DNA of 64,000 nucleotides from Cognaticolwellia sediminilitoris (GTDB lineage: Bacteria; Pseudomonadota; Gammaproteobacteria; Enterobacterales; Alteromonadaceae). Below the pieces are notes generated by a model. It did no database searches. It was given only the letters and a program-made list of their open reading frames with translations, and had not been told where the DNA came from. Of this stretch, positions 1-64,000 are shown one piece after another; positions within the stretch are counted from its first letter, which is position 1, and every line of letters begins with the position of its first letter. Location: NCBI GenBank assembly GCA_002104535.1, contig NBOG01000001.1, positions 466,867 through 530,866 of the forward strand. The letters are read 5' to 3'. The position numbers and the translations under genes were made by a program.

Positions 1-671
1 GCTCGTATAATGCCTAACGGCGAAATGCCGTAATGAAAATAAAAATCTCTGTCTTCAATTAATAATAAAGTATCGAGTAGTTTGGTTGGTACGGTTTGTA
101 AAGCCACCAAAACTCGGTCTTCTTTGCTCTCAGGTAAAATTCTATCTAGCAATAATGGCTCTAAACGTACTTGTGTTACGCGCTCTTCATTGAGGTAAAT
201 ATCAGTAACTTTATTAATGCGAATATCGAGAGTAATTTGCTTTGCGGGCTCAATACCGCCACCAAAATCGAAAGCACGGCGATAAATAAAGGCGCGACTT
301 TTAGTTATGGAAAACTCACCTGGACGCTCTACCGCTGAGACTTTTTTATAACGATTTGCTAGTAAAGACTTTTCTAGGTTGGTAAGTATCAACTCACCAC
401 CTAGCGAGTATTCTTCAATAGCACCGTAAACTTGAACCGGTACTTGCCAGCGTTGGCCTTCAAACTTATCACGTACTTTACTATCGAGATAAATGCTGTA
501 AATAAAGAGCATAAATATCGCTATAACGCTGATTTTCACCGTAAACCAAAAAGACCAACGTAAAATACGTTTAACGCGACTACTCCCCATCTCCTCAGTA
601 TTACTTGAGGTATTGGCTTTGTTATTTTTACTTTTTTTTGTCGCTGATTCGGCAGTTTTTTTGGCTGTCAT
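1..671 (-). CDS. mrcB: Penicillin-binding protein 1B, N-terminal part (runs off the left edge)
   Basis: Bifunctional peptidoglycan glycosyltransferase/transpeptidase of the inner membrane. Only the first 223 codons are inside the window. Read from the ATG at 671, the protein starts with a Lys/Ser/Thr-rich cytoplasmic tail, has one membrane segment near residues 36-52, and then a region matching the UB2H-type regulatory domain of PBP1B. The segment ends at the start of the glycosyltransferase-51 domain, where EDRDFYFHYG carries the catalytic glutamate (E206). The transpeptidase half lies outside. hrpB, its usual neighbour, is about 2.6 kb away on the same strand, separated by three genes. Assignment to PBP1B rather than 1A rests on the N-terminal layout and on hrpB nearby. 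Confidence 0.85.
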   Translation of the reverse strand, partial: MTAKKTAESATKKSKNNKANTSSNTEEMGSSRVKRILRWSFWFTVKISVIAIFMLFIYSIYLDSKVRDKFEGQRWQVPVQVYGAIEEYSLGGELILTNLEKSLLANRYKKVSAVERPGEFSITKSRAFIYRRAFDFGGGIEPAKQITLDIRINKVTDIYLNEERVTQVRLEPLLLDRILPESKEDRVLVALQTVPTKLLDTLLLIEDRDFYFHYGISPLGIIR

Positions 672-832
672 GCTGTATTTAAGTGTCTCTAGAATAAGAT
701 ATTTAAGCGCTATAATAAGCTAGCAAAGACTATATCCCAAATGATAATTGTTAATAACAACAGTTAGGTCGTAACTGACAAACATTACCGATATAATTCT
801 GACTTTACACGGTCAATTTCTAAAGGTTAACT

Positions 833-1750
833 ATGTCTGCATTTAACATGCTGGTGGTACTTGGTTCAACAGCATCGGGAAAAACTAAACTAGCGGTAGA
901 GCTTGCTAGAATGCTCAATGGTGAAATTATTTCAGCCGATTCACGACAAGTTTACCGCGGTTTAGATATTGGCAGTGGTAAAGATCTTGACGAATACCAA
1001 GAAATTCCACATCACTTAATTGACATTGTTGACCCAGGTTATGAGTACAATATTTTTGATTTTCAGAAAGATGTAATCAACGCTTACGACAAGATTTGCC
1101 AAAAACAAAAATTGGCAATTATGGCGGGTGGCTCTGCGCTTTATGTAGACTCTATTTTAAAAGGATATAGATTAATTGAAGTGCCTGAGAATATTGAACT
1201 AAGAACCTCTTTAGCAAAGCTTTCTCATGAAGATTTAGTGGCTAAGTTACACCAATTAAAACCAAATTTACACAATACTACCGATCTTATTGAGCGCGAC
1301 CGCCTAGTACGCGCCATCGAAATTGCCCAGGGCGAACTCAATGCTAAAGATAATATTAATGATTTCCCTGAATTAAAACCTCTTATATTTGCTATAAAAT
1401 GGCCAAGAGAGGTTATTCGAGAACGTATTACACAACGCTTAAAAGAAAGAATGACACAAGGCCTAATTGAAGAAGTTGCCCAGCTACATAAACAGGGTGT
1501 TAGTTGGGAGACATTATATTTTTATGGCTTGGAATACCGTTTTATTGCCCAACATTTGCAAGGGCAATTAAGCAAAAATGACTGTTTTCAAAAACTAAAT
1601 TCAGCTATCCATCAATTTTCAAAAAAACAAGACACGTGGTTAAGGCGATTGGAGCGAAATGGCACAAAAATTCATTGGTTAGACGGTGATAAAGCGCCCT
1701 TAAATCAAGCAATGGCAATCATCGCACAATTGAATAAATCAGCGATTTAA
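833..1750 (+). CDS. miaA: tRNA dimethylallyltransferase family protein (divergent MiaA)
   Basis: MiaA-family enzymes transfer a dimethylallyl group to A37 of tRNAs that read UNN codons. The 305-residue protein has the P-loop GSTASGKT (11-18), the DSRQ segment (36-39) and the GGSALY motif, all in family order. AAAGG precedes the ATG by about 6 nt. Two things are unlike the usual gammaproteobacterial enzyme. The neighbours are mrcB and a SEC-C protein rather than mutL and hfq, and several signatures differ (ADSRQVYRGLDIGSGK, FYGLEYRF). It may therefore be a second, divergent MiaA-like protein, with the canonical gene elsewhere in the genome. The family assignment is solid; that it is the main MiaA is not. 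Confidence 0.75.
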   Translation: MSAFNMLVVLGSTASGKTKLAVELARMLNGEIISADSRQVYRGLDIGSGKDLDEYQEIPHHLIDIVDPGYEYNIFDFQKDVINAYDKICQKQKLAIMAGGSALYVDSILKGYRLIEVPENIELRTSLAKLSHEDLVAKLHQLKPNLHNTTDLIERDRLVRAIEIAQGELNAKDNINDFPELKPLIFAIKWPREVIRERITQRLKERMTQGLIEEVAQLHKQGVSWETLYFYGLEYRFIAQHLQGQLSKNDCFQKLNSAIHQFSKKQDTWLRRLERNGTKIHWLDGDKAPLNQAMAIIAQLNKSAI

Positions 1751-1787
1751 TTTTAAAAGTTTACTACTCGCTAAAGCCTAGCCTAGC

Positions 1788-2120
1788 CTAGCCGCAGCAT
1801 TTCTTATATTTTTTGCCACTGCCACATGAACATGGATCATTACGATTTGGCGTTTTATCAAATGTAGTAGTGATTGGCTTGTTCAATATTGTTGTCAACT
1901 CGTTGATGTTTTCATCAGCGCTACTATCAACAGTGATTTCAGCAAACAATGCGTTTTCAGCAACTAATGCTGCAACTTCTAGTTTCTTTGCTTCGCTGCT
2001 AACCACGAGTGTTAACGGATTTTTTTCAGAGCCGAGTTTAACAGAGCGCTTAGTGTTATAGCCTGTTTTTACGTGGTTTACTCTGGTGTGGATACGGCCT
2101 TTGTAATACAGATCGTGCAT
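1788..2120 (-). CDS. Small SEC-C motif protein (PBPRA1643-type)
   Basis: A 110-residue protein ending in a SEC-C zinc-binding motif: DPCSCGSGKKYKKCC occupies the last 16 or so residues, with Cys-x-Cys and Cys-Cys as ligands. The N-terminal part (residues 1-75, starting MHDLYYKGRIHTR) matches the small gammaproteobacterial family named after PBPRA1643. The same tail is found on SecA, where it binds zinc and SecB, but the role of these stand-alone proteins is not known. The stop codon lies inside a GCCTA tandem run (1776-1793) just after miaA, which converges on it with 37 nt between the stops. It appears monocistronic. Confidence 0.8.
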   Translation of the reverse strand: MHDLYYKGRIHTRVNHVKTGYNTKRSVKLGSEKNPLTLVVSSEAKKLEVAALVAENALFAEITVDSSADENINELTTILNKPITTTFDKTPNRNDPCSCGSGKKYKKCCG

Positions 2121-2441
2121 GTTGAACTCCGCTAAATTAAATACGCTATGTTTAAGCGCGGCAGTATAACGTAATACACATAATAGTCGACTGTTGAATT
2201 AAGTGATGAATTACATTTATTTAAAATTAAAAATAATTTACCTGCTAAAAAGTTTGAGCATTGCACAGTGCCTCTTATCCTTTGTTACATTACTTAAATG
2301 TTAATTTTCTTTTGAAAAAATTCAAGTTACTGATTTAAAAGATATAGCCATAAATCGGAATAATATTTAAACCGCTTTTGTTTGTAACTTTGCTGCTAAA
2401 GAGATACTTTGAATTTACCTGCCTTTTCTTAAGACGATTTT
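2121..2441. other. Intergenic, no gene seen
   Basis: An AT-rich 321-nt gap between two divergent genes. It should hold both promoters. No clear operator, hairpin or small ORF with a ribosome binding site was found. Confidence 0.5.
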
Positions 2442-3197
2442 ATGAAAATAAAGTTACTACTGTGCTTTTTGTTCTTATTCACTTCGGTCAATGCTTATTG
2501 TCATAAAAACTTAACAGTCGCCTTTGGCAACGCTTTAGCTCCTTGGGTTTTTCCTGAGAATGATACCGGTATAGTTGTAGATATTATTACCGCTGCTTTA
2601 GAGCCTGTTGGCTATACAATAATCCCTTCTTACACGCCTTATGCAAGGCGTATAAACACATACAAAAATGATTTAGTCGATGTAGCAAGCGATATGAACA
2701 TGAATACAATAACGACGGAAGAGTTAGTTGGCTTTTATTCCGGCCCTATTTACCAATATCAAAACTATTTAATCGCTTTATCTGAAAACAACTTTACCCT
2801 TAACAGCCTTGAGGATGTTGGAAGCCACAGCTTAATAGGTTGGCAAGGAGCTAAAGGACATTTAGGCGAACTGTATAGAAATATCGTCTCAGAAAACCCT
2901 AACTATGAGGAAACTCATGATCAAGCATTACAAGTTAAAATGTTATTCATGAAGCGCTTTGAAGTAGCACAAATGGACTCGCATATATTTAAGTTTTATC
3001 GAAATCAAATACAAAGCAGCGGTATAGTAGATACCAGTCCTAAAGTTGATTTTTTTCCTGTGCTCGGCTCAAGTCCTAACGGTTTTCTTTTTAAAGATAA
3101 AGCGGTCAGAGATATATTTATTGAACGGATTAAACTACTGAAAGCTAATGGTGAATACCAAAAAATATATGATAAATATACCGCCAAATTAAATTAA
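2442..3197 (+). CDS. Periplasmic substrate-binding protein, family 3 (amino-acid type)
   Basis: A 251-residue secreted protein. A signal peptide (residues 1-19) precedes a bacterial extracellular solute-binding family 3 fold. Typical segments are visible: an N-terminal strand around NLTVAFGN, the first-lobe PWVFPENDTGIVVDIITAAL, and a C-terminal helix GEYQKIYDKY. No ABC permease or ATPase gene is next to it. It may be an orphan binding protein or belong to the stand-alone group related to sensor input domains that is common in Shewanella and Colwellia. The ligand cannot be deduced. hrpB converges on it from the right. Confidence 0.75.
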   Translation: MKIKLLLCFLFLFTSVNAYCHKNLTVAFGNALAPWVFPENDTGIVVDIITAALEPVGYTIIPSYTPYARRINTYKNDLVDVASDMNMNTITTEELVGFYSGPIYQYQNYLIALSENNFTLNSLEDVGSHSLIGWQGAKGHLGELYRNIVSENPNYEETHDQALQVKMLFMKRFEVAQMDSHIFKFYRNQIQSSGIVDTSPKVDFFPVLGSSPNGFLFKDKAVRDIFIERIKLLKANGEYQKIYDKYTAKLN

Positions 3198-3243
3198 TCA
3201 ATTAAGCACAAGTTACCCACCAAGAATATAAAATAATTATGCG

Positions 3244-5802
3244 CTATAAATGCTTTTTCACTTTTCTTGTGGCTTGCGCATTGGCAGGATCATCGGGCCA
3301 AAAATGTTTAGGATATTTGGCTTTCATTTCTTTTTGTACTTCGCGATAACTGCCTTGCCAAAATGCCACTAAATTTTGAGTTATTTGGATGGGGCGCTGT
3401 GCAGGTGACAGTATTTCGATAATCAAAGCCACTTCGCAGCCTTGCTGACTATCACCTACTGATGGTGTAATACTCACGCCATACAGCTCCTGCATAGGTA
3501 GGGAAACTATCGGTGCTTGCTCTAAGCTATAGCGAATTTTACATTGCCGCCCCGTAGGACCAGTAAAATGACTAGGTGCTAACTGATTAAGACTATGTTG
3601 CTGTTGATAGCTTAACTGCGCCAATAATATATCAGCCAAATTTAACTTATCGAGCTGTGCTTTACTGGTGATATTAGTTAAGTATGGCCCTAACCATTGC
3701 CCTATGGAGCACTCTAAATAATCTTCGCTAACATCTGGTAATGCTAAATGCTTTTGCGTTTGATTGAGCCAACGCCAGCGAAGTAATATTTGTTGTGTTT
3801 GCTGATCGAATTTAAGCCAACTGAGACCTCTTTTTCGAATTTGATCGCTCCAGCAAGCAACAATGAGTTCGTTATTCAGTGCTTGTGTGGTGTTTTCTTC
3901 GCTGATCACTATCGCGCCAATTTTGGCCTGGTTTGCAGCGTTAATCCGATTTTTTTTCTGATCAAAATCTAAGTGAGTCTTCACTTCTAATTTAACAATA
4001 TTCCAAGCAAGCGCCTGCTCGACACTGACTTCAGCCGCTAAAGCTATCGCTAGCGTTTGTTTTCGCTGAAAAAACTGCACAGCAACAATGTAGTTATTAT
4101 CCGCTAAGGCATCCGTTTCACTCATGACAACACCTTTGCCATAAGCGGTTAAATAATTACCATGATGGTCTCTTCGTTTAGCTAAACGCTCAGGAAATGC
4201 CAGTAAAAGTAATAAACCACTAAGCTGAAGTGGTAATTGCCCGATATTTTTACAAAAGCTTTGTTCGCCATCATTCGCCCCACTTTGTTGATTAGCAATT
4301 CTATAAAGTCGCTGCGCCTGCAAGATAATTCTTTGGTGTGTTGCTCTTTTAGGTTGCTGTAATAATTGACTCACTCGCTGTGTGATGTCGCAATTATCTA
4401 GTCGCTGCTGAGCATTAAAAATATCACGCTCTTCTAATAAAGCGGCAAACACACAAGCAAGCGATAACAAATGTTCAACTTGCTGACATTGCTGAAGTTG
4501 TGCCGCCGATAAAAGCATTTTTGCAAATCGTGGGTGGCAAGGAAAAGCCGTAGCTAATCTTCCTTCAGTGGTTAATTGGTGCTGCTTAGTTACTAAACCT
4601 AAGTCGCATAGCTCTTGCCACGCCAATTGCTCTTTAGTCACATTAGGTTGTTCAATCATCGGTAACTGATCACAGCCATTAGCTCCCCAGCGAGCAACTT
4701 CCATCAGCATGGGTAATAAATCAGCCTGCTGAATTTCACTGTTACTTTGCTCTGCCCTGCGCTCAAAATCGTCTTTACTATATAAACGCAAACAATGTCC
4801 GGCTTGTAATCGTCCTGCTCGGCCAGCACGTTGAATTGCTGAAGATTTCGCAATACTGCGTTGAATTAACTTATTATTAAGTGTTTGTACATCGTAAACT
4901 GCAACATTTTCTAAACCAGAATCGATAACTAAATCAACACCTTCAATGGTTAAACTGGTTTCTGCTATATTAGTCGCTAACACTAACTTGTGTTGTCCTT
5001 GAGGAGCTGGAGCAATTGCTTGTTGTTGGTGTTGAAGAGATAACTCACCATAAAGTGGGCACAACAACATGCTTGATGGCATATAGGCTTGTACTTGCTC
5101 TGCTAAATACTTTATGTCGCCCGTACCTGGCAAGAACACTAATATCGAACCATGATGTGAATTCACCTTTGATTTTAACACTGACAACGCATGCTCGCGC
5201 CAAAAACGTGTATTACTCGGTGCTTGATAGCTAACATCTACTGGATAACTTCGACCCTGACTTTCAAGTGCTATGGCATCGGGTAATTGTTGATGTATTT
5301 CTTTCGTGGCCAAAGTGGCTGACATCAACATTATTTTCAGATCATCTCGTAAACCTTGCTGAATATCACGGGTTAATGCAAAAGCTAAATCCGCGTGTAA
5401 TGAACGTTCATGAAATTCGTCAAAAACCACTAAACCACAGCCTGAAAGTTCGGCATCGTTTTGAATTATTTGCGTTAAAATACCTTCAGTGATCACTTCT
5501 AAACGCGTATTTTTAGAGCTTTTGCTTTCATTACGTAATCGATAACCGACAGTTTCCCCGACTTTTTCACCTAGCTGATTTGCCAAGTAACAGGCGATAT
5601 TTTTTGCCGCTAAGCGTCGCGGTTGCAATAAATATATTTTTTGCTTTGATAAGCAAGGTAGTTCTAATAACCATAAAGGTAGCCGAGTCGACTTGCCGGC
5701 ACCGGGTGGCGCGGTTAATAATAAAGTTTGATGCTGATTTAATGCCGCAATAACATCGTTTTTAATGTCATCGATTGGGAGTTTTTGCACAGATTGCGTC
5801 AT
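3244..5802 (-). CDS. hrpB: ATP-dependent RNA helicase HrpB
   Basis: DEAH-box helicase of the HrpB group, 852 residues, the usual length. Visible motifs are Walker A GAGKST (34-39), the DEFH box (128-131), the motif III MSATL, and motif VI QRAGRAGR. The C-terminal third matches the HrpB-specific domain, including the segment around YRFWP-type residues near KYPKHFWPDDPANAQ. Its cellular role is poorly defined even in E. coli. Genomic association with mrcB is typical of gammaproteobacteria and is loosely kept here. The start is the ATG at 5802 (MTQSVQKLPIDDI). The upstream gap carries a REP-like inverted repeat. Confidence 0.93.
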   Translation of the reverse strand: MTQSVQKLPIDDIKNDVIAALNQHQTLLLTAPPGAGKSTRLPLWLLELPCLSKQKIYLLQPRRLAAKNIACYLANQLGEKVGETVGYRLRNESKSSKNTRLEVITEGILTQIIQNDAELSGCGLVVFDEFHERSLHADLAFALTRDIQQGLRDDLKIMLMSATLATKEIHQQLPDAIALESQGRSYPVDVSYQAPSNTRFWREHALSVLKSKVNSHHGSILVFLPGTGDIKYLAEQVQAYMPSSMLLCPLYGELSLQHQQQAIAPAPQGQHKLVLATNIAETSLTIEGVDLVIDSGLENVAVYDVQTLNNKLIQRSIAKSSAIQRAGRAGRLQAGHCLRLYSKDDFERRAEQSNSEIQQADLLPMLMEVARWGANGCDQLPMIEQPNVTKEQLAWQELCDLGLVTKQHQLTTEGRLATAFPCHPRFAKMLLSAAQLQQCQQVEHLLSLACVFAALLEERDIFNAQQRLDNCDITQRVSQLLQQPKRATHQRIILQAQRLYRIANQQSGANDGEQSFCKNIGQLPLQLSGLLLLLAFPERLAKRRDHHGNYLTAYGKGVVMSETDALADNNYIVAVQFFQRKQTLAIALAAEVSVEQALAWNIVKLEVKTHLDFDQKKNRINAANQAKIGAIVISEENTTQALNNELIVACWSDQIRKRGLSWLKFDQQTQQILLRWRWLNQTQKHLALPDVSEDYLECSIGQWLGPYLTNITSKAQLDKLNLADILLAQLSYQQQHSLNQLAPSHFTGPTGRQCKIRYSLEQAPIVSLPMQELYGVSITPSVGDSQQGCEVALIIEILSPAQRPIQITQNLVAFWQGSYREVQKEMKAKYPKHFWPDDPANAQATRKVKKHL

Positions 5803-5866
5803 AAATTATATAGCGTAATATTAGCTGTAAATATTTGATAATAGCCATATTAACATAACACAAGTT

Positions 5867-5935
5867 TTGTAGGTTGGTCTTTAGCCCAACACACTCATAG
5901 GTTTTGACTTTGTCGGGCTAAAGCCCGACCTACAA
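5867..5935. repeat. REP-like inverted repeat
   Basis: Two 25-nt arms (5867-5891 and 5911-5935) are near-perfect reverse complements. The right arm contains GTCGGGCTAAAGCCCGAC, itself a palindrome. The core GTAGGTCGGGCTTTAGCCCGAC is of the kind dispersed through many gammaproteobacterial genomes. It sits between hrpB and thpR, which are transcribed away from each other. No transposase is adjacent. Confidence 0.7.
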
Positions 5936-6092
5936 GTGCCGACACTCAATTTTTTTTCGGTGTGGCCTTAGCCGCAAAAAAGCATCAAGTGTTATTCTTT
6001 AAATTGAGCGCTATGTCAGGATGATTATTCATCAAATAACAATACTAAGATTGCAATGTTATTAAATTCACGATACTACAAAGGTAGTCACA

Positions 6093-6668
6093 ATGGAAAA
6101 ACGCATGTTTCTCGCTTTAGATATTACTGAAACCGATAAAGCGAAGCTTGCTCAATGGCGCAATGAACAGTTAACTTTGCCATTTAAAGCGATCGAACCA
6201 GACAATTTTCATATCACCTTGGCATTTCTGGGTTTAATAAACACAACTCAGCAAACACATTTGACGCACTCGATTAACCAACAAATTGACAGCATACAAC
6301 AACGATTCTTGCCACTTTTTCAGCATCAGAGCACACTTCCGATAACACTTTCTAAAATCGACTACTTTAAAAAGCCTAAAGTATTACATTTAATGCCGGC
6401 AGATTGTCCTGACTGGGTATTACAGTTGCATAAGGCGCTGGTAGAAATAAGTCATAGCTGTAACATCTCTTTAGAAAACAGGCCCTATAAACCACACTTA
6501 AGTCTGTATCGAAAAGCGAAATTTTCGTCAGATTCAGATTTACTTTTGCTTAATCAAGCACTCGATTCTCAACAATTAAAAATACAAAGTTTCAGTCTTT
6601 ACCATTCTTTCTCTACTGAAAATGGCGTTTGTTATCAGCCTATTCAAACTTGGCTGTTAAAACGCTAA
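6093..6668 (+). CDS. thpR: RNA 2',3'-cyclic phosphodiesterase (2'-5' RNA ligase family)
   Basis: Two-histidine phosphoesterase of the LigT/ThpR family, which opens 2',3'-cyclic phosphates on RNA and can join 2'-5' ends in vitro. The 191-residue protein has both required HxTx-type motifs: HITL at 40-43 and HLSL at about 135-138 (the second has Ser in place of Thr, a common variant). Family members are about 175-190 residues. Its position next to hrpB and near sfsA-dksA matches the gene order in enterobacteria. GGTAG precedes the start by 6 nt. Confidence 0.88.
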   Translation: MEKRMFLALDITETDKAKLAQWRNEQLTLPFKAIEPDNFHITLAFLGLINTTQQTHLTHSINQQIDSIQQRFLPLFQHQSTLPITLSKIDYFKKPKVLHLMPADCPDWVLQLHKALVEISHSCNISLENRPYKPHLSLYRKAKFSSDSDLLLLNQALDSQQLKIQSFSLYHSFSTENGVCYQPIQTWLLKR

Positions 6669-6780
6669 GCATTGATCAATAAGTAAATTTAAAACTGGCA
6701 ATATTTTCAAAATCTGCTTACTTGGCAAGTGTTAAAAATACTGTTATCAATTGTCACCCCGTTATAAATGGAGTTAGGCA

Positions 6781-7191
6781 ATGGAAACCATAGTGAAGGA
6801 TAAATACTTAATAACACCGCGTTCAAATATTTTACAAGTTGATGCTTTTGGTCCATTTAATGATCATGTCACTGAGAAGTATATCGACGACATGTACAGC
6901 GCTTGCGAATATTTTTCCGGTCAGCCTTGGGGTTTATTGATTTCATTTTATGGTAATAGCGTATTTTCCCCTGAAGCTGAAGCTGCCTTGATAAAAGTTA
7001 ATAAGCACCGAGTTAAACAAGGTTTAATCGCTAATGCGAGTGTAATAATTGATAGTCACACAGCTGACACTCAACAATTGCAACTGCGAAGAATTTACCA
7101 AGCCTGCAATATTACTTTCTATGTTTTTAGCGATGTGGACAATGCGAAGTCTTGGTTAGAGCAGTTTTTACAGCAATCACAAACAGCTTAA
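6781..7191 (+). CDS. Conserved hypothetical protein, possibly STAS/SpoIIAA-like
   Basis: A 136-residue soluble protein with no signal peptide or membrane segment. GGAG lies 8 nt before the ATG. The pattern of short strands and helices (ILQVDAFGPFND, WGLLISFYGN, ASVIIDSHTAD, ITFYVFSDVDNAKSWLEQFL) and the C-terminal helix after 'VFSDVDNAKSWL' recall the SpoIIAA/STAS-like fold, where an approximately 125-residue domain ends in 'F....A..WL'. This is a guess from pattern only. It is followed by a bidirectional terminator. Confidence 0.6.
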   Translation: METIVKDKYLITPRSNILQVDAFGPFNDHVTEKYIDDMYSACEYFSGQPWGLLISFYGNSVFSPEAEAALIKVNKHRVKQGLIANASVIIDSHTADTQQLQLRRIYQACNITFYVFSDVDNAKSWLEQFLQQSQTA

Positions 7192-7229
7192 AAACTTTAA
7201 AAACAATAAAACTTTAAAAATTAATACTA

Positions 7230-7270
7230 AAAAAGCTGAGCAATACCTAGCGGTATGAACTCAGCTTTTT
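7230..7270. terminator. Bidirectional rho-independent terminator
   Basis: AAAAAGCTGAG ... CTCAGCTTTTT forms an 11-bp stem with A and T tracts on both sides. It lies between the convergent 136-residue gene and pepB, so it can end both transcripts. Confidence 0.85.
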
Positions 7271-7292
7271 GTCATTCTCAACAGTTTAACTA

Positions 7293-8597
7293 TTACTTAG
7301 TAATTAAGTCTGCGATCGTTGCAATGCCGAGGCCGGTAGCACCAGCAGCCCACAAACCTGATTCACTGCCATTATAGGCACCCGCTAAATCAAAATGTAA
7401 CCAACCTGCGCCATTATTATCAACAAAGCGTGATAAAAATCCAGCAGCATTACTCGCGCCACCAGCGCCGCCACCTTTTACAGGCCGACTATTAGCCGTA
7501 TCAGAAAAAACTGACGGACATTTATCTTGATGCCAAGGCTCTAATGGTAATTGCCATAAAGGCTCACCGGTAGCTTTAGCTGATGCTTGTGCTTTCTCTA
7601 CAGCGTTACTATCAAGAGCGAACAATGCGGTGTAATCACCACCTGTTGCCATAACAGCTGCTCCCGTTAAAGTCGCCGCATCAATAATCAACGGTGCGCC
7701 AGTTTCACTTGCCGCCATTAAGCCATCAGCAAGTACAAGACGGCCTTCAGCATCGGTATTGGCAACTTCACAAGTAACACCATTTTTATAAGTAATAATA
7801 TCGCCTAGTTTATAAGCGTCATTACTGATCATGTTTTCTGCACAACACAGGTACATTTTAACTCGTTTATCTAAACCTTGTGTTATAGCTAAAGCGAGAG
7901 CGCCAGCCACAACAGCTGCACCACCCATATCACATTTCATATCAAACATACCGACGTTACTTTTAATGCTATATCCGCCACTGTCGAAAGTAATGCCTTT
8001 ACCCACCAAACAGGCTGCTACTTGTGTTTTTTCGTCAGCTGTTGGGTTAAAATCGAGTTCTAATAAACAAGGTTCATTAACACTACCTTTACCGACATTA
8101 TAGATACCCATCCATTGTTGTTCTTTCAATGCTTCACCTTGAATCAGCCGAGTAGTCACATGCTCAGGTGCGAGTGCTTTTATATAATCTGTGGCTAATT
8201 GGGCTAATTTTAATGGGTATAGTTCAGCAGGTGTTTGATTAGTTAAATCACGGCTCCAAGCATATATAGTGAGTTTATTTTTTAAGCGCGAAATTGTGGC
8301 GTCATCACCACAAAAACTGATAGCGTCTAATTTATTTACACAGCTAAAGCCAAGTGCAAAAGCCCACTGGCTAGCTTCATCCCACGCATCACCTTGTAAA
8401 GTTGCATGCTCAACTCCTAACTTTTCAATTTTACGAGCTGCTATCTGAATTTTACGTAATCTAAATTCAACATTTTCAGGAAGGTAAATAGTAATATTAT
8501 CATTAGTGATTTGAACGGTTTTTTCTTGTTGCCAGCCTTGTGAGTTATTGCTGACTGATAAGGTAATTGAAACGGGTACAGAATTAGCTGTTGTCAT
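7293..8597 (-). CDS. pepB: Peptidase B (M17 leucyl aminopeptidase family)
   Basis: Cytoplasmic M17 metallo-aminopeptidase, 434 residues, close to the 427 of E. coli PepB. The C-terminal catalytic domain has the signature NTDAEGRL (about residues 278-285), preceded by GKGITFDSGGYSIK with the catalytic Lys and metal ligands, and by DMGGAA. The short N-terminal domain and the segments VRDLTNQTPAEL-like and FDLAGAYNGSESG-like fit PepB better than PepA. PepA proteins are longer, about 500 residues. In E. coli pepB lies in the isc region, so its place next to sfsA is a local arrangement. Confidence 0.9.
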   Translation of the reverse strand: MTTANSVPVSITLSVSNNSQGWQQEKTVQITNDNITIYLPENVEFRLRKIQIAARKIEKLGVEHATLQGDAWDEASQWAFALGFSCVNKLDAISFCGDDATISRLKNKLTIYAWSRDLTNQTPAELYPLKLAQLATDYIKALAPEHVTTRLIQGEALKEQQWMGIYNVGKGSVNEPCLLELDFNPTADEKTQVAACLVGKGITFDSGGYSIKSNVGMFDMKCDMGGAAVVAGALALAITQGLDKRVKMYLCCAENMISNDAYKLGDIITYKNGVTCEVANTDAEGRLVLADGLMAASETGAPLIIDAATLTGAAVMATGGDYTALFALDSNAVEKAQASAKATGEPLWQLPLEPWHQDKCPSVFSDTANSRPVKGGGAGGASNAAGFLSRFVDNNGAGWLHFDLAGAYNGSESGLWAAGATGLGIATIADLITK

Positions 8598-8690
8598 GTT
8601 CTCGCCTTTGCATTTAATTTTGATGTTAATAGTTTACACTATGCAGGCAAATAATTAACCTATGTCCCTGATATATCAAGCCGATTTTTT

Positions 8691-9410
8691 ATGAAATTTA
8701 CACTACAACCCAGTACGCTTATTAAACGTTATAAACGCTTTCTTGCCGATGTAATTATTGAAGAAGAAAACGTCACGACAGAAATAACCATGCATTGCGC
8801 TAACACTGGCGCTATGACAGGTTGTGCCGAGCCTGACGATACGGTCTGGTACAGCACTTCTGACAATCTAAAGCGCAAATATCCTAATAGTTGGGAGCTA
8901 ACGCATACTCAAGCTCAGCATTGGATTTGTGTAAATACCATTCGTGCAAACCAACTTACTGAAGAAGCATTACTTAACGATAAAATTGCCGAGCTCAGCC
9001 AGCACAGTGATTTAAGACGAGAAGTTAAATATGGTGATGAAAACAGTAAAATTGATTTTCATTTAATTGACAAAAACGGCAAAGAAACTTTTATAGAAGT
9101 TAAAAGTGTCACGTTGTTAACAGATGGACAGGGTTATTTTCCCGATGCCGTAACTCAACGAGGGCAAAAACATTTACGAGAGTTGATAGCTATGACAGCT
9201 AATGGTCACCGAGCTGTACTTTTATTTGCGGTTTTACATTCAGGTATCAACACAGTTAAACCTGCAGAACATATCGATAATAAATACGCCGAACTTTTAC
9301 GAGAGGCCAGCCAACGAGGTGTTGAAATATTGGCTTATAAAGCCTTGTTCAAGAAAGACAATCAGGACTTTACCATCGCGTTAAGCAATAAAGTGCCGGT
9401 TTTACTTTAA
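8691..9410 (+). CDS. sfsA: Sugar fermentation stimulation protein homolog SfsA
   Basis: A 239-residue SfsA-family protein; members are about 230-240 residues. The N-terminal OB-like part ([18 protein letters not shown]) and the nuclease-like core with D-E/V-K spacing (KIDFHLID ... FIEVKSVTL) are intact. It was identified in E. coli as a stimulator of maltose gene expression; the biochemical role is unsettled, and the fold suggests nucleic-acid binding or cleavage. Its position just before dksA matches E. coli. Confidence 0.93.
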
Positions 9411-9694
9411 GTAAACAAAGGTAAATATAGTCAATAAAGATTGACGTTATGCCTAAAAACTTGTAAAAGAGCTTGCTTATATTTTATTGTCGCCTTGGAT
9501 AACGTTTAGAGACAGCAATATTTTTAACTTTATCAAGAATTATTATCGATTAAGCCTTGAATTTTATATTAGCAAACACAATATATGTGGGATATTTCAG
9601 GTCTAATTAAATTGGCAGTTGCAACCAAGCGATGAAGTTACATGAAGTAGCTGATATACATCGATTTAGGTCTAGTAGCATTAGGAGAATTAGC

Positions 9695-10135
9695 ATGCCA
9701 ACAAACAAAGCATTAGGTATTTTAGCATTAGCAGGTGTTCAAGCTTACGTAGAAAAACCTAACGAAGAATACATGAACGCCGCACAACTAGAACATTTCA
9801 AAAAAATTCTAGATGCATGGCGTATACAACTTCGCGAAGAAGTTGATCGTACCGTTACACATATGCAGGATGAAGCAGCAAACTTCCCTGACCCTGTAGA
9901 CCGTGCAGCACAAGAAGAAGAATTCAGTCTTGAATTACGTACCCGTGACCGTGAACGTAAACTAATCAAGAAAATTGAAAAAACTTTACAACTTATCGAA
10001 GATGATGATTTTGGTTTTTGTAACTCTTGTGGCATTGAAATCGGTATCCGCCGTTTAGAAGCACGCCCAACCGCTGATCTTTGTATTGAATGTAAAACAT
10101 TACAAGAAATCAAAGAACGTCAACTCGCAGGCTAA
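9695..10135 (+). CDS. dksA: RNA polymerase-binding transcription factor DksA
   Basis: DksA binds the secondary channel of RNA polymerase and, with ppGpp, adjusts rRNA and amino-acid promoters. The 146-residue protein begins [15 protein letters not shown]. It has the coiled-coil with an acidic tip (around residues 55-75, [15 protein letters not shown]) and a four-Cys zinc finger ([18 protein letters not shown] ... LCIECK). The start is set by AGGAG at 9683-9687, 7 nt before ATG 9695. An in-frame ATG at 9632 would add 21 residues with no family match and no ribosome binding site. gluQ follows 45 nt later. Confidence 0.95.
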
Positions 10136-10180
10136 TAACCTTAGCTTTTGTTGAATTTCAGCCCGTCTTTGCGACCAGAT

Positions 10181-11053
10181 ATGTCTCGTACTTATCGTGG
10201 TCGCTTTGCACCCTCCCCTTCCGGTTTTTTACACTTTGGTTCACTTGTTGCTGCGCTGGCAAGTTATCTTGATGCCAAGCACAATAATGGCCAATGGTTG
10301 GTGAGAATTGAAGATATTGACCCGCCGCGTGAAAAAGCAGGCGCCAGTGCTGAAATCCTAAAAACCTTAGAAAACTATGGTTTGCATTGGGATGAAGACG
10401 TACTTTACCAAAGCCAGCAAAGTAACATCTATCGTGAAGTGCTCGCCGAACTCAAAAAACAAAACCTAAGTTATTATTGTCGTTGTACCCGCGCTCAAAT
10501 CAAAGCCATTGGTGGTATCTATCAAGGTCATTGTCGAGATTTGGCTCAACCTCAAACTGACAGTGCAATTCGGGTTATCAATACTACTGGGGTTTCACAA
10601 TTCAACGACCTTATTCAACAGCAAGTCACTTGTAATAAAGAACTGGCCCAAGAAGATTTTATTGTTTTAAGAAAAGATGGCTTATTTGCATATCAATTAG
10701 CCGTGGTGGTTGACGATATTTTCCAAAATATTAGCCATGTTATACGCGGTTGCGACCTACTTGAACCAACGGCCAGACAATTAAGTTTCTATCAAATTTT
10801 ACAACATACCGCGCCTAAATTTGGCCATTTTCCACTAGCAGTTACTAAGCCCGGCTTTAAACTAAGTAAACAAAATAACGCCCAGGCAGTCGATAAACAC
10901 AATCCAATTCCTTCATTACTATCAGCTTTAAATTTTCTAGGTCAACAACCTCCTGCCGCATTACAACAAGCGAGCGTAAGCGAAATTTTAATCTGGGCAA
11001 CCGATAACTGGTCCATCACGCAAGTCCCAAATTCAAAAGAAATAGTTTTATAA
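10181..11053 (+). CDS. gluQ: Glutamyl-Q tRNA(Asp) synthetase
   Basis: Truncated GluRS paralog that attaches glutamate to the queuosine at position 34 of tRNA(Asp). From ATG 10181 it is 290 residues, with the HIGH-type motif SGFLHFGS, a Cys cluster for zinc (YYCRCTRAQ ... GHC) and a KLSKQ motif near residue 230. It has no anticodon-binding domain, as expected. An upstream TTG at 10148 would add 11 residues (LNFSPSLRPD); the ATG before SRTYRGRFAPSPSG aligns with the family. The dksA-gluQ-pcnB order is conserved. Confidence 0.93.
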   Translation: MSRTYRGRFAPSPSGFLHFGSLVAALASYLDAKHNNGQWLVRIEDIDPPREKAGASAEILKTLENYGLHWDEDVLYQSQQSNIYREVLAELKKQNLSYYCRCTRAQIKAIGGIYQGHCRDLAQPQTDSAIRVINTTGVSQFNDLIQQQVTCNKELAQEDFIVLRKDGLFAYQLAVVVDDIFQNISHVIRGCDLLEPTARQLSFYQILQHTAPKFGHFPLAVTKPGFKLSKQNNAQAVDKHNPIPSLLSALNFLGQQPPAALQQASVSEILIWATDNWSITQVPNSKEIVL

Positions 11054-11161
11054 CGCGCTTGATTGACATTAAACCACGACTTTTCATCCTGTTTGCATTC
11101 TCTTTTCCTTTACACTGTTATATCATTGCGCGAGAAATTAATCGTTAAAACAGGGCTCATC

Positions 11162-12595
11162 ATTATCAAAAGCGTGATCAATTTGTGTAAAAAAGTATTC
11201 GGAAAAGCACGGGAAAAAAACTCTACTCTGTCATCATTTGAACAGCCAATTATACTATCTCGTGATCAGCACCCGGTATCTAGAAAACACATCAGTCACA
11301 ATGCCTTAAAAGTATTGTATCGCTTAAATAAAGGTGGCTTTGATGCCTACCTAGTTGGCGGAGGTGTTCGTGATATTCTTTTAGGTTTTGAGCCAAAAGA
11401 TTTTGATATTGCCACCAATGCAACCCCTGAACAAATTAAAGGTCTGTTTCGTAACTGCCGCCTGATAGGCCGTAGATTTAGACTAGCTCACATTGTTTTT
11501 GGCCGTGAAATCATAGAAGTTGCCACTTTCCGTGGTCATCATGATAGTGACGAAGACAAAAATTGCCAAAAGATCTCCAAGCAAAGTGAAGATGGCATGC
11601 TGTTGCGTGACAACATTTATGGCAGCATTGAAGAAGATGCAGAACGTCGAGATTTCACCATAAATGCGCTTTACTATTCCGCGAAAGATTTCAAAGTTTA
11701 CGACTTTGCCAATGGCGTAGCTGATGTTTATGCGAAGAAAATACGCTTAATTGGCGATCCTGAGACGCGTTACCGCGAAGACCCAGTTAGAATGCTGCGT
11801 GCAATTCGCTTCGCGACCAAATTAGATATGGAAATTGATGCTGACACTAAAGCACCAATTAAGTCACTTGCGCCGCTAATGGCTAACATTCCGCCAGCTC
11901 GTTTATTTGAAGAGTTCCTGAAACTTTTCATGTCAGGCAAAGCCGTAGAAAATTTCCAGCAATTACGTGATTACAGCTTATTTCAGTATTTCTTTCCAGC
12001 GGTTGATCAACAGCTAAACCAAAACACGCAGCCTTATTTAGCTGACTTTATTAATTTAGCCATGAAGAATACCGATCACCGCGTTAACAATGAACAACGT
12101 GTTTCACCGGCATTTTTATTCGCCGCTATGCTTTGGTATCCAATGCAAGAGCATATACAACGCTTGAATAATGAAACACAACTGACGCCACAAGATGCAT
12201 TTTTCGGTGCCTTAAGTGAAATAATGTCAGAGCAACAACGTAGCATCGCAATACCTAAACGTTTTCAAGCGGTAATGAAAGACATTTGGATCCTGCAAGA
12301 GAAGTTAGTTCGCAGAGATGGTAAACGGGCATTTAAAGCATTTGAACATCCTAAATTTAGAGCCGGTTATGACTTTTTATTGTTAAGAGCAGAAATAGAA
12401 AATGCTGCTGGTAACACTAGTGAACAAGGTGCTGCACTGCAAGAACTTGCCAAATGGTGGAGCGACTTTCAAGATTGCAATGCCGACACTCAGCAAGTGA
12501 TGGTTAAAAGTGTTGTAACCACCAAAAGCGGACCTCGACGCACAACACGTAAACGTAGAAAACCACGTGTACTAAATTCGAGTAGTGAAACATAA
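11162..12595 (+). CDS. pcnB: Poly(A) polymerase I, probable AUU start
   Basis: Adds 3' poly(A) tails that mark RNA for decay. The nucleotidyltransferase core is visible: GGGVRDILLG, then DFDIATNATPEQ, then RRDFTINALYY and the RNA-binding domain RFATKLDMEIDADT. A Lys/Arg-rich tail ends the protein. No in-frame ATG precedes the conserved part. The codon that aligns with the start of E. coli PcnB (MFTRVANFCRKV) is ATT at 11162, followed by IKSVINLCKKVFG. AGGG at 11152-11155 lies 6 nt before it. E. coli pcnB is a known case of AUU initiation. The alternatives are GTG 11174 or TTG 11063. The stop overlaps the folK start by one base. Confidence 0.9.
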   Translation: MIKSVINLCKKVFGKAREKNSTLSSFEQPIILSRDQHPVSRKHISHNALKVLYRLNKGGFDAYLVGGGVRDILLGFEPKDFDIATNATPEQIKGLFRNCRLIGRRFRLAHIVFGREIIEVATFRGHHDSDEDKNCQKISKQSEDGMLLRDNIYGSIEEDAERRDFTINALYYSAKDFKVYDFANGVADVYAKKIRLIGDPETRYREDPVRMLRAIRFATKLDMEIDADTKAPIKSLAPLMANIPPARLFEEFLKLFMSGKAVENFQQLRDYSLFQYFFPAVDQQLNQNTQPYLADFINLAMKNTDHRVNNEQRVSPAFLFAAMLWYPMQEHIQRLNNETQLTPQDAFFGALSEIMSEQQRSIAIPKRFQAVMKDIWILQEKLVRRDGKRAFKAFEHPKFRAGYDFLLLRAEIENAAGNTSEQGAALQELAKWWSDFQDCNADTQQVMVKSVVTTKSGPRRTTRKRRKPRVLNSSSET

Positions 12596-13086
12596 TGTCA
12601 TTAGCCTTTATTGGCTTAGGTAGTAATTTAGCTGATCCACAAAACCAAATTTTGGCGGCATTAGCTAAGTTAAAAGCGCTTGAGCACTGCCAAGTGACAA
12701 AAGTATCATCGCTGTATTTTAGTCGCCCGATGGGTCCACAAGATCAACCTGACTATATGAACGCAGTTGTGGCAATTGAGACTACGTTAAGTCCTTTAGC
12801 ACTTCTTGACAAATTACAGCAGATTGAAAATGACGCCGGACGTGTTCGTAAAGAAGACCGCTGGGGCGCAAGAGTATTAGACTTAGATATACTTTTATTT
12901 GACCAGCAATTAATTAACACGGTAAGGTTAACTGTTCCTCACTATGGCTTAAAGCAACGTGAGTTTGTATTATTACCTTTAGCAGAAATAGCGCCAGCGC
13001 TTGTTTTACCTGATGGCGAGAGCATTGTAACCTTGGCTGAAAATATAGAAAAAAATGGACTAAAAGTTCACAGTAAATTAAGTTAG
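12595..13086 (+). CDS. folK: HPPK, 6-hydroxymethyl-7,8-dihydropterin pyrophosphokinase
   Basis: Transfers pyrophosphate from ATP to the pterin in folate synthesis. The 163-residue protein has the full family signature: LGSNLADPQ at the N-terminus, YFSRPMGPQDQPDYMNAV in the middle, and the HPPK signature RVRKEDRWGARVLDLDILLF with the DLD metal ligands. The ATG overlaps the pcnB stop (TAATG), so the two are translationally coupled. Confidence 0.95.
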   Translation: MSLAFIGLGSNLADPQNQILAALAKLKALEHCQVTKVSSLYFSRPMGPQDQPDYMNAVVAIETTLSPLALLDKLQQIENDAGRVRKEDRWGARVLDLDILLFDQQLINTVRLTVPHYGLKQREFVLLPLAEIAPALVLPDGESIVTLAENIEKNGLKVHSKLS

Positions 13087-13143
13087 AATAACGACTCTAA
13101 AATTTATACTAATAAATTAGGTATCATAATCAACGGAAATAAT

Positions 13144-13938
13144 ATGGCCAAAATAACCACAGCCACCTTAAAGAAAATGAAAAACCAAGGTGAAAAAATT
13201 ACCACTATTACCGCTTATGATGCCAGTTTCGCAAAAATATTTGATCAAGCAGGTATCCACGCCATTTTAATTGGTGACTCGCTTGGCATGGTTTTACAAG
13301 GTCATGATGACACTTTACCTGTTGATATTGATGATATGGCTTATCATACGGCATGTGTAAAACGCGGCGTAGAAAATACCCTAATTATTGCTGATATGCC
13401 TTTTATGAGCTTTGCTACAAGTGAACAAGCTTATGTTAATGCAGCTAAATTGATGCAAGCCGGTGCCAGCATGGTAAAGATTGAAGGCGGACAATGGTTA
13501 GAAGACACCATTAAAGGCCTTGTTGAGCGTGGTATTCCAGTTTGTGCACACTTAGGATTAACACCTCAGTCGGTAAACGTTTTTGGTGGTTTTAAAGTTC
13601 AAGGCCGAGACAGCGATAAAGCGCTAGAGATGATCGAAAATGCTAAAGCTTTAGAGGCTTCCGGTGCACAGTTACTCGTACTTGAATGTATCCCCAGTGA
13701 TTTAGGTAAAGCGATCACTGAAGCAGTATCTATTCCGACCATAGGTATTGGTGCAGGTAAGGATACTGACGGACAAATATTAGTGATGCATGACGCCTTA
13801 GGTATTTCATGTAGCTATATGCCAAAATTTTCACGTAACTTTTTAATTGATACCGGCGATATAAAAAAAGCGGTTGAGCTTTACATTGATGAAGTCAGCA
13901 AAGGCAACTTCCCTGGCCCTGAGCATATTTTTAAATAA
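13144..13938 (+). CDS. panB: 3-methyl-2-oxobutanoate hydroxymethyltransferase
   Basis: First committed step of pantothenate synthesis: forms ketopantoate using methylenetetrahydrofolate. The 264 residues match the family throughout, including [32 protein letters not shown], the metal-binding GDS Asp, MVKIEGG, and [17 protein letters not shown]. It is 57 nt after folK, which supplies the folate branch, and 58 nt before panC, and is likely in one operon with both. Confidence 0.96.
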
Positions 13939-13996
13939 GCCAATTAACTGCCAATAAAAATAATAAATTTAAGAACCGAGTAGCAAGTAGAATAGT

Positions 13997-14845
13997 ATGC
14001 AAACAATTGAAAAAATTTCGAATTTACGCGGTGAAATTAATTTATGGCGTCAACAAGGCCTTAAAATAGCTTTTGTCCCAACCATGGGCAACTTGCATCA
14101 AGGCCATATTGCGTTAATCGAAAAAGCTAAATTAGTAGCAGATAAAGTTGTTGCTAGTATTTTTGTCAACCCAATGCAGTTTGGCGTGAATGAAGATATT
14201 GGCAATTACCCACGAACAATGGCCGAAGATCAACAAAAGTTAGTTGCCGGTGGTTGTGACATTCTATTCACCCCTACACCACAAATTATTTACCCTAAAG
14301 GTTTAGATAAACAAAGTTACGTTGAAGTGCCTAACGTTTCTGAAGGTTACTGTGGCGAAAGTCGTCCGGGTCATTTTCGAGGGGTAGCAACGGTAGTCTG
14401 TAAATTGTTCAATATTGTCCAACCTGATGTGGCCTGCTTTGGTTTAAAAGACTATCAGCAAGTACAAGTTATACAAACCATGGTTGAAGATTTATCTATG
14501 CCGATTGAAATATTACCCGTTGAAACGGTGAGGGAGCCTTCAGGCTTAGCTCTAAGTTCGCGTAATAATTATCTCAACGAAGCAGAAAAGAAAATTGCGC
14601 CAGCGTTAAGTGAAAACATTCAATGGTTAGCACAAGCAATTAAAACCAATAAAGACTTTATTGGTTTAGCAAAAAAAGCCGCCCGTAATATCGATGAAAC
14701 CGGTATGAAAACGGATTATATTCATATTTGTCACGCACGTACCTTACAATCAGCAAGTGAAGACGATAAAGAGCTCGTTATTTTAGCAGCAGCACACTGC
14801 GGTAAAGCACGATTAATCGATAATTTAATTGTTAACCTTGATTAA
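13997..14845 (+). CDS. panC: Pantothenate synthetase
   Basis: Joins pantoate and beta-alanine with ATP. The 282-residue protein has the nucleotide-binding PTMGNLHQGH (28-37, with the HxGH-type histidines 34 and 37), FVNPMQFGVNED, RPGHFRGVATVV, and the KMSKS-like SGLALSSRNNYL. It needs beta-alanine, which the convergent panP next door can provide. Confidence 0.96.
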   Translation: MQTIEKISNLRGEINLWRQQGLKIAFVPTMGNLHQGHIALIEKAKLVADKVVASIFVNPMQFGVNEDIGNYPRTMAEDQQKLVAGGCDILFTPTPQIIYPKGLDKQSYVEVPNVSEGYCGESRPGHFRGVATVVCKLFNIVQPDVACFGLKDYQQVQVIQTMVEDLSMPIEILPVETVREPSGLALSSRNNYLNEAEKKIAPALSENIQWLAQAIKTNKDFIGLAKKAARNIDETGMKTDYIHICHARTLQSASEDDKELVILAAAHCGKARLIDNLIVNLD

Positions 14846-14878
14846 AACCCGCTAATTCTTCAAAAATTCTCTAGCTAA

Positions 14879-16507
14879 TTAAATCATTTTCAATAATTGC
14901 GGAAGAACAATTTCACTTTCTTTCGCTAACCCTACTTGCTCAGTTAACACCTCTTGTAAAATAACCTTGGACGTTAGTGGGTTAGCTAGCACTACGCGAA
15001 ACACTAAGGTTTTACGTCCTTGATACTTTTTCACTTCAATGCGAGTACGAGAAACAAAAGATTTACCGTTTTCACGTTGACGTTTTTGGATAAACTGGGT
15101 CAATTTATCGAGTAACTTATTAATAACTTCTTGCTGTACATCATCAGCCTCAGCTAACAATGACTGTATCGCTTTGGGATTATAACGATATGTCAGTAAA
15201 CATAATTCAGGTTTAGTCACCAATTCAAAATCATCATGCTGTGTAATTAACTCAGCAAAATAGTGTGCTTTTTCAATGCTGTTATTAATCAGTAGCTCGT
15301 AACCTGGGCGACTAATAACATGCAATGCAGCATAAACCAACATCGCCATGCCCGGCCGAGATCCTTCTAACGTATGGCTACCTAAATCTTTCGAGCCCTT
15401 ACGTAAAATGTATTCTGCGTGATGTTCAATTGCCGCAACAGAGGCTGGATTTTTAAAAACCACCAAACCTGCTCCCATCGGTACATACATTTGCTTGTGC
15501 GCATCAATAGTAACCGAGTCTGCTAGTTCAATACCATTTAGCATTGGGCGATATTTATTAGAGAGTAATGTTGCCCCGCCCCAAGCGGCATCGACATGAA
15601 AGTGAGCTTGATAGCGTTGTGCAATCTCGGCCATTTTTTCCAGTGGATCGATGTTACCTGTTTCTGTGGTACCGGCGACACCAACAATACTTAATACTCG
15701 AATATTTTCATTTGCTAACTGCTGACACTTAGCCGCAAGTAACTCGCAGTCTATTTTATTGTCTTCGTCGGTTGGTATTGCAATAACGCTATCTTGACCT
15801 ATGCCAAGTACATCAGCAGATTTTTTCAGTGAGTAATGGCCACGAGCAGAGACTAAAATGGCTAAACCGTCATATTGATAGTGCTTAAGTGCTTTAAATA
15901 AGCCCTCACGAGCTACGCCTTTGAATTCGCCATCAGCTTTGAGTAGATTGTTACGCGCTACCCAAAGTGCGGTTAAATTGGCTATCGTGCCGCCTGAGCA
16001 AAATGCACCTAATGAATGATTAGCACTGTGCATCCACTGTTGATAAAAAGGCTCATCGTCTTGATAAACTAACCGGTGCATCATGCCCAACACTTGTCTT
16101 TCCATCGGGGTGAATGCTTTTGAGGTTTCAATTTTCACCAAGTTTTGGTTCAAACCGATCATCAGTTTAGATAAAGGTAAAATAAAATAAGGCAGGGCCG
16201 ATGTCATATGGCCAATAAAATTAGGGCTAGATGTGTGCACCGATTGAGACACTAATTTGTCGAGCAAATGGTGCATATGATCAGAAACAAAAGCTGGATC
16301 TTCAGGGATCTGAGAATGAGCGAAATCTTTTTCGATTTCACTCAGTGCTTGTTCTTTGGCTGCTATATGCTCACCAAGAAAACCCGCTAAGTTTTGCGAT
16401 ATCTCATTCTCAATTTTGCCTAAGGTAGAATCAGGCGCTACTGGAATGGTAAAAATGCGATGTAATGACTCTTCAGACACTTTTGCCGAGCGATTATTTA
16501 CCGTCAT
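14879..16507 (-). CDS. panP: PLP-dependent aspartate 1-decarboxylase PanP
   Basis: Group II PLP-dependent decarboxylase, 542 residues, of the PanP type described in Vibrio and relatives, where it makes beta-alanine in place of the pyruvoyl enzyme PanD. Visible are the PLP-phosphate region (CSGGTIANLTALW), HVDAAWGG with the cofactor-binding Asp, and the Schiff-base lysine K338 in TIDAHKQMYVP. It lies 33 nt from panC in convergent orientation. No panD is present in the window, which supports its role in pantothenate supply. Glutamate decarboxylase-type activity cannot be excluded from sequence alone, but context favours aspartate. Confidence 0.88.
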   Translation of the reverse strand: MTVNNRSAKVSEESLHRIFTIPVAPDSTLGKIENEISQNLAGFLGEHIAAKEQALSEIEKDFAHSQIPEDPAFVSDHMHHLLDKLVSQSVHTSSPNFIGHMTSALPYFILPLSKLMIGLNQNLVKIETSKAFTPMERQVLGMMHRLVYQDDEPFYQQWMHSANHSLGAFCSGGTIANLTALWVARNNLLKADGEFKGVAREGLFKALKHYQYDGLAILVSARGHYSLKKSADVLGIGQDSVIAIPTDEDNKIDCELLAAKCQQLANENIRVLSIVGVAGTTETGNIDPLEKMAEIAQRYQAHFHVDAAWGGATLLSNKYRPMLNGIELADSVTIDAHKQMYVPMGAGLVVFKNPASVAAIEHHAEYILRKGSKDLGSHTLEGSRPGMAMLVYAALHVISRPGYELLINNSIEKAHYFAELITQHDDFELVTKPELCLLTYRYNPKAIQSLLAEADDVQQEVINKLLDKLTQFIQKRQRENGKSFVSRTRIEVKKYQGRKTLVFRVVLANPLTSKVILQEVLTEQVGLAKESEIVLPQLLKMI

Positions 16508-16706
16508 ACTTATTCACTTTCAACAACTTGCCTTAAGCAAGTAAAGCTAATACCAAACGCTTCAATTATGGTTCGATTTACGAAAAATAATTAATGCACT
16601 TAGGTATATATATAAGTGCCGCACTCTAATAAAAAATGAGCCAAATGTCTCGTTATTTCAACCAAAGTTATGCCGATTCGCTTAACTTAATTCAAATTTA
16701 CCCGAT

Positions 16707-16814
16707 TTAGCCTAGTAACGTTGCTGCATAGACCAATCCAAGCTCGACAATCGCTAAGCTGCTTAATGCCATCATAAGTACAGTTTTTTTAATATTGTTA
16801 GTCATGTTATTCAT
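16707..16814 (-). CDS. Putative 35-residue hydrophobic peptide
   Basis: Small reading frame starting MNNMTNNIKKTVLMM and ending VYAATLLG. AGGA lies 4-5 nt before the ATG at 16814. After a short Asn/Lys-rich start, the remainder (about residues 11-35) is continuously hydrophobic and could span the membrane once. It lies 200 nt upstream of panP on the same strand. No family is recognised. The ribosome binding site and the single clean hydrophobic stretch are the only support. Confidence 0.4.
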   Translation of the reverse strand: MNNMTNNIKKTVLMMALSSLAIVELGLVYAATLLG

Positions 16815-16932
16815 CCTAAATTACAAGTTGATATAACCAAGTATTATCAACATTCAGGCCAAAATTATAACCACATGAAAAACAAGAGAAAAGTAAGGGT
16901 TTATTTTAAGACTGGAATTTTTCAATGGAATT

Positions 16933-16968
16933 AGTTGGCTAAATTTTTGTGAATTTAGCCAACTTTTT
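16933..16968 (+). terminator. Strong hairpin with T-run on the plus strand, no plus-strand gene upstream
   Basis: AGTTGGCTAAATT (16933-16945) pairs perfectly with AATTTAGCCAACT (16952-16964), followed by TTTTG. This is a good rho-independent terminator in the plus direction. On the minus strand no T-run follows. The nearest plus-strand gene, panC, ends 2.1 kb upstream. Confidence 0.7.
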
Positions 16969-17038
16969 GTCTTTATAACACCGTTAATTATCAAACATTG
17001 TTTAGTCAATCAACGTTACTGCTGAATTTGTAACTTAA

Positions 17039-17728
17039 TTACTTAATAATATGTAATTGCCAGCATTGTTGACCACTGGCATGAAACTTAGCTTCAAATG
17101 GCGTTAAAGGCTCAGTAACGTTAACCGTTGAAATTGCACCTTGGTATGAGACTATTTCCGCTGCCTTCTGAAACTCTTCTAAATACAAAAGCCAATTGCT
17201 ACGTAAAATAATTTCTTGTCCTACGGCAACTATTTGTGGAAATACCGCACTGCCATGCCAACGTCTTTGCACGTGTTTAGCTTTCGGCCAAGGGTTTGGG
17301 TATAAAATATAATGCTTAGTCACAGGCCATTTAGCGGCGACAACTAAGCGATAAAAATCATTTAAATCTGCTCGCACTAAATGGTAATTATCAACTCGAC
17401 CTTGACCGTCATCACGTTCAACTTCGTCAACATTACGGTTGATTCTATGCGCCGACTTGTCTACCCCAATAACTAATGCATCGGGGTTTTGTTTTGCAAG
17501 TAAACGCGTACTCTGGCCAACACCACAACATGAATCGAGAATGATTTCGCCCGAAAATGCCTGAACAATTTCATTTATCTCATCAAAGGCTTGTTGCGTA
17601 TGCGCTTGAATTGGCTTTTGTGACGGATGCGCAATGTGCTTATTCACAATTTCAACCAACTTCTCATGTATACCAGGTTGGTTGGTGACAATCGCTTTTG
17701 AGTCGCCGGTAATTTCGGTGTTATTCAT
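17039..17728 (-). CDS. TrmB-like class I SAM methyltransferase
   Basis: A 229-residue methyltransferase of the tRNA (guanine-N7) TrmB superfamily. The SAM-binding motif is DSCCGVGQSTRLLA, with the acidic end of strand 2 at VIGVDKS, and the substrate-side motif is LYPNPWPKAKHVQRRWHG, which resembles the NPWPK...RR signature of TrmB. It is not in the usual trmB context (mutY-yggX), so it is more likely a paralog than the housekeeping enzyme. Substrate unknown. yadGH lies upstream on the same strand. Confidence 0.75.
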   Translation of the reverse strand: MNNTEITGDSKAIVTNQPGIHEKLVEIVNKHIAHPSQKPIQAHTQQAFDEINEIVQAFSGEIILDSCCGVGQSTRLLAKQNPDALVIGVDKSAHRINRNVDEVERDDGQGRVDNYHLVRADLNDFYRLVVAAKWPVTKHYILYPNPWPKAKHVQRRWHGSAVFPQIVAVGQEIILRSNWLLYLEEFQKAAEIVSYQGAISTVNVTEPLTPFEAKFHASGQQCWQLHIIK

Positions 17729-17768
17729 TAAATACTTACCTTAAAAATGCAATATATGGTTTTTTAGA

Positions 17769-18542
17769 TTAACTTCTTAAACCAATACCTTTAGTAATCA
17801 ACACCATAGCAATAGTGTATAGACTAACAATAAACACGCCTAATACCGCAAATGACAATGTTAAACTGACATCAGAAATACCTAAAAAGCCATATCTAAA
17901 GGCATTAACCATATAAACAATAGGATTGATTTGTGAAACCCCCTGCCAAAATTCAGGCAACAAGCTGATAGAATAAAATACTCCGCCTAAATAAGTCAGT
18001 GGCGTTAGTACGAATGTTGGAATAATAGAGATATCATCGAAGCTGCCAGCAAAAATAGCATTAATCAGACCACCTAATGCAAAGGTGGCCGAGGTCAGCG
18101 CAACGGTAAAAATAATGACCCAAATATTATGTATTTGTATATCAACAAAAAACATTGAAACGAATGTCACGATACTGCCCACCAGCATTCCTCGCGCCAT
18201 ACCACCGCCAACATAACCCGCGACAATAACCCAGTTAGGCACAGGCGCAACCAACATTTCTTCAACATTTCGTTGCCACTTAGCACTGAAGAATGACGAA
18301 GCAACATTGGAATATGAATTAGTGATCACACTCATCATGATTAAGCCTGGAACGATGAATGACATATAATCAAAACCGCCCATTTCGCCTATGCGCGAGC
18401 CGATTAACGAGCCAAAAATCACAAAATATAAACTAATAGTGATCGCTGGTGGTACTAACGTTTGCACCCAAATCCGCATAAATCGGTGTACTTCTTTATG
18501 AAGAATACTTTTTAGTGCAATGATATTTCTTGATGTTGCCAT
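17769..18542 (-). CDS. yadH: ABC-2 type transporter permease
   Basis: Inner-membrane permease of the ABC-2 family, 257 residues with six hydrophobic segments and the ABC-2 signature region (LTPLTYLGGVFYSISLLPEFWQ). It matches YadH, partner of YadG. The start ATG 18542 has AAGGA 8 nt upstream; a GTG at 18563 would overlap yadG and lacks support. The gap to yadG is 4 nt, so the pair forms one operon. The substrate of YadGH is not known. Confidence 0.88.
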   Translation of the reverse strand: MATSRNIIALKSILHKEVHRFMRIWVQTLVPPAITISLYFVIFGSLIGSRIGEMGGFDYMSFIVPGLIMMSVITNSYSNVASSFFSAKWQRNVEEMLVAPVPNWVIVAGYVGGGMARGMLVGSIVTFVSMFFVDIQIHNIWVIIFTVALTSATFALGGLINAIFAGSFDDISIIPTFVLTPLTYLGGVFYSISLLPEFWQGVSQINPIVYMVNAFRYGFLGISDVSLTLSFAVLGVFIVSLYTIAMVLITKGIGLRS

Positions 18543-18546
18543 AATT

Positions 18547-19488
18547 TTATTCCTTAACTGCACTTTCAGCTGTTACTTGGCCACTGCCCACTAAGCTGAC
18601 AAATAATTCTTCTAAGCGATTGCTTTTATTACGCATACTTAACACTTCAATACCCTGTTTATTAAGCTCGATGAAAACCGAGTTAATAGTTTGAGTTTTT
18701 TTAACATCAACCTCTAAAGTATGATCATCTATCACCCGAGAGCTTAATTCAGGTAAAGGCATAGGCTTACTGTTAGGCTTTAAGTCAAAGACAAACGTTT
18801 CAACATCTAACTTAGCTAATAACGATTTCATGTCGGTATTTTCAACAATAATACCGGAATCAATAATGGCGATATTACGACAAAGCATTTCCGCTTCTTC
18901 CAGATAATGCGTGGTTAAGATAATGGTAATACCTTGCTTATTCAGTTCTCTTAAAAAGCCCCACATTGAACGTCGTAATTCAATATCAACACCTGCGGTA
19001 GGCTCATCGAGAATTAGCATTTTAGGCTCATGCATTAAAGCACGTGCAATCATCAATCGACGCTTCATACCACCTGAAAGCATACGGGCAGCATCGTTGC
19101 GCTTTTCCCATAAATCTAATTGCTTTAAGTATTTCTCGGCACGCTTCACTGCTAATGGTCGCTCAACGCCGTAGTAACCGGCTTGATTAACCAAAATTTT
19201 CATTAATGATTCGAACTGATTGAAGTTAAACTCTTGCGGTACTAAGCCAATGAAACTTTTAGCGGTTTCAAGCTCTTGGTCAATATCGTGACCAAAAACG
19301 GCAACCTTTCCAGCCGTTTTATTAACTAATGACGTGATAATACCAATCGTGGTTGATTTACCCGCACCATTAGGACCTAATAAAGCAAAAAAATCTCCTT
19401 GCTGAACTGTAAGGTCAATACCTTTAAGTGCTTGAAAACCACCTTTATAGGTTTTCTGTAATCCTGATATTTCTAATGCTGATGGCAT
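18547..19488 (-). CDS. yadG: ABC transporter ATP-binding protein
   Basis: ATPase partner of yadH, 313 residues. Walker A is GPNGAGKST (38-46), the Q-loop lies in LVPQEFNFNQFES, the signature is LSGGMKRR, and Walker B is MLILDEPTAG. The C-terminal 80 residues form the small extension seen in ABC-2 exporters. ATG 19488 is preceded by GAGG at 6 nt; a TTG at 19500 would add four residues. The pair is also near the pan genes in E. coli. Confidence 0.9.
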   Translation of the reverse strand: MPSALEISGLQKTYKGGFQALKGIDLTVQQGDFFALLGPNGAGKSTTIGIITSLVNKTAGKVAVFGHDIDQELETAKSFIGLVPQEFNFNQFESLMKILVNQAGYYGVERPLAVKRAEKYLKQLDLWEKRNDAARMLSGGMKRRLMIARALMHEPKMLILDEPTAGVDIELRRSMWGFLRELNKQGITIILTTHYLEEAEMLCRNIAIIDSGIIVENTDMKSLLAKLDVETFVFDLKPNSKPMPLPELSSRVIDDHTLEVDVKKTQTINSVFIELNKQGIEVLSMRNKSNRLEELFVSLVGSGQVTAESAVKE

Positions 19489-19678
19489 AGCGAACCTCAA
19501 AAAAATTGCGTTTCTTTAACGTGGGGGCAAGTTAATTATTTTCAATGTATTGTCGTGACTAGTTTCAATGCAAATCTTCTTAAAAATTATGACTAAGCAG
19601 CATAAACTTGCGACGAATGCATTTGCCTTGTCATTATATACAAATTACAGTAATGGCAACGAAAATTAAGGAAATTCT

Positions 19679-21988
19679 ATGCTAATAACGAAATTATCAC
19701 GTTGGTGTGCTGTTACTGCTATATCTGCGACATTACTCGCTTGTCAAAGCACTGCAACAAAAACGGCTGCAAATGCAGATGCACAGGTTGATAAAGCGCC
19801 ATTAACAATTGAGCGTATTTATCAAGACTATGAATTCAGTTCTCAGTGGCTAGGTCAAATTCGTTGGCTTGCTGACGGAAGTGGTTATACCGCAATTGAA
19901 AAATCTGCAAAAACTAAAAAGTCACCCGAAGGCAAAGAGACAAGCATAGGTAAGGACATTGTTTTTTACGATCCCAATACTTTAGCGCGTTCAGTGCTTA
20001 TCTCTGCTGAGCAACTTATTCCGGCAGGTAAAGATGAGCCATTAGCAATTGACAACTACCTTTGGTCAGACAATCGTTCACAAGTACTAATTTATACCAA
20101 CAGCAAAAAAGTATGGCGCTCAAACAGCCGAGGTGATTATTGGGTATTAAATCTTAATACAAATAAACTCCATCAATTAGGGGGTAAAGCGGTTAAAGAT
20201 AGTAGCTTAATGTTTGCTAAGTTTTCTTCTGATGGCAGTAAAGTCGCTTACGTAGTTGATAATAATATTTATGTTGAAACGTTAGCAGACAATACTATTC
20301 GCCAACTGACTAAAGACGCTGGCAACGGCATCATCAATGGCTTATTTGATTGGGTATATGAAGAAGAGTTTATCATTCGTGATGGTTTTCGTTGGAGCCC
20401 TGACGGTAAAAGCATTGCTTATTGGCAATTAGATACCCGCGGTAGTAAAGACTTCATCATGATCAATAACACCGATGCGCTTTACCCTACCTTAACTAAA
20501 TTTCCTTACCCTAAAGTAGGCGAAGAAAACGCACTAGCAAAAATTGGCATTGTTAATGTAGAAAACGCAAAAACTACTTGGGCAAAGCTTCCCAATAACT
20601 CTCGCGAAATGTATGTACCACGAATGAACTGGTCAGGGAATTCTGAGCAAGTATTAATCCAGCACGTCAATCGTAAGCAAGATACTAATAAATTGTACTT
20701 AGCTAATAAAGACAATGGCAACGTTGAGCTGATATTAACTGAACAAGAAGAAACCTTTCTCGACTTTTATGATGACGCTCAGTGGTTAGAAGACGGTACT
20801 CACTTCATTTGGAAAAGTGAGCGCAGCGGGTGGCGACATATCTATAAAGTATCTCGTGACGGCACTAAAATGCTTAATTTAACCCAAGGTGAATTTGATA
20901 TTATTGATATCACTACCATTGATGAGAAAAACGGCTGGATATACTTTATCGCCTCGCCTGATAATGTTGCCCAGCGTTACCTATATCGCAGCAAGCTTGA
21001 TGGCACATTATCAAACCAACGCATGACGCCGAAGCAATTCGCTGGTTCAAACCGTTACCAAATGTCACCTGATGGTCAGTGGGCTATTCACACCTATTCA
21101 AGTTTTTCTCAGCCGACTCAAAAGCAATTAATCAAAGTAGAAGGTCATCAGCCAAAACATCAACTTATGACCAATGAAAAACTTAATCTGCAATTAGCCG
21201 CTTTAGCTAAACCTGAGCATGAGTTCTTTCAAGTAACGGCACAAGATGGTGTTGTGCTTGACGGCTACATTATGCGTCCGGCGGATTTTGATGCCAGTAA
21301 AAAATATCCGATCATATTTTATGTTTATGGCGAACCAGCAGGACAAACTGCGCAAGACAGATGGCGTGGCAATGCTTACTTTTGGGATCAAATGTTAACC
21401 GAGCAAGGCTTCATTGTTGCCTCTATTGATAATCGCGGCACACCAGCGCCGAAAGGACGAGAATGGCGTAAATCAATATATGGCGCAGTCGGTATATTAT
21501 CATCACGTGATCAAGCTGACGCGCTAAAAGAGATGACTAAACGTTGGTCGTACATTGATGCTGACCGCGTCGGTATTTGGGGCCATTCTGGCGGTGGTTC
21601 GATGACCTTAAACATGTTATTTCGCTACCCTGATTTGTATAAAGTGGGGATATCTTTAGCACCGGTAGCTGATCAGCGTCTTTACGATAGTATCTATCAA
21701 GAGCGTTATTCAGGGTTACTAAGCGAATATTCTGAAGGTTATAAACAAGGCTCACCGATAACGCATGCACAAAACCTACAAGGCAAATTACTGCTTATCC
21801 ATGGCACCGGTGACGACAACGTGCATTACCAGGGTACAGAGCGTTTAATTAATGAGTTGATAAAGCATAACCGTCAATTTGATTTTATGTCGTACCCAAA
21901 CCGTAGCCACGGTATTTGGGAAGGCGAAGGAACCACATTGCATTTAAAAACAATGATGACCAATTACTTTAATGAGCATTTAAAGTAA
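19679..21988 (+). CDS. Dipeptidyl peptidase IV, lipoprotein (S9B)
   Basis: Removes X-Pro or X-Ala dipeptides from peptide N-termini. The 769-residue protein starts with a lipoprotein signal (lipobox LLAC, Cys about 22), then a DPP-IV beta-propeller domain containing the substrate-binding double-Glu motif DWVYEEE (224-230), then an alpha/beta hydrolase domain. The catalytic triad is Ser637 in GHSGGGS, Asp712 in GTGDDNVHYQ and His744 in SHGIWEG. It should sit in the outer membrane or periplasm. Marine Alteromonadales commonly carry several such proline peptidases. A strong terminator follows. Confidence 0.92.
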   Translation: MLITKLSRWCAVTAISATLLACQSTATKTAANADAQVDKAPLTIERIYQDYEFSSQWLGQIRWLADGSGYTAIEKSAKTKKSPEGKETSIGKDIVFYDPNTLARSVLISAEQLIPAGKDEPLAIDNYLWSDNRSQVLIYTNSKKVWRSNSRGDYWVLNLNTNKLHQLGGKAVKDSSLMFAKFSSDGSKVAYVVDNNIYVETLADNTIRQLTKDAGNGIINGLFDWVYEEEFIIRDGFRWSPDGKSIAYWQLDTRGSKDFIMINNTDALYPTLTKFPYPKVGEENALAKIGIVNVENAKTTWAKLPNNSREMYVPRMNWSGNSEQVLIQHVNRKQDTNKLYLANKDNGNVELILTEQEETFLDFYDDAQWLEDGTHFIWKSERSGWRHIYKVSRDGTKMLNLTQGEFDIIDITTIDEKNGWIYFIASPDNVAQRYLYRSKLDGTLSNQRMTPKQFAGSNRYQMSPDGQWAIHTYSSFSQPTQKQLIKVEGHQPKHQLMTNEKLNLQLAALAKPEHEFFQVTAQDGVVLDGYIMRPADFDASKKYPIIFYVYGEPAGQTAQDRWRGNAYFWDQMLTEQGFIVASIDNRGTPAPKGREWRKSIYGAVGILSSRDQADALKEMTKRWSYIDADRVGIWGHSGGGSMTLNMLFRYPDLYKVGISLAPVADQRLYDSIYQERYSGLLSEYSEGYKQGSPITHAQNLQGKLLLIHGTGDDNVHYQGTERLINELIKHNRQFDFMSYPNRSHGIWEGEGTTLHLKTMMTNYFNEHLK

Positions 21989-22007
21989 AAAATCAACACT
22001 CTTTATC

Positions 22008-22033
22008 AAAGCCTGCAACTGCAGGCTTTTTTA
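22008..22033 (+). terminator. Rho-independent terminator after DPP IV
   Basis: AAAGCCTGCA ACTGCAGGCTTTTTTA forms a GC-rich stem followed by a T-run, 20 nt after the stop codon of the peptidase. Confidence 0.9.
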
Positions 22034-22200
22034 TTATTATGTTGAAAGTTAGTGCTTTTCACTAAATAGTTATTTTATTAACAATAAAACCAAAACAATA
22101 AAACACCAAGCCATTGATAAATAATAAAAATAAATTATGGCTTCGACCTTGCAATAGAATATTCAAACCAAAAGACTAATTTAAAATGTGGAGTAACGGT

Positions 22201-22542
22201 ATGAGAGCTGACTTAGAGAATGAATTATTTGACAAAGAAGAGACAACTGAAAAGTCATGGAAAAACCCAGGTATTTGGCAGCGTGGATTAGCCATGCTGT
22301 GTTTTGGTTTTGTCAGTGGCTTTATTCGACTTTTTATTACCTTAATCGCGATTTTTCAGTTTATTACTCTGCTGTTTACTAATAAGCCAAATCAACAACT
22401 GTTAACGCTTGGACAAAGTTTAAATAGCTATATTTTCCAAATTAATCAATTTTTAACAATAAATTCAGAAACCTATCCATTTCCGTTTACTGAATGGCCA
22501 GATGGTAAAACGTCACGAGTACCATCATCAGACCAAGTTTAA
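22201..22542 (+). CDS. DUF4389 family membrane protein
   Basis: A 113-residue protein with an acidic N-terminus (residues 1-20) and a hydrophobic middle of two membrane segments (about 30-66), matching the DUF4389 pattern RGLAMLCFGFVSGFIRLFI ... LFTNKPN. Function unknown. ATG 22201 has GGAG at 22188-22191, 9 nt upstream; the in-frame ATG at 22186 overlaps that site and is less likely. It ends at a bidirectional terminator shared with efp. Confidence 0.75.
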   Translation: MRADLENELFDKEETTEKSWKNPGIWQRGLAMLCFGFVSGFIRLFITLIAIFQFITLLFTNKPNQQLLTLGQSLNSYIFQINQFLTINSETYPFPFTEWPDGKTSRVPSSDQV

Positions 22543-22562
22543 GCCTTTAAAATTTACAACCA

Positions 22563-22588
22563 AAAAAGCTCACAACTGTGAGCTTTTT
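22563..22588. terminator. Bidirectional terminator between DUF4389 gene and efp
   Basis: AAAAAGCTCACA AC TGTGAGCTTTTT is a perfect stem with A and T tracts. It can end both converging transcripts. Confidence 0.88.
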
Positions 22589-22618
22589 ACTTTAATACCT
22601 ATTTTGTTCTGAAATAAG

Positions 22619-23191
22619 TTAAGACTTACCAGCACGTGAAACGTATTCACCTGTGCGAGTATCAACTTTAACAACATCACCTATTTGAACAAATAGTGGA
22701 ACACGAACAACAGCACCAGTTGTTAATGTTGCTGGCTTACCACCAGTACCAGCAGTATCACCTTTAAGGCCTGGGTCAGTTTCAGTAATTTCCAATTCAA
22801 CAAAGTTTGGTGGGTCAACCGAAATTGGATTACCATCCCAGAAAGTGATGGTACAAACATCGCCTTCAGCTAACCACTTAGCAACATCACCAACCGCTTT
22901 TTCATCGGCAGCAACTTGCTCAAAAGTTTCGTTATTCATAAAGTGCCAAAATTCACCATCAGCATATAAATAGCCTAATTCTGAATCCATTACATCGGCG
23001 CCTTCAACACTTTCACCTGATTTATAAGTTTTTTCTAATACCTTGCCAGATATTAACTTACGAATTTTAATACGGTTAAATGCTTGCCCTTTACCTGGCT
23101 TTACGATTTCATTATCGATAATGTTACAAGGTTCACCATCAATCATTAATTTAAGTCCAGCTTTGAACTGGTTAGTGCTAAAATTAGCCAT
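22619..23191 (-). CDS. efp: Elongation factor P
   Basis: Binds the ribosome between P and E sites and relieves stalling at polyproline stretches. 190 residues, the family length. The modification loop is KPGKGQAF with Lys34 at the tip, the type modified by EpmA with (R)-beta-lysine. The following KOW-like domain I and two OB domains are intact, ending [17 protein letters not shown]. The divergent gene 46 nt away encodes EpmB, which makes the beta-lysine donor. Confidence 0.97.
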
Positions 23192-23237
23192 AATTATTAT
23201 GCTCGCTCGTTCACGTAGTACACGTAAAGGTTAAAAA

Positions 23238-24269
23238 TTGAATATAGAAATGCCGCAAATAATAACCCAAAACAGTGATAAATTGCACACTTCTTGGCAA
23301 AAAGAATTAGCAAATGTCGTTACCGATCCAAAAACCTTACTAGAATTGCTTGATATTTCACCAGATGCGTATCAACAACACTTCGCCGCGCGTAAGCTTT
23401 TTCCAGTTCGTGTGCCTCGACCATTGCTATCAAGAATTAAAAAAGGTGATATTAACGACCCTATTTTAAAGCAAGTGATGCCTTTGGATGTAGAATTTTC
23501 AGTTACTGAAGGTTACAGCGAAGATCCACTTGAAGAGCACGATACTGTAGCGCCCGGTTTGCTTCATAAATATAAACATCGCGTACTGATGATGGTTAAA
23601 ACTGGCTGTGCGATTAATTGCCGCTATTGTTTCAGACGTCATTTTCCTTACGCTGACAACAGCCCCAATAAAGCACGTTGGCAACAAGCATTAACTTACA
23701 TCAATAATCATTCAGAGATTAACGAAGTAATATTTAGCGGCGGCGACCCGTTAATGGCTAATGATGAACACTTACAGTGGCTAGTTAATCAGATAGAAAA
23801 TATTCCTCACATTAAACGGCTGAGAATACATACTCGTTTACCTATTGTTATTCCGCAACGAATAACCCCGGCTTTAGTCAAAATGTTCAGCGCGACAAAA
23901 CTGAAAGTGGCGATTGTATTCCATATTAATCATGCCAACGAAATTGATGAAACGGTAACACAGGCTATAGAGCCATTACGCGCAGCCAGAATTCCACTTT
24001 TTAACCAAAGCGTGTTGTTAAAAGGTATTAATGACAGTGCTAATACGCTGGCTGATCTTAGCGAAAGCCTGTTTGATGCGGGCATTCAGCCTTATTACTT
24101 ACATTTATTTGATAAAGTTCAAGGCGTTGCTCATTTTGATTTAACTGAAGCTGAAGCTAAAAAAATAACCTTGGAGTTAATGGCTATATTACCCGGTTTT
24201 TTAATGCCAAAGCTGGTTAGAGAAATTGCCGGAGAAAAAAGTAAAACTCCGATTAATTTAACTTTATAG
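23238..24269 (+). CDS. epmB: EF-P (R)-beta-lysine pathway lysine 2,3-aminomutase
   Basis: Radical SAM and PLP enzyme that converts lysine to (R)-beta-lysine for EF-P modification. 343 residues. The iron-sulfur motif CxxxCxxC is at Cys124, Cys128 and Cys131 (TGCAINCRYCF), and the later GGDPLM and HINHANEIDE segments match EpmB. A probable start is the TTG at 23238, because AAAGG (23226-23230) is 7 nt upstream; the next in-frame ATG at 23250 is 19 nt from that site. Divergent from efp. epmA is not in the window. Confidence 0.93.
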   Translation: MNIEMPQIITQNSDKLHTSWQKELANVVTDPKTLLELLDISPDAYQQHFAARKLFPVRVPRPLLSRIKKGDINDPILKQVMPLDVEFSVTEGYSEDPLEEHDTVAPGLLHKYKHRVLMMVKTGCAINCRYCFRRHFPYADNSPNKARWQQALTYINNHSEINEVIFSGGDPLMANDEHLQWLVNQIENIPHIKRLRIHTRLPIVIPQRITPALVKMFSATKLKVAIVFHINHANEIDETVTQAIEPLRAARIPLFNQSVLLKGINDSANTLADLSESLFDAGIQPYYLHLFDKVQGVAHFDLTEAEAKKITLELMAILPGFLMPKLVREIAGEKSKTPINLTL

Positions 24270-24386
24270 CGAACATGATATTGATTGAGTGAAAACTTAT
24301 GTGAGAAATCACATCAGAGACTAACAAAAGCAAAATCAATTTGGCATAATAGCGCCATTGAAAACCCAAACAGAAAACGAGTCATT

Positions 24387-24683
24387 ATGAGCGAAGCAGT
24401 ACACAAACAATTAATCGAAAACATTTCGATAATTTTAAAGAAATCATTAGCGGCAGACGCTACATTAACGACTTTACGTGAAGCTAAACAAGCAGGTTTT
24501 GCTGCGATATTTACTGAAGATGCAGGCTTTAAATGCTCTGCTAACACCTTCCAACCATATGTTGAAGAAGTAGCTAATGATTTAATTTTTTGGCAAAAAA
24601 CTTCAGATCAACAAACATTGGTTGATATCGTCAAAAAAATAGAACAACTGTTTACTGTGCTAGCTAAGTTCGAACAAAGCTAA
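24387..24683 (+). CDS. Conserved hypothetical protein, 98 residues
   Basis: A small, mostly helical soluble protein starting MSEAVHKQLIENISIILKKS and ending TVLAKFEQS. No family is recognised. The frame is open back to a TTG at 24285, but that part (SENLCEKSHQR...) does not look conserved and ATG 24387 gives a natural start. It follows epmB by about 120 nt and ends at a good terminator, so it is probably a real gene. Confidence 0.6.
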   Translation: MSEAVHKQLIENISIILKKSLAADATLTTLREAKQAGFAAIFTEDAGFKCSANTFQPYVEEVANDLIFWQKTSDQQTLVDIVKKIEQLFTVLAKFEQS

Positions 24684-24702
24684 TTAGCGATAAACGTAAA
24701 AC

Positions 24703-24731
24703 AAAAAACGCAGCGATTGCTGCGTTTTTTA
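24703..24731 (+). terminator. Rho-independent terminator
   Basis: AAAAAACGCAGCGATTGCTG CGTTTTTT: stem of about 12 bp with T-run, 20 nt after the 98-residue gene and also able to act on the opposite DUF3016 gene. Confidence 0.88.
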
Positions 24732-24768
24732 TTGGATAATACTCACCGATATAAATACGTATTAAGCC

Positions 24769-25269
24769 TTACTTCACCATTTCATTTGCAAAGGTTTGCT
24801 TAAACCATTTATCAAGCATCTCTTTTTCATAACCAAAAGATTTAGAGCGATACTTCAGACCATTACCCATTAAAAAATTCATATCTTTTAAAGCAACCTC
24901 AGCACTTTTAATGACGCTATTATCAGCGCCAAGCAACTGATAACTAAAGTCTATGCGCGGGAAAAAAAGATCTTTAACAATACGAATACGCTTCATACCA
25001 CCGTGGTTTACATCACCAACTAAGTCAACGTCGGTAATATCAAGTACAAGCTTTTGATTCTCAGGTAACGACTCGGCCATTTTCGCAAAATGCTCTTCAA
25101 AGGCTTTAAAAAGTCTTTCTTTAAAGTGTTTACGATGCCCCTCACCGGCATGAATATCACGATATTTGTCAGGATTTGACCATTTAACTTCAACTTCTGC
25201 CGCATGCACAAATGAACCTGGTGTGATCAAAACAGCACAACTTAAAACACAACTAATAAATTTAATCAT
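24769..25269 (-). CDS. DUF3016 family periplasmic protein
   Basis: A 166-residue exported protein. A signal peptide (residues 1-23, ...GSFVHAAE) precedes a single DUF3016 domain, recognisable by VKWSNPDKYRDIHAGEGHR, the LDITDVDLVGDV strand and the RIDFSYQLLGADNSV segment near the end. Common in Shewanella, Colwellia and Pseudoalteromonas; function unknown. It seems monocistronic. Confidence 0.8.
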   Translation of the reverse strand: MIKFISCVLSCAVLITPGSFVHAAEVEVKWSNPDKYRDIHAGEGHRKHFKERLFKAFEEHFAKMAESLPENQKLVLDITDVDLVGDVNHGGMKRIRIVKDLFFPRIDFSYQLLGADNSVIKSAEVALKDMNFLMGNGLKYRSKSFGYEKEMLDKWFKQTFANEMVK

Positions 25270-25416
25270 AATTTCATCCTCTTATTTACAATCAGTATAG
25301 TAGACCTGATTAATTGAGAAAAGTGTTTATAAAACATGGCATTTTTTTATAATTTATCATCAACCTCAGAGTTTGTTAAAATTATTCTTGTCATTCTGTT
25401 CTTTAAGTACATAAAA

Positions 25417-25527
25417 CTACGTCAGTAACCGATATAATAATGTTGGAGTTAAAAACATTACTTCTTCTGGGCACTTTCTATCTGTACTTTCATATTCCTT
25501 TCTTCCAACACTAATTTCAATTGGCAT
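25417..25527 (-). CDS. Possible 36-residue peptide
   Basis: Reading frame starting MPIEISVGRKEYEST with AGGGG 9 nt before the ATG and ending LYRLLT. No family is recognised. It lies between the DUF3016 gene and a zinc-ribbon gene, in a region with other gene debris, so it may be the 5' end of a lost gene rather than a working peptide. Confidence 0.25.
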   Translation of the reverse strand: MPIEISVGRKEYESTDRKCPEEVMFLTPTLLYRLLT

Positions 25528-25675
25528 TATAGTTCCCCTGGGGTTGGTGAAAGATAGTCTTTAACTATTAATGACCTGAACTGGTTAAATATGTAATAGT
25601 TTGTCAAATATCAGTTCAAAACAATCAACTGTGTTTTAATCAAGTTTGAGAATGTAGCGCGTAAACTTGCAGCTC

Positions 25676-25873
25676 CTAATACTGCTCCTTCTTTAAAGTT
25701 TCAAATTCCTTCATCGCAGAATCAGTAACTTGATTACTTTTACTACTCAAAGAAACAGAAACACCGCATGCTTGATTGGTGCAACGAAAGCTGCCTCCCT
25801 GTAACAAAAGCTTAGGATTAATTAAAATTTTCCCGCTACAATTTGGGCATTGTATTTCACTATAATCTTTCAT
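25676..25873 (-). CDS. Small zinc-ribbon protein, 65 residues
   Basis: A 65-residue protein with two Cys pairs for one zinc: CPNC at residues 9-12 and CTNQAC at 31-36, separated by SGKILINPKLLLQGGSF. The rest is a short helix (KEFETLKKEQY). AGGAA lies before the ATG at 25873. Similar short ribbons accompany DUF2589-type proteins in some genomes, and remains of such a gene lie just upstream (26019-26404), so the two may once have been a unit. Function unknown. Confidence 0.6.
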   Translation of the reverse strand: MKDYSEIQCPNCSGKILINPKLLLQGGSFRCTNQACGVSVSLSSKSNQVTDSAMKEFETLKKEQY

Positions 25874-26018
25874 ATAAAATTCCTCTTACAATATCTGTAA
25901 TACTGCTCGACTTAACTTAAGCCGAGTAGAACATTAGCTATCAATTACAATCCAATTTTGGAGGTGGAGCCGTATCTCTACCTTTTAATTGTATTGACGA
26001 TATACATTCAGAAAATGC

Positions 26019-26404
26019 CTAGATGATAGTCGTTACACCTTCAGGTAATGGTAATTGACCTGCATGAGCATTAATCTCATATTTAGCTGAATTAGACTCT
26101 CATAGTGAGATTTCTCTGAAAAAGCAGATTTACTCGGCGAAGAAACTGAGCCATTAACTTCAGCGGAGAAACATCCAAAACCAACTTTTGCACAAAACTT
26201 GCCTTCTAAAGCGCCGTCGACTCTTAAGGTGTTTGCTTATCATTTGTATAGGAGCTTTTTCACTTTCATTTCAGAATTAACCTTAATGTGATCTACCGCT
26301 AAAAAATGCAGCGACATTATAGTTAAAAGTGGCAAGTCAAATTTAGTTTTAACTAGAATCCCATCAATATCGATAACAGAGAGAGTTAACGATATATCAA
26401 TCAT
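26019..26404 (-). pseudogene. Degenerate DUF2589-type gene
   Basis: Three pieces of one coding sequence are seen on the minus strand. From ATG 26404 the frame reads MIDISLTLSVIDID ... KFDLPLLTIMSLHFLAVDH, a DUF2589-like segment, and stops near 26240. A second piece continues as DGALEGKFCAKVGFGCFSAE with SVSSPSKSAFSEKS after it. A third, in another frame, reads AKYEINAHAGQLPLPEGVTT and ends at the TAG at 26019. The last piece is the typical acidic, Pro-rich end of such proteins. At least one frameshift and one early stop separate them. The N-terminal part upstream of 26404 was not recovered. Confidence 0.6.
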
Positions 26405-26825
26405 TATAGGAGTATAACTTCAACTCCGAGCGTCCCGATTGAATTAAAGTAAAACTAAAGTGCACTTAACTCCATAACTGAAGCAATTAAGCTTGTTAAA
26501 CAACACCTAACAATCGCGAATAATGGCTTGTCAACGGTCTTCGAGTTGGATTATTAATTGATTCAAGGCCGTTCTTAATTTCCCATTTACCACGCCCTTT
26601 CTCGTTAACAGTTTACCTGTTCGATCCTTCCCTCTTTTAAATACAGAGTAGTTCATATTTTGTCAGTCTCATTAGGATAGTAAGATAACGAGCGATTTCT
26701 TATAAAAGTAAGTGCTTTAAAGTTGAATTAACATCTCAACCTAGCCCGAAGCATGATTTAAAAATCATGCTTTAGCCTTCATTAACTAGCTCGCACTTAG
26801 GATAAATCTCGCAAGTTATCGCCAA
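26405..26825. other. Intergenic, probable gene debris, no intact gene
   Basis: A 420-nt stretch between the broken DUF2589-type gene and the LysR gene. Short coding-like runs appear on the minus strand but are interrupted by stops. No hairpin with a T-run was found. Confidence 0.4.
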
Positions 26826-27731
26826 TTAAACGGCACTGTGTGTCGCAAGTAACTCCTTTATAAAAAGTGAGCTAATGTTTGCTTGTTTCCCTATTTTTTT
26901 CGTCACCAGCATTATCGGCATACTACGTTTAAGGTCTTTATGAATAACTTTTAACTGTCCGCTATTTACCCATTGCTGAGCGTAATACTCAGGCAAATAG
27001 CCTAAATATTGTCCTGAAAGAATTGCATAGGCAACAGCTTCCACCGATGCACTGCCGCCTTTATTCGAGTTAAATGGTTTATGTTGTCCAATAAAGAATG
27101 GTTCGAGGTAATCCCAGTTAAAGTAGTCATAATTTTGCAATTGCTCTGTGCTAAGTGCGATATTATTAGCATTAAAGAGTGGGTGTTGTTTGCCACAATA
27201 AAGCTGCTGATTTTCTTCAAATAAGGTTTGATAATTTAGTGTTGCTAACTTATTAGCCGAACTACAAACAGCAAACTGCAGACTTGAGTCAAGCACTCTA
27301 CTTTCCAATTCTTTCGGCGTATAAACTTGCAGCTTTATCGAAACTGACGGAGCAATTTTACTATATTTACTTAACACCAATGCTAGTTGCCATTGCGGAT
27401 GATTAATTAAATTATCAATAACCCCAAGCTGTAACTCCCCTTTAAGTTCATTAAACTCCTCTGCTAAGTTATTGCGAAAGTCATCAATGGCAATAAATAA
27501 CTTCTCGGCACACATTAACAACGAGCGACCTTCATCGGTAAGCTCGAAACCGGCTCTGCCACGATGGCACAATCGTCGGCCGAGTCGAGTTTCCAAGTGT
27601 TTTACCTGTGTGCTAATAGACGCTTGGCTAATATTTAGCTCAACCTGTGCGGCATGAAAACTGCCATATTTAGCTATAACCGAGAACACTCTTAATAATT
27701 TAATGTCACTATCGTGCAGCTGCCCTAACAT
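26826..27731 (-). CDS. LysR family transcriptional regulator
   Basis: A 301-residue LysR-type regulator. The N-terminal winged helix-turn-helix covers residues 5-65 (LRVFSVIAKYGSFHAAQVELNISQASIS region), followed by the linker helix and a substrate-binding domain of two lobes. It is divergent from a gene of unknown function, with a perfect 7-bp palindrome in the 185-nt gap that fits a LysR operator. It may control that gene and its own expression. Inducer unknown. Confidence 0.88.
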   Translation of the reverse strand: MLGQLHDSDIKLLRVFSVIAKYGSFHAAQVELNISQASISTQVKHLETRLGRRLCHRGRAGFELTDEGRSLLMCAEKLFIAIDDFRNNLAEEFNELKGELQLGVIDNLINHPQWQLALVLSKYSKIAPSVSIKLQVYTPKELESRVLDSSLQFAVCSSANKLATLNYQTLFEENQQLYCGKQHPLFNANNIALSTEQLQNYDYFNWDYLEPFFIGQHKPFNSNKGGSASVEAVAYAILSGQYLGYLPEYYAQQWVNSGQLKVIHKDLKRSMPIMLVTKKIGKQANISSLFIKELLATHSAV

Positions 27732-27815
27732 CGATTTACCTCAACTAGCCTTAAACTAACGCATTAATATATTAACGCACACCTACATCAACAAATCCAA
27801 AGTATACTTGCATTA

Positions 27816-27831
27816 ATTCATATTTATGAAT
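27816..27831. promoter_or_regulatory. Candidate LysR operator
   Basis: ATTCATATTTATGAAT is a perfect inverted repeat of 7-bp arms around TT. It contains a T-N11-A pattern (T27818, A27830), the usual core of LysR sites. It lies between the divergent LysR gene and the 204-residue gene. Confidence 0.5.
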
Positions 27832-27916
27832 GAAAAGTGTGTTGCTATAGTGCGTTTACAAAACAAAACTCGCTGCGACTTATCACTTCAGCAACAAAAT
27901 TTAAGGCACTTTCAAG

Positions 27917-28531
27917 ATGAATGTAGTACCCAAAAAACTCGTTGGCGCTTGGGCAAGAGAGTCTTATCAATTGGTAGGCTGTAATGCTTGTGAAACCAGT
28001 AAGGTTATTTGGTTACAAACCGGTAGTCGTTATGCTGATATTCGTATCAGCCTTCCAGAGTTCTCAGATAAACCAGAATCTTTTGGTGGTAAAATTTTAT
28101 GGCAAGACCACCAGCTTACTTTTAGCCACTGTATCGATTTAAACAACGACCCACTCGACATTGCTGAAGTTAGTTGGGATGGAGATGTACTTGTCGAAAA
28201 CGCTACATTCGAAGAAAACGGTGTTGTTATTCAGATGAAAGAGCGCTGGCTGCGTCAAACACTTCCTTCGCCTACAGCAATAGCAATGGAGCTAAAAAAT
28301 GCCGATAAAAACTTAATTGGCTTAGCAATAAAAGTGGCTGACCACGCCATTGTTATAACCGAAGAAAACGATTTTAAAAGTGCTTATTTTACTTTGGTTG
28401 ATGGACGATGGGTGAAACAAATGAGCGTAGGTTTAAGCCCAGAATTTGTATTTCCTGAGCAGGCGGTTAATAACAAATATTATCAAATTAATCAGCAAAG
28501 CTGGCAATGTGTTGAAGCCATCAACCTATAG
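27917..28531 (+). CDS. Hypothetical protein, 204 residues
   Basis: Soluble protein without a signal peptide, starting MNVVPKKLVGAWARESYQL. An early Cys pair (GCNACE, residues 22-26) is followed by alternating short strands, suggesting a beta-barrel fold like that of lipocalin-type or heme-binding domains (GxW near the start, 'VGAWARE'). No family could be named with confidence. Divergent from the LysR gene, which may regulate it; a small membrane-protein gene follows 26 nt later, probably in the same operon. Confidence 0.6.
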   Translation: MNVVPKKLVGAWARESYQLVGCNACETSKVIWLQTGSRYADIRISLPEFSDKPESFGGKILWQDHQLTFSHCIDLNNDPLDIAEVSWDGDVLVENATFEENGVVIQMKERWLRQTLPSPTAIAMELKNADKNLIGLAIKVADHAIVITEENDFKSAYFTLVDGRWVKQMSVGLSPEFVFPEQAVNNKYYQINQQSWQCVEAINL

Positions 28532-28557
28532 AATTTAACAAGAGAGGAAGCAACAAT

Positions 28558-28809
28558 ATGAATTATAGCTGGTATGACTTTATAGGTAATTTAGGAGTAA
28601 TAATGATCCTAACCAGTTACTTGCTTTTGCAGTTAGAAAAAATAAGTAGTAAGTCATTAGCTTACAGCGTTATTAACGCATTAGGCGCACTACTCGTTTT
28701 AATATCTCTCTATTTTCACTTTAATTTATCCGCTTTCATCATCGAGCTTTTTTGGCTGATTATCAGCCTTTACGGCATATGGAATATCAGCAGAGTAGAT
28801 AAACATTAA
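28558..28809 (+). CDS. Small membrane protein, CBU_0592 type
   Basis: An 83-residue protein with three predicted membrane segments (about 8-25, 33-52 and 55-75). The pattern DFIGNLGVIMILTSYLLLQ ... NALGALLVLISLYF fits the small CBU_0592-like membrane family. GAGAGGAAG precedes the ATG by 8 nt. Function unknown. Downstream partner of the 204-residue gene. Confidence 0.7.
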   Translation: MNYSWYDFIGNLGVIMILTSYLLLQLEKISSKSLAYSVINALGALLVLISLYFHFNLSAFIIELFWLIISLYGIWNISRVDKH

Positions 28810-28857
28810 TTATATTAACTTTATGTTGGCCAATAATAACCATTAAGGAATAAGCAA

Positions 28858-29333
28858 GTGCTTGTAGATATTGACTTTAAAATTCCGGCCCTCTATCAAA
28901 CGCTCAATTTCATTTTGAAATTTTAAATAAAGAGCTCACCGAAATTGATTATGAGGCGGTGATGTCAAGTAAGGAACGCTTAAGACAGGTGTTTTTTGAA
29001 AACGATACTTGGCCTGAAGAAGACATGACCATTGAGTTTAATACTATGGAATTAATCCAGCATGAGGATGAGTTTGCAGCCAGAGAAGCCTTTGCTTATG
29101 CCGTATTTAGTCCAAACAAAGATAACTATATTGGCTGTGTATATGTTTACCCAACCAAAGCAACTGATTACGACTGTGAAGTTTATTTATGGGTAAAAGA
29201 TAATGATATTCACCTAGACACTTATCTATTCGACAGTGTTGAACAATGGCTAAAGGCACTGTGGCCATTTAAACAACGTGCATATCCCGGTAGAACGATC
29301 CCGTGGAATGAATGGAATAAAAAGCAACCTTAA
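28858..29333 (+). pseudogene. GNAT-like acetyltransferase gene with a frameshift
   Basis: The gene has a GTG start at 28858 with AAGGA 8 nt upstream and reads VLVDIDFKIPALYQ, but meets a TAA after 22 codons. Shifting frame near 28900 restores a long open frame: AQFHFEILNKELTEIDYEAV, then MSSKERLRQVFF and on to 29333. One missing base explains this. The downstream part (124 residues from ATG 28959) matches a GNAT-fold group with DNYIGCVYVYPTKATDYDCE as the cofactor-binding strand. Either a recent inactivation, a start at 28959, or a sequencing error. Confidence 0.65.
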
Positions 29334-29507
29334 CAATTACAGGAAGAACGAAGGGAGTTATTCTTTTTGCTTATTGATTCTCTATCATGTGTCGATATAG
29401 AGTTAATTAAAAATCCATTAATACATTAGTTTAGCGCATCCAAACTTGTTAAATGAAGCGCTAACAAAAAATCCAAATCACTTATTACTATTTAGAAGGT
29501 TATAACT

Positions 29508-29906
29508 ATGTCAGGCGAAACAGATATTAATACACTACTAGCATCAATGGAGCCAAAGCTGCTTGATGGCGAATATGTTTTCTGTACATTTAAAGATGCA
29601 AAATATGGCGATTATGCTGAGCTTTTCCCTTTAGCGGCTTACCTTGAATCTGAAGGGCTAACACTATTAATAAAACAAGATATTGCTGATAAAGCGGGAT
29701 TAGCCTATGAGGCAATATTTAAAGGCATCACCTTAACAATACATTCAAGCCTTGAAGCTGTTGGCTTAACGGCTGCAATTGCCACAAAGCTTACTGAAAA
29801 AGGTATCAGTGCGAATGTTATTGCCGCTTTTTATCATGATCATATTTTTGTTCAAGCAGATAAATCAGCACTCGCGATGCAAGCTTTAGCTGAATTTAAC
29901 AACTAA
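29508..29906 (+). CDS. ACT-domain protein (DUF2241/ACT_3 type)
   Basis: A 132-residue protein with an N-terminal segment LLDGEYVFCTFKDAKYGDYAE and a C-terminal ACT-like half (residues 70-132: LTIHSSLEAVGLTAAIATKL ... YHDHIFVQADKSALAMQAL), matching the ACT_3/DUF2241 family. Such proteins are thought to bind amino acids, but no partner is known. AGAAGG lies 7 nt before the ATG. Stand-alone gene. Confidence 0.75.
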   Translation: MSGETDINTLLASMEPKLLDGEYVFCTFKDAKYGDYAELFPLAAYLESEGLTLLIKQDIADKAGLAYEAIFKGITLTIHSSLEAVGLTAAIATKLTEKGISANVIAAFYHDHIFVQADKSALAMQALAEFNN

Positions 29907-30159
29907 AAAGCACTTTAAAACCCATCAGAATAAATTTATTTCAACCATAAATTTATATGAATTGGGTCAGCAATTTAATATCTGAATGAGCTATAAATCA
30001 CAAATAGATAACCTGTGGCTTTAGCTCATTTCAAATAACTAAACTCAAACACCAAACCTCATAAAGAACGCCTAAATAATAGGAATAAATGATTCGCTGA
30101 AATTAGTAACAATGCAGCAAAGCCAGCTGTATTGTGTCCTACTTATTTATCTACATGTA

Positions 30160-30618
30160 CTATTGCATCAAAATATCAGATAGAAATTTAACACTATTTA
30201 TTTCGACTTTATCTTCAGATGACTGCAATGCAAACTGAACATGAGCAAGACCGGTAGAAAACGTAATAGGTACTTGGTAAACAGCATATGTAACGCTAGG
30301 GCTGCCGATTGGAGAAAGTGTTTTCCAATTCTGAAGTTCTGCTTTGCCAATTGACTGAAACTCACCCAGCTTAGCAAGCTTATTAAGATATAAAGTCCAT
30401 TGTTCTGGCGTAGCACCTTTAAAGCCATCTTCCGACATCAACTCTTGAAAAGCAGATTGCTCCCATGTCGTCAACATTGGAATAGCTTTTACGATATAAG
30501 GTTCGAATACTGCCTCTTTATCTACGGTATTGATTGAAGTTATAACTACAACCCCAATAAAAAAGATAACAACACTTAAAAAACCGAACCCTAGATATTT
30601 GAAAATTTTTTTCATCAC
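30160..30618 (-). CDS. Hypothetical membrane-anchored protein, 152 residues
   Basis: One N-terminal membrane segment (residues 8-30) followed by a soluble periplasmic domain with helices then strands (TYAVYQVPITFSTGLAHVQF ... KVEINSVKFLSD). The end resembles small DUF4019/DUF3887-like domains but no family can be claimed. It follows the TonB-like lipoprotein gene by 25 nt on the same strand, so the two are probably co-transcribed. Confidence 0.6.
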   Translation of the reverse strand: MMKKIFKYLGFGFLSVVIFFIGVVVITSINTVDKEAVFEPYIVKAIPMLTTWEQSAFQELMSEDGFKGATPEQWTLYLNKLAKLGEFQSIGKAELQNWKTLSPIGSPSVTYAVYQVPITFSTGLAHVQFALQSSEDKVEINSVKFLSDILMQ

Positions 30619-30643
30619 AATCCCTTGTATTTATAAAGTTTTA

Positions 30644-30934
30644 TTAACTTTCATTGTTTGGTTTAAAATCTAGTTTTACCTTAAGCCTTTTTTGTAAAAC
30701 TGGGGTACCATCAACCAACTTAGGTTTATATTTCCATTTTGTGAGCGCTTTAATTCCCTCGTTATCGAAAACACCATCAGGATAGGAATCAACAACCGTA
30801 ATATTGATAGGGTTACCACTTTTGTTAATATCAAAAACTAAAACAACCCACCCCTCTTGCCTGGGATCCTGTATCGTTGATTTACATCCAGCTACGAACA
30901 ATAATATAGCTAAAACAATTATTCGTTTAATCAC
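30644..30934 (-). CDS. Small lipoprotein with TonB C-terminal-like domain
   Basis: A 96-residue protein. GTG start at 30934 with GGA about 7 nt upstream. The signal peptide ends in a lipobox VAGC (Cys17). The remainder is a TonB C-terminal fold: GWVVLVFDINKSGNPINITV, VVDSYPDGVFDNEGIKAL and WKYKPKLVDGTPVLQK, the usual order. With no membrane anchor or Pro-rich arm it cannot act as a full TonB. Its upstream region is related to that of the 84-residue gene at 32478-32732. Confidence 0.72.
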   Translation of the reverse strand: MIKRIIVLAILLFVAGCKSTIQDPRQEGWVVLVFDINKSGNPINITVVDSYPDGVFDNEGIKALTKWKYKPKLVDGTPVLQKRLKVKLDFKPNNES

Positions 30935-30976
30935 AACATTTCCATTTGAAAGCTAAAAATTTTAAATCGCGATGAT

Positions 30977-31068
30977 TGTGCATTTTTCTGCTCAAGTATC
31001 GCGTAGGTTCATTATTAAGCTATTAATAACAAAAATAATAAACCTTTGCTAGCTAAAGCATTTATAAG
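30977..31068. repeat. Diverged repeat, copy A (upstream of lipoprotein gene)
   Basis: Aligns along its full 92 nt with 32775-32866, with shared blocks such as TTTCTGCTCAA, CTATTAATA and TATAAG. It begins 43 nt from the GTG start of the downstream minus-strand gene, exactly as copy B does. Confidence 0.6.
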
Positions 31069-31081
31069 AAAACTTTAATTT

Positions 31082-31105
31082 TATAGCAAAAATATTTTTG
31101 CTATA
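31082..31105. repeat. Perfect 24-bp palindrome
   Basis: TATAGCAAAAAT is followed directly by its reverse complement ATTTTTGCTATA. It lies 135 nt after the stop codon of the serine hydrolase gene. No T-run follows on either strand, so it may be a binding site or weak terminator. Confidence 0.5.
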
Positions 31106-31130
31106 GGCCATTCTCAACTTGGTCGTTGTT

Positions 31131-31170
31131 CCGACATTGCAGGCATTTCAAAGAACCTGACCCCGCAGTT
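31131..31170. repeat. 40-nt inverted repeat, left copy
   Basis: Reverse complement of 32985-33024 with one mismatch in 40. Contains CAAAGAACCTGACCCCGCAG. The pair flanks the serine hydrolase and the 84-residue gene. Confidence 0.75.
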
Positions 31171-31240
31171 TCAATACCTTAAAATACGAATCAAGCCAAC
31201 CAGTGTGATTTTGGTAAACAGATTATAGGAGAGCGTTTAA

Positions 31241-32404
31241 TTAAAATATTGATGGATCTTCACCATTCCATAAACCCAAATCAGTTAATATCTGAAAAGT
31301 AGGATAAGTAAATGCATTAGCATCTAATGATGAACTATTACACATTGTAACTACTGATGTATTAGTGTCAGGTCTTCTTATATAGCTAGTTGATGTGCCC
31401 ATCCAACCACCATTGTGGAAAAAATAGCGGCCATCAGTATATTGCCCATTTGCATAATACCACTTGGCTTCGTCAACATCTGGGTAAGGACCGTTTGCGG
31501 TATTCATTTGCTCCATTAACTTCTTAGGGTTTTTACCTAATTTAGGAAAGTAAAAATGATTATCCCAAATCAGCATATCGTCAATAGTAGTGTGCAGCCC
31601 TCCATCACCTACAGAATAGAGGTTTGTCATATATCGTTTAAGGCCCTTAATATTTGTTTCATTAAAGGTTCTGTAACCTTCTGCACGATTCAGAATTATC
31701 TCACGCATATCGTCAGCAAAAAATGTGTTGCGCATTCCTAATGGCTTAAATATGCGTTTATCAGAAAATTCTCGTAACGACAATCCACTGGCTTTTTCTA
31801 CCAATACAGATAATAGGTAATAAGCGAAGTTACTATACCCTTGCTTTTGGTTAGGCTCATTTACCAATGGAAGGCTTTTAATAACTTGGTAATATTCTTG
31901 ATTGTTTAAATAATCTTCATCACCAATCCTAAAAGGTCCACCTGCGGCTGAAAGCAACGGTTTAGGTAACAACTTATTTAGCGTGTCATAATCAGCCATT
32001 CCTGAAAAGTGTCCTAGCATTGAATTTATAGTTACTTTGACACCATAGTCATGCAAATCAGGAAGATAGGTTCTAATATCGTCGTTTAGATTAATTACTC
32101 CATCATCTGCAAGGAGTAATACTGCCAAAGCTGTAAATTGTTTAGAAACAGATGCCATACGAAATACAGAGGTTGAGCTTAATGGAACTTGATGCTCAAT
32201 ATTGGCAAGTCCATAACTCTTTTTAAATATATATTTATTATCTTGAATAATACCAACCGAACACCCTGGTCCTTCAGCACTGATATTAACCTGGGCTATC
32301 TTATCCATTTCTTTTTCAAGCAGAACTAATGGCTTATTTTCTGCCATTGATATATGTGCTGTAAATGCAATGAAACATGAAAAGACTTGAATGTGTTTAC
32401 GCAT
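31241..32404 (-). CDS. Serine hydrolase, beta-lactamase class C fold
   Basis: A 387-residue secreted enzyme. Signal peptide 1-21 (...HISMAE). The nucleophile motif SxxK is S85-V-S-K88 in MASVSKQFTAL, the YxN motif is YSNFAYYLL, and a third motif HNGGWMG takes the place of KTG. This is the pattern of esterases and D-aminopeptidase-like class C relatives, not of classical penicillinases; true AmpC has KTG. Substrate unknown. It lies between two copies of a 40-nt inverted repeat and may have been acquired. Confidence 0.82.
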   Translation of the reverse strand: MRKHIQVFSCFIAFTAHISMAENKPLVLLEKEMDKIAQVNISAEGPGCSVGIIQDNKYIFKKSYGLANIEHQVPLSSTSVFRMASVSKQFTALAVLLLADDGVINLNDDIRTYLPDLHDYGVKVTINSMLGHFSGMADYDTLNKLLPKPLLSAAGGPFRIGDEDYLNNQEYYQVIKSLPLVNEPNQKQGYSNFAYYLLSVLVEKASGLSLREFSDKRIFKPLGMRNTFFADDMREIILNRAEGYRTFNETNIKGLKRYMTNLYSVGDGGLHTTIDDMLIWDNHFYFPKLGKNPKKLMEQMNTANGPYPDVDEAKWYYANGQYTDGRYFFHNGGWMGTSTSYIRRPDTNTSVVTMCNSSSLDANAFTYPTFQILTDLGLWNGEDPSIF

Positions 32405-32477
32405 TAGATATCCCTACCTTTTCAATTAAAATATATAACGAGTACACTTCTCTTGCTTACTTTTGATTTGTTAGATT

Positions 32478-32732
32478 TTAACAGTCTCCACCTGAACTTC
32501 CACAGTCACCTGAAGTGTTTTCAGAGCTAGCAGCACCTGCAGCAACAATAATAATAGAGCTTTCCTTTCGGCTTTGTAAATTGGAAGTACGAGTGCCGCT
32601 CATAGTCGCCAAAAAGCAAATAGAACTAATTGCAATAATTCCAATGGGAAAAGGCCATGTCTGGGTAGTAACGCCTGCATAAAGTGCGAAAATGACTGCT
32701 AATAACATTAAAACTCTGATCGCTTTCTTCAC
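32478..32732 (-). CDS. Hypothetical small membrane protein, 84 residues
   Basis: GTG start at 32732 with AAGGAG 7 nt upstream. Two hydrophobic segments (about residues 6-23 and 27-44) are followed by a soluble tail ending TSGDCGSSGGDC, a Gly/Ser-rich stretch with two Cys. No family recognised. It is upstream of the serine hydrolase on the same strand with a 73-nt gap, so they may share a transcript. Its promoter region is related to that of the lipoprotein gene at 30644-30934. Confidence 0.6.
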   Translation of the reverse strand: MKKAIRVLMLLAVIFALYAGVTTQTWPFPIGIIAISSICFLATMSGTRTSNLQSRKESSIIIVAAGAASSENTSGDCGSSGGDC

Positions 32733-32774
32733 TCAACTTCTCCTTAAAACCTAACAATTTTATAAAACAAGGCT

Positions 32775-32866
32775 TGCGTATCTTTCTGCTCAATTAGCGC
32801 GCATACCCATGATTTATCTATTAATATCAAATTTAAGAAATCTTTTCTAGCGAAAGTACATATAAG
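32775..32866. repeat. Diverged repeat, copy B (upstream of 84-residue gene)
   Basis: Partner of 30977-31068 in the same orientation. Begins 43 nt from the GTG start of the downstream minus-strand gene, as in copy A. Confidence 0.6.
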
Positions 32867-32984
32867 CAACATTACGTTTGTAGCCTTGTTATAACTCAAT
32901 ATTATCCGAATTAAGCAATTGACGACTATTGCGTAAAGTTCCTGTTTGAATCTCATCCTCAATTTTATAGATGACGCGATAAAG

Positions 32985-33024
32985 AACTGCGGGGTCAGGT
33001 TCTTTGAAATGTCTGCAATGTCGG
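32985..33024. repeat. 40-nt inverted repeat, right copy
   Basis: Reverse complement of 31131-31170 with one mismatch. Contains CTGCGGGGTCAGGTTCTTTG. The following 275 nt up to argR hold no recognisable gene. Confidence 0.75.
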
Positions 33025-33299
33025 ATCACTTGTCGATAGATAAGCTAAGGCTAATGTCAGCAATCGTATCCTAGCAGACATAAATAGAGGTGAATATTAG
33101 CCACCATTTTTTTGAACACTCAGTCTCATTTCTGCCCTCACCATCTGTATGGTTAGGTCAATTCTATTACTGAAAAGTATCAGTTCACAACTGAACGACT
33201 ACAACATATGACTAATTCATAGAGCTTATGAAGAGATAATATTTAATTAACTTTTATTTATTCACTTTTGAAATTTAACGCTGTTTTGAAAAGCAATTT

Positions 33300-33779
33300 C
33301 TAGTTTAAAGTCAGTTCAAACAGCTCAGATATATCTTCTTCAACTTTTAATATGTTTTTAGTGTTTGATGGTATTACTAAAACAGTATCGTCACCCGCTA
33401 TTGTGCCCATTATGCCGAAGGAACTTTCTAACGAGTCTAGTATTCTTGCGATTATAGGTGCTCCTCCAGCCCCGGTTTTAACAACAATTTGTGAGCCGTT
33501 ATTCACTATATTTAGTGCGATAGAGTCAATTGCATAGTTAACTTTTGGGATAATCATTTCATCAGGTAATTGATAAATAATTTTTTGATGGGCATTACGG
33601 CTTCTTATTGCCCCCACTTTTGTTAATAATCGAGAAACTTTCGATTGTGATATGCTTTCAAAGCCTCGAATTGAAAGTTCGTATGCTAGCTCTTCTTGAG
33701 AACGATATTCCTTTTCTCTCAGCATGACTTTAAATGTTTTGATTAAATCTTTCTCTCTTATTGCATTTAAATTTTGCAT
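33300..33779 (-). CDS. argR: ArgR family arginine-responsive repressor
   Basis: A 159-residue ArgR protein; E. coli ArgR has 156. The N-terminal winged helix carries the SQSKVSRLL recognition helix (about residues 43-51), and the C-terminal hexamerisation and arginine-binding domain has GAPIIARILDS and GTIAGDDTVLVIP with the two acidic residues that bind arginine. AAGGAG lies 6 nt before the ATG. It sits in a catabolic island, not beside mdh where the housekeeping copy usually is, and 14 nt after a 58-residue ORF, so it may be a second, island-specific copy. Likely targets are the nearby arginase and uptake genes. Confidence 0.88.
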   Translation of the reverse strand: MQNLNAIREKDLIKTFKVMLREKEYRSQEELAYELSIRGFESISQSKVSRLLTKVGAIRSRNAHQKIIYQLPDEMIIPKVNYAIDSIALNIVNNGSQIVVKTGAGGAPIIARILDSLESSFGIMGTIAGDDTVLVIPSNTKNILKVEEDISELFELTLN

Positions 33780-33793
33780 AACAGCTCCTTAAT

Positions 33794-33970
33794 TTAGTTG
33801 TAGCCAAGCACAAAATGGTTGGAATCTAAGTCCAATAACTTTTGAGGTTTATCTTCAAAACAGGCCGAAGTTACAGCGGAAAAAACTGGCTGTTTTTGAC
33901 TAGTTTGGCTGGTGTTTTCTTTTACTGTTTTTTCCTCTACTTCATCGATATATTCACTGCTTTTCATCAT
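33794..33970 (-). CDS. Small protein with C-terminal FVLGYN, upstream of argR
   Basis: A 58-residue reading frame starting MMKSSEYIDEVEEKTVKEN and ending LDLDSNHFVLGYN. It stops 14 nt before argR, so the two are probably one transcript. The protein is acidic and hydrophilic up to residue 30, contains one Cys (residue 37), has no Arg, and ends in a short hydrophobic tail. The same ending, with one Cys shortly before it, is found in the protein at 52569-52733. No family is known to me. The shared tail argues that both are translated. The upstream ribosome binding site is weak. Confidence 0.6.
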   Translation of the reverse strand: MMKSSEYIDEVEEKTVKENTSQTSQKQPVFSAVTSACFEDKPQKLLDLDSNHFVLGYN

Positions 33971-34225
33971 TGCACCATTATAATAACTAAGGTTGAACTG
34001 CTTTTTGTATTATTTAATGATACGTAAAATCTAATAAATTAAAGTTCAAAAATTGCTGTTTAAAAAATTATTTGATTGATTTAGCTAAAGCACAAAAAAT
34101 TATCTTTTGTGTAAAGATATTGTTGTTACTATAAAAGTGTTTCAAATCGTATAGCTGCTTTGACTTTTCATCAACAAACATCAAGCTTATGGAGCCACTG
34201 TGCCAATAGTAGCTGTTTGACTAAT

Positions 34226-35482
34226 TTAGTTTATTGATGACTTTCTTTTACGCAAAATACGTATAGAAACATATGAAATAATCAATGTGGCGGGTATCGA
34301 AATACTGACTAATAGCGGTATATTGACGGTAAACCCTTGTGCTTGCAGAGCCTCCAACAACAGCTTTATTAACGCTGTACTATTGTAACTTATTGCGACA
34401 ACTGCAAATGCCTCAATTGTTTCTTGCAGCGTGATCTGTTGTTTGTTTTGCTTATCAACAGACGCTAAAAGTGCATTGTTTTGCTGCTCCATTGTTGAGC
34501 GTATTTGTGTAGACAACAATGAAATCGCTCTATCGATTCTAGCAATAAAAACATTTAATCGGTCATTAGCAGCTTCGCAGGTTCTAAACGTTGGCATTGT
34601 GTTTTTATTTAAAAACTTAGAAAACGGCTGATACCCCATAACTTCAGCGCCATTTAAATTATCTAAACGATCCTCAAATATTTTTCGATAAGCAATAGTT
34701 GCTGAAAATCGATGGCCGGTTTCACTGCGCCAGTTTTCACTTACCACCGATAACTCCAGCAATTTACTCAACAACCCTTGCTGTAAATCAGTTTCCGAAA
34801 CTTGCGATATCCTTTTCACTATTACGGCTAGCTCAATTTCTTTATTTTCTAATTCAAATACTATTTTTTCTGCTATCGGGAAGGCTATTTCAGCCAAACT
34901 ACGGTAGTTTTCAAGTTCAAGTATATTTTGCGAGACTCGGCCTCTTCTTTTTGGTCCTAAAGTAAAATCTTCTATCACAACTCTCAAAGACTCATGATGA
35001 GAATCACCATAAAAATCAGTCCATAATCTTGCTGAGTCCTTTTCTACCATATTACTAATTAATTGGTTAGATTCAAAAAGATCGGTTAACTCACTTTTAG
35101 GGATTTTACTTGCTGTGCCTTGTTCAAAGGAAATATGTATTTGAGATAATGGTTTGCCTGGAAATGACTTTAACCAATTTATAGGTAAATAGTTGGATGT
35201 TATTTCATGTTCTTCAATTTCAACTACTTCTTTAATAATCAATGAATAAGAAACGAACTCATGATGAATTTCTTTTCGTAGTTCAAAATGACCTTTTGTA
35301 TAAACTTCTAACCTTGATGAACTTTCGATTTGAATTAAATTATTGTGGGTTATTAATGCCAGTGTGTGTGCTTTCTCTTTTTCAATATCTATTTCGTTTT
35401 GACGAAGAAACGAATAGCAAAAAATAGAACCACCTTCAGGCAATTCAGGCGTAGGTCTTGAATTTAAAGCTATTCGTTTCAT
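34226..35482 (-). CDS. DUF3422 family membrane-anchored protein
   Basis: A 418-residue protein of the DUF3422 family. The N-terminus has NSRPTPELPEGGSIFCYSFL, the middle has the family segments FYGDSHHESLRVVIEDF and LGPKRRGRVSQNILELENYR, and the end has a membrane segment (about residues 390-410) with a basic cytoplasmic tail. The long helical part before it (310-370) may form a coiled coil. Function unknown. It is 11 nt after the DUF917 gene and so belongs to the same operon, which may continue into the small ORF and argR 255 nt downstream. Confidence 0.8.
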   Translation of the reverse strand: MKRIALNSRPTPELPEGGSIFCYSFLRQNEIDIEKEKAHTLALITHNNLIQIESSSRLEVYTKGHFELRKEIHHEFVSYSLIIKEVVEIEEHEITSNYLPINWLKSFPGKPLSQIHISFEQGTASKIPKSELTDLFESNQLISNMVEKDSARLWTDFYGDSHHESLRVVIEDFTLGPKRRGRVSQNILELENYRSLAEIAFPIAEKIVFELENKEIELAVIVKRISQVSETDLQQGLLSKLLELSVVSENWRSETGHRFSATIAYRKIFEDRLDNLNGAEVMGYQPFSKFLNKNTMPTFRTCEAANDRLNVFIARIDRAISLLSTQIRSTMEQQNNALLASVDKQNKQQITLQETIEAFAVVAISYNSTALIKLLLEALQAQGFTVNIPLLVSISIPATLIISYVSIRILRKRKSSIN

Positions 35483-35493
35483 ATTTTTATGCC

Positions 35494-36615
35494 TTATTTT
35501 TTTAAATGACGTTCTACAGCAGGAATAAATTCACTGTCCAAGCCAACATAAGAAGGGCCAAATGCTTGTAGTCCTCGCTCAGTAAGAAACTCTTTAGGCG
35601 CAGGTAAAATAACAATAGCGACATTCATACCAACACTATGATTCGGGTTAGTTATTGGCTCGCCACTGTCTGTGTCAATACAACAAATTAAATCGGGAAT
35701 AGTAACGTCTATTTCTCCATTTAATCTTGCAACAAGGTTTTCATTTTTAACTTCAATTTCATAACAAGAGTCTTCGAACTGCCCTGTGCCAGAAAAAACT
35801 ACTTTTCCAATAGTAAACCCTTCTTTTACTTCAAAATTGAACATTGTGGTAACACCTTTAAAAGCAACATAACCATGGCCTTTATCAGCTATTACTCTAG
35901 CAAGGTCAGCTTTGTTTGATTTTGCTACGCGAAAAGCCGCGCCTAATGATAAAGCTTTTGAAATAGTGCCTTGGATAACAGCGTTTCTTAAATTTACTGC
36001 GTCAGTTGCATGATCAATTGCGGCTATGTCATTTCGACTAACTTTTGCTAACGCCCTCACTATACTTTCAGCTCGTAAGTCATCTTTAACATTCTCACAA
36101 ATGAAGCATTCACCAAATTCATTGGCTGTAACAATAGGTGCAGCTGGCAGGCCATTAAGATAATATGTGGAATGTGTTATTTCAGGAACGGCTCTGCCGG
36201 CAGGATCAGCATCAATAATATAGCCGTCAGTCATTGCAGCAACATAAAATGCAATAGCCGTATTTGACCCGCCTAACTCACAGCAAATTGTGCCAAAATA
36301 ACTCTCGCCGGTATATTTTTCCAGTCGACGAAAAGCGGTCATGATCGCTGGCTCACCACTTTGCGGTAGACCACTGTACTCTTTTTCTTCTTCCTCGGTC
36401 ATAGGTGAAACCGCACCTAGCATATACGGGGTACAAATTTTGGCTTGATCAGGCACATCATCAAAGTTTACTAGTTTGAATTCTTTACCAGCTGCTATTG
36501 CTGCATCAATAAATTCAAATCCTTCATCAAGTTCTCCGCCACCACCGGTCCCTAAAATGGCACAGCCATATAAAATGTCAGACAAATCTTCACTATTTAG
36601 TGACTTAAATTTCAT
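35494..36615 (-). CDS. DUF917 / S-methyl-thiohydantoin desulfurase family protein
   Basis: A 373-residue protein matching DUF917 from end to end: ILGTGGGGELDEGFEFIDAA near the N-terminus, LGAVSPMTEEE, ICCELGGSNTAIAFYVAA in the centre, and a beta-rich C-terminal part (VPDLICCIDTDSGEPITNPN-like). Pfam now names this family after S-methyl-thiohydantoin desulfurase, related to the hydantoinase A superfamily; members hydrolyse hydantoin-like rings or have unknown substrates. ATG 36615 is used; the frame continues to a TTG at 36636. A neighbouring NCS1 permease, a family that includes hydantoin carriers, fits this. It is divergent from the M14 peptidase gene. Confidence 0.82.
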   Translation of the reverse strand: MKFKSLNSEDLSDILYGCAILGTGGGGELDEGFEFIDAAIAAGKEFKLVNFDDVPDQAKICTPYMLGAVSPMTEEEEKEYSGLPQSGEPAIMTAFRRLEKYTGESYFGTICCELGGSNTAIAFYVAAMTDGYIIDADPAGRAVPEITHSTYYLNGLPAAPIVTANEFGECFICENVKDDLRAESIVRALAKVSRNDIAAIDHATDAVNLRNAVIQGTISKALSLGAAFRVAKSNKADLARVIADKGHGYVAFKGVTTMFNFEVKEGFTIGKVVFSGTGQFEDSCYEIEVKNENLVARLNGEIDVTIPDLICCIDTDSGEPITNPNHSVGMNVAIVILPAPKEFLTERGLQAFGPSYVGLDSEFIPAVERHLKK

Positions 36616-36806
36616 TTTTACCACACCTAATATCAAGTTTGACTCTATGGTAAATAGTTATTGAAAATTTAAGTTTTGAATTTTAAATACAGAACAAAAA
36701 AATTGCAGGCTTAACACCTTGTTTTAAAAATTATATTTTCCGGTACTCTTGCAAAATATCGTTCTAAGTAAATAAGTTTAATTTTTCTATTTTTTAAGGT
36801 ACAAAA

Positions 36807-37922
36807 ATGAGAGTAGATGCCAACTTTGACGGCGGTAACATAGAAGTAGTGAACAGTGATTGCGCTAATAATATTAAGTTGAATATTCGCAAAGATACGC
36901 ATTCAGCTCATAAGCAATGGTTCTATTTTAGAGCATCAAATATTAAAAACGTTAACTGTCGATATATTATTGAAAATGCTGATGAAGCATCTTATCCAGA
37001 GGCATGGGACACCTGTACTATTGTGGCCTCTTCAGACCGAAAAATTTGGCGGAGAATAGCAACAAACTTTAATGGAAAAGAGCTTACTTTTTCAGATAAT
37101 AGTGCTCAAGCAATCTGTTATTATGCCCTGTTCGCGCCATATTCTTATGAACGCCATATGGACTTGATTGCGAAGTCTTTAACTTATCCTCAATGTTCCT
37201 TACTTAATGTTATTGAAACTGTTAATAAAAACCAGATAGAAGTTTTGCAAATTGGAACACCTTCAAGCGAAAAGAAATCTATTTGGGTTATTGCCCGCCA
37301 GCACCCTGCTGAAACGATGAGTGAATGGTTTATGGAAGGTTTATTAACACAATTATTGCAAGATGAGTCTGCTGACATTTTAACAGCAGCAACTTTTTAT
37401 ATTGTCACGAATATGAACCCTGATGGCGCTATTAATGGCAATCACAGAACAAACAGTAGCGGCTTAGATCTCAATAGAACTTGGCAATCACCTTGCGCTC
37501 AAAAAGCACCTGAATCTTTCTTTATTTTAGCGCTAATGAAACAGACAGGGGTTGATTTATTTCTCGATATTCATGGCGATGAAGACATCCCTTATACCTT
37601 TGCAGCAGGAAGTGAAGGAAACCCTGGTTATAGTGAACATATCGCTAATTTAGATAGTCGATTTAGACAGTACTACCATGAAGCGACATCGGAATTTGTT
37701 ATTGAAAATGGCTACCCAGATGATGAGCCAAATGAGGGAGATCTTAATATTGCTTGTAATCAAATTGGCTATTTATTTAACTGTTTATCATTAACCATAG
37801 AACTGCCGTTTTTAGATAATAAGTATCAACCCGAAGCAATTTTCGGCTCGACGCCTGAACGGTGTATAGCTCTTGGTATGAAAGCATTATCACCAATCAA
37901 AAGAATTTTACCGAGTATTTAA
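36807..37922 (+). CDS. M14 zinc carboxypeptidase, cytosolic type
   Basis: A 371-residue metallocarboxypeptidase without a signal peptide. An N-terminal beta-sandwich domain (about 1-120, starting MRVDANFDGGNIEVV) precedes the M14 catalytic domain. Zinc ligands are His166 and Glu169 in RQHPAETMSEW and His256 in FLDIHGDED; the general base is Glu332 in LTIELPF. Arg/Asn substrate-side residues lie in GLDLNRTW. This layout is that of the cytosolic carboxypeptidase (CCP-like) subgroup. It would trim C-terminal residues from imported peptides. Divergent from DUF917, with a 191-nt shared promoter region. Confidence 0.87.
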   Translation: MRVDANFDGGNIEVVNSDCANNIKLNIRKDTHSAHKQWFYFRASNIKNVNCRYIIENADEASYPEAWDTCTIVASSDRKIWRRIATNFNGKELTFSDNSAQAICYYALFAPYSYERHMDLIAKSLTYPQCSLLNVIETVNKNQIEVLQIGTPSSEKKSIWVIARQHPAETMSEWFMEGLLTQLLQDESADILTAATFYIVTNMNPDGAINGNHRTNSSGLDLNRTWQSPCAQKAPESFFILALMKQTGVDLFLDIHGDEDIPYTFAAGSEGNPGYSEHIANLDSRFRQYYHEATSEFVIENGYPDDEPNEGDLNIACNQIGYLFNCLSLTIELPFLDNKYQPEAIFGSTPERCIALGMKALSPIKRILPSI

Positions 37923-37952
37923 AACCGGTGAAATTTCGAAAGATTACCGTTT

Positions 37953-37983
37953 ACTGACTTTAAAATTTATCATTAAAGTCAGT
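37953..37983. terminator. Hairpin between convergent genes
   Basis: ACTGACTTTAA and TTAAAGTCAGT form a perfect 11-bp stem with a 9-nt loop, between the M14 gene and the NCS1 permease gene. The T-run is poor, so termination efficiency is uncertain. Confidence 0.6.
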
Positions 37984-38013
37984 ATAAAATTCACACCTAA
38001 ACTTGTTATAACT

Positions 38014-39318
38014 TCACGTTTTCAAGCTTTTGCTTTTTAATTTTATAGTCATTGCAAAATAATAAAATACAGCCGTAATCAAAAGCGCATCGCACACTTC
38101 AATTGTCGTGAGTGAGATATACCCTTTATTGGCGAGTATCGACACTATAATTCCAACAAGCCAAGCAAAAACAGCAATCCAATTAACCGATTCGACCTCT
38201 TTAAGTTTATCTACATCATAAAGTTGTTTATTTCTAATAACAAAAAAATCGACCACATAAATAGCCGCAACAGGAGTAAATATTACTGATAAGCTAAAGA
38301 GAAAATCAGTGAAATTATCTAATAAATTAAACGATGCGGCGACAGTGCCAAACACGCCAGCAATAATAATTAACTTCCACTCTTTCCAACTTGGATTAAT
38401 GGCATTTAAGCCTAACGCGGCACTATATAGGTTTACAACATTAGTCACCCAACTTGAAACTATCAGCATTATAAAAGCAAAGCCACTCAATCCTAGCGCT
38501 AACATGACATTAAGCACATCATTATCCATTACAGCAAGGCCGGCCATAGCAGAAACAACGTAAACGAAGGTACTGAGTAATAAATAAGGCAAAAATGAAG
38601 CAACAACCGTATCATTTTTAGTCGCCGAAAAGCGGGTAAAATCTGGCATTAAAACCACACTGACAATAAAACTACCAACCACAGCAGACACCGCTTCACC
38701 AAAAGTGAAACTTACATGTTCTTGAGGAATTTCAGTGCCTGACTTAACATAGCCCGTGCTTTTATAAAGCATGTATAACACCAGTAAAAACAGAATAGGC
38801 ACAAACATACTCGAAATTTTTTCCAGTAATTTAAATCCCCAAATGGTTGTAACAGTCACAACAATACCAATAAGTACTTCAAGTAACCAAATGGCTGGAG
38901 AATAATTAAATAATTTCTGAAAAAGCTGCTGAGTAACGTCGCTGAATAAGTCTATGTTTACGCCATACCAACCGAGTAAAGAAATAACAAAGGCAAAACT
39001 GAGTAGATTCGCGCCTACATTGCCAAAAACAAACTTCATTGTCATACAAGACGTTAATCGATTATGCATCCCCACTAAGCCAGTAACCGTCCCCAAAATA
39101 GAGAGTATTAATCCGCCAAGTAAGAAAGCATAAATGCTTTGGCTTAATCCTAGTGCTTTTCCTATTTCTAAACCGGTTATAAGTCCTGGTACTGCAAACG
39201 CTAGCCCACCATTTATCATGCCTATTCGAACACCGCCAACAGATTTGTTTTGAGGTACGGGGGTTGTGGCATAGTCTTCAAAAAGCTCATCTAGCGACTG
39301 CGTGTCATGTTTTGACAT
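38014..39318 (-). CDS. NCS1 family permease (cytosine/purine/hydantoin type)
   Basis: A 434-residue membrane protein with about 12 hydrophobic segments. The N-terminal signature GGVRIGMINGGLAFAVPGLI and the later VVLMPDFTRFSATKND and SWVTNVVNLYSAALGL segments are those of the CodB-like NCS1 transporters. Members import cytosine, allantoin, hydantoins or thiamine precursors with Na+ or H+. The DUF917 gene nearby suggests a hydantoin-like ligand, but this is inference. A terminator separates it from the TonB-dependent receptor gene upstream on the same strand. Confidence 0.83.
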   Translation of the reverse strand: MSKHDTQSLDELFEDYATTPVPQNKSVGGVRIGMINGGLAFAVPGLITGLEIGKALGLSQSIYAFLLGGLILSILGTVTGLVGMHNRLTSCMTMKFVFGNVGANLLSFAFVISLLGWYGVNIDLFSDVTQQLFQKLFNYSPAIWLLEVLIGIVVTVTTIWGFKLLEKISSMFVPILFLLVLYMLYKSTGYVKSGTEIPQEHVSFTFGEAVSAVVGSFIVSVVLMPDFTRFSATKNDTVVASFLPYLLLSTFVYVVSAMAGLAVMDNDVLNVMLALGLSGFAFIMLIVSSWVTNVVNLYSAALGLNAINPSWKEWKLIIIAGVFGTVAASFNLLDNFTDFLFSLSVIFTPVAAIYVVDFFVIRNKQLYDVDKLKEVESVNWIAVFAWLVGIIVSILANKGYISLTTIEVCDALLITAVFYYFAMTIKLKSKSLKT

Positions 39319-39333
39319 TATTACTACCTATGT

Positions 39334-39358
39334 AAAAAAAAGAGGCTCCGAAGAGCCT
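39334..39358 (-). terminator. Rho-independent terminator after the first TonB receptor
   Basis: On the minus strand AGGCTCTTCGGAGCCT forms a tight hairpin with a TTCG tetraloop, followed by a run of Ts. It lies 46 nt after the receptor stop codon and just before the permease start, so the permease probably has its own promoter or receives only read-through. Confidence 0.88.
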
Positions 39359-39403
39359 GATAAAAGTTTAGCAAAACCAGAAGAAAACTAGCATAGCCAT
39401 TTA

Positions 39404-41557
39404 TTAAAAGTTATAAATAGCTTCAATACCGTAACTACGTGGTTTATTAGGTTGGCGAGCTAAATCAGTTACCCCATCACCATAGAAGAAAATATCCTCA
39501 ATACCGCGCTCATCGGTTAAATTATTTACATATAATTGCACAGTCCATTCTTCAGATTTCAGACCAACACCTGCATTTACAAAGGTATATTGAGAAGACC
39601 TTACATTTGGAATTTCAAAGTCAAAAGATTTCGGCCCAATGATCTGAATGTCTGCTCGTGAAACAATTGCCCAAGTTTCGTTTAATTCAAAGAAATGGTT
39701 CACTGATGCTGAGTAATTATATTCAGCAACATAGAGCTGAGACTCACCAACGAGTTCTGGTCTTTCTGTAAACTCGACTATTTCAGAGTCAATCACACCG
39801 GCACTAAAACGAAAATCTAAATTATCAGTGGCTGCGATACTGACTTCAAGCTCAAAGCCCTTTGTTTCAACTTTATCAATGCCTAAATTTTCTAATGTGA
39901 AGGTATCAACATTAAATTGCGTTATTTGCGCATCACTTTGATCTATGGCAAATATCGCCCCATTTATGGTCACTCTATTATCGAATAAAGTTGATTTAAA
40001 GCCTGCTTCATAACTATCAGAAACTTCTTTATTAAAGGTTCTACTGATGCCTTCCGCCGGCTCATTAAAACCACCGCTTCTAAAACCTTTGGAATATCCT
40101 GTATAAATTAATACGTCTTCTTGAATTTGATACGCAATCGTTACTTTCGGTTGAAGTTGGCTAAAATCTTTTTTCGCAAAGGTATCATCAGCAAAGTTTG
40201 GATCAAATGATTCTCTTGAATCATGATCATAACGAAGCGCTCCGGTCAGCTCTAATTTATCTGTAATATCATAATTAATTTGACCTGCGAGTGCCCATGC
40301 TTTACTGCTGTTCTTATCCGCAATGGTCAAATAAATTAAATCATCAGAAAAGTCTGATCGATTTAATGCTACATCACCGATTAAATCATCAAAGAAGTTA
40401 ATCGTGTTGTCTCTTTCTTTATCTTGATAAAACGCAGAAACTGCCCATCTAAAATCTTGTTCACCCTGGGAAGTAAAGCGACTTTCAACAGTTAATGATT
40501 CGACATCAAATAAACCTTCAGTGCCAAATGGCGCTCTTAATATATAACCATCGTCATCTTCTTCATATGTTGGATCCGCGGAATAGTCACCATCGTAAAA
40601 GTGCTCATTTTCTGACTTACTGTATGAGGTGATAAAATCAAAAGTACCTAAATCATATTCTTGAGTTAACTTTGCACTCAGTTCAAATACATCTCGCTCA
40701 TCATTATTTCTAATGTTTTGAGATGTCTCAATTGAAAAGTCTTCTTTGGTATCTTCTGAAACACCTTGGTAGTATGCAAAACCTGCTGTGCTGGTGGTAT
40801 AGCGTCCTTTAAAATTTAAACTAGTATCTTCAAATATTTCAAACTGTAGTTGAGCAAAAACTGAATCTTCTTCTAGAAAATCACCTTCTTCACCTAAAAA
40901 CGCGTTATCAATTAAACCATCGGTACTTTTGGTATAACCGCCGACACGAAAATATGCGGTATCTTCTTCATTAAGAGAACCAGAAACAACACCATTAAGG
41001 TTATAAGTATTTCCATTGCCAACTGAAGCTTTAAGTGAACCTTCAAAATCTTCAATAGGCTGTTTGGTGGTAATAATGACAGCTCCACCAACAGCTCCAC
41101 GACCATATAATGCGCCTTGAGCACCACGCATGACTTCAATTCTTTCAATATCAACTAAGTCTTGGTTAATAAACTCTAAATCGGGCGATGTTACACCATC
41201 AACAACAAAAGCTAATGGCGGATCACCGACTTGAGGAGTAATTAAGCCACGAATGGTTATCCTTGCTAAGCCAGGTCGAAAGTTATCAAGCGCGCTTAAG
41301 TTAGGGGTCATATTCGCAACATCACGAAAATTAGTAATTCGTGAATTTTCTATCATATCAGAGGTAAAAGCGGTTACTGAGTCGGGTACATTTTGGATTG
41401 TTTCGATTCGACCACGAGCTGTGACAACGATTTTTTCAATTTCAACCTCACTCACTTTTTCGGCAGACTCTTCTGCTTGAACAAAAGAAAGTAGCGATAA
41501 ACTAACTGCTGATGCAACAATTGTTTTTGAAAACAACCTAACTGTAGTGGTATTCAT
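39404..41557 (-). CDS. TonB-dependent receptor (717 residues)
   Basis: Outer-membrane active transporter. A signal peptide (1-28, ...FVQAEE) is followed by a TonB box (IEKIVVTARG), a plug domain (IQNVPDSVTAFTSD, RGAQGALYGRGAVGGAVIIT) and a 22-strand barrel ending in Phe (SYGIEAIYNF). The FecA-like signalling N-terminus is absent. It is divergent from an Lrp/AsnC regulator, which may control it. Ligand unknown; the surrounding genes for peptide and arginine handling suggest a nitrogen-rich organic substrate rather than a siderophore. Confidence 0.88.
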   Translation of the reverse strand: MNTTTVRLFSKTIVASAVSLSLLSFVQAEESAEKVSEVEIEKIVVTARGRIETIQNVPDSVTAFTSDMIENSRITNFRDVANMTPNLSALDNFRPGLARITIRGLITPQVGDPPLAFVVDGVTSPDLEFINQDLVDIERIEVMRGAQGALYGRGAVGGAVIITTKQPIEDFEGSLKASVGNGNTYNLNGVVSGSLNEEDTAYFRVGGYTKSTDGLIDNAFLGEEGDFLEEDSVFAQLQFEIFEDTSLNFKGRYTTSTAGFAYYQGVSEDTKEDFSIETSQNIRNNDERDVFELSAKLTQEYDLGTFDFITSYSKSENEHFYDGDYSADPTYEEDDDGYILRAPFGTEGLFDVESLTVESRFTSQGEQDFRWAVSAFYQDKERDNTINFFDDLIGDVALNRSDFSDDLIYLTIADKNSSKAWALAGQINYDITDKLELTGALRYDHDSRESFDPNFADDTFAKKDFSQLQPKVTIAYQIQEDVLIYTGYSKGFRSGGFNEPAEGISRTFNKEVSDSYEAGFKSTLFDNRVTINGAIFAIDQSDAQITQFNVDTFTLENLGIDKVETKGFELEVSIAATDNLDFRFSAGVIDSEIVEFTERPELVGESQLYVAEYNYSASVNHFFELNETWAIVSRADIQIIGPKSFDFEIPNVRSSQYTFVNAGVGLKSEEWTVQLYVNNLTDERGIEDIFFYGDGVTDLARQPNKPRSYGIEAIYNF

Positions 41558-41643
41558 AACTCTGACCTCAATGGCTTTTATAATTATCTCAAGTAGAAAA
41601 ATGCTACTTAAAGTTCTAGTTATGTTTAGTTTGCTGGAAGTTC

Positions 41644-41660
41644 ACAAAATAATATTTTGT
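41644..41660. promoter_or_regulatory. Candidate operator between TonB receptor and Lrp gene
   Basis: ACAAAATAATATTTTGT is an inverted repeat of two perfect 8-bp arms around a single A. It lies between the receptor and the divergent Lrp/AsnC gene, 87 nt from the receptor start. AT-rich symmetric sites of this kind fit Lrp-type binding. Confidence 0.45.
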
Positions 41661-41781
41661 AGTTACCCTGTTTGAAGTAAATTAATTACTGCCTTTGCTG
41701 AATCAGCAACAATTTTTTGTAATAGCCCTAAAAACAGGTCATTATCGAAGATAAGAATCTAAAAGCAGGTATGAGAGTGGG

Positions 41782-42300
41782 ATGAAAAAAAGTATTAAAA
41801 TTGATAGTTACAATAGAAAAATTTTGGCAACGTTACATTTAGAGGCTGACTTGACCAACATTGAACTCGCTGAAAAAGTAAACCTCTCTCCAAGCGCATG
41901 TTTTCAAAGAGTTAAATCATTAAAGGAGGCAGGATACTTTAGAACTTTTCATGCAGATGTGAACCTTGATCAACTCTGTGAACATGTTTTAGCTTATATT
42001 GAATTTACCTTAGAAGATAATGGTGCACCTGTTAGGCGTAAATTTGCTAAAGCTATTAGTAACATACCTGAAATAATGGATTGTATGCAGCTTAGCGGTG
42101 ATGTAGATTTTATTTCTTTAAGTTGCTTTTCAGATATCAAAAAATTGAACACTGTTTGTACTGAGTTAAGTGATAATCCTGACTTGTCGATAAAGCGTAT
42201 CAAAACAAGAATTGTATTAGATAGAGCCAAATGGTTTTTAGGTTACCCTCTGGCTCATTTAAAATGGTTAGATGATGATTCAATTCAAGAGCTTGATTAA
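41782..42300 (+). CDS. Lrp/AsnC family transcriptional regulator
   Basis: A 172-residue regulator with an N-terminal helix-turn-helix (residues 5-50, NIELAEKVNLSPSACFQRVK) and a C-terminal RAM/ACT-like ligand domain (75-150). It is slightly longer than Lrp (164). Divergent from the TonB receptor and converging on the arginase-family gene, with only 3 nt between the stops. The ligand is probably an amino acid related to the transported substrate. Confidence 0.88.
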   Translation: MKKSIKIDSYNRKILATLHLEADLTNIELAEKVNLSPSACFQRVKSLKEAGYFRTFHADVNLDQLCEHVLAYIEFTLEDNGAPVRRKFAKAISNIPEIMDCMQLSGDVDFISLSCFSDIKKLNTVCTELSDNPDLSIKRIKTRIVLDRAKWFLGYPLAHLKWLDDDSIQELD

Positions 42301-42303
42301 GGA

Positions 42304-43413
42304 TTACTTTTCAGAAATTTGAGTGATTAGAAATGCTGAAACCTCTGCAGCAATCGCTAAAGTTTGCTGACAAGAGCCCTGCCCTTTTCCGGTACTATCG
42401 GTAAACGGGGCGAGCTCCATCATATCAGCTCCAGTTATTTTAAAATTCTTAGCAAGTGTGCGTAATATCATCATAACTTCATCTGGATATAAGCCATCAG
42501 GCTCAGGTGTACCGGTTGCAGAGGCGAACTTTTCATCAATAGCGTCAATGTCGAAACTAACATATAGCTCATCTACGCCATCATTTGATAGCTGCTTTAT
42601 AATTTGATTTGTTATCGCTTCAACCCCAAGTTGTTTAATTTCGTTGGCCCAATGCTGCTTAACCCCAAAGGTATTTTCCCAATGCTGCTTAGGTTTACCG
42701 CTTGAACGAATGCCAATTTGAATTAAATCGCTTGCTTGATATAAATCATCGAGTATATGTGTGCACCATGAGCCAAAACAGAGGTCAATTCCTAGCCGCT
42801 CATGTAATAAATCCGTATGAGCGTCAAAATGAATTACCGCCGCTCGAATGCCCTGTTTTTTCTTAGCTTGCAAATAAGTTTTCACTAACGGATAGCTCAC
42901 TGAATGGTCTCCACCAATCCCAAATACACCTTTATTTGGAAACTCAGCGTAAAAATCGTTAAGTACGTCTTCGGTAATGGTTAAAGGGGATACCGGATAG
43001 GTAATCGCTGAATTGTTATAAAGCGCTTTTTGACAATTAGCTATTGTGGCGTCATTTAAGTATTTGTCATGTAAAAGATGAGGAATGACTCTAATGTCAC
43101 CTAGATCAAATAAATTCAGTTCAGGATAGTCTTGCAACAACGTGGAACGTAAAAATAATGGCCCCCAATTTGCGCCTCTTAATATCCCACCACCACAATC
43201 TGAAGCTATCCCTAAAACAACAGCATGTGGAGTATTCGCTAGCTCGTTTAAAGATGCTTGCCATCGTTCTTGAACAGATTCCACCGTGCCATATATATCT
43301 TGATGTAGCTTTTCTTTACGCTCTTTTGCCGTGTTAACTGTATAGACGCCATTACCCGGAGGGCACAGACAAGAAGTAAGTTTCGCGAGTAAATTATTCG
43401 ATATTTTATTCAT
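42304..43413 (-). CDS. Arginase/agmatinase/formiminoglutamase family hydrolase
   Basis: A 369-residue ureohydrolase. The two-manganese site is complete: GGDHS (His170), DAHTD (Asp197, His199, Asp201) and SFDIDAID (Asp288 and Asp290). It is longer than arginase (about 300 residues) because of an N-terminal extension of roughly 60 residues. The substrate cannot be told from sequence: arginine, agmatine, guanidino acids and formiminoglutamate are all possible. With an ornithine cyclodeaminase-like gene and argR in the same island, arginine or a guanidino compound is favoured. Confidence 0.83.
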   Translation of the reverse strand: MNKISNNLLAKLTSCLCPPGNGVYTVNTAKERKEKLHQDIYGTVESVQERWQASLNELANTPHAVVLGIASDCGGGILRGANWGPLFLRSTLLQDYPELNLFDLGDIRVIPHLLHDKYLNDATIANCQKALYNNSAITYPVSPLTITEDVLNDFYAEFPNKGVFGIGGDHSVSYPLVKTYLQAKKKQGIRAAVIHFDAHTDLLHERLGIDLCFGSWCTHILDDLYQASDLIQIGIRSSGKPKQHWENTFGVKQHWANEIKQLGVEAITNQIIKQLSNDGVDELYVSFDIDAIDEKFASATGTPEPDGLYPDEVMMILRTLAKNFKITGADMMELAPFTDSTGKGQGSCQQTLAIAAEVSAFLITQISEK

Positions 43414-44127
43414 AAATTTTCCTTTGCAAAATTTAAGGTCAATTCTACAAAGTAAGCAAAAAATATAATTTCGAATAAACCGTTATTAAAAAAATTTTGC
43501 AGCTATAAAATGCATGTTAAACATCATATTTATTTTGAAGAGTGCTTGATATTTGGCGGATAGTTAATGGTTTCTCAAAAATCAAGATTAACAAGGGCTA
43601 TAGGCGTGTATTAGAGGTACCGTTTTAGGCATCCATAATATTTAGAATTAAAACCAAGCAGGTTTTGTATTTAAAGAGTTTGGTAGCTAATGCTATTTGT
43701 ACGCTGAGTAAATTTTAACAAGACGTTTGAAGCGATGCATAGTCTTTTCTATGCAAGCGAATAAACAACGATGTTAGCGATAATTTAACCAAGCAGAATT
43801 AACATAATACCGCCCAGACAGAGCTTATCTACTTGTTTTTATTAAAATGGTTTCATGGGAAGCATTACTGATACCCCACTATATCCCCACTAACTTTCAA
43901 GCACTTAAAATAACCGTTGAAATTCCAACAAAATAATAAAATTTAGGAACGTTTCATATTGAAATTAATGCCAGCTTTACCTTATCTAATTGACTTACAT
44001 CACTTATATATCAGTCACTCTTCAATAAAACAGCTTTTCCATTGCCTGAATATTCAGTTATTCTTATCAGAAGCACTCGTTAAGCTCTACAGGTTAACGA
44101 GTGCGCCTAATTAGTGATTTTCAATGT
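43414..44127. other. Intergenic, 714 nt, one hairpin
   Basis: No gene was recognised. A perfect 11-bp stem (GCACTCGTTAA at 44073-44083 with TTAACGAGTGC at 44094-44104) lies 24 nt after the AraC-type gene's stop and probably ends that transcript, though no clear T-run follows. The rest is AT-rich with scattered short frames and presumably holds the arginase promoter. Confidence 0.5.
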
Positions 44128-45318
44128 TTAAATATATTGTTTGCGAAACTCGCTTGGGGTTTGTCCTGTTTCTTGTTTAAAGGCTTTATAAAAAGAAGAT
44201 CTTGCGTTAAATCCAACCTCAAGTGCGATGGTAAGTACTGAATCTTGATTAGCTAATATTTTCGGCTTCGCTGCTTCAATGCGCCATTTATTGATGAAAT
44301 CAAAAAAGTTTGTGCATAGCGTTTCATTCAGTGTTTGTGAAATATAATTAGGAGAGATAGCTAAATGGTTAGCGAGTTTTTGCAGTGACAGATTTGAATC
44401 TAAATATAACGTCTCTTTGCTCATAATGTTATTAATTTTATCTGCAATACGATTAGATTGCTCATTATCTAGCGCTGAACGTTGATACTTCATTGGAGGA
44501 CTTCTGACAGTAATGTCCTCATTCTTTGGAGCTTCTGTATTTTGAGCAGCAACATCGACGCTCTGACTTTCATCATAGTCAGTAAAGACTGGTTTTTGCT
44601 GCAAGCCAAAGTGAGCCAAGCTCCATACCAACAGCAGTGACAGCAAACTCTCAGTTCTTATATTAAATAAGAAATTATCAAATAGGTTTGAAGAAAACAC
44701 CGTAACCAAAGAAAACAACCAAGTACTAATAGCAATGAATAGTAGCCAGTTCATCCAGTTAAGTGATTTATCGTCATGATTAGAGAACACATTTTTCAAC
44801 TGTTTTCGATAATCAACCAAACGGTGAATAATACGAAAAGCGATATATACACATTGACCAAGCCAGAGCATCACCATAATCAATAAACTTATAGCGGTGG
44901 CGATAGCTAAAGGAGCAACCACATCATTATCATCAATAAATATATCTGTATACATGTCTTTTGGTAAAAGCATGATCATTACAGCAAAGATAAGAGCAGG
45001 CCATAACAAAACAAAATGACGGATTTGTTTTCTGTTTAGTTTCCAAGGTTTTTCAGCGGTGATCCCTTCAATATAAAACCATAAGCAGGGACACAACAAA
45101 AAAAGAGTGGGAAAAACTATCGCACTGTACAATTGACTCAAGTCAGGAAATTGAGCATTCACAATAGGCACCAGTGCTATAGTACTATTGGCAAGTAAGA
45201 ATATCGCTAAAGGTAAAAAAATTGCAGATTTCATTGCTCGGCTCAAAAGAATAGGAACGCTTAACAATACCTGTCCTAGTATAACTATGCTGATAATCAT
45301 TACCAAAGGGTCTGTCAA
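44128..45318 (-). CDS. AraC family regulator with N-terminal membrane domain
   Basis: A 396-residue protein with seven or so hydrophobic segments in the first 240 residues and an AraC-type double helix-turn-helix at the C-terminus (295-396: LSLQKLANHLAISPNYISQT ... FNARSSFYKAFKQETGQTP SEFR). This architecture matches membrane-bound AraC regulators in Shewanella and Bacteroidetes that sense signals at the membrane. It is divergent from the DUF6326 pair, which may be a target. Confidence 0.85.
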   Translation of the reverse strand: MTDPLVMIISIVILGQVLLSVPILLSRAMKSAIFLPLAIFLLANSTIALVPIVNAQFPDLSQLYSAIVFPTLFLLCPCLWFYIEGITAEKPWKLNRKQIRHFVLLWPALIFAVMIMLLPKDMYTDIFIDDNDVVAPLAIATAISLLIMVMLWLGQCVYIAFRIIHRLVDYRKQLKNVFSNHDDKSLNWMNWLLFIAISTWLFSLVTVFSSNLFDNFLFNIRTESLLSLLLVWSLAHFGLQQKPVFTDYDESQSVDVAAQNTEAPKNEDITVRSPPMKYQRSALDNEQSNRIADKINNIMSKETLYLDSNLSLQKLANHLAISPNYISQTLNETLCTNFFDFINKWRIEAAKPKILANQDSVLTIALEVGFNARSSFYKAFKQETGQTPSEFRKQYI

Positions 45319-45600
45319 ATTTCATTCCTTTTACACACTTGAATATTTAAGCCTTCAATTCTACCCCATTATCTATAAATACACCTAAAAAAGTGTCCGC
45401 GCTTCTAGTCTCGGACGACATAAGCTCTTATAAAACCTATTATTTAATCAATCACGGACAAGTTGCAATAACACCACTTAGTTATCTTGTCATTGAGGAA
45501 GTATTAACAAAAACCTTGGTATTGTCCTTCACTAATATTTTTAACTAGCACTTTTGGCCTGTTCGACAGTGCCATAACATATTGAGAAATGGAGTTACAA

Positions 45601-46026
45601 ATGAGTTCAACAAATAGTACAGCGCAAGTTTTTGAAGATTTTCAAATTAACGTCAAACTAAAAATTTCGGCGCTTTGGATAGCGGTTATGTTTTGTTATG
45701 TCTATGGAGACTATATACAGATTTATGTACCTGGAATATTAGCAAAAGCGATGGAAGTTAAGGCGACAACTGAAACACAATTTCAGTTTTTTGCCGTGGC
45801 TGTATTGATGGCAATACCCAGTGTGATGATATTTTTTACCTTAGTGGTTAAGCCTAAAATCAATCGTTGGCTGAATATAATACTGAGCACGCTTTATATC
45901 ATTATGCTTATTGCAACTAATTTGACAGAAACTTGGGTGTTTTACCTATTTTTAACCGCAATAGAGGTTTTAATTTCAGTGGCAATTGTTTGGTATGCAT
46001 GGAACTGGCCGACAATTGAAGCTTAA
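45601..46026 (+). CDS. DUF6326 family membrane protein, copy 1
   Basis: A 141-residue protein with four predicted membrane segments, starting MSSTNSTAQVFEDFQ and containing the family pattern KLKISALWIAVMFCYVYGD. GGAG lies 6 nt before ATG 45601. An upstream in-frame ATG at 45589 overlaps that site, and the paralog shows that 45601 is the true start. Function unknown. Tandem paralog of 46235-46660. Confidence 0.82.
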   Translation: MSSTNSTAQVFEDFQINVKLKISALWIAVMFCYVYGDYIQIYVPGILAKAMEVKATTETQFQFFAVAVLMAIPSVMIFFTLVVKPKINRWLNIILSTLYIIMLIATNLTETWVFYLFLTAIEVLISVAIVWYAWNWPTIEA

Positions 46027-46234
46027 ACTGTCCGCGATTTTAGTCTCAGACGACATAAGTCTTTATAAAGCATATTATTTTTTCAATCACCGACACCTAG
46101 CATTAACGAAGTGAGCGAGTCTGTCATTGACCAAGGGGTAATACAAAAATGAGTATTACCCTTCACTTATATTTTTAACTTTTACCTTTGGCCTGTTTGG
46201 ACGTGCCATAACGTATCGAGAAATGGAGTGTTAA

Positions 46235-46660
46235 ATGAATGTGATAAAAAGTACATCGCAAGTTTTTAAAGGTTTTCAAATTAACGTCAAACTAAAAATT
46301 TCGGCGCTTTGGATAGCGATTATGTTTAGTTATGTCTATGGCGACTATATCGAGATTTATGTTCCCGGTGTAATAGCGAATGCGATGACAGTTAAATCAA
46401 GTATTAAAACTCAGCTGGAGTTTTTTGCCGTGGCTTTATTGATGGCAATGCCCAGTGTAATGATATTTTTTACCTTAGTGGTTAAGCCTAAAATCAATCG
46501 TTGGCTGAATATAATATTAGCTGCGTTTTATATCGTTTTACTCATTGCTGTAAATACTGAAGCAGGTTGGTGGTTTTACCTATTTTTAACCGCAATAGAG
46601 GTTTTAATTTCAGTAGCGATTGTTTGCTACGCATGGAAATGGCCGACACTTAAAGCTTGA
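46235..46660 (+). CDS. DUF6326 family membrane protein, copy 2
   Basis: A 141-residue paralog of the preceding gene, starting MNVIKSTSQVFKGFQINVK. The two proteins are nearly identical in the first membrane segment and in VVKPKINRWLNIIL, with changes concentrated in loops (residues 45-60) and around residue 110. GGAG precedes the ATG by 7 nt. Its stop runs directly into a siderophore-interacting protein gene fragment. Confidence 0.82.
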   Translation: MNVIKSTSQVFKGFQINVKLKISALWIAIMFSYVYGDYIEIYVPGVIANAMTVKSSIKTQLEFFAVALLMAMPSVMIFFTLVVKPKINRWLNIILAAFYIVLLIAVNTEAGWWFYLFLTAIEVLISVAIVCYAWKWPTLKA

Positions 46661-46700
46661 GCAACCACCGAATTATAACACTACTAATAGGTCAAGCTAT

Positions 46701-46862
46701 CACAGCGAATTCGATGCCATGCGCGAATTACGCCATTACTTTCAAAATGACAAACAAGTTCCTCGTGAGCTTATTTACATTAGTAGTTATTGGAAAAGCG
46801 GTGTATCAGAGGATGGTCATAAAGCGTTTAAGCAACAAGATGCTCAACAAAGTAGTAAATAA
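46701..46862 (+). pseudogene. C-terminal fragment of a siderophore-interacting protein gene
   Basis: Open frame of 53 codons ending TAA at 46862. It reads HSEFDAMRELRHYF, then ELIYISSYWKSGVSEDGH and KAFKQQDAQQ. This is the conserved end of the siderophore-interacting FAD-binding family (ViuB-like), which normally has 'LRxYF...YISSYWxxGxxEDxHK'. The first 200 or so residues are missing. It abuts the second DUF6326 copy, so the duplication or a deletion probably removed the rest. A 84-codon frame over the same stretch in another phase is ignored. Confidence 0.75.
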
Positions 46863-47660
46863 CGTTTTTTATGCACACAACACAAGCTTCAAGAAAGTAG
46901 TAATTGAATAAATAAATGTCCTACTTAATCGATAACTTTAAAGATATCTGAATGTATTGGTCGCTGCGAATTACATTAAGAATTGTTTGAATTTTGCATC
47001 AAAATACACTATCGATAAGGTGTGTAATTCATAGCCATCCTTTCTATACTTGCATAAATTTACCCTGAAAATATCCCCTTCATCGTACCCTTTAGTTATT
47101 AAAACCATGAAATAGAGGTTTTACACTGAGGCACTCGCCCCCCATAACGAAATACTGCTAACCGTCACTTATGCCAAATTGTTGACCTTAATATCATAGT
47201 CTTTTTTACAATATTGAGTTTGCTGTAATGAGGTTCGCAGGCATTATTCCTTGAGCGTGACTAGCCTTAATGTAAATTATTTATTCAGTCCACATCATAA
47301 AAAATATGATTATCAACCCTTAAGATTTCTATCAATATGTGCTCTTATGACTTCTTGTAAAAAACTTAAACACTCATTTAGCTGTTTTATAAAAAGCGAT
47401 AGCGTTTTTTTTGTTGAGTTGTAAATCATATCCCATAGATAGTTTTCTAAAATATAAACTTCTTATTTTGATCATAACGATTTGATTAGATAATTTTTTA
47501 TTCATTATAAATTTTCAATACCCACAAAAACTAGCAAATAGTCATTTAAACAAAACAATTTGCTCGATACACAGCTCAATTTGAGCACTTATGTGACTAT
47601 TTATTAATTCATTACCTCAATATAATTTCTCTCAATTATTTATAACATGAGATATTTGAA
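46863..47660. other. Intergenic, 798 nt, nothing recognised
   Basis: AT-rich region between the gene fragment and the ornithine cyclodeaminase-like gene. It contains many short frames without ribosome binding sites, and no hairpin with a T-run, tRNA-like or repeat structure. The last 200 nt should contain the promoter of the downstream operon. Confidence 0.5.
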
Positions 47661-48707
47661 ATGACTTTATTCCTAGATGTTAATAACGTTGGCGCTTTAA
47701 TTAGAAAAATTGGCAATACGGCCTTTATGGAAGGTTTACTCCATTATATGGAGAGCGACTTTACTCGATGGTCTGATTTTGATAAATCGGCAAGAACTGC
47801 CGCTCATAGCAAAGATGGAGTTATTGAGCTTATGCCAGTTGCTGATGATTTAAATTATAGTTTTAAATATGTTAACGGCCATCCTAAAAACCCACATTTA
47901 GGATTATCAACAGTGATGGCTTTTGGTGCCCTGTCAGATGTTGAAACAGGTTACCCTAAACTTTTTTCTGAATTAACTTTATCAACCGCATTTCGTACTG
48001 CTGTCGCCTCTATAATGGCTGCCAAAGTCCTAGTAAAACGGGATCCTAGCACCATGGGTGTGATTGGCTGTGGGGCTCAATGCGAATTTCAAGCTATCGC
48101 TTTTCATACATTATTAGGAGTAAATGAAATCAGACTATTTGATATTGACCCTAGCGCCGTAACAAAGGTTATAAAAAACTTGAAAAAGTATCCAAACCTT
48201 AGAGTTATCCAAAGCCCATCAGCGAAAGTATGTGTTGCTGGTGCAGATATTGTTACCACCATAACGGCAGACAAAACCAACGCCACAATTTTAACACCAG
48301 ACATGGTAGAAGCTGGTATGCATATCAACGGTGTTGGCGGAGATTGCCCTGGTAAAACTGAAATACATTCAGAAATATTAAAGTCTGGAAAAATATTTGT
48401 TGAGCACGAACCACAAACTCGAATAGAAGGAGATATCCAACAATTATCAGCGTCTCACCCTGTTCATAAAGTTTGGCAGGTAATTGCAGGTAAAGAAATA
48501 GGCAGAGACTCGCAAGAACAAATAACAATTTTTGATTCCGTTGGATTTGCTTTAGAAGATTTTTCAGTTTTACGCTATTTATATGATTTAGCGGTTAAAT
48601 TCAACATTGGGGAAACAGTTGAATTAGTACCATCCCTGGAGAACCCAAAAGACTTGTTTAGCCGCACACTTCAGTACTCTGATGTGGGGAACTTGGATGC
48701 ATTATAA
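47661..48707 (+). CDS. Ornithine cyclodeaminase / mu-crystallin family protein
   Basis: A 348-residue NAD(P)-dependent enzyme. The dinucleotide-binding motif GVIGCGAQCEFQA lies near residues 133-145, preceded by FRTAVASIMAAK and followed by ADIVTTITADK and GMHINGVGGDCPGK. True ornithine cyclodeaminase turns ornithine into proline and ammonia; relatives include alanine and imino-acid dehydrogenases. Given an arginase-family gene and argR nearby, ornithine is a sensible substrate but not proven. First gene of an apparent three-gene operon with the antiporter and amidohydrolase genes. Confidence 0.87.
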   Translation: MTLFLDVNNVGALIRKIGNTAFMEGLLHYMESDFTRWSDFDKSARTAAHSKDGVIELMPVADDLNYSFKYVNGHPKNPHLGLSTVMAFGALSDVETGYPKLFSELTLSTAFRTAVASIMAAKVLVKRDPSTMGVIGCGAQCEFQAIAFHTLLGVNEIRLFDIDPSAVTKVIKNLKKYPNLRVIQSPSAKVCVAGADIVTTITADKTNATILTPDMVEAGMHINGVGGDCPGKTEIHSEILKSGKIFVEHEPQTRIEGDIQQLSASHPVHKVWQVIAGKEIGRDSQEQITIFDSVGFALEDFSVLRYLYDLAVKFNIGETVELVPSLENPKDLFSRTLQYSDVGNLDAL

Positions 48708-48798
48708 ATTAGATAGCTAGTGTCGAATATAGCACTTTTGAAACTAATTTTAATAGTTTGTAGTAAATACGAATAAATGACAGCGTTAAGGGTAAATA

Positions 48799-50307
48799 AT
48801 GGCAACAAATATCAGTAAAATAAAATCAATGACTAATGAACCAAGCATTTTCGAATCGCTTATTCCCATTGCATTTTTAGTATTAATGTTATCCGCTGGC
48901 GTTATTTATTTTGGCGACAACTCCTCTTATGGACCAAACCAAATAGCCCTTTTACTCAGTGCAGGAATAGCCATAATTATTGGCTTTAAGAAAGGGCATC
49001 GTTGGGAGCAGATGGAACAGGCTATTATCAAAGGGATTTCCTTATCACTTGGTGCAGTTTTAATTTTACTCGCAGTAGGTTCTCTTATTGGTACTTGGTT
49101 GTTGTCGGGTACTGTACCTACACTTATATACTACGGTCTGCAAATTTTAAGTCCGCAATGGTTCTATCCAGCGTCTTGCATTATTTGTGGCATAGTAGCG
49201 ATGAGCATCGGTAGTTCATGGACAACCGCTGCAACGATTGGTGTTGCTTTAATAGGTATAGCTCAAGGTTTAGATTTATCTATAGAAATCACTGCGGGGG
49301 CAATAATATCAGGTGCTTATTTCGGTGATAAAATATCTCCTCTTTCTGAAACCACAAATTTAGCACCCGCTATTGCCGGAAGTGAATTGTTTTCGCATAT
49401 ACGTTATATGTTATGGACAACCATTCCTTCAATCAGCATCACTATAGTTATATTCACTATAATTGGTTTTAACGAGCAATCGACCAACGCTATTTCATCT
49501 ATTGATATTTTAGTAAACCAGCTTGATAAACACTTCAATATTACTTTGTTTAATCTTGTGCCTCTTATCATTTTAATTGGTTTAGCACTGAAAAAATGTC
49601 CTGCTTTTATTGCAGTTTCACTGGGGGCAATTATTGGTGGTATTTGGGCCGTAATTTTTCAATCAGAACTTATCATTTCACTATCCACTGAAACAAGTGA
49701 TATATTTTCAGCAAATTTAATCGTAGTTTGGTCTGCACTTTTTGATGGTTTTACTATCAAAACAGGTAATTTAGAATTAGATGATCTACTCAGCGGAGGC
49801 GGAATGTCTAGCATGCTGAACACTGTATGGTTGATTATGTGTGCATTAACTTTTGGCGCTATTATTGAACACCTCGGCATGCTTAAGAAAATAGTTGACC
49901 TTATACTAAAATCTGCTAAATCAACAGGCGACCTGATTATGAGTACAGTTTTCACCTGCATAGGGACAAACTTAATCACGGCTGATCAATATATTGCTAT
50001 TGTTATGCCAGGAAGAATGTATAAAGATGAATATAAAAAGCAAGGACTGGATCCATTAGTGCTTAGCCGCACCCTTGAAGATTCAGGTACAATTACATCC
50101 CCTTTAATACCATGGAATACCTGTGGCGCTTATATGTACAGCGTTTTAATGGTCAATCCTTTTGATTACATCTTTTATTGCTTTTTCAATTTAATAAACC
50201 CTGTACTTGCTGTAGTTTACGGTTATCTAGGTTTCAAAATAAAAACTATCTCTGTTAAAACCTATAAAAATTTTATACAAAAGAGCGAGCAAGTAGAGAC
50301 CATTTAA
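48799..50307 (+). CDS. Na+/H+ antiporter, NhaC family
   Basis: A 502-residue membrane protein with about 12 hydrophobic segments. It carries the NhaC-type signatures SLSLGAVLILLAVGSLIGTW near residue 80 and GAIISGAYFGDKISPLSETT around 175-195, with the paired charged residues in the membrane. Some members exchange amino acids or organic acids for protons. AAGGG precedes the ATG by 8 nt. Second gene of the operon, 91 nt after the cyclodeaminase gene. Confidence 0.87.
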   Translation: MATNISKIKSMTNEPSIFESLIPIAFLVLMLSAGVIYFGDNSSYGPNQIALLLSAGIAIIIGFKKGHRWEQMEQAIIKGISLSLGAVLILLAVGSLIGTWLLSGTVPTLIYYGLQILSPQWFYPASCIICGIVAMSIGSSWTTAATIGVALIGIAQGLDLSIEITAGAIISGAYFGDKISPLSETTNLAPAIAGSELFSHIRYMLWTTIPSISITIVIFTIIGFNEQSTNAISSIDILVNQLDKHFNITLFNLVPLIILIGLALKKCPAFIAVSLGAIIGGIWAVIFQSELIISLSTETSDIFSANLIVVWSALFDGFTIKTGNLELDDLLSGGGMSSMLNTVWLIMCALTFGAIIEHLGMLKKIVDLILKSAKSTGDLIMSTVFTCIGTNLITADQYIAIVMPGRMYKDEYKKQGLDPLVLSRTLEDSGTITSPLIPWNTCGAYMYSVLMVNPFDYIFYCFFNLINPVLAVVYGYLGFKIKTISVKTYKNFIQKSEQVETI

Positions 50308-50351
50308 TATTACCTTACCCACTTAGCGTCACATAATTAGGATATACAATA

Positions 50352-52022
50352 ATGAAAATTAAAATTATAAATCAGTTATTACTCTGCACGGTTTATCTAT
50401 TCTCTCACATCGGCTTTGCTAAAGAGTTTGCTGACGTTATTTATAGTAATGCTTCTGTATGGACTGGTAATTCATCACATCCCAATGCCTCTGCAGTTGC
50501 TATTAAAGGTAACGATATAATGGCGGTTAGTTCTTCAAATAATTTAGTAAGCCTTACCGGACCTAACACACATTTAGTCGACCTCAATGGCCGTTTTATT
50601 ATGCCTGGCTTTATCGATAATCATGTTCACTTTTTCGAAGGCGGCTTTGCTTTAGCTAGTGTTGATTTACGTAGCGCTAATTCACCCGAAGAGTTTTCAA
50701 AACGCATCGCGAACTATGCTAAAAAAAATCAAGAAGGACGTTGGATACTGAATGGAAACTGGGATCATGAAAACTGGGGAGGGGTGCTACCAAATAAAAA
50801 ATGGATTGATGACTCTACCCAAGGTAAACCTGTCTTTGTCATTCGCATAGATGGCCATATGGCATTAGCTAATTCTGCGGCCCTTGCCCTTGCAGGAATA
50901 ACTAAACATACTAAATCCCCTAATGGTGGCACAATCGTACATGATGAACATGGCGAACTTACCGGCATTCTAAAAGGTAATGCTTTAAATCTAATCCTTT
51001 CTATTGTGCCACCACCATCAGATGAAGAAGTATTAGAGTCATTTAAGCTTGCACAAGAACGTGCCTTAAGTGTTGGCTTAACCAAAGTTTTCGCCATGAC
51101 AGCTAACGAAACAGAAACCACAATGTTAGCGAATTTTCGTTTAGCACAAGTAAAAGGCAAAATGAAAATTAGGGCCTATGTTTATACGCCAATTGAACAT
51201 TGGCAAACATTAGAGGCTTTAGTGCAAAAAGAAGGTAAAGGCGATAATCAGCTTGGTTGGGGTGGTGTAAAAGGCTTTGTTGATGGTTCTTTAGGTGCCG
51301 CTACTGCATGGTTTTATAAACCTTACCTTAATAACCCTAACATTAATGGTGCTCCTCTAACGGAACCTAATGAGTTAAAGGAAATGATATCAGGCGCTGC
51401 TGATGCAAATTTAAGATTGGCAATTCACGCCATTGGCGATAAAGCAATTGATAATTTAATTACCGATTACCAAGACATTAGTGATGATATTACCCATTTA
51501 CGTTTACGTATTGAGCACTTTCAGCATCCAAATAAAACCGCCATCAATAAAATAAGTAAAAATAAAATTATCGCCTCCGCCCAACCATATCACGCAATCG
51601 ATGATGGCCGCTGGGCTGAAGAAAGTATTGGAGCTAAAAGGATAGAAACAACTTACGCGTTCAGAAGTATTATTGATAGCGGTGCTATTTTAACTTTTGG
51701 TTCTGATTGGCCTGTTGCCCCACTATCACCGTTAGAAGGTGTATATGCTGCTGTAACACGCCGTACAAAAGACGATAAAAACCCTAATGGTTGGTTACCT
51801 GAACAAAAAATTTCGGTTGAAGAAGCACTTACCGCATATACATCTGCAAATGCTTACGCTGGATTTGAAGAAGATAGAGTAGGAACACTTCAAAAAGGAA
51901 AACGCGCTGACCTTGTTATTTTATCTGCTGACCCCCGTAAAGTTGCGCCTGAAGAAATCAGAAATATTAAGGTATTAACTACCATTATTGATGGCGAAGT
52001 AGTATATCAATCAGCTAATTAA
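50352..52022 (+). CDS. Secreted amidohydrolase, YtcJ type
   Basis: A 556-residue metal-dependent hydrolase with an N-terminal signal peptide (1-23, ...FSHIGFAKE). It has the amidohydrolase-3 layout: first metal site DNHVHFFEGG, central GGVKGFVDGSLGAATAWF, RLAIHAIGDKAID, RIEHFQHP, and late TFGSDWPVAPLSP with the catalytic Asp, then KGKRADLVILSADP. Family members cleave amide or ester bonds in varied small molecules. Export suggests it acts on periplasmic substrate before uptake. Third gene of the operon, 44 nt after the antiporter. Confidence 0.88.
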   Translation: MKIKIINQLLLCTVYLFSHIGFAKEFADVIYSNASVWTGNSSHPNASAVAIKGNDIMAVSSSNNLVSLTGPNTHLVDLNGRFIMPGFIDNHVHFFEGGFALASVDLRSANSPEEFSKRIANYAKKNQEGRWILNGNWDHENWGGVLPNKKWIDDSTQGKPVFVIRIDGHMALANSAALALAGITKHTKSPNGGTIVHDEHGELTGILKGNALNLILSIVPPPSDEEVLESFKLAQERALSVGLTKVFAMTANETETTMLANFRLAQVKGKMKIRAYVYTPIEHWQTLEALVQKEGKGDNQLGWGGVKGFVDGSLGAATAWFYKPYLNNPNINGAPLTEPNELKEMISGAADANLRLAIHAIGDKAIDNLITDYQDISDDITHLRLRIEHFQHPNKTAINKISKNKIIASAQPYHAIDDGRWAEESIGAKRIETTYAFRSIIDSGAILTFGSDWPVAPLSPLEGVYAAVTRRTKDDKNPNGWLPEQKISVEEALTAYTSANAYAGFEEDRVGTLQKGKRADLVILSADPRKVAPEEIRNIKVLTTIIDGEVVYQSAN

Positions 52023-52039
52023 TTAAGGTTTATAATAAT

Positions 52040-52081
52040 AAAAAATAGGCTGCAAAATCCTGTTCTTGTGACCTATTTTTT
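52040..52081 (+). terminator. Probable terminator after the amidohydrolase
   Basis: AAAAAATAGG and CCTATTTTTT form a 10-bp stem with a 22-nt loop ending in a T-run, 18 nt after the stop. The AT-rich stem is weak. Confidence 0.55.
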
Positions 52082-52568
52082 AACCAATCCAACATAGATA
52101 GATAGATAGATGTTTAAAGCATCATATATCCGTGAGTGTCTGGTCAAAAGTACATTCTATTAATTTGTGTCTAATTTATAATTCTTTTAGTTTAAATTCA
52201 GAGTAATTTATGGCAGGTAGAAGGTTTGAGTATTGGAAGCACTTTGCTGATAAGAAAAACTTGAAATATATAAGCAAATAACAAGGATACACCGTCTCAT
52301 TATATGCTGCGATTCAATGAGCCAGAATTCAGTACTATTTTGATACCAATGAGATAATGCTTAGGGTTATTTATCTTTCACATCGGCAAGTCAAACAACT
52401 GAACATGCAGATACTCATACACTATATCTTCAAAAAATAGCTTTTAGCTTCAAACATATCTCATCAGTAGCATTAATCGGACCAGTAATCTCGTCGTTTT
52501 TTGGCGAAAGAAATAAATTACATGACATTACTGTTTACGAATAAAATTCAGAAAAAGGTCAACAGCCT
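52082..52568. other. Intergenic, possible coding remnant
   Basis: Begins with a GATA tandem run near 52097-52112. An open plus-strand frame of 59 codons (52365-52544) reads ALIGPVISSFFGERNKLHD near its end, which looks protein-like, but it has no start codon or ribosome binding site. It is probably the 3' end of a lost gene. A 23-codon frame at 52210 has no support. Confidence 0.35.
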
Positions 52569-52733
52569 TTAGTTATAGCCAAGCACAAAACTATAATTCA
52601 GTGAGTCTGGCTCACACAAAAGAGACTCATTTTCTTTCGTCACTTTAGGTAAAATAATATCATCTGAGTTATCAATTTTTTGATAGTGTTCATTTTCTAC
52701 AGCTGTATCTTGGCAATCTTTTTTAGTTTTCAT
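52569..52733 (-). CDS. Small protein with C-terminal FVLGYN, near second TonB receptor
   Basis: A 54-residue protein from ATG 52733 (MKTKKDCQDTAVENEHY), ending CEPDSLNYSFVLGYN. AGG lies 7 nt before this ATG. An upstream in-frame ATG at 52775 would add 14 residues without a ribosome binding site. It is acidic and hydrophilic until the last ten residues. Its last residues (DS, then FVLGYN-stop) match the 58-residue protein upstream of argR, and both have a Cys some 8 to 20 residues before the tail. It lies downstream of the second TonB receptor gene on the same strand, separated by 475 nt and a hairpin. Confidence 0.6.
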   Translation of the reverse strand: MKTKKDCQDTAVENEHYQKIDNSDDIILPKVTKENESLLCEPDSLNYSFVLGYN

Positions 52734-53033
52734 ATTATGGCCTGTTTTAACAAGTAATCTATACTTTTTCTTCATATTTTAAGTAAATTTAGAGTCAGTA
52801 CTTTTTAAGACAATCAAAAATTAATTTAACTTTTTTTACTCACTGATAACGATAAAATGTTTCCTTAGATTCAATTTTTTGAATTTAGACTTCTATATCT
52901 GCCGGGTAATTTGTCACTCTAAGGCTAACTTGTTGCTAGTCTATATCAGTGTATTTTCATACCCTTATGACTATTATTATTAACTCCAATAATATTAAGC
53001 TCTATTATTGTAATAAAAAATCCCTTTTTTATA

Positions 53034-53065
53034 GGTTGTTCGGTAACGATTGTTATCGAACAACC
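53034..53065. terminator. Long hairpin downstream of the second TonB receptor
   Basis: GGTTGTTCGGTAAC and GTTATCGAACAACC form a 14-bp stem with one mismatch and a GATT loop. It lies about 145 nt after the receptor's stop. The Ts that follow on the minus strand are interrupted, so it may be a weak terminator or mRNA-stabilising hairpin. The remainder of 52776-53208 shows no gene. Confidence 0.55.
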
Positions 53066-53208
53066 AACAAAAAATATATATAAAAAAAGCTACATGCTGT
53101 AAGGATTAGAAAGTATTTACCCAACACTATTATTAAATAGCATAGTCACTTGATTAACTTGTGAATCACCATAAACATAGTGTTTAAACTCATTTATCCA
53201 AAAAACCT

Positions 53209-55788
53209 TTAAAATTTATATGTTGCTTTCACGTAGTAATAACCGCCATTAAAGTCAAAAGGACCACTTTCGTAATACTTTGAACCAAAAAATAGCGTTG
53301 GTATTGAATCTGCCGCTGTCTTATGAGCTTCCTTATCTAACAAGTTGTTCGCTCCAAAACTTAATATGACGCTATCGTTAACGAAATAACTCATTTCGGC
53401 ATCAAACGTGACGGCAGAGTCTGCGGTATCGGGAAATTCTCCAGCAATTGTTGCTAGATATTCTCCAAAATAATTAGCTCGCACAAACATACTGAAAGAA
53501 TCCCATGACTGAGCAACTGTAAATGTTGCACGATGCTCTGGAATACCTTTTTCTATGTTCTCAATCTGAAAATCAGAGGTCGCTACAGCATGCCTTGCAT
53601 CCACTTCTGTTTCATTCCAGTTGTAGATAAAGCTAAACTGAGTATCCCCGTTAAATAACTCCATACTGTAATTAGCTACAACATCAATACCTTGAGTCGT
53701 GGTATCAAAGTCGTTAACAAAATACTGAATTTGATCAAACTGTTCTGGGTTACTTACCCCAATAGCACGTAAGCCTGTATGATCAGTATCTAAAACTTCA
53801 ATGGGGGAGGTTCTTGATAAGTGATCTGTTATATCAATTTTATAAACATCAGCAGTGAAGAAGAACTCACCTTCTTGAAAAACCAAACCAAATGCATAAC
53901 TTTCAGATTCTTCAGGTTCTAACTGTTCAGCACCATAGAATGCAGATACTGGATCTGTGGCGGGATAAGTACCGGTTGTGGCAAGCCCTAAGCCTGACTT
54001 GAAAATGGTAGAAGTATTAACAACATTTTCTTGTCCTACGGTCGGAGCTCTAAAGCCTGTAGTAGCTGAACCACGAAAGGAAAGCTGATCCGTGATTGAA
54101 TATTGAGCAGAAAATTTATAATTGAATGTATCACCAAATGACGAGAAGTCTTCATACCGCAGTGCCGTGCCTATCATGAAGTCATCACTAAGATAGATTT
54201 CTACATCAACATAAGCAGCAAAGCTTCGTCGAATATTCTCACCTTGGGCTTGCGGAGAAAATCCAGGGAAACCATCAGAGCCGATACTAAAGCCCTGTTC
54301 CGCAAAATTGCCTATTTCCCATGAAGACTCCTCACCTGACACTATTTCAAAACTCTCTTCACGCCATTCAAGACCACCGGCAACATTAATCGGATCATCG
54401 AGACCGATTCCAATAGATTTAACCACGTCAAAGTTAAATGCTTTTTCAAGTTGGATATATTTACCCACCTCAAATTGATGATCTATTGGTTGATTAGGCC
54501 CTAATGAAGGATTAATGGTATTTCCAATAAAGTAACTAGAAGCATTTCTACCAACGGTGCCACTTAAATCATAAAGAACCTCATCAAGAATACCGCCATT
54601 GACTTCGCCTTTTATACCGATAGTAAGTGCAGTATCAACTATGTTGCCACCAAATTGAGGCGTATAACCGCCGGGAAACATTTCACTAAAAGCAAAACAG
54701 TTTTGACCTACAGCAGTATTTGGATTGGCAATCAACCCGTAGTCATCATGAGATAAAACATTTTGAAAATCACTGATTACATTAGGGCATTCAATACCAG
54801 AGCCAATTCCATCAATATCACCGACTAATACATTTGTTTCGTCTGCTATAAAACGACCTAGAAAGAATGGATCGATTGGACTACGATAGAAAAATCCATT
54901 TTTTACATCCCGCTCAGAGTAATTACCAAATAAATAAAACTCTCTGTCATTTCCCAAATCTAAACCCACATTAGCAAAAAGCGTTATATCATCTTTAATT
55001 TCTGGATTCCCCCAAATTTGAGCCGGGTCATTTATGTGTGTATTGCCATCAGCAATAAGGTCCAATGCATCAAGGCCTTGAACACTTCTGCTGGTTGGAT
55101 CAGCATTTTTAAATTGAAAACTTAAATTAACAAAACCGTCAGCGGTAAATGGCAAGCCAATATTTCCGTCAACAACAGTCGATGCGCCATCTCCTTCAAA
55201 ATATTCACCTTGTTTAATAGATAAAGAACCGCCATCAGCAGCATCCTTTAAAACAAAGTTCATTACGCCGGCAATAGCATCAGATCCATATTGTGCAGCA
55301 GCGCCATCTCGTAAAACTTCAACTTGTTTCAATGCTACACTGGGGATGACCGAAATATCAGGACCTTGCGCTCCATCATTAATCCCCCCCCCAATAAATG
55401 TAATGACTGAAGCTCTATGACGACGTTTTCCGTTAACTAAAACCAGCGTACTATCTGAAGAAAGGCCTCGTAAGTTTACTGGTTTAATTAATGCCGCAGA
55501 GTCACCACTTGCTTGAGCACGTACATTAAATGACGGTACTGCACTCACTAATTGATTAAGCATATCGCTAGACCCTGACCTCCCAAGTTCTTCTCCACCA
55601 ATAACATCTATTGGTACAGGAGAGTCAGCAATAGAGCGTGGAGAGGAGCGTGAGCCTACTACAACAATTTTTTCAACGTCCCTTTCACTTTGAACTGTTT
55701 CTTCTGCGGCATGAACATATATAGGCATTCCTCCTATAGCCATAGCTACAGATAAAGTAACTATTTTAACATTAAAATTACACGTCAT
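53209..55788 (-). CDS. TonB-dependent receptor (859 residues)
   Basis: Outer-membrane transporter with a signal peptide (1-27, ...YVHAAEE), a TonB box (VEKIVVVGSRSS), a plug domain with VPIDVIGGEELGRSG and LRDGAAAQYGSDAIAGVMNF, and a barrel with long extracellular loops containing four Cys residues (GIECPN, VGQNCFAF). It ends YYVKATYKF with the terminal Phe. It resembles the larger receptors of Alteromonadales that take up oligomeric carbon or nitrogen sources. Divergent from an Lrp/AsnC gene, as is the first receptor. Ligand unknown. Confidence 0.87.
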   Translation of the reverse strand: MTCNFNVKIVTLSVAMAIGGMPIYVHAAEETVQSERDVEKIVVVGSRSSPRSIADSPVPIDVIGGEELGRSGSSDMLNQLVSAVPSFNVRAQASGDSAALIKPVNLRGLSSDSTLVLVNGKRRHRASVITFIGGGINDGAQGPDISVIPSVALKQVEVLRDGAAAQYGSDAIAGVMNFVLKDAADGGSLSIKQGEYFEGDGASTVVDGNIGLPFTADGFVNLSFQFKNADPTSRSVQGLDALDLIADGNTHINDPAQIWGNPEIKDDITLFANVGLDLGNDREFYLFGNYSERDVKNGFFYRSPIDPFFLGRFIADETNVLVGDIDGIGSGIECPNVISDFQNVLSHDDYGLIANPNTAVGQNCFAFSEMFPGGYTPQFGGNIVDTALTIGIKGEVNGGILDEVLYDLSGTVGRNASSYFIGNTINPSLGPNQPIDHQFEVGKYIQLEKAFNFDVVKSIGIGLDDPINVAGGLEWREESFEIVSGEESSWEIGNFAEQGFSIGSDGFPGFSPQAQGENIRRSFAAYVDVEIYLSDDFMIGTALRYEDFSSFGDTFNYKFSAQYSITDQLSFRGSATTGFRAPTVGQENVVNTSTIFKSGLGLATTGTYPATDPVSAFYGAEQLEPEESESYAFGLVFQEGEFFFTADVYKIDITDHLSRTSPIEVLDTDHTGLRAIGVSNPEQFDQIQYFVNDFDTTTQGIDVVANYSMELFNGDTQFSFIYNWNETEVDARHAVATSDFQIENIEKGIPEHRATFTVAQSWDSFSMFVRANYFGEYLATIAGEFPDTADSAVTFDAEMSYFVNDSVILSFGANNLLDKEAHKTAADSIPTLFFGSKYYESGPFDFNGGYYYVKATYKF

Positions 55789-55936
55789 CTTTTTACCCTT
55801 AAATAGTAATTAATAATCGACATCAAGCTTAATGCACAATAAAACCAACAACTAGATAACAAAGCGAACAAATTGCTAGACAAAACACACCCTATGCTAA
55901 ACAATGATGACATTATGCCAACCAAGATTAAAAGAC

Positions 55937-56359
55937 ATGCTTGATAATAAAGACCAACAACTTATTTCTCTTTTACGAAAAGACGCCCGAACCGCGACTG
56001 TAACACTCGCAAAAAAGCTGGGGGTATCAAGAGCTACAGTTCAGAATAGGATATGTAAACTTGAAAAAAATGGCATTATATTAGGCTATACTCTCAAGCT
56101 GAAACCTGAGGCAGAGATTCACCCTGTTAGATTATTTATGAACATTTCTGCTGAAGCAAAAAATGAAGCAATGGTTATTAATCGTCTTCATCAACATCCA
56201 GAGGTCGTAGCAATTCATCACACTAGTGGACACTGGGATCTGATCGCTGAAATTCGAGCTGAAACCTTGCCACAATTAAATTCTTTATTGGGGGAAATAC
56301 GCTTAAGTGAAGGTATTTTAAAAACAGAGACTAATCTATTACTCGACACTATTTTATAA
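55937..56359 (+). CDS. Lrp/AsnC family transcriptional regulator
   Basis: A 140-residue regulator with a helix-turn-helix in residues 5-45 (TVTLAKKLGVSRATVQNRI) and a C-terminal ligand-binding domain (60-135; PEVVAIHHTSGHWDLIAEI). The start at ATG 55937 (MLDNKDQQLISLL) matches the family; ATG 55904 would add 11 residues and neither has a clear ribosome binding site. Divergent from the second TonB receptor and a likely local regulator. Confidence 0.85.
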   Translation: MLDNKDQQLISLLRKDARTATVTLAKKLGVSRATVQNRICKLEKNGIILGYTLKLKPEAEIHPVRLFMNISAEAKNEAMVINRLHQHPEVVAIHHTSGHWDLIAEIRAETLPQLNSLLGEIRLSEGILKTETNLLLDTIL

Positions 56360-56680
56360 TCAGTCTTTCAAAAAAATAATTTTGTACTGAATTTCCTCCA
56401 TTTTCGTGGGTACTTCACTAAATTGAAGGGATAAATAAACACAATCCCGAAAGTGCTTACTTAGACTTTATGAACTTGAAGCTTTCCATCAGATTTTTCA
56501 ACTCACTTAGGCTAACAAACCAAAGCAATAAATTAATGGAAAAGCTACATGCGAGTTATAGGTCAACACCTAGGGTAGAATTTTTGTTAACAATAATTTT
56601 TAGAATTAGCAACGAGTAACCCATACTTGTTTTTAATTTTATAATACTCCGATGCCTTAGGTAAAAACTTAAACACATAA

Positions 56681-56713
56681 AAAAGCCCGTAAACTATAAG
56701 CTTACGGGCTTTT
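56681..56713 (-). terminator. Rho-independent terminator of groES-groEL
   Basis: On the minus strand AAAAGCCCGTAA pairs with TTACGGGCTTTT across a short loop, and a run of T follows. It lies 31 nt after the groEL stop. The rest of 56360-56743 shows no gene. Confidence 0.9.
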
Positions 56714-56743
56714 CTAGGAAGTACTAGTATTTGGGCAATACGT

Positions 56744-58411
<1,668 letters not shown>

Positions 58412-58471
58412 TTATAAACTGTTTTTGTACCGACATTCATCAGTACAATAAAATGAGTGGAAAATTATTAA

Positions 58472-58762
58472 TTATTCAACGATAGCTAGGATGTCAGACT
58501 CTGACAAAATAAGAACTTCTTCACCGTCAATTTTTTCAGTTTTCACGCCGTAACCTTCACTGAAGATCACTTGGTCGCCAATTTTTACGTCTAGTGGGCG
58601 CACGTCACCGTTTTCTAGCATTCTGCCTTTACCTACAGCAACAACTTCACCGCGTGTCGATTTTTCAGCAGCACTACCTGTTAATACAATACCGCCAGCA
58701 GACTTTGACTCTACTTCTTTACGCTTAATGATCACACGATCGTGTAATGGACGAATACTCAT
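58472..58762 (-). CDS. groS: Co-chaperonin GroES
   Basis: 10-kDa lid protein of GroEL, 96 residues. Recognisable are [12 protein letters not shown] at the N-terminus, the mobile loop [16 protein letters not shown] (about 20-35), and the roof segment [16 protein letters not shown] lies 7 nt before the ATG. First gene of the groES-groEL operon. Confidence 0.98.
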
Positions 58763-58823
58763 TTTGTTCTCCTGAGATGTTCAATTTAATAAAAAATTAA
58801 GGATTTTAATTTTGTTGATTCAG

Positions 58824-58851
58824 AGATGGGGATTAAATAAAACTTCACAAG
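58824..58851 (-). promoter_or_regulatory. Heat-shock (sigma-32) promoter of groES-groEL
   Basis: On the minus strand CTTGTGA (58851-58845), a 13-nt spacer, then CCCCATCT (58831-58824). This fits the sigma-32 consensus CTTGAAA-N13-CCCCATNT with two mismatches in the -35 element and none in the -10. The -10 is 61 nt from the groES start. The -35 overlaps one arm of a hairpin (ACAAGCCC at 58847-58854 with GGGCTTGT at 58873-58880) that may also terminate fxsA. Confidence 0.85.
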
Positions 58852-58938
58852 CCCATTTTGTGATTTTTTTTAGGGCTTGTTGATCTTGCCTGCTTGTTTT
58901 TTACACTATTTATGAGACTTTTATCTGCGAAAATAGCG

Positions 58939-59451
58939 TTAGTCTTTCCGTTCAAACTCTCCGTCTAAGGTTTTGCCTTTATGTGGAGACTGAATATGTT
59001 CTTGGAATGGTTTTTCTGACGCGTTAGAAAAGTCATCATTACTGGCGTCATGATTATGCATGTGTGTGTGAAATTGAAAGCTTTGCTGCCCGGCATTATT
59101 AGCCATATGCACCTTAACGCTACTTACTATACCATTGCGTACTGCCGGTATTAATAAGCTCAAGCCAAAAAAATCTGTAACAAAACCTGGTGTAACTAAT
59201 AGCACACCGGCAACTAATAACATTAAGCCAGTCACTATTTCGTCCGACGGCATTTGCCCTTGTGCCATTTTTGTTTGCACAGAGTTTAGCGTAGCTAGGC
59301 CTTGTTGGCGCACGTATTTAGCCCCTAACCATGCAGTAAATATAACAATGGCGATAGTTGGCCATATTCCCAATAACGCGCCTACCTGCATTAAAACTGA
59401 GATTTCAATAATGGGGATAATAATAAAAAGTACAAATAACAGGCGAAACAT
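58939..59451 (-). CDS. fxsA: Inner-membrane protein FxsA
   Basis: A 170-residue membrane protein of the FxsA family, named because overexpression relieves F-plasmid exclusion of phage T7. Two to three membrane segments lie in residues 1-100 (FIIIPIIEISVLMQVG, the TAWLGAKYVRQQG core, then LVTPGFVTDFFGLSLL). The tail is hydrophilic, with many His and Asp (about 130-150). It is upstream of groES on the same strand, a conserved neighbourhood, but groES has its own promoter. Confidence 0.9.
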   Translation of the reverse strand: MFRLLFVLFIIIPIIEISVLMQVGALLGIWPTIAIVIFTAWLGAKYVRQQGLATLNSVQTKMAQGQMPSDEIVTGLMLLVAGVLLVTPGFVTDFFGLSLLIPAVRNGIVSSVKVHMANNAGQQSFQFHTHMHNHDASNDDFSNASEKPFQEHIQSPHKGKTLDGEFERKD

Positions 59452-59813
59452 GAACGCTCCTAAAAATCTTTGATGAAACTAATATGGGGCTTATCGGGTC
59501 TTTTTCAAGCGAGTAGGTTTATTAGCGTTAACATGAGAGTGCATAAGCGCTTATTACCCCTTACTGATTAAAATAGAATAGCGTAAACTGCGCTTATTTA
59601 TTGTTTTATTAACTGCTCTTTATTAATAACTTAAGTTTTTATTAAGTTTTTTTTGATAATGTAGCATGTTATAGCATGAGGCTTGTTTGATTATATCAGT
59701 CTGAAAATGTAAAACTGCCCACGCTAACTACACAACTGAAGTTATCGCTTTGAACATCCAGCAAGGCGATCATCACTATCTACACTGGATTGACGAGTTT
59801 TAAAATAACGGTT
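59452..59813. other. Divergent promoter region, nothing specific
   Basis: A 362-nt AT-rich gap between fxsA and dsbD, transcribed away from each other. It should contain both promoters. An imperfect repeat (GTAGCATGTTATAGCATGA near 59660) is the only structure noticed. Confidence 0.45.
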
Positions 59814-61649
59814 ATGAAAAAAGTTGTTACTACGTTATGGTTGATTATTGCCAGCTTAATGTTTGCTATTACGCCGGCAACAAATGCCCAAGAGTCTATA
59901 TTTAGTTCTCCAGCATCATTATTCAGTAATGATGACGAGTTTTTAAAAGTTGATGAAGCATTCATTTTCGATTTTCATCAGCAAAAAAACAAATTACAAG
60001 TTAGCTTTAACATTGCAGACGGCTATTACTTATATCGCCATCAATTTAAGTTTGCCACTAACAATGCCACGATAAATCCTGTCGACCTACCTGAGGGCGA
60101 ACATCACGAAGATGAATTCTTTGGTGTTCAACAAATTTTTACAGGCCAATTTTCTTTTACCATTGATATTGCACAAGCCAGCGAAAATGCAGACATTACG
60201 ATAACTTACCAAGGTTGCGCCAAGAAAGGCTTATGTTATCCGCCAACAAAAAAGACACTTGATTTAAGCCAAGTTGATTTAACCACTACGCCTGCAACTG
60301 ATGCTGCAAACGTTTTATCCGCATTAGGGGCGACTGACACACCTCAAACATCAAATGCCCCAGATACCACAAGCAGTGAGCAACACCAATTAGCTGACAT
60401 GCTAAAAAGTGATAGCGTTTGGCTTACACTAGTGGCATTTTTTATTGGTGGTTTACTGTTGTCATTTACCCCGTGCGTGTTCCCTATGTACCCTATTTTA
60501 ACCGGAATTATTGTCGGTCAAGGTGACAAGCTTTCAACTAAACGTGCGTTTGCTTTGTCGTTTGCTTATGTTCAAGGCATGGCTGTTACTTATACCCTGC
60601 TCGGTATAGTTGTCGCTATTGCTGGTGCTCAATTTCAAGCAATGTTTCAACACCCTATCGTGCTCATTGTATTAAGTGTTTTATTCATATTTTTAGCCCT
60701 TTCAATGTTCGGCATTTTTAATTTAGCACTACCAAGTAGCTGGCAAAACAAATTAAATCAAATTAGCAGTAATCAAAAAGGCGGCTCTTATTGGGGCGTA
60801 TTAATGATGGGTGCTATTTCTGGTTTAGTGGCTTCGCCTTGTACTACAGCGCCATTAACCGGTGCGCTGTTATATATTTCCCAATCAGGTGACATTTTAC
60901 TTGGTGCATCAGCTTTATATGCATTGAGTTTAGGTATGGGTTTACCATTATTGGTGCTAGGTAGTTCTGGCGGCAAACTATTACCTAAAGCAGGTAATTG
61001 GATGAATGTTATTAAGAATATATTTGGCTTGTTATTGCTCGCAGTACCAATATTTTTACTAGAGCGTTTCCTACCAGTATTGGTTACCGAAATACTTTGG
61101 ATAACGTTAATATTAGCCACTGCTGGCTATTTCTATACCGTGAACCACGACTCCGCTAAAACATTTGGCTTCGGTTTACGCAGCATATTAATTTTCTTAA
61201 TATTCTTTATTGGTGCGAACAAAGCCTATCAATTGCTTTATCCGACAACGAGCACTGTAGTTTCTCAACAAAGTGAGCATCGCAGCTTTGAAAAAGTTAA
61301 AAACTTAACTGAAATGAATCAAGCCATTGCCAAAGCTAATGCACAAGGGAAAACCGTCATGGTAGATCTGTACGCAGACTGGTGCATTGCCTGTAAAGAG
61401 TTTGAAGAGTACACATTTTTTGAAGCTAATGTGCAAAGCGCTTTGGCAGACTCGGTATTGTTACAAATAGATTTAACCGATACGGGCTCAAAGGATAGTG
61501 TTGAGTTGATGTCACGTTTTGAAATATTTGGCCTGCCGTCAATTTTGTTTTTTGACTTAACAGGAAATGAATTAACCCAACGTCGTGTCACCGGGTTCAT
61601 GGGCGCAGATGAATTCGCTTCACATGTTGATAAAACATTTACGCCTTAA
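59814..61649 (+). CDS. dsbD: Thiol:disulfide interchange protein DsbD
   Basis: Carries electrons from cytoplasmic thioredoxin across the inner membrane to DsbC, DsbG and CcmG. From ATG 59814 it is 611 residues. A signal peptide (1-25) leads to the periplasmic alpha domain with its Cys pair (QGCAKKGLCYPP), then an eight-segment membrane domain with the two reactive Cys in FTPCVFPMYP and ASPCTTAPLTG, then a thioredoxin-like gamma domain with WCIAC (DWCIACKEFE). The TTG at 59790 would only add eight residues. A terminator follows. Confidence 0.96.
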   Translation: MKKVVTTLWLIIASLMFAITPATNAQESIFSSPASLFSNDDEFLKVDEAFIFDFHQQKNKLQVSFNIADGYYLYRHQFKFATNNATINPVDLPEGEHHEDEFFGVQQIFTGQFSFTIDIAQASENADITITYQGCAKKGLCYPPTKKTLDLSQVDLTTTPATDAANVLSALGATDTPQTSNAPDTTSSEQHQLADMLKSDSVWLTLVAFFIGGLLLSFTPCVFPMYPILTGIIVGQGDKLSTKRAFALSFAYVQGMAVTYTLLGIVVAIAGAQFQAMFQHPIVLIVLSVLFIFLALSMFGIFNLALPSSWQNKLNQISSNQKGGSYWGVLMMGAISGLVASPCTTAPLTGALLYISQSGDILLGASALYALSLGMGLPLLVLGSSGGKLLPKAGNWMNVIKNIFGLLLLAVPIFLLERFLPVLVTEILWITLILATAGYFYTVNHDSAKTFGFGLRSILIFLIFFIGANKAYQLLYPTTSTVVSQQSEHRSFEKVKNLTEMNQAIAKANAQGKTVMVDLYADWCIACKEFEEYTFFEANVQSALADSVLLQIDLTDTGSKDSVELMSRFEIFGLPSILFFDLTGNELTQRRVTGFMGADEFASHVDKTFTP

Positions 61650-61668
61650 CCCATATATCACTTAAAAC

Positions 61669-61692
61669 AAAAGCGCCGTAAGGCGCTTTTTT
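61669..61692. terminator. Terminator after dsbD
   Basis: AAAAGCGCCGTAAGGCGCTTTT is a GC-rich stem with A and T runs, 20 nt after the dsbD stop and usable by the converging GGDEF-EAL gene. Confidence 0.92.
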
Positions 61693-61744
61693 ATTGTTTA
61701 TCAAACAGAGTGACTGTCATTGCAGTTCACGTAACCAAAGATTA

Positions 61745-64000
61745 TTACTTAATTGGAACCCGCCAAATACCATCAACAATTTCTTTTCGAATAAAATCAA
61801 ATATGTCGGCCTCAGGAATAGGTTTCGAAAAATAATATCCTTGGATTAAGTCGCACTCATTCTCTTTTAAACTTCGCAGTTGTGCTCGCGTTTCAACTCC
61901 TTCTGCAATCACCGTCAGCCCTAAGTTTTTCACCATGGCAATAGTTGACATGATTATCTGAAAATCAGCATGGTTTTCTAACATGCCAAAAATAAAACTT
62001 TTATCTATTTTAATAACATCTACTGGCATACGTTTTAAATAGGCCAGCGATGAATATCCTGTGCCGAAATCATCTATTGCAAAACTAAAACCGATTGCAC
62101 GTAGGGAATCCATTGTTTCAATCGCTTTATCGATATCTTTTACTAACGTTTGCTCAGTTAGTTCAAGTTCAAAATTTCGGGCATTTAAGTTGAATTCAAC
62201 TAATAACTCTTCTAAGTACTGAATCAAATTAACATCTGCAAACTGTGCTGCAGATAAATTAATAGCAATCGTAATATCATGTAAGCCTGTGTGCTTTATT
62301 TCAGCGTATAACTGAAAACAGCGTCTAATAACCCAATAGCCGAGAGTTATCATATGCTCAGAATTTTCTAAAATGGGAATGAAATCATCAGGTGAAACCA
62401 TACCGCGTTCAGGATGCCGCCAACGTAACAACGCCTCAAAACCATGTACTTTGTTAGTTTTAGCTTCAAGTTGAGGTTGCAAGCTTAAGCTAAATTGTCC
62501 TTTGGCGAGCGCTTGTCTAACTTCGGCTTCCATCATGACTCTCTGCGCAACCCGTTGAAACATATCTCCATGATAGATAAAGTACTGATCACCACCATGC
62601 TCTTTTGCTTCATACATGGCAATGTCAGCGTGACTGACTAATTCGCTCGCTTGCCTGAGGTTACCTTCACTCATCGCTATGCCAATACTACAAGTGACGT
62701 AAAATAACGCGCCATCAATTTTTATTGGCAGTTGAAAGCTTTTTAAAATTTCCTTAGCTAACGCCTCTGCCACCTCTTTAGAGGTGTTTTCATTTAATAA
62801 AATAACAAACTCATCACCACCAAAACGACAAGCGATACCAAGACTCGCTACATTATTTTTTATCCGATTTGCAGCCTCTACAAGTAACTTGTCTCCTTCG
62901 CCATGACCATGACTATCGTTTACTTTTTTAAAATCATCTAAATCAAGAAATAAAATACCAACGTTAAAACTATTACGGGCGGCACTTTCTAACACTTTTC
63001 GTAGCTGGTAATTCAACATGTTGCGATTAGGCAATCCGGTGAGTAGATCATACATCGCGATATTCTCTAACTCTTTGGTCTTTTGCGTTACTTCTATATT
63101 TAATTGTTCCAACTCATAACTCAAGTCTCTTGAAGCATCAATAAGACGGTCGACTTCATCAGGAAATAGGTTCGATTGCGTAAATTTAAGATCTCTAAAT
63201 TTATCGAATTCTTTTTTAGCTAATAACGGCAGTGAACTTGAAAGAACTGATAACCTTTTTGTAAAAGGACCTGCAACAAAGTGAACAATTAAAGCTAACA
63301 AAATAAAGATGACCAATGTAGATAAAATAAACTGTAAGCGATAACTTTGATATTTTTGCGTAAAAGAGCTGACATCATCAACTTGCGCCATGTAAAAATC
63401 TTGCGTAGTAGAGGATGCAAGTGGTAGTAAGTTAATTAAATAACTGCTTTTTTGGTATTCAACTTGTAAACCATCAGTTTTAACTTTTGCCACTACATCA
63501 ATCGATGATGGTCGATTAAACAAGGTATGCATTAATTTTGTTGCCGAAGAAGTAATAATTTTTGCCTGTGAGAGGGTAACGTTCGGCGATTTTTCAAAGG
63601 CAACTACCGCCACTTGGTTTTCTAGCGCTTGATTAATAGCGTAAATAACATCGACTAAAGAAATGGCCATAGTAACAATCGCCATTTCACCTTGGGCATT
63701 TAATATTGGAATAGAAACGAGTTGCTGACATTTATGTAAGCAACTTAAGTAAGTGTCTGGTACGTAGTTTTCAATGACTCTATTAATACTGGCAAGTACA
63801 TGATTGGTTAATGGTGTCGATTGATAAAGTGGCTTGAGATTACGCGAAACTAACCATAAAGCTTCAACATTATAATTCATTTGTAGAGCATCAAACTGCT
63901 GTTCTAAAGCAATCGATGCATCTTCAAAGCTATTTTGCTTTTTTAAATGAATAAGATCAGTAAATGACTCTAGCCAAACCCTTGCTTGATCTTTCAGAAT
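61745..64000 (-). CDS. GGDEF-EAL protein for cyclic-di-GMP, 5' end outside the window
   Basis: The frame is open to the right edge, so the start is not seen. The first ATG inside is at 63880 (711 residues), preceded by 40 more codons. From there: a periplasmic sensor region (about 1-175), a membrane segment (LQFILSTLVIFILLALIVHF, about 181-203), a HAMP-like linker and coiled coil, a GGDEF domain with RFGGDEFVILL (about 350) preceded by MYDLLTGLPNR, and an EAL domain with FEALLRW (about 478), FELELTEQ and IDDFGTGYSSLAYLK. Both active sites look intact, so it may make and break cyclic-di-GMP. Confidence 0.9.
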   Translation of the reverse strand: MLKDQARVWLESFTDLIHLKKQNSFEDASIALEQQFDALQMNYNVEALWLVSRNLKPLYQSTPLTNHVLASINRVIENYVPDTYLSCLHKCQQLVSIPILNAQGEMAIVTMAISLVDVIYAINQALENQVAVVAFEKSPNVTLSQAKIITSSATKLMHTLFNRPSSIDVVAKVKTDGLQVEYQKSSYLINLLPLASSTTQDFYMAQVDDVSSFTQKYQSYRLQFILSTLVIFILLALIVHFVAGPFTKRLSVLSSSLPLLAKKEFDKFRDLKFTQSNLFPDEVDRLIDASRDLSYELEQLNIEVTQKTKELENIAMYDLLTGLPNRNMLNYQLRKVLESAARNSFNVGILFLDLDDFKKVNDSHGHGEGDKLLVEAANRIKNNVASLGIACRFGGDEFVILLNENTSKEVAEALAKEILKSFQLPIKIDGALFYVTCSIGIAMSEGNLRQASELVSHADIAMYEAKEHGGDQYFIYHGDMFQRVAQRVMMEAEVRQALAKGQFSLSLQPQLEAKTNKVHGFEALLRWRHPERGMVSPDDFIPILENSEHMITLGYWVIRRCFQLYAEIKHTGLHDITIAINLSAAQFADVNLIQYLEELLVEFNLNARNFELELTEQTLVKDIDKAIETMDSLRAIGFSFAIDDFGTGYSSLAYLKRMPVDVIKIDKSFIFGMLENHADFQIIMSTIAMVKNLGLTVIAEGVETRAQLRSLKENECDLIQGYYFSKPIPEADIFDFIRKEIVDGIWRVPIK

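Follow-up and report, generated by a model that had tools for sequence, protein, structure and literature searches.

The two small genes of the window

The window, by which we mean the whole stretch of 64,000 nucleotides of Cognaticolwellia sediminilitoris DNA that was analysed, contains two small frames on the minus strand, of 58 and 54 residues, which both end in FVLGYN followed by a stop codon, as an earlier note on this DNA had claimed. The frames are 18.6 kb apart (the note gave about 19 kb), and they and the relevant features around them are located as follows.

33300..33779, minus strand: argR-like regulator downstream of gene 1 (Pfam Arg_repressor and Arg_repressor_C)
33794..33970, minus strand: small gene 1, 58 aa, ending in FVLGYN
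33797..33814, minus strand: FVLGYN tail codons of gene 1
36807..37922, plus strand: neighbouring M14 peptidase of the cytosolic-carboxypeptidase type (Pfam)
50352..52022, plus strand: amidohydrolase (Amidohydro_3), convergent with gene 2
52569..52733, minus strand: small gene 2, 54 aa, ending in FVLGYN; an alternative upstream start at 52775 is possible and would give 68 aa
52572..52589, minus strand: FVLGYN tail codons of gene 2
53209..55788, minus strand: TonB-dependent-receptor-like gene upstream of gene 2 (assigned by eye and BLAST clustering, not by Pfam)

The gap between the stop codon of gene 1 and the start of the argR-like gene at 33779 is 14 nt, in agreement with the earlier description, and gene 1 may be controlled together with this neighbour. 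The identification of the neighbour as argR held in part: its product matched both Arg_repressor Pfam domains but scored just below the NCBIfam cut-offs for ArgR (170 vs. 194 bits and 112 vs. 130 bits). Two other shared features had been proposed for the small proteins, a single Cys and an acidic character. The product of gene 2 has two Cys (residues 7 and 40) and 32 of the 70 non-redundant relatives described below have none; Cys is therefore not a feature of the family. Acidity fared better, as 57 of the 70 carry a negative charge, but it does not extend to the rest, 10 of which are positive.

Among the 228 frames of at least 40 aa in the window, FVLGYN was the sole terminal hexapeptide in common, and none of 60 dinucleotide-shuffled windows had a terminal hexapeptide shared between frames of that length. 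When the length filter was removed, the real window had shared stop-ended hexamers, but so did shuffles, and thus frame length matters to the comparison. Throughout the genome of this organism the stop-ended tail pattern, with one mismatch allowed, was found at the two window genes only. Hub mimicry was considered and set aside; the only third [F/Y]VLGYN of the genome lies inside a receptor-like protein.

The segment from 31241 to 55788 appears to be an amino-acid catabolic island, with genes of the argR-like, M14, arginase, ornithine-cyclodeaminase, purine-type permease, amidohydrolase, Na/H antiporter and DUF3422 families. Within it, the products of the adjacent frames 45589-46026 and 46235-46660 (145 and 141 aa) closely resemble each other and are of membrane type, and the pair is likely a tandem duplication.

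Relatives with the same tail

The homologue search that the earlier note had recommended showed the tail to be shared by numerous relatives, and in a large part of these the neighbouring genes are conserved as well. The tail [Y/F/C][V/I]LGYN-stop ended 73 small frames in the 71 loci examined, and a plausible small tail gene was present in 18 of the 52 sampled genera of the family, one of which (L124) rests on a TTG start. A back-translated search for FVLGYN-stop gave matches in 4 of 17 genomes of the genus and 27 of 295 genomes of the family, at 30 places in the latter compared with 8 for the reversed control; 26 of the 30 ended a small frame, and four (L012, L016, L028, and L031) did not. Variants with Y, C, or I recurred among the matches listed in a one-mismatch search, and the pattern admitting Y, F, or C in the first position was found at 83 places (14 for the reversed control) in 67 of the 295 genomes and 22 of the 52 genera. 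At the level of the order, where the search was confined to the F-tail pattern, a match was found in 1 of 271 genomes outside the family, in a frame of 25 codons. A scan of a species-genome collection for YVLGYN-TAA gave 98 stretches, and in 38 of the 80 loci listed the match ended a frame of at least 49 aa. Of these 38, 32 bore Colwellia, Thalassotalea, Thalassomonas, Litorilituus, or Alteromonadaceae names, several being genomes seen already; the other six came from three Shewanella, Sessilibacter, and two unassigned MAGs. Methylococcales frames ending in YVFGYN were set aside by eye. On viral contigs, 74 loci contained 51 tail matches, none of which ended an ATG-initiated frame of at least 30 aa, and we rejected a phage origin on that basis.

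The tail could also be approached from its genomic place. Five of 34 genomes scored as tail-negative or as carrying an I variant, a set that includes two genomes with I-variant tails (G001 and G207), contained a relative of the D-aminoacylase discussed below. In G001 and G207 a gene with a variant tail occupied the same place beside this relative; the YILGYN variant of G001 was found by place instead of by tail, and the FILGYN variant of G207 by the one-mismatch search and then again by place. In the remaining three (G155, G174, and G192) the 4.5-kb locus around the D-aminoacylase relative contained no tail gene.

Several loci were treated separately. L091, L102, L128, L129, and L131-L136 (chance or unrelated frames, or no pattern match) were left out before neighbour clustering, as were L125 and the contig-end loci L113 and L115; the last two were restored in the sequence sets. 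The frame at L053 (39 codons, no start) is counted among the 73 frames and not among the 72 used below, and L019 and L020 are 3-kb loci.

Reduction of 92 members to a non-redundant set left 70 proteins of 42-82 aa, in which S, N, E, T, and K are abundant. Their bodies are hydrophilic and fall into small subfamilies between which no alignment was possible; a weak trend before the tail consists of a short hydrophobic patch, acidic residues 11-12 positions short of the C-terminus, and, in many members, S, N, or C directly before the tail. The tail is the one feature shared by all members; its invariance is in part a product of how they were selected, because they were found through it. Similarly, start codons were picked partly by ribosome-site score, and this score consequently gives the starts no independent support. 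In one type of locus the bodies differed between genera while place and tail stayed constant. None of the 70 proteins had a strongly hydrophobic stretch (15-aa hydropathy above 1.6) of the kind expected at the N-terminus of a Sec-exported pheromone, which weighs against the suggestion of exported signal peptides as far as a Sec-type signal is concerned.

Synonymous variation was present at each codon of the tail, and all three stop codons were used. For the bodies, dN/dS was at most 0.58 in the 20 of 21 close pairs, not independent of each other, for which it was defined. Close relatives are under purifying selection, and the lack of selection that the earlier note had named as grounds for doubt was not seen. 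The shuffles, the dN/dS of close pairs, and the viral-contig search together led us to reject chance or a frame artefact as the source of the shared tail. These are real genes, selected at the protein level, with a fixed tail and upstream regions of different classes.

Neighbouring genes and upstream sites

Tail genes stood alone or at the end or start of catabolic operons. In 28 of 72 cases the tail gene converged, within 4 kb, on a D-aminoacylase-like amidohydrolase gene, which was usually the last gene of an operon in the order TonB receptor, M14 peptidase, amidohydrolase; the Pfam basis of these operons is one M14 protein and one amidohydrolase that were scanned. The M14 subtype recurring beside relatives of the window genes is not the cytosolic-carboxypeptidase type of the window. 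Within the stretches fetched, 34 of 71 loci contained a member of the M14 cluster, 33 a TonB gene, 31 an amidohydrolase of this kind, 17 a DgcN gene, and 16 a GltS gene. At L081, for example, the order was dgcA, dgcN, LysR, gltS, then tonB, M14, D-aminoacylase, and then the tail gene, and one DgcN and one DgcA from such loci scored 499 and 428 bits, above their respective NCBIfam cut-offs of 480 and 400. Other settings, named by eye, were gabD-gabT-like genes beside the tail genes of L047, L051, and L112, a permease operon with an N-formylglutamate-deformylase-like gene at L006 and L048, putrescine-type genes at L084 and L087, and a gap between MscS and M3-peptidase genes; several loci had no clear amino-acid theme. 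A cluster of large proteins occurred near the tail genes of L079, L083, L085, L086, L088, L090, L095, and L096; the one scanned, from L079, carries a PGA_cap domain (poly-gamma-glutamate capsule type) and a carboxypeptidase-regulatory domain.

Two classes of upstream site were seen among the 70 non-redundant members. Class A, an operator-like variant repeat located mostly 89-130 nt before the start, preceded 26 of the 70 genes compared with 0.68 in shuffles, and class B, a sigma-54-like -24/-12 site, preceded 14 with 0.58 expected; because both patterns were composed after viewing these same sequences, and related promoters are not independent, these enrichments are descriptive. The classes were exclusive, no gene having both sites, and 32 of the 70 belonged to neither, among the genes in neither class being both window genes. 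Class A went with a nearby D-aminoacylase-like gene (23 of 30 vs. 6 of 42; p 1.1e-7 by Fisher's test, with no correction for kinship).

Repeats of the TATAACCTNAGGTTATA type, searched with a somewhat loose pattern, were also found upstream of 24 of 36 TonB-cluster genes, 9 of 16 gltS genes, and 9 of 17 dgcN genes, compared with 3 of 498 unclustered genes. They are of the T-N11-A kind, which is the kind used by LysR regulators. In 21 loci a near-perfect repeat preceded the TonB start by 110-163 nt; the window contained none. Near-perfect copies of TATAACCTNAGGTTATA preceded TonB, gltS, and dgcN genes at L045, L080, L081, L085, L092, L105, L118, and others. TATAACCTNAGGTTATA looks like the operator of a D-glutamate regulon, and the similarity between the variant repeat of class A tail genes and the repeats before neighbouring TonB-receptor, gltS, and dgcN genes suggests that all of these may be members of it. 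Among tail genes the repeat, in its variant form, belongs to class A only, and neither window gene has it.

For class B we considered LuxO as a common activator. PMC10162802 quotes the LuxO site as TTGCAWWWTGCAA, and perfect copies of TTGCAWWWTGCAA were present upstream at L007/L008, L038, and L100. When 19 candidates were scored per genome, LuxO-like matches (E 1e-120) were found in 4 of 11 class B genomes tested and none was above the cut-off; LuxO as an activator common to class B is not supported by these matches. The tail genes of L036, L093, L100, and L123, which form a subfamily with an N-terminal RLILS-like motif, all have a sigma-54-like site.

Operators for ArgR, CRP, NtrC, Fur, and LexA were not enriched over shuffles upstream of tail genes, and the sigma-70 consensus was rarer there than in shuffles. 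A loose sigma-54 scan gave no clear overall enrichment (26 vs. 15-26), whereas the position-restricted form was enriched. In an RNA-family search of seven class B loci, only a TwoAYGGAY RNA at L093 17624-17734 exceeded its gathering score, and in positions 28000-58500 of the window the same kind of search gave one weak match, far below gathering score.

Possible functions of the tail

The two window frames are probably members of an undescribed, probably cytosolic family of small proteins. For ten representatives, neither Pfam nor NCBIfam gave a match above cut-off (weak matches, few in number, had E values of 0.12 to 0.17), and membership in a known family was rejected on this result; a 21-aa tail query matched no PDB sequence. 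The strings FVLGYN and YVLGYN did not occur in the literature searched, a search on Colwellia small proteins brought up one paper, on CydX, and no description of a network with a shared tail was found in the literature and family searches.

Of the three readings offered by the earlier note, a shared partner-binding tail fits best, although no partner was found. We tentatively favour the view that these are small effectors, every one made under a regulon of its own, and that they dock on one partner through their common tail. The invariance of the tail on variable bodies is what points to docking, and the change of body between genera, with place and tail staying constant, suggests that the tail is the active part. 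The body would then be a flexible, replaceable tether, and these bacteria would possess a single receptor on which the tail docks. In the presence of its substrate, each regulon would produce a copy of its own, and the output of all copies would be the same, for example the tuning of an enzyme of glutamate or nitrogen metabolism. That different promoters make the same tail suggests several inputs and one output. A wider form of this idea, about which we are more doubtful, is a convergence system of marine Gammaproteobacteria that works after translation: separate regulons would each supply their own disposable small protein, all of them bearing one hexapeptide plug at the C-terminus, and different nutrient signals would thereby act by way of a single receptor; with the same reserve, these regulons would be the D-glutamate class, the sigma-54 class, and the genes beside GABA, putrescine, and arginine loci. 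If one receptor does read the tail, ocean bacteria that recycle D-amino acids would have a new means of linking their nutrient regulons. No part of bacterial genomes is less charted than the small proteins, and this family offers a clean handle on them, since the six-residue tail can be synthesised for use as bait and the candidate control sites indicate under which conditions to look.

The docking reading has four rivals, which are made less likely by the enzyme classes that are not universal, the 53 of 73 tail genes with no co-directional gene within 300 nt downstream, and the lack of a Sec-like stretch. In the strongest, which we consider unlikely, the tail would be the core and the body the leader of a peptide, cofactor, or pheromone that is made by the ribosome and then modified; an enzyme or protease encoded elsewhere would cut or modify [Y/F]VLGYN, and many loci would in this way yield one product. 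The genes are short and resemble those of precursors, with a C-terminus that stays fixed; there can be several copies in one genome (three each in G179 and G203), and some subfamilies have leader-like motifs such as LFESSxxYR or RYFDL, all of which is consistent with this reading. The RiPP precursor MftA of mycofactocin is likewise short, with a C-terminal core as its fixed part; the tail proteins differ from it in having no common leader. They also have no strongly hydrophobic stretch. SPASM proteins were found in 14 of 40 tail-positive genomes and in 10 of 30 scored negative (G001, with its variant tail, is among these 30, which also served in the LuxO comparison), MbnB/DUF692-type proteins in 27 and YcaO in 35 of the 40, and the window's own genome had neither a SPASM nor an MbnB-type match. 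A simple motif scan found no recurrent radical-SAM gene among the locus proteins. As none of the three enzyme classes searched is present in all 40 tail-positive genomes, the precursor reading of the earlier note is weakened.

A lower probability attaches to the tail being a C-degron or a targeting tag (for a protease, compartment, or complex) that sets the life or place of unrelated small proteins. A very short invariant end on unrelated, disordered-looking bodies is what such a signal would look like. Degrons, however, usually occur on large proteins too, and among the matches listed and read from the 295 genomes the tail was on small frames only; a 361-aa protein ends in FVLGYS.

Less probable again is a regulatory leader peptide, in which the nascent tail would stall the ribosome at the stop codon and control the downstream gene. 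The conserved residues directly before the stop recall TnaC, a metabolite-sensing leader peptide with conserved residues in that position, and 20 of 73 tail genes, including 7 of the 14 sigma-54-class genes and gene 1 of the window, have a co-directional gene start within 300 nt downstream. Unlike TnaC, the other 53 have no co-directional gene within that distance, 28 of 72 converge on the D-aminoacylase-like gene, terminator-like hairpins followed the tail gene in a minority (8 of 67 vs. 1-3 in shuffles), and the bodies, at 42-82 aa, have a length unusual in leader peptides.

Hardly plausible is a carrier like LysW, a small, mostly acidic amino-group carrier protein with the fixed C-terminus EDWGE, to whose C-terminus a ligase would join substrates for release by hydrolases such as the neighbouring M14: the tail proteins are also small, mostly acidic, and fixed at the C-terminus, and in 34 of 71 loci an M14/AstE-like hydrolase is encoded nearby, but the other 37 loci lack that M14, the clusters found in at least four loci included no ligase, the body is not conserved, the M14 and D-aminoacylase appear from their signal-like N-termini (judged by eye) to be exported, unlike the small protein, and all 70 members end, by selection, in [Y/F/C][V/I]LGYN, with a terminal Asn in place of Glu.

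Among known systems, the dgcN-dgcA genes for D-glutamate catabolism in marine bacteria, the regulator of which is named DgcR, also come close. We know of no tail gene described in that system; in some of our loci, class A tail genes lie near dgcN and dgcA and have an upstream repeat similar to that of the TonB, gltS, and dgcN genes.
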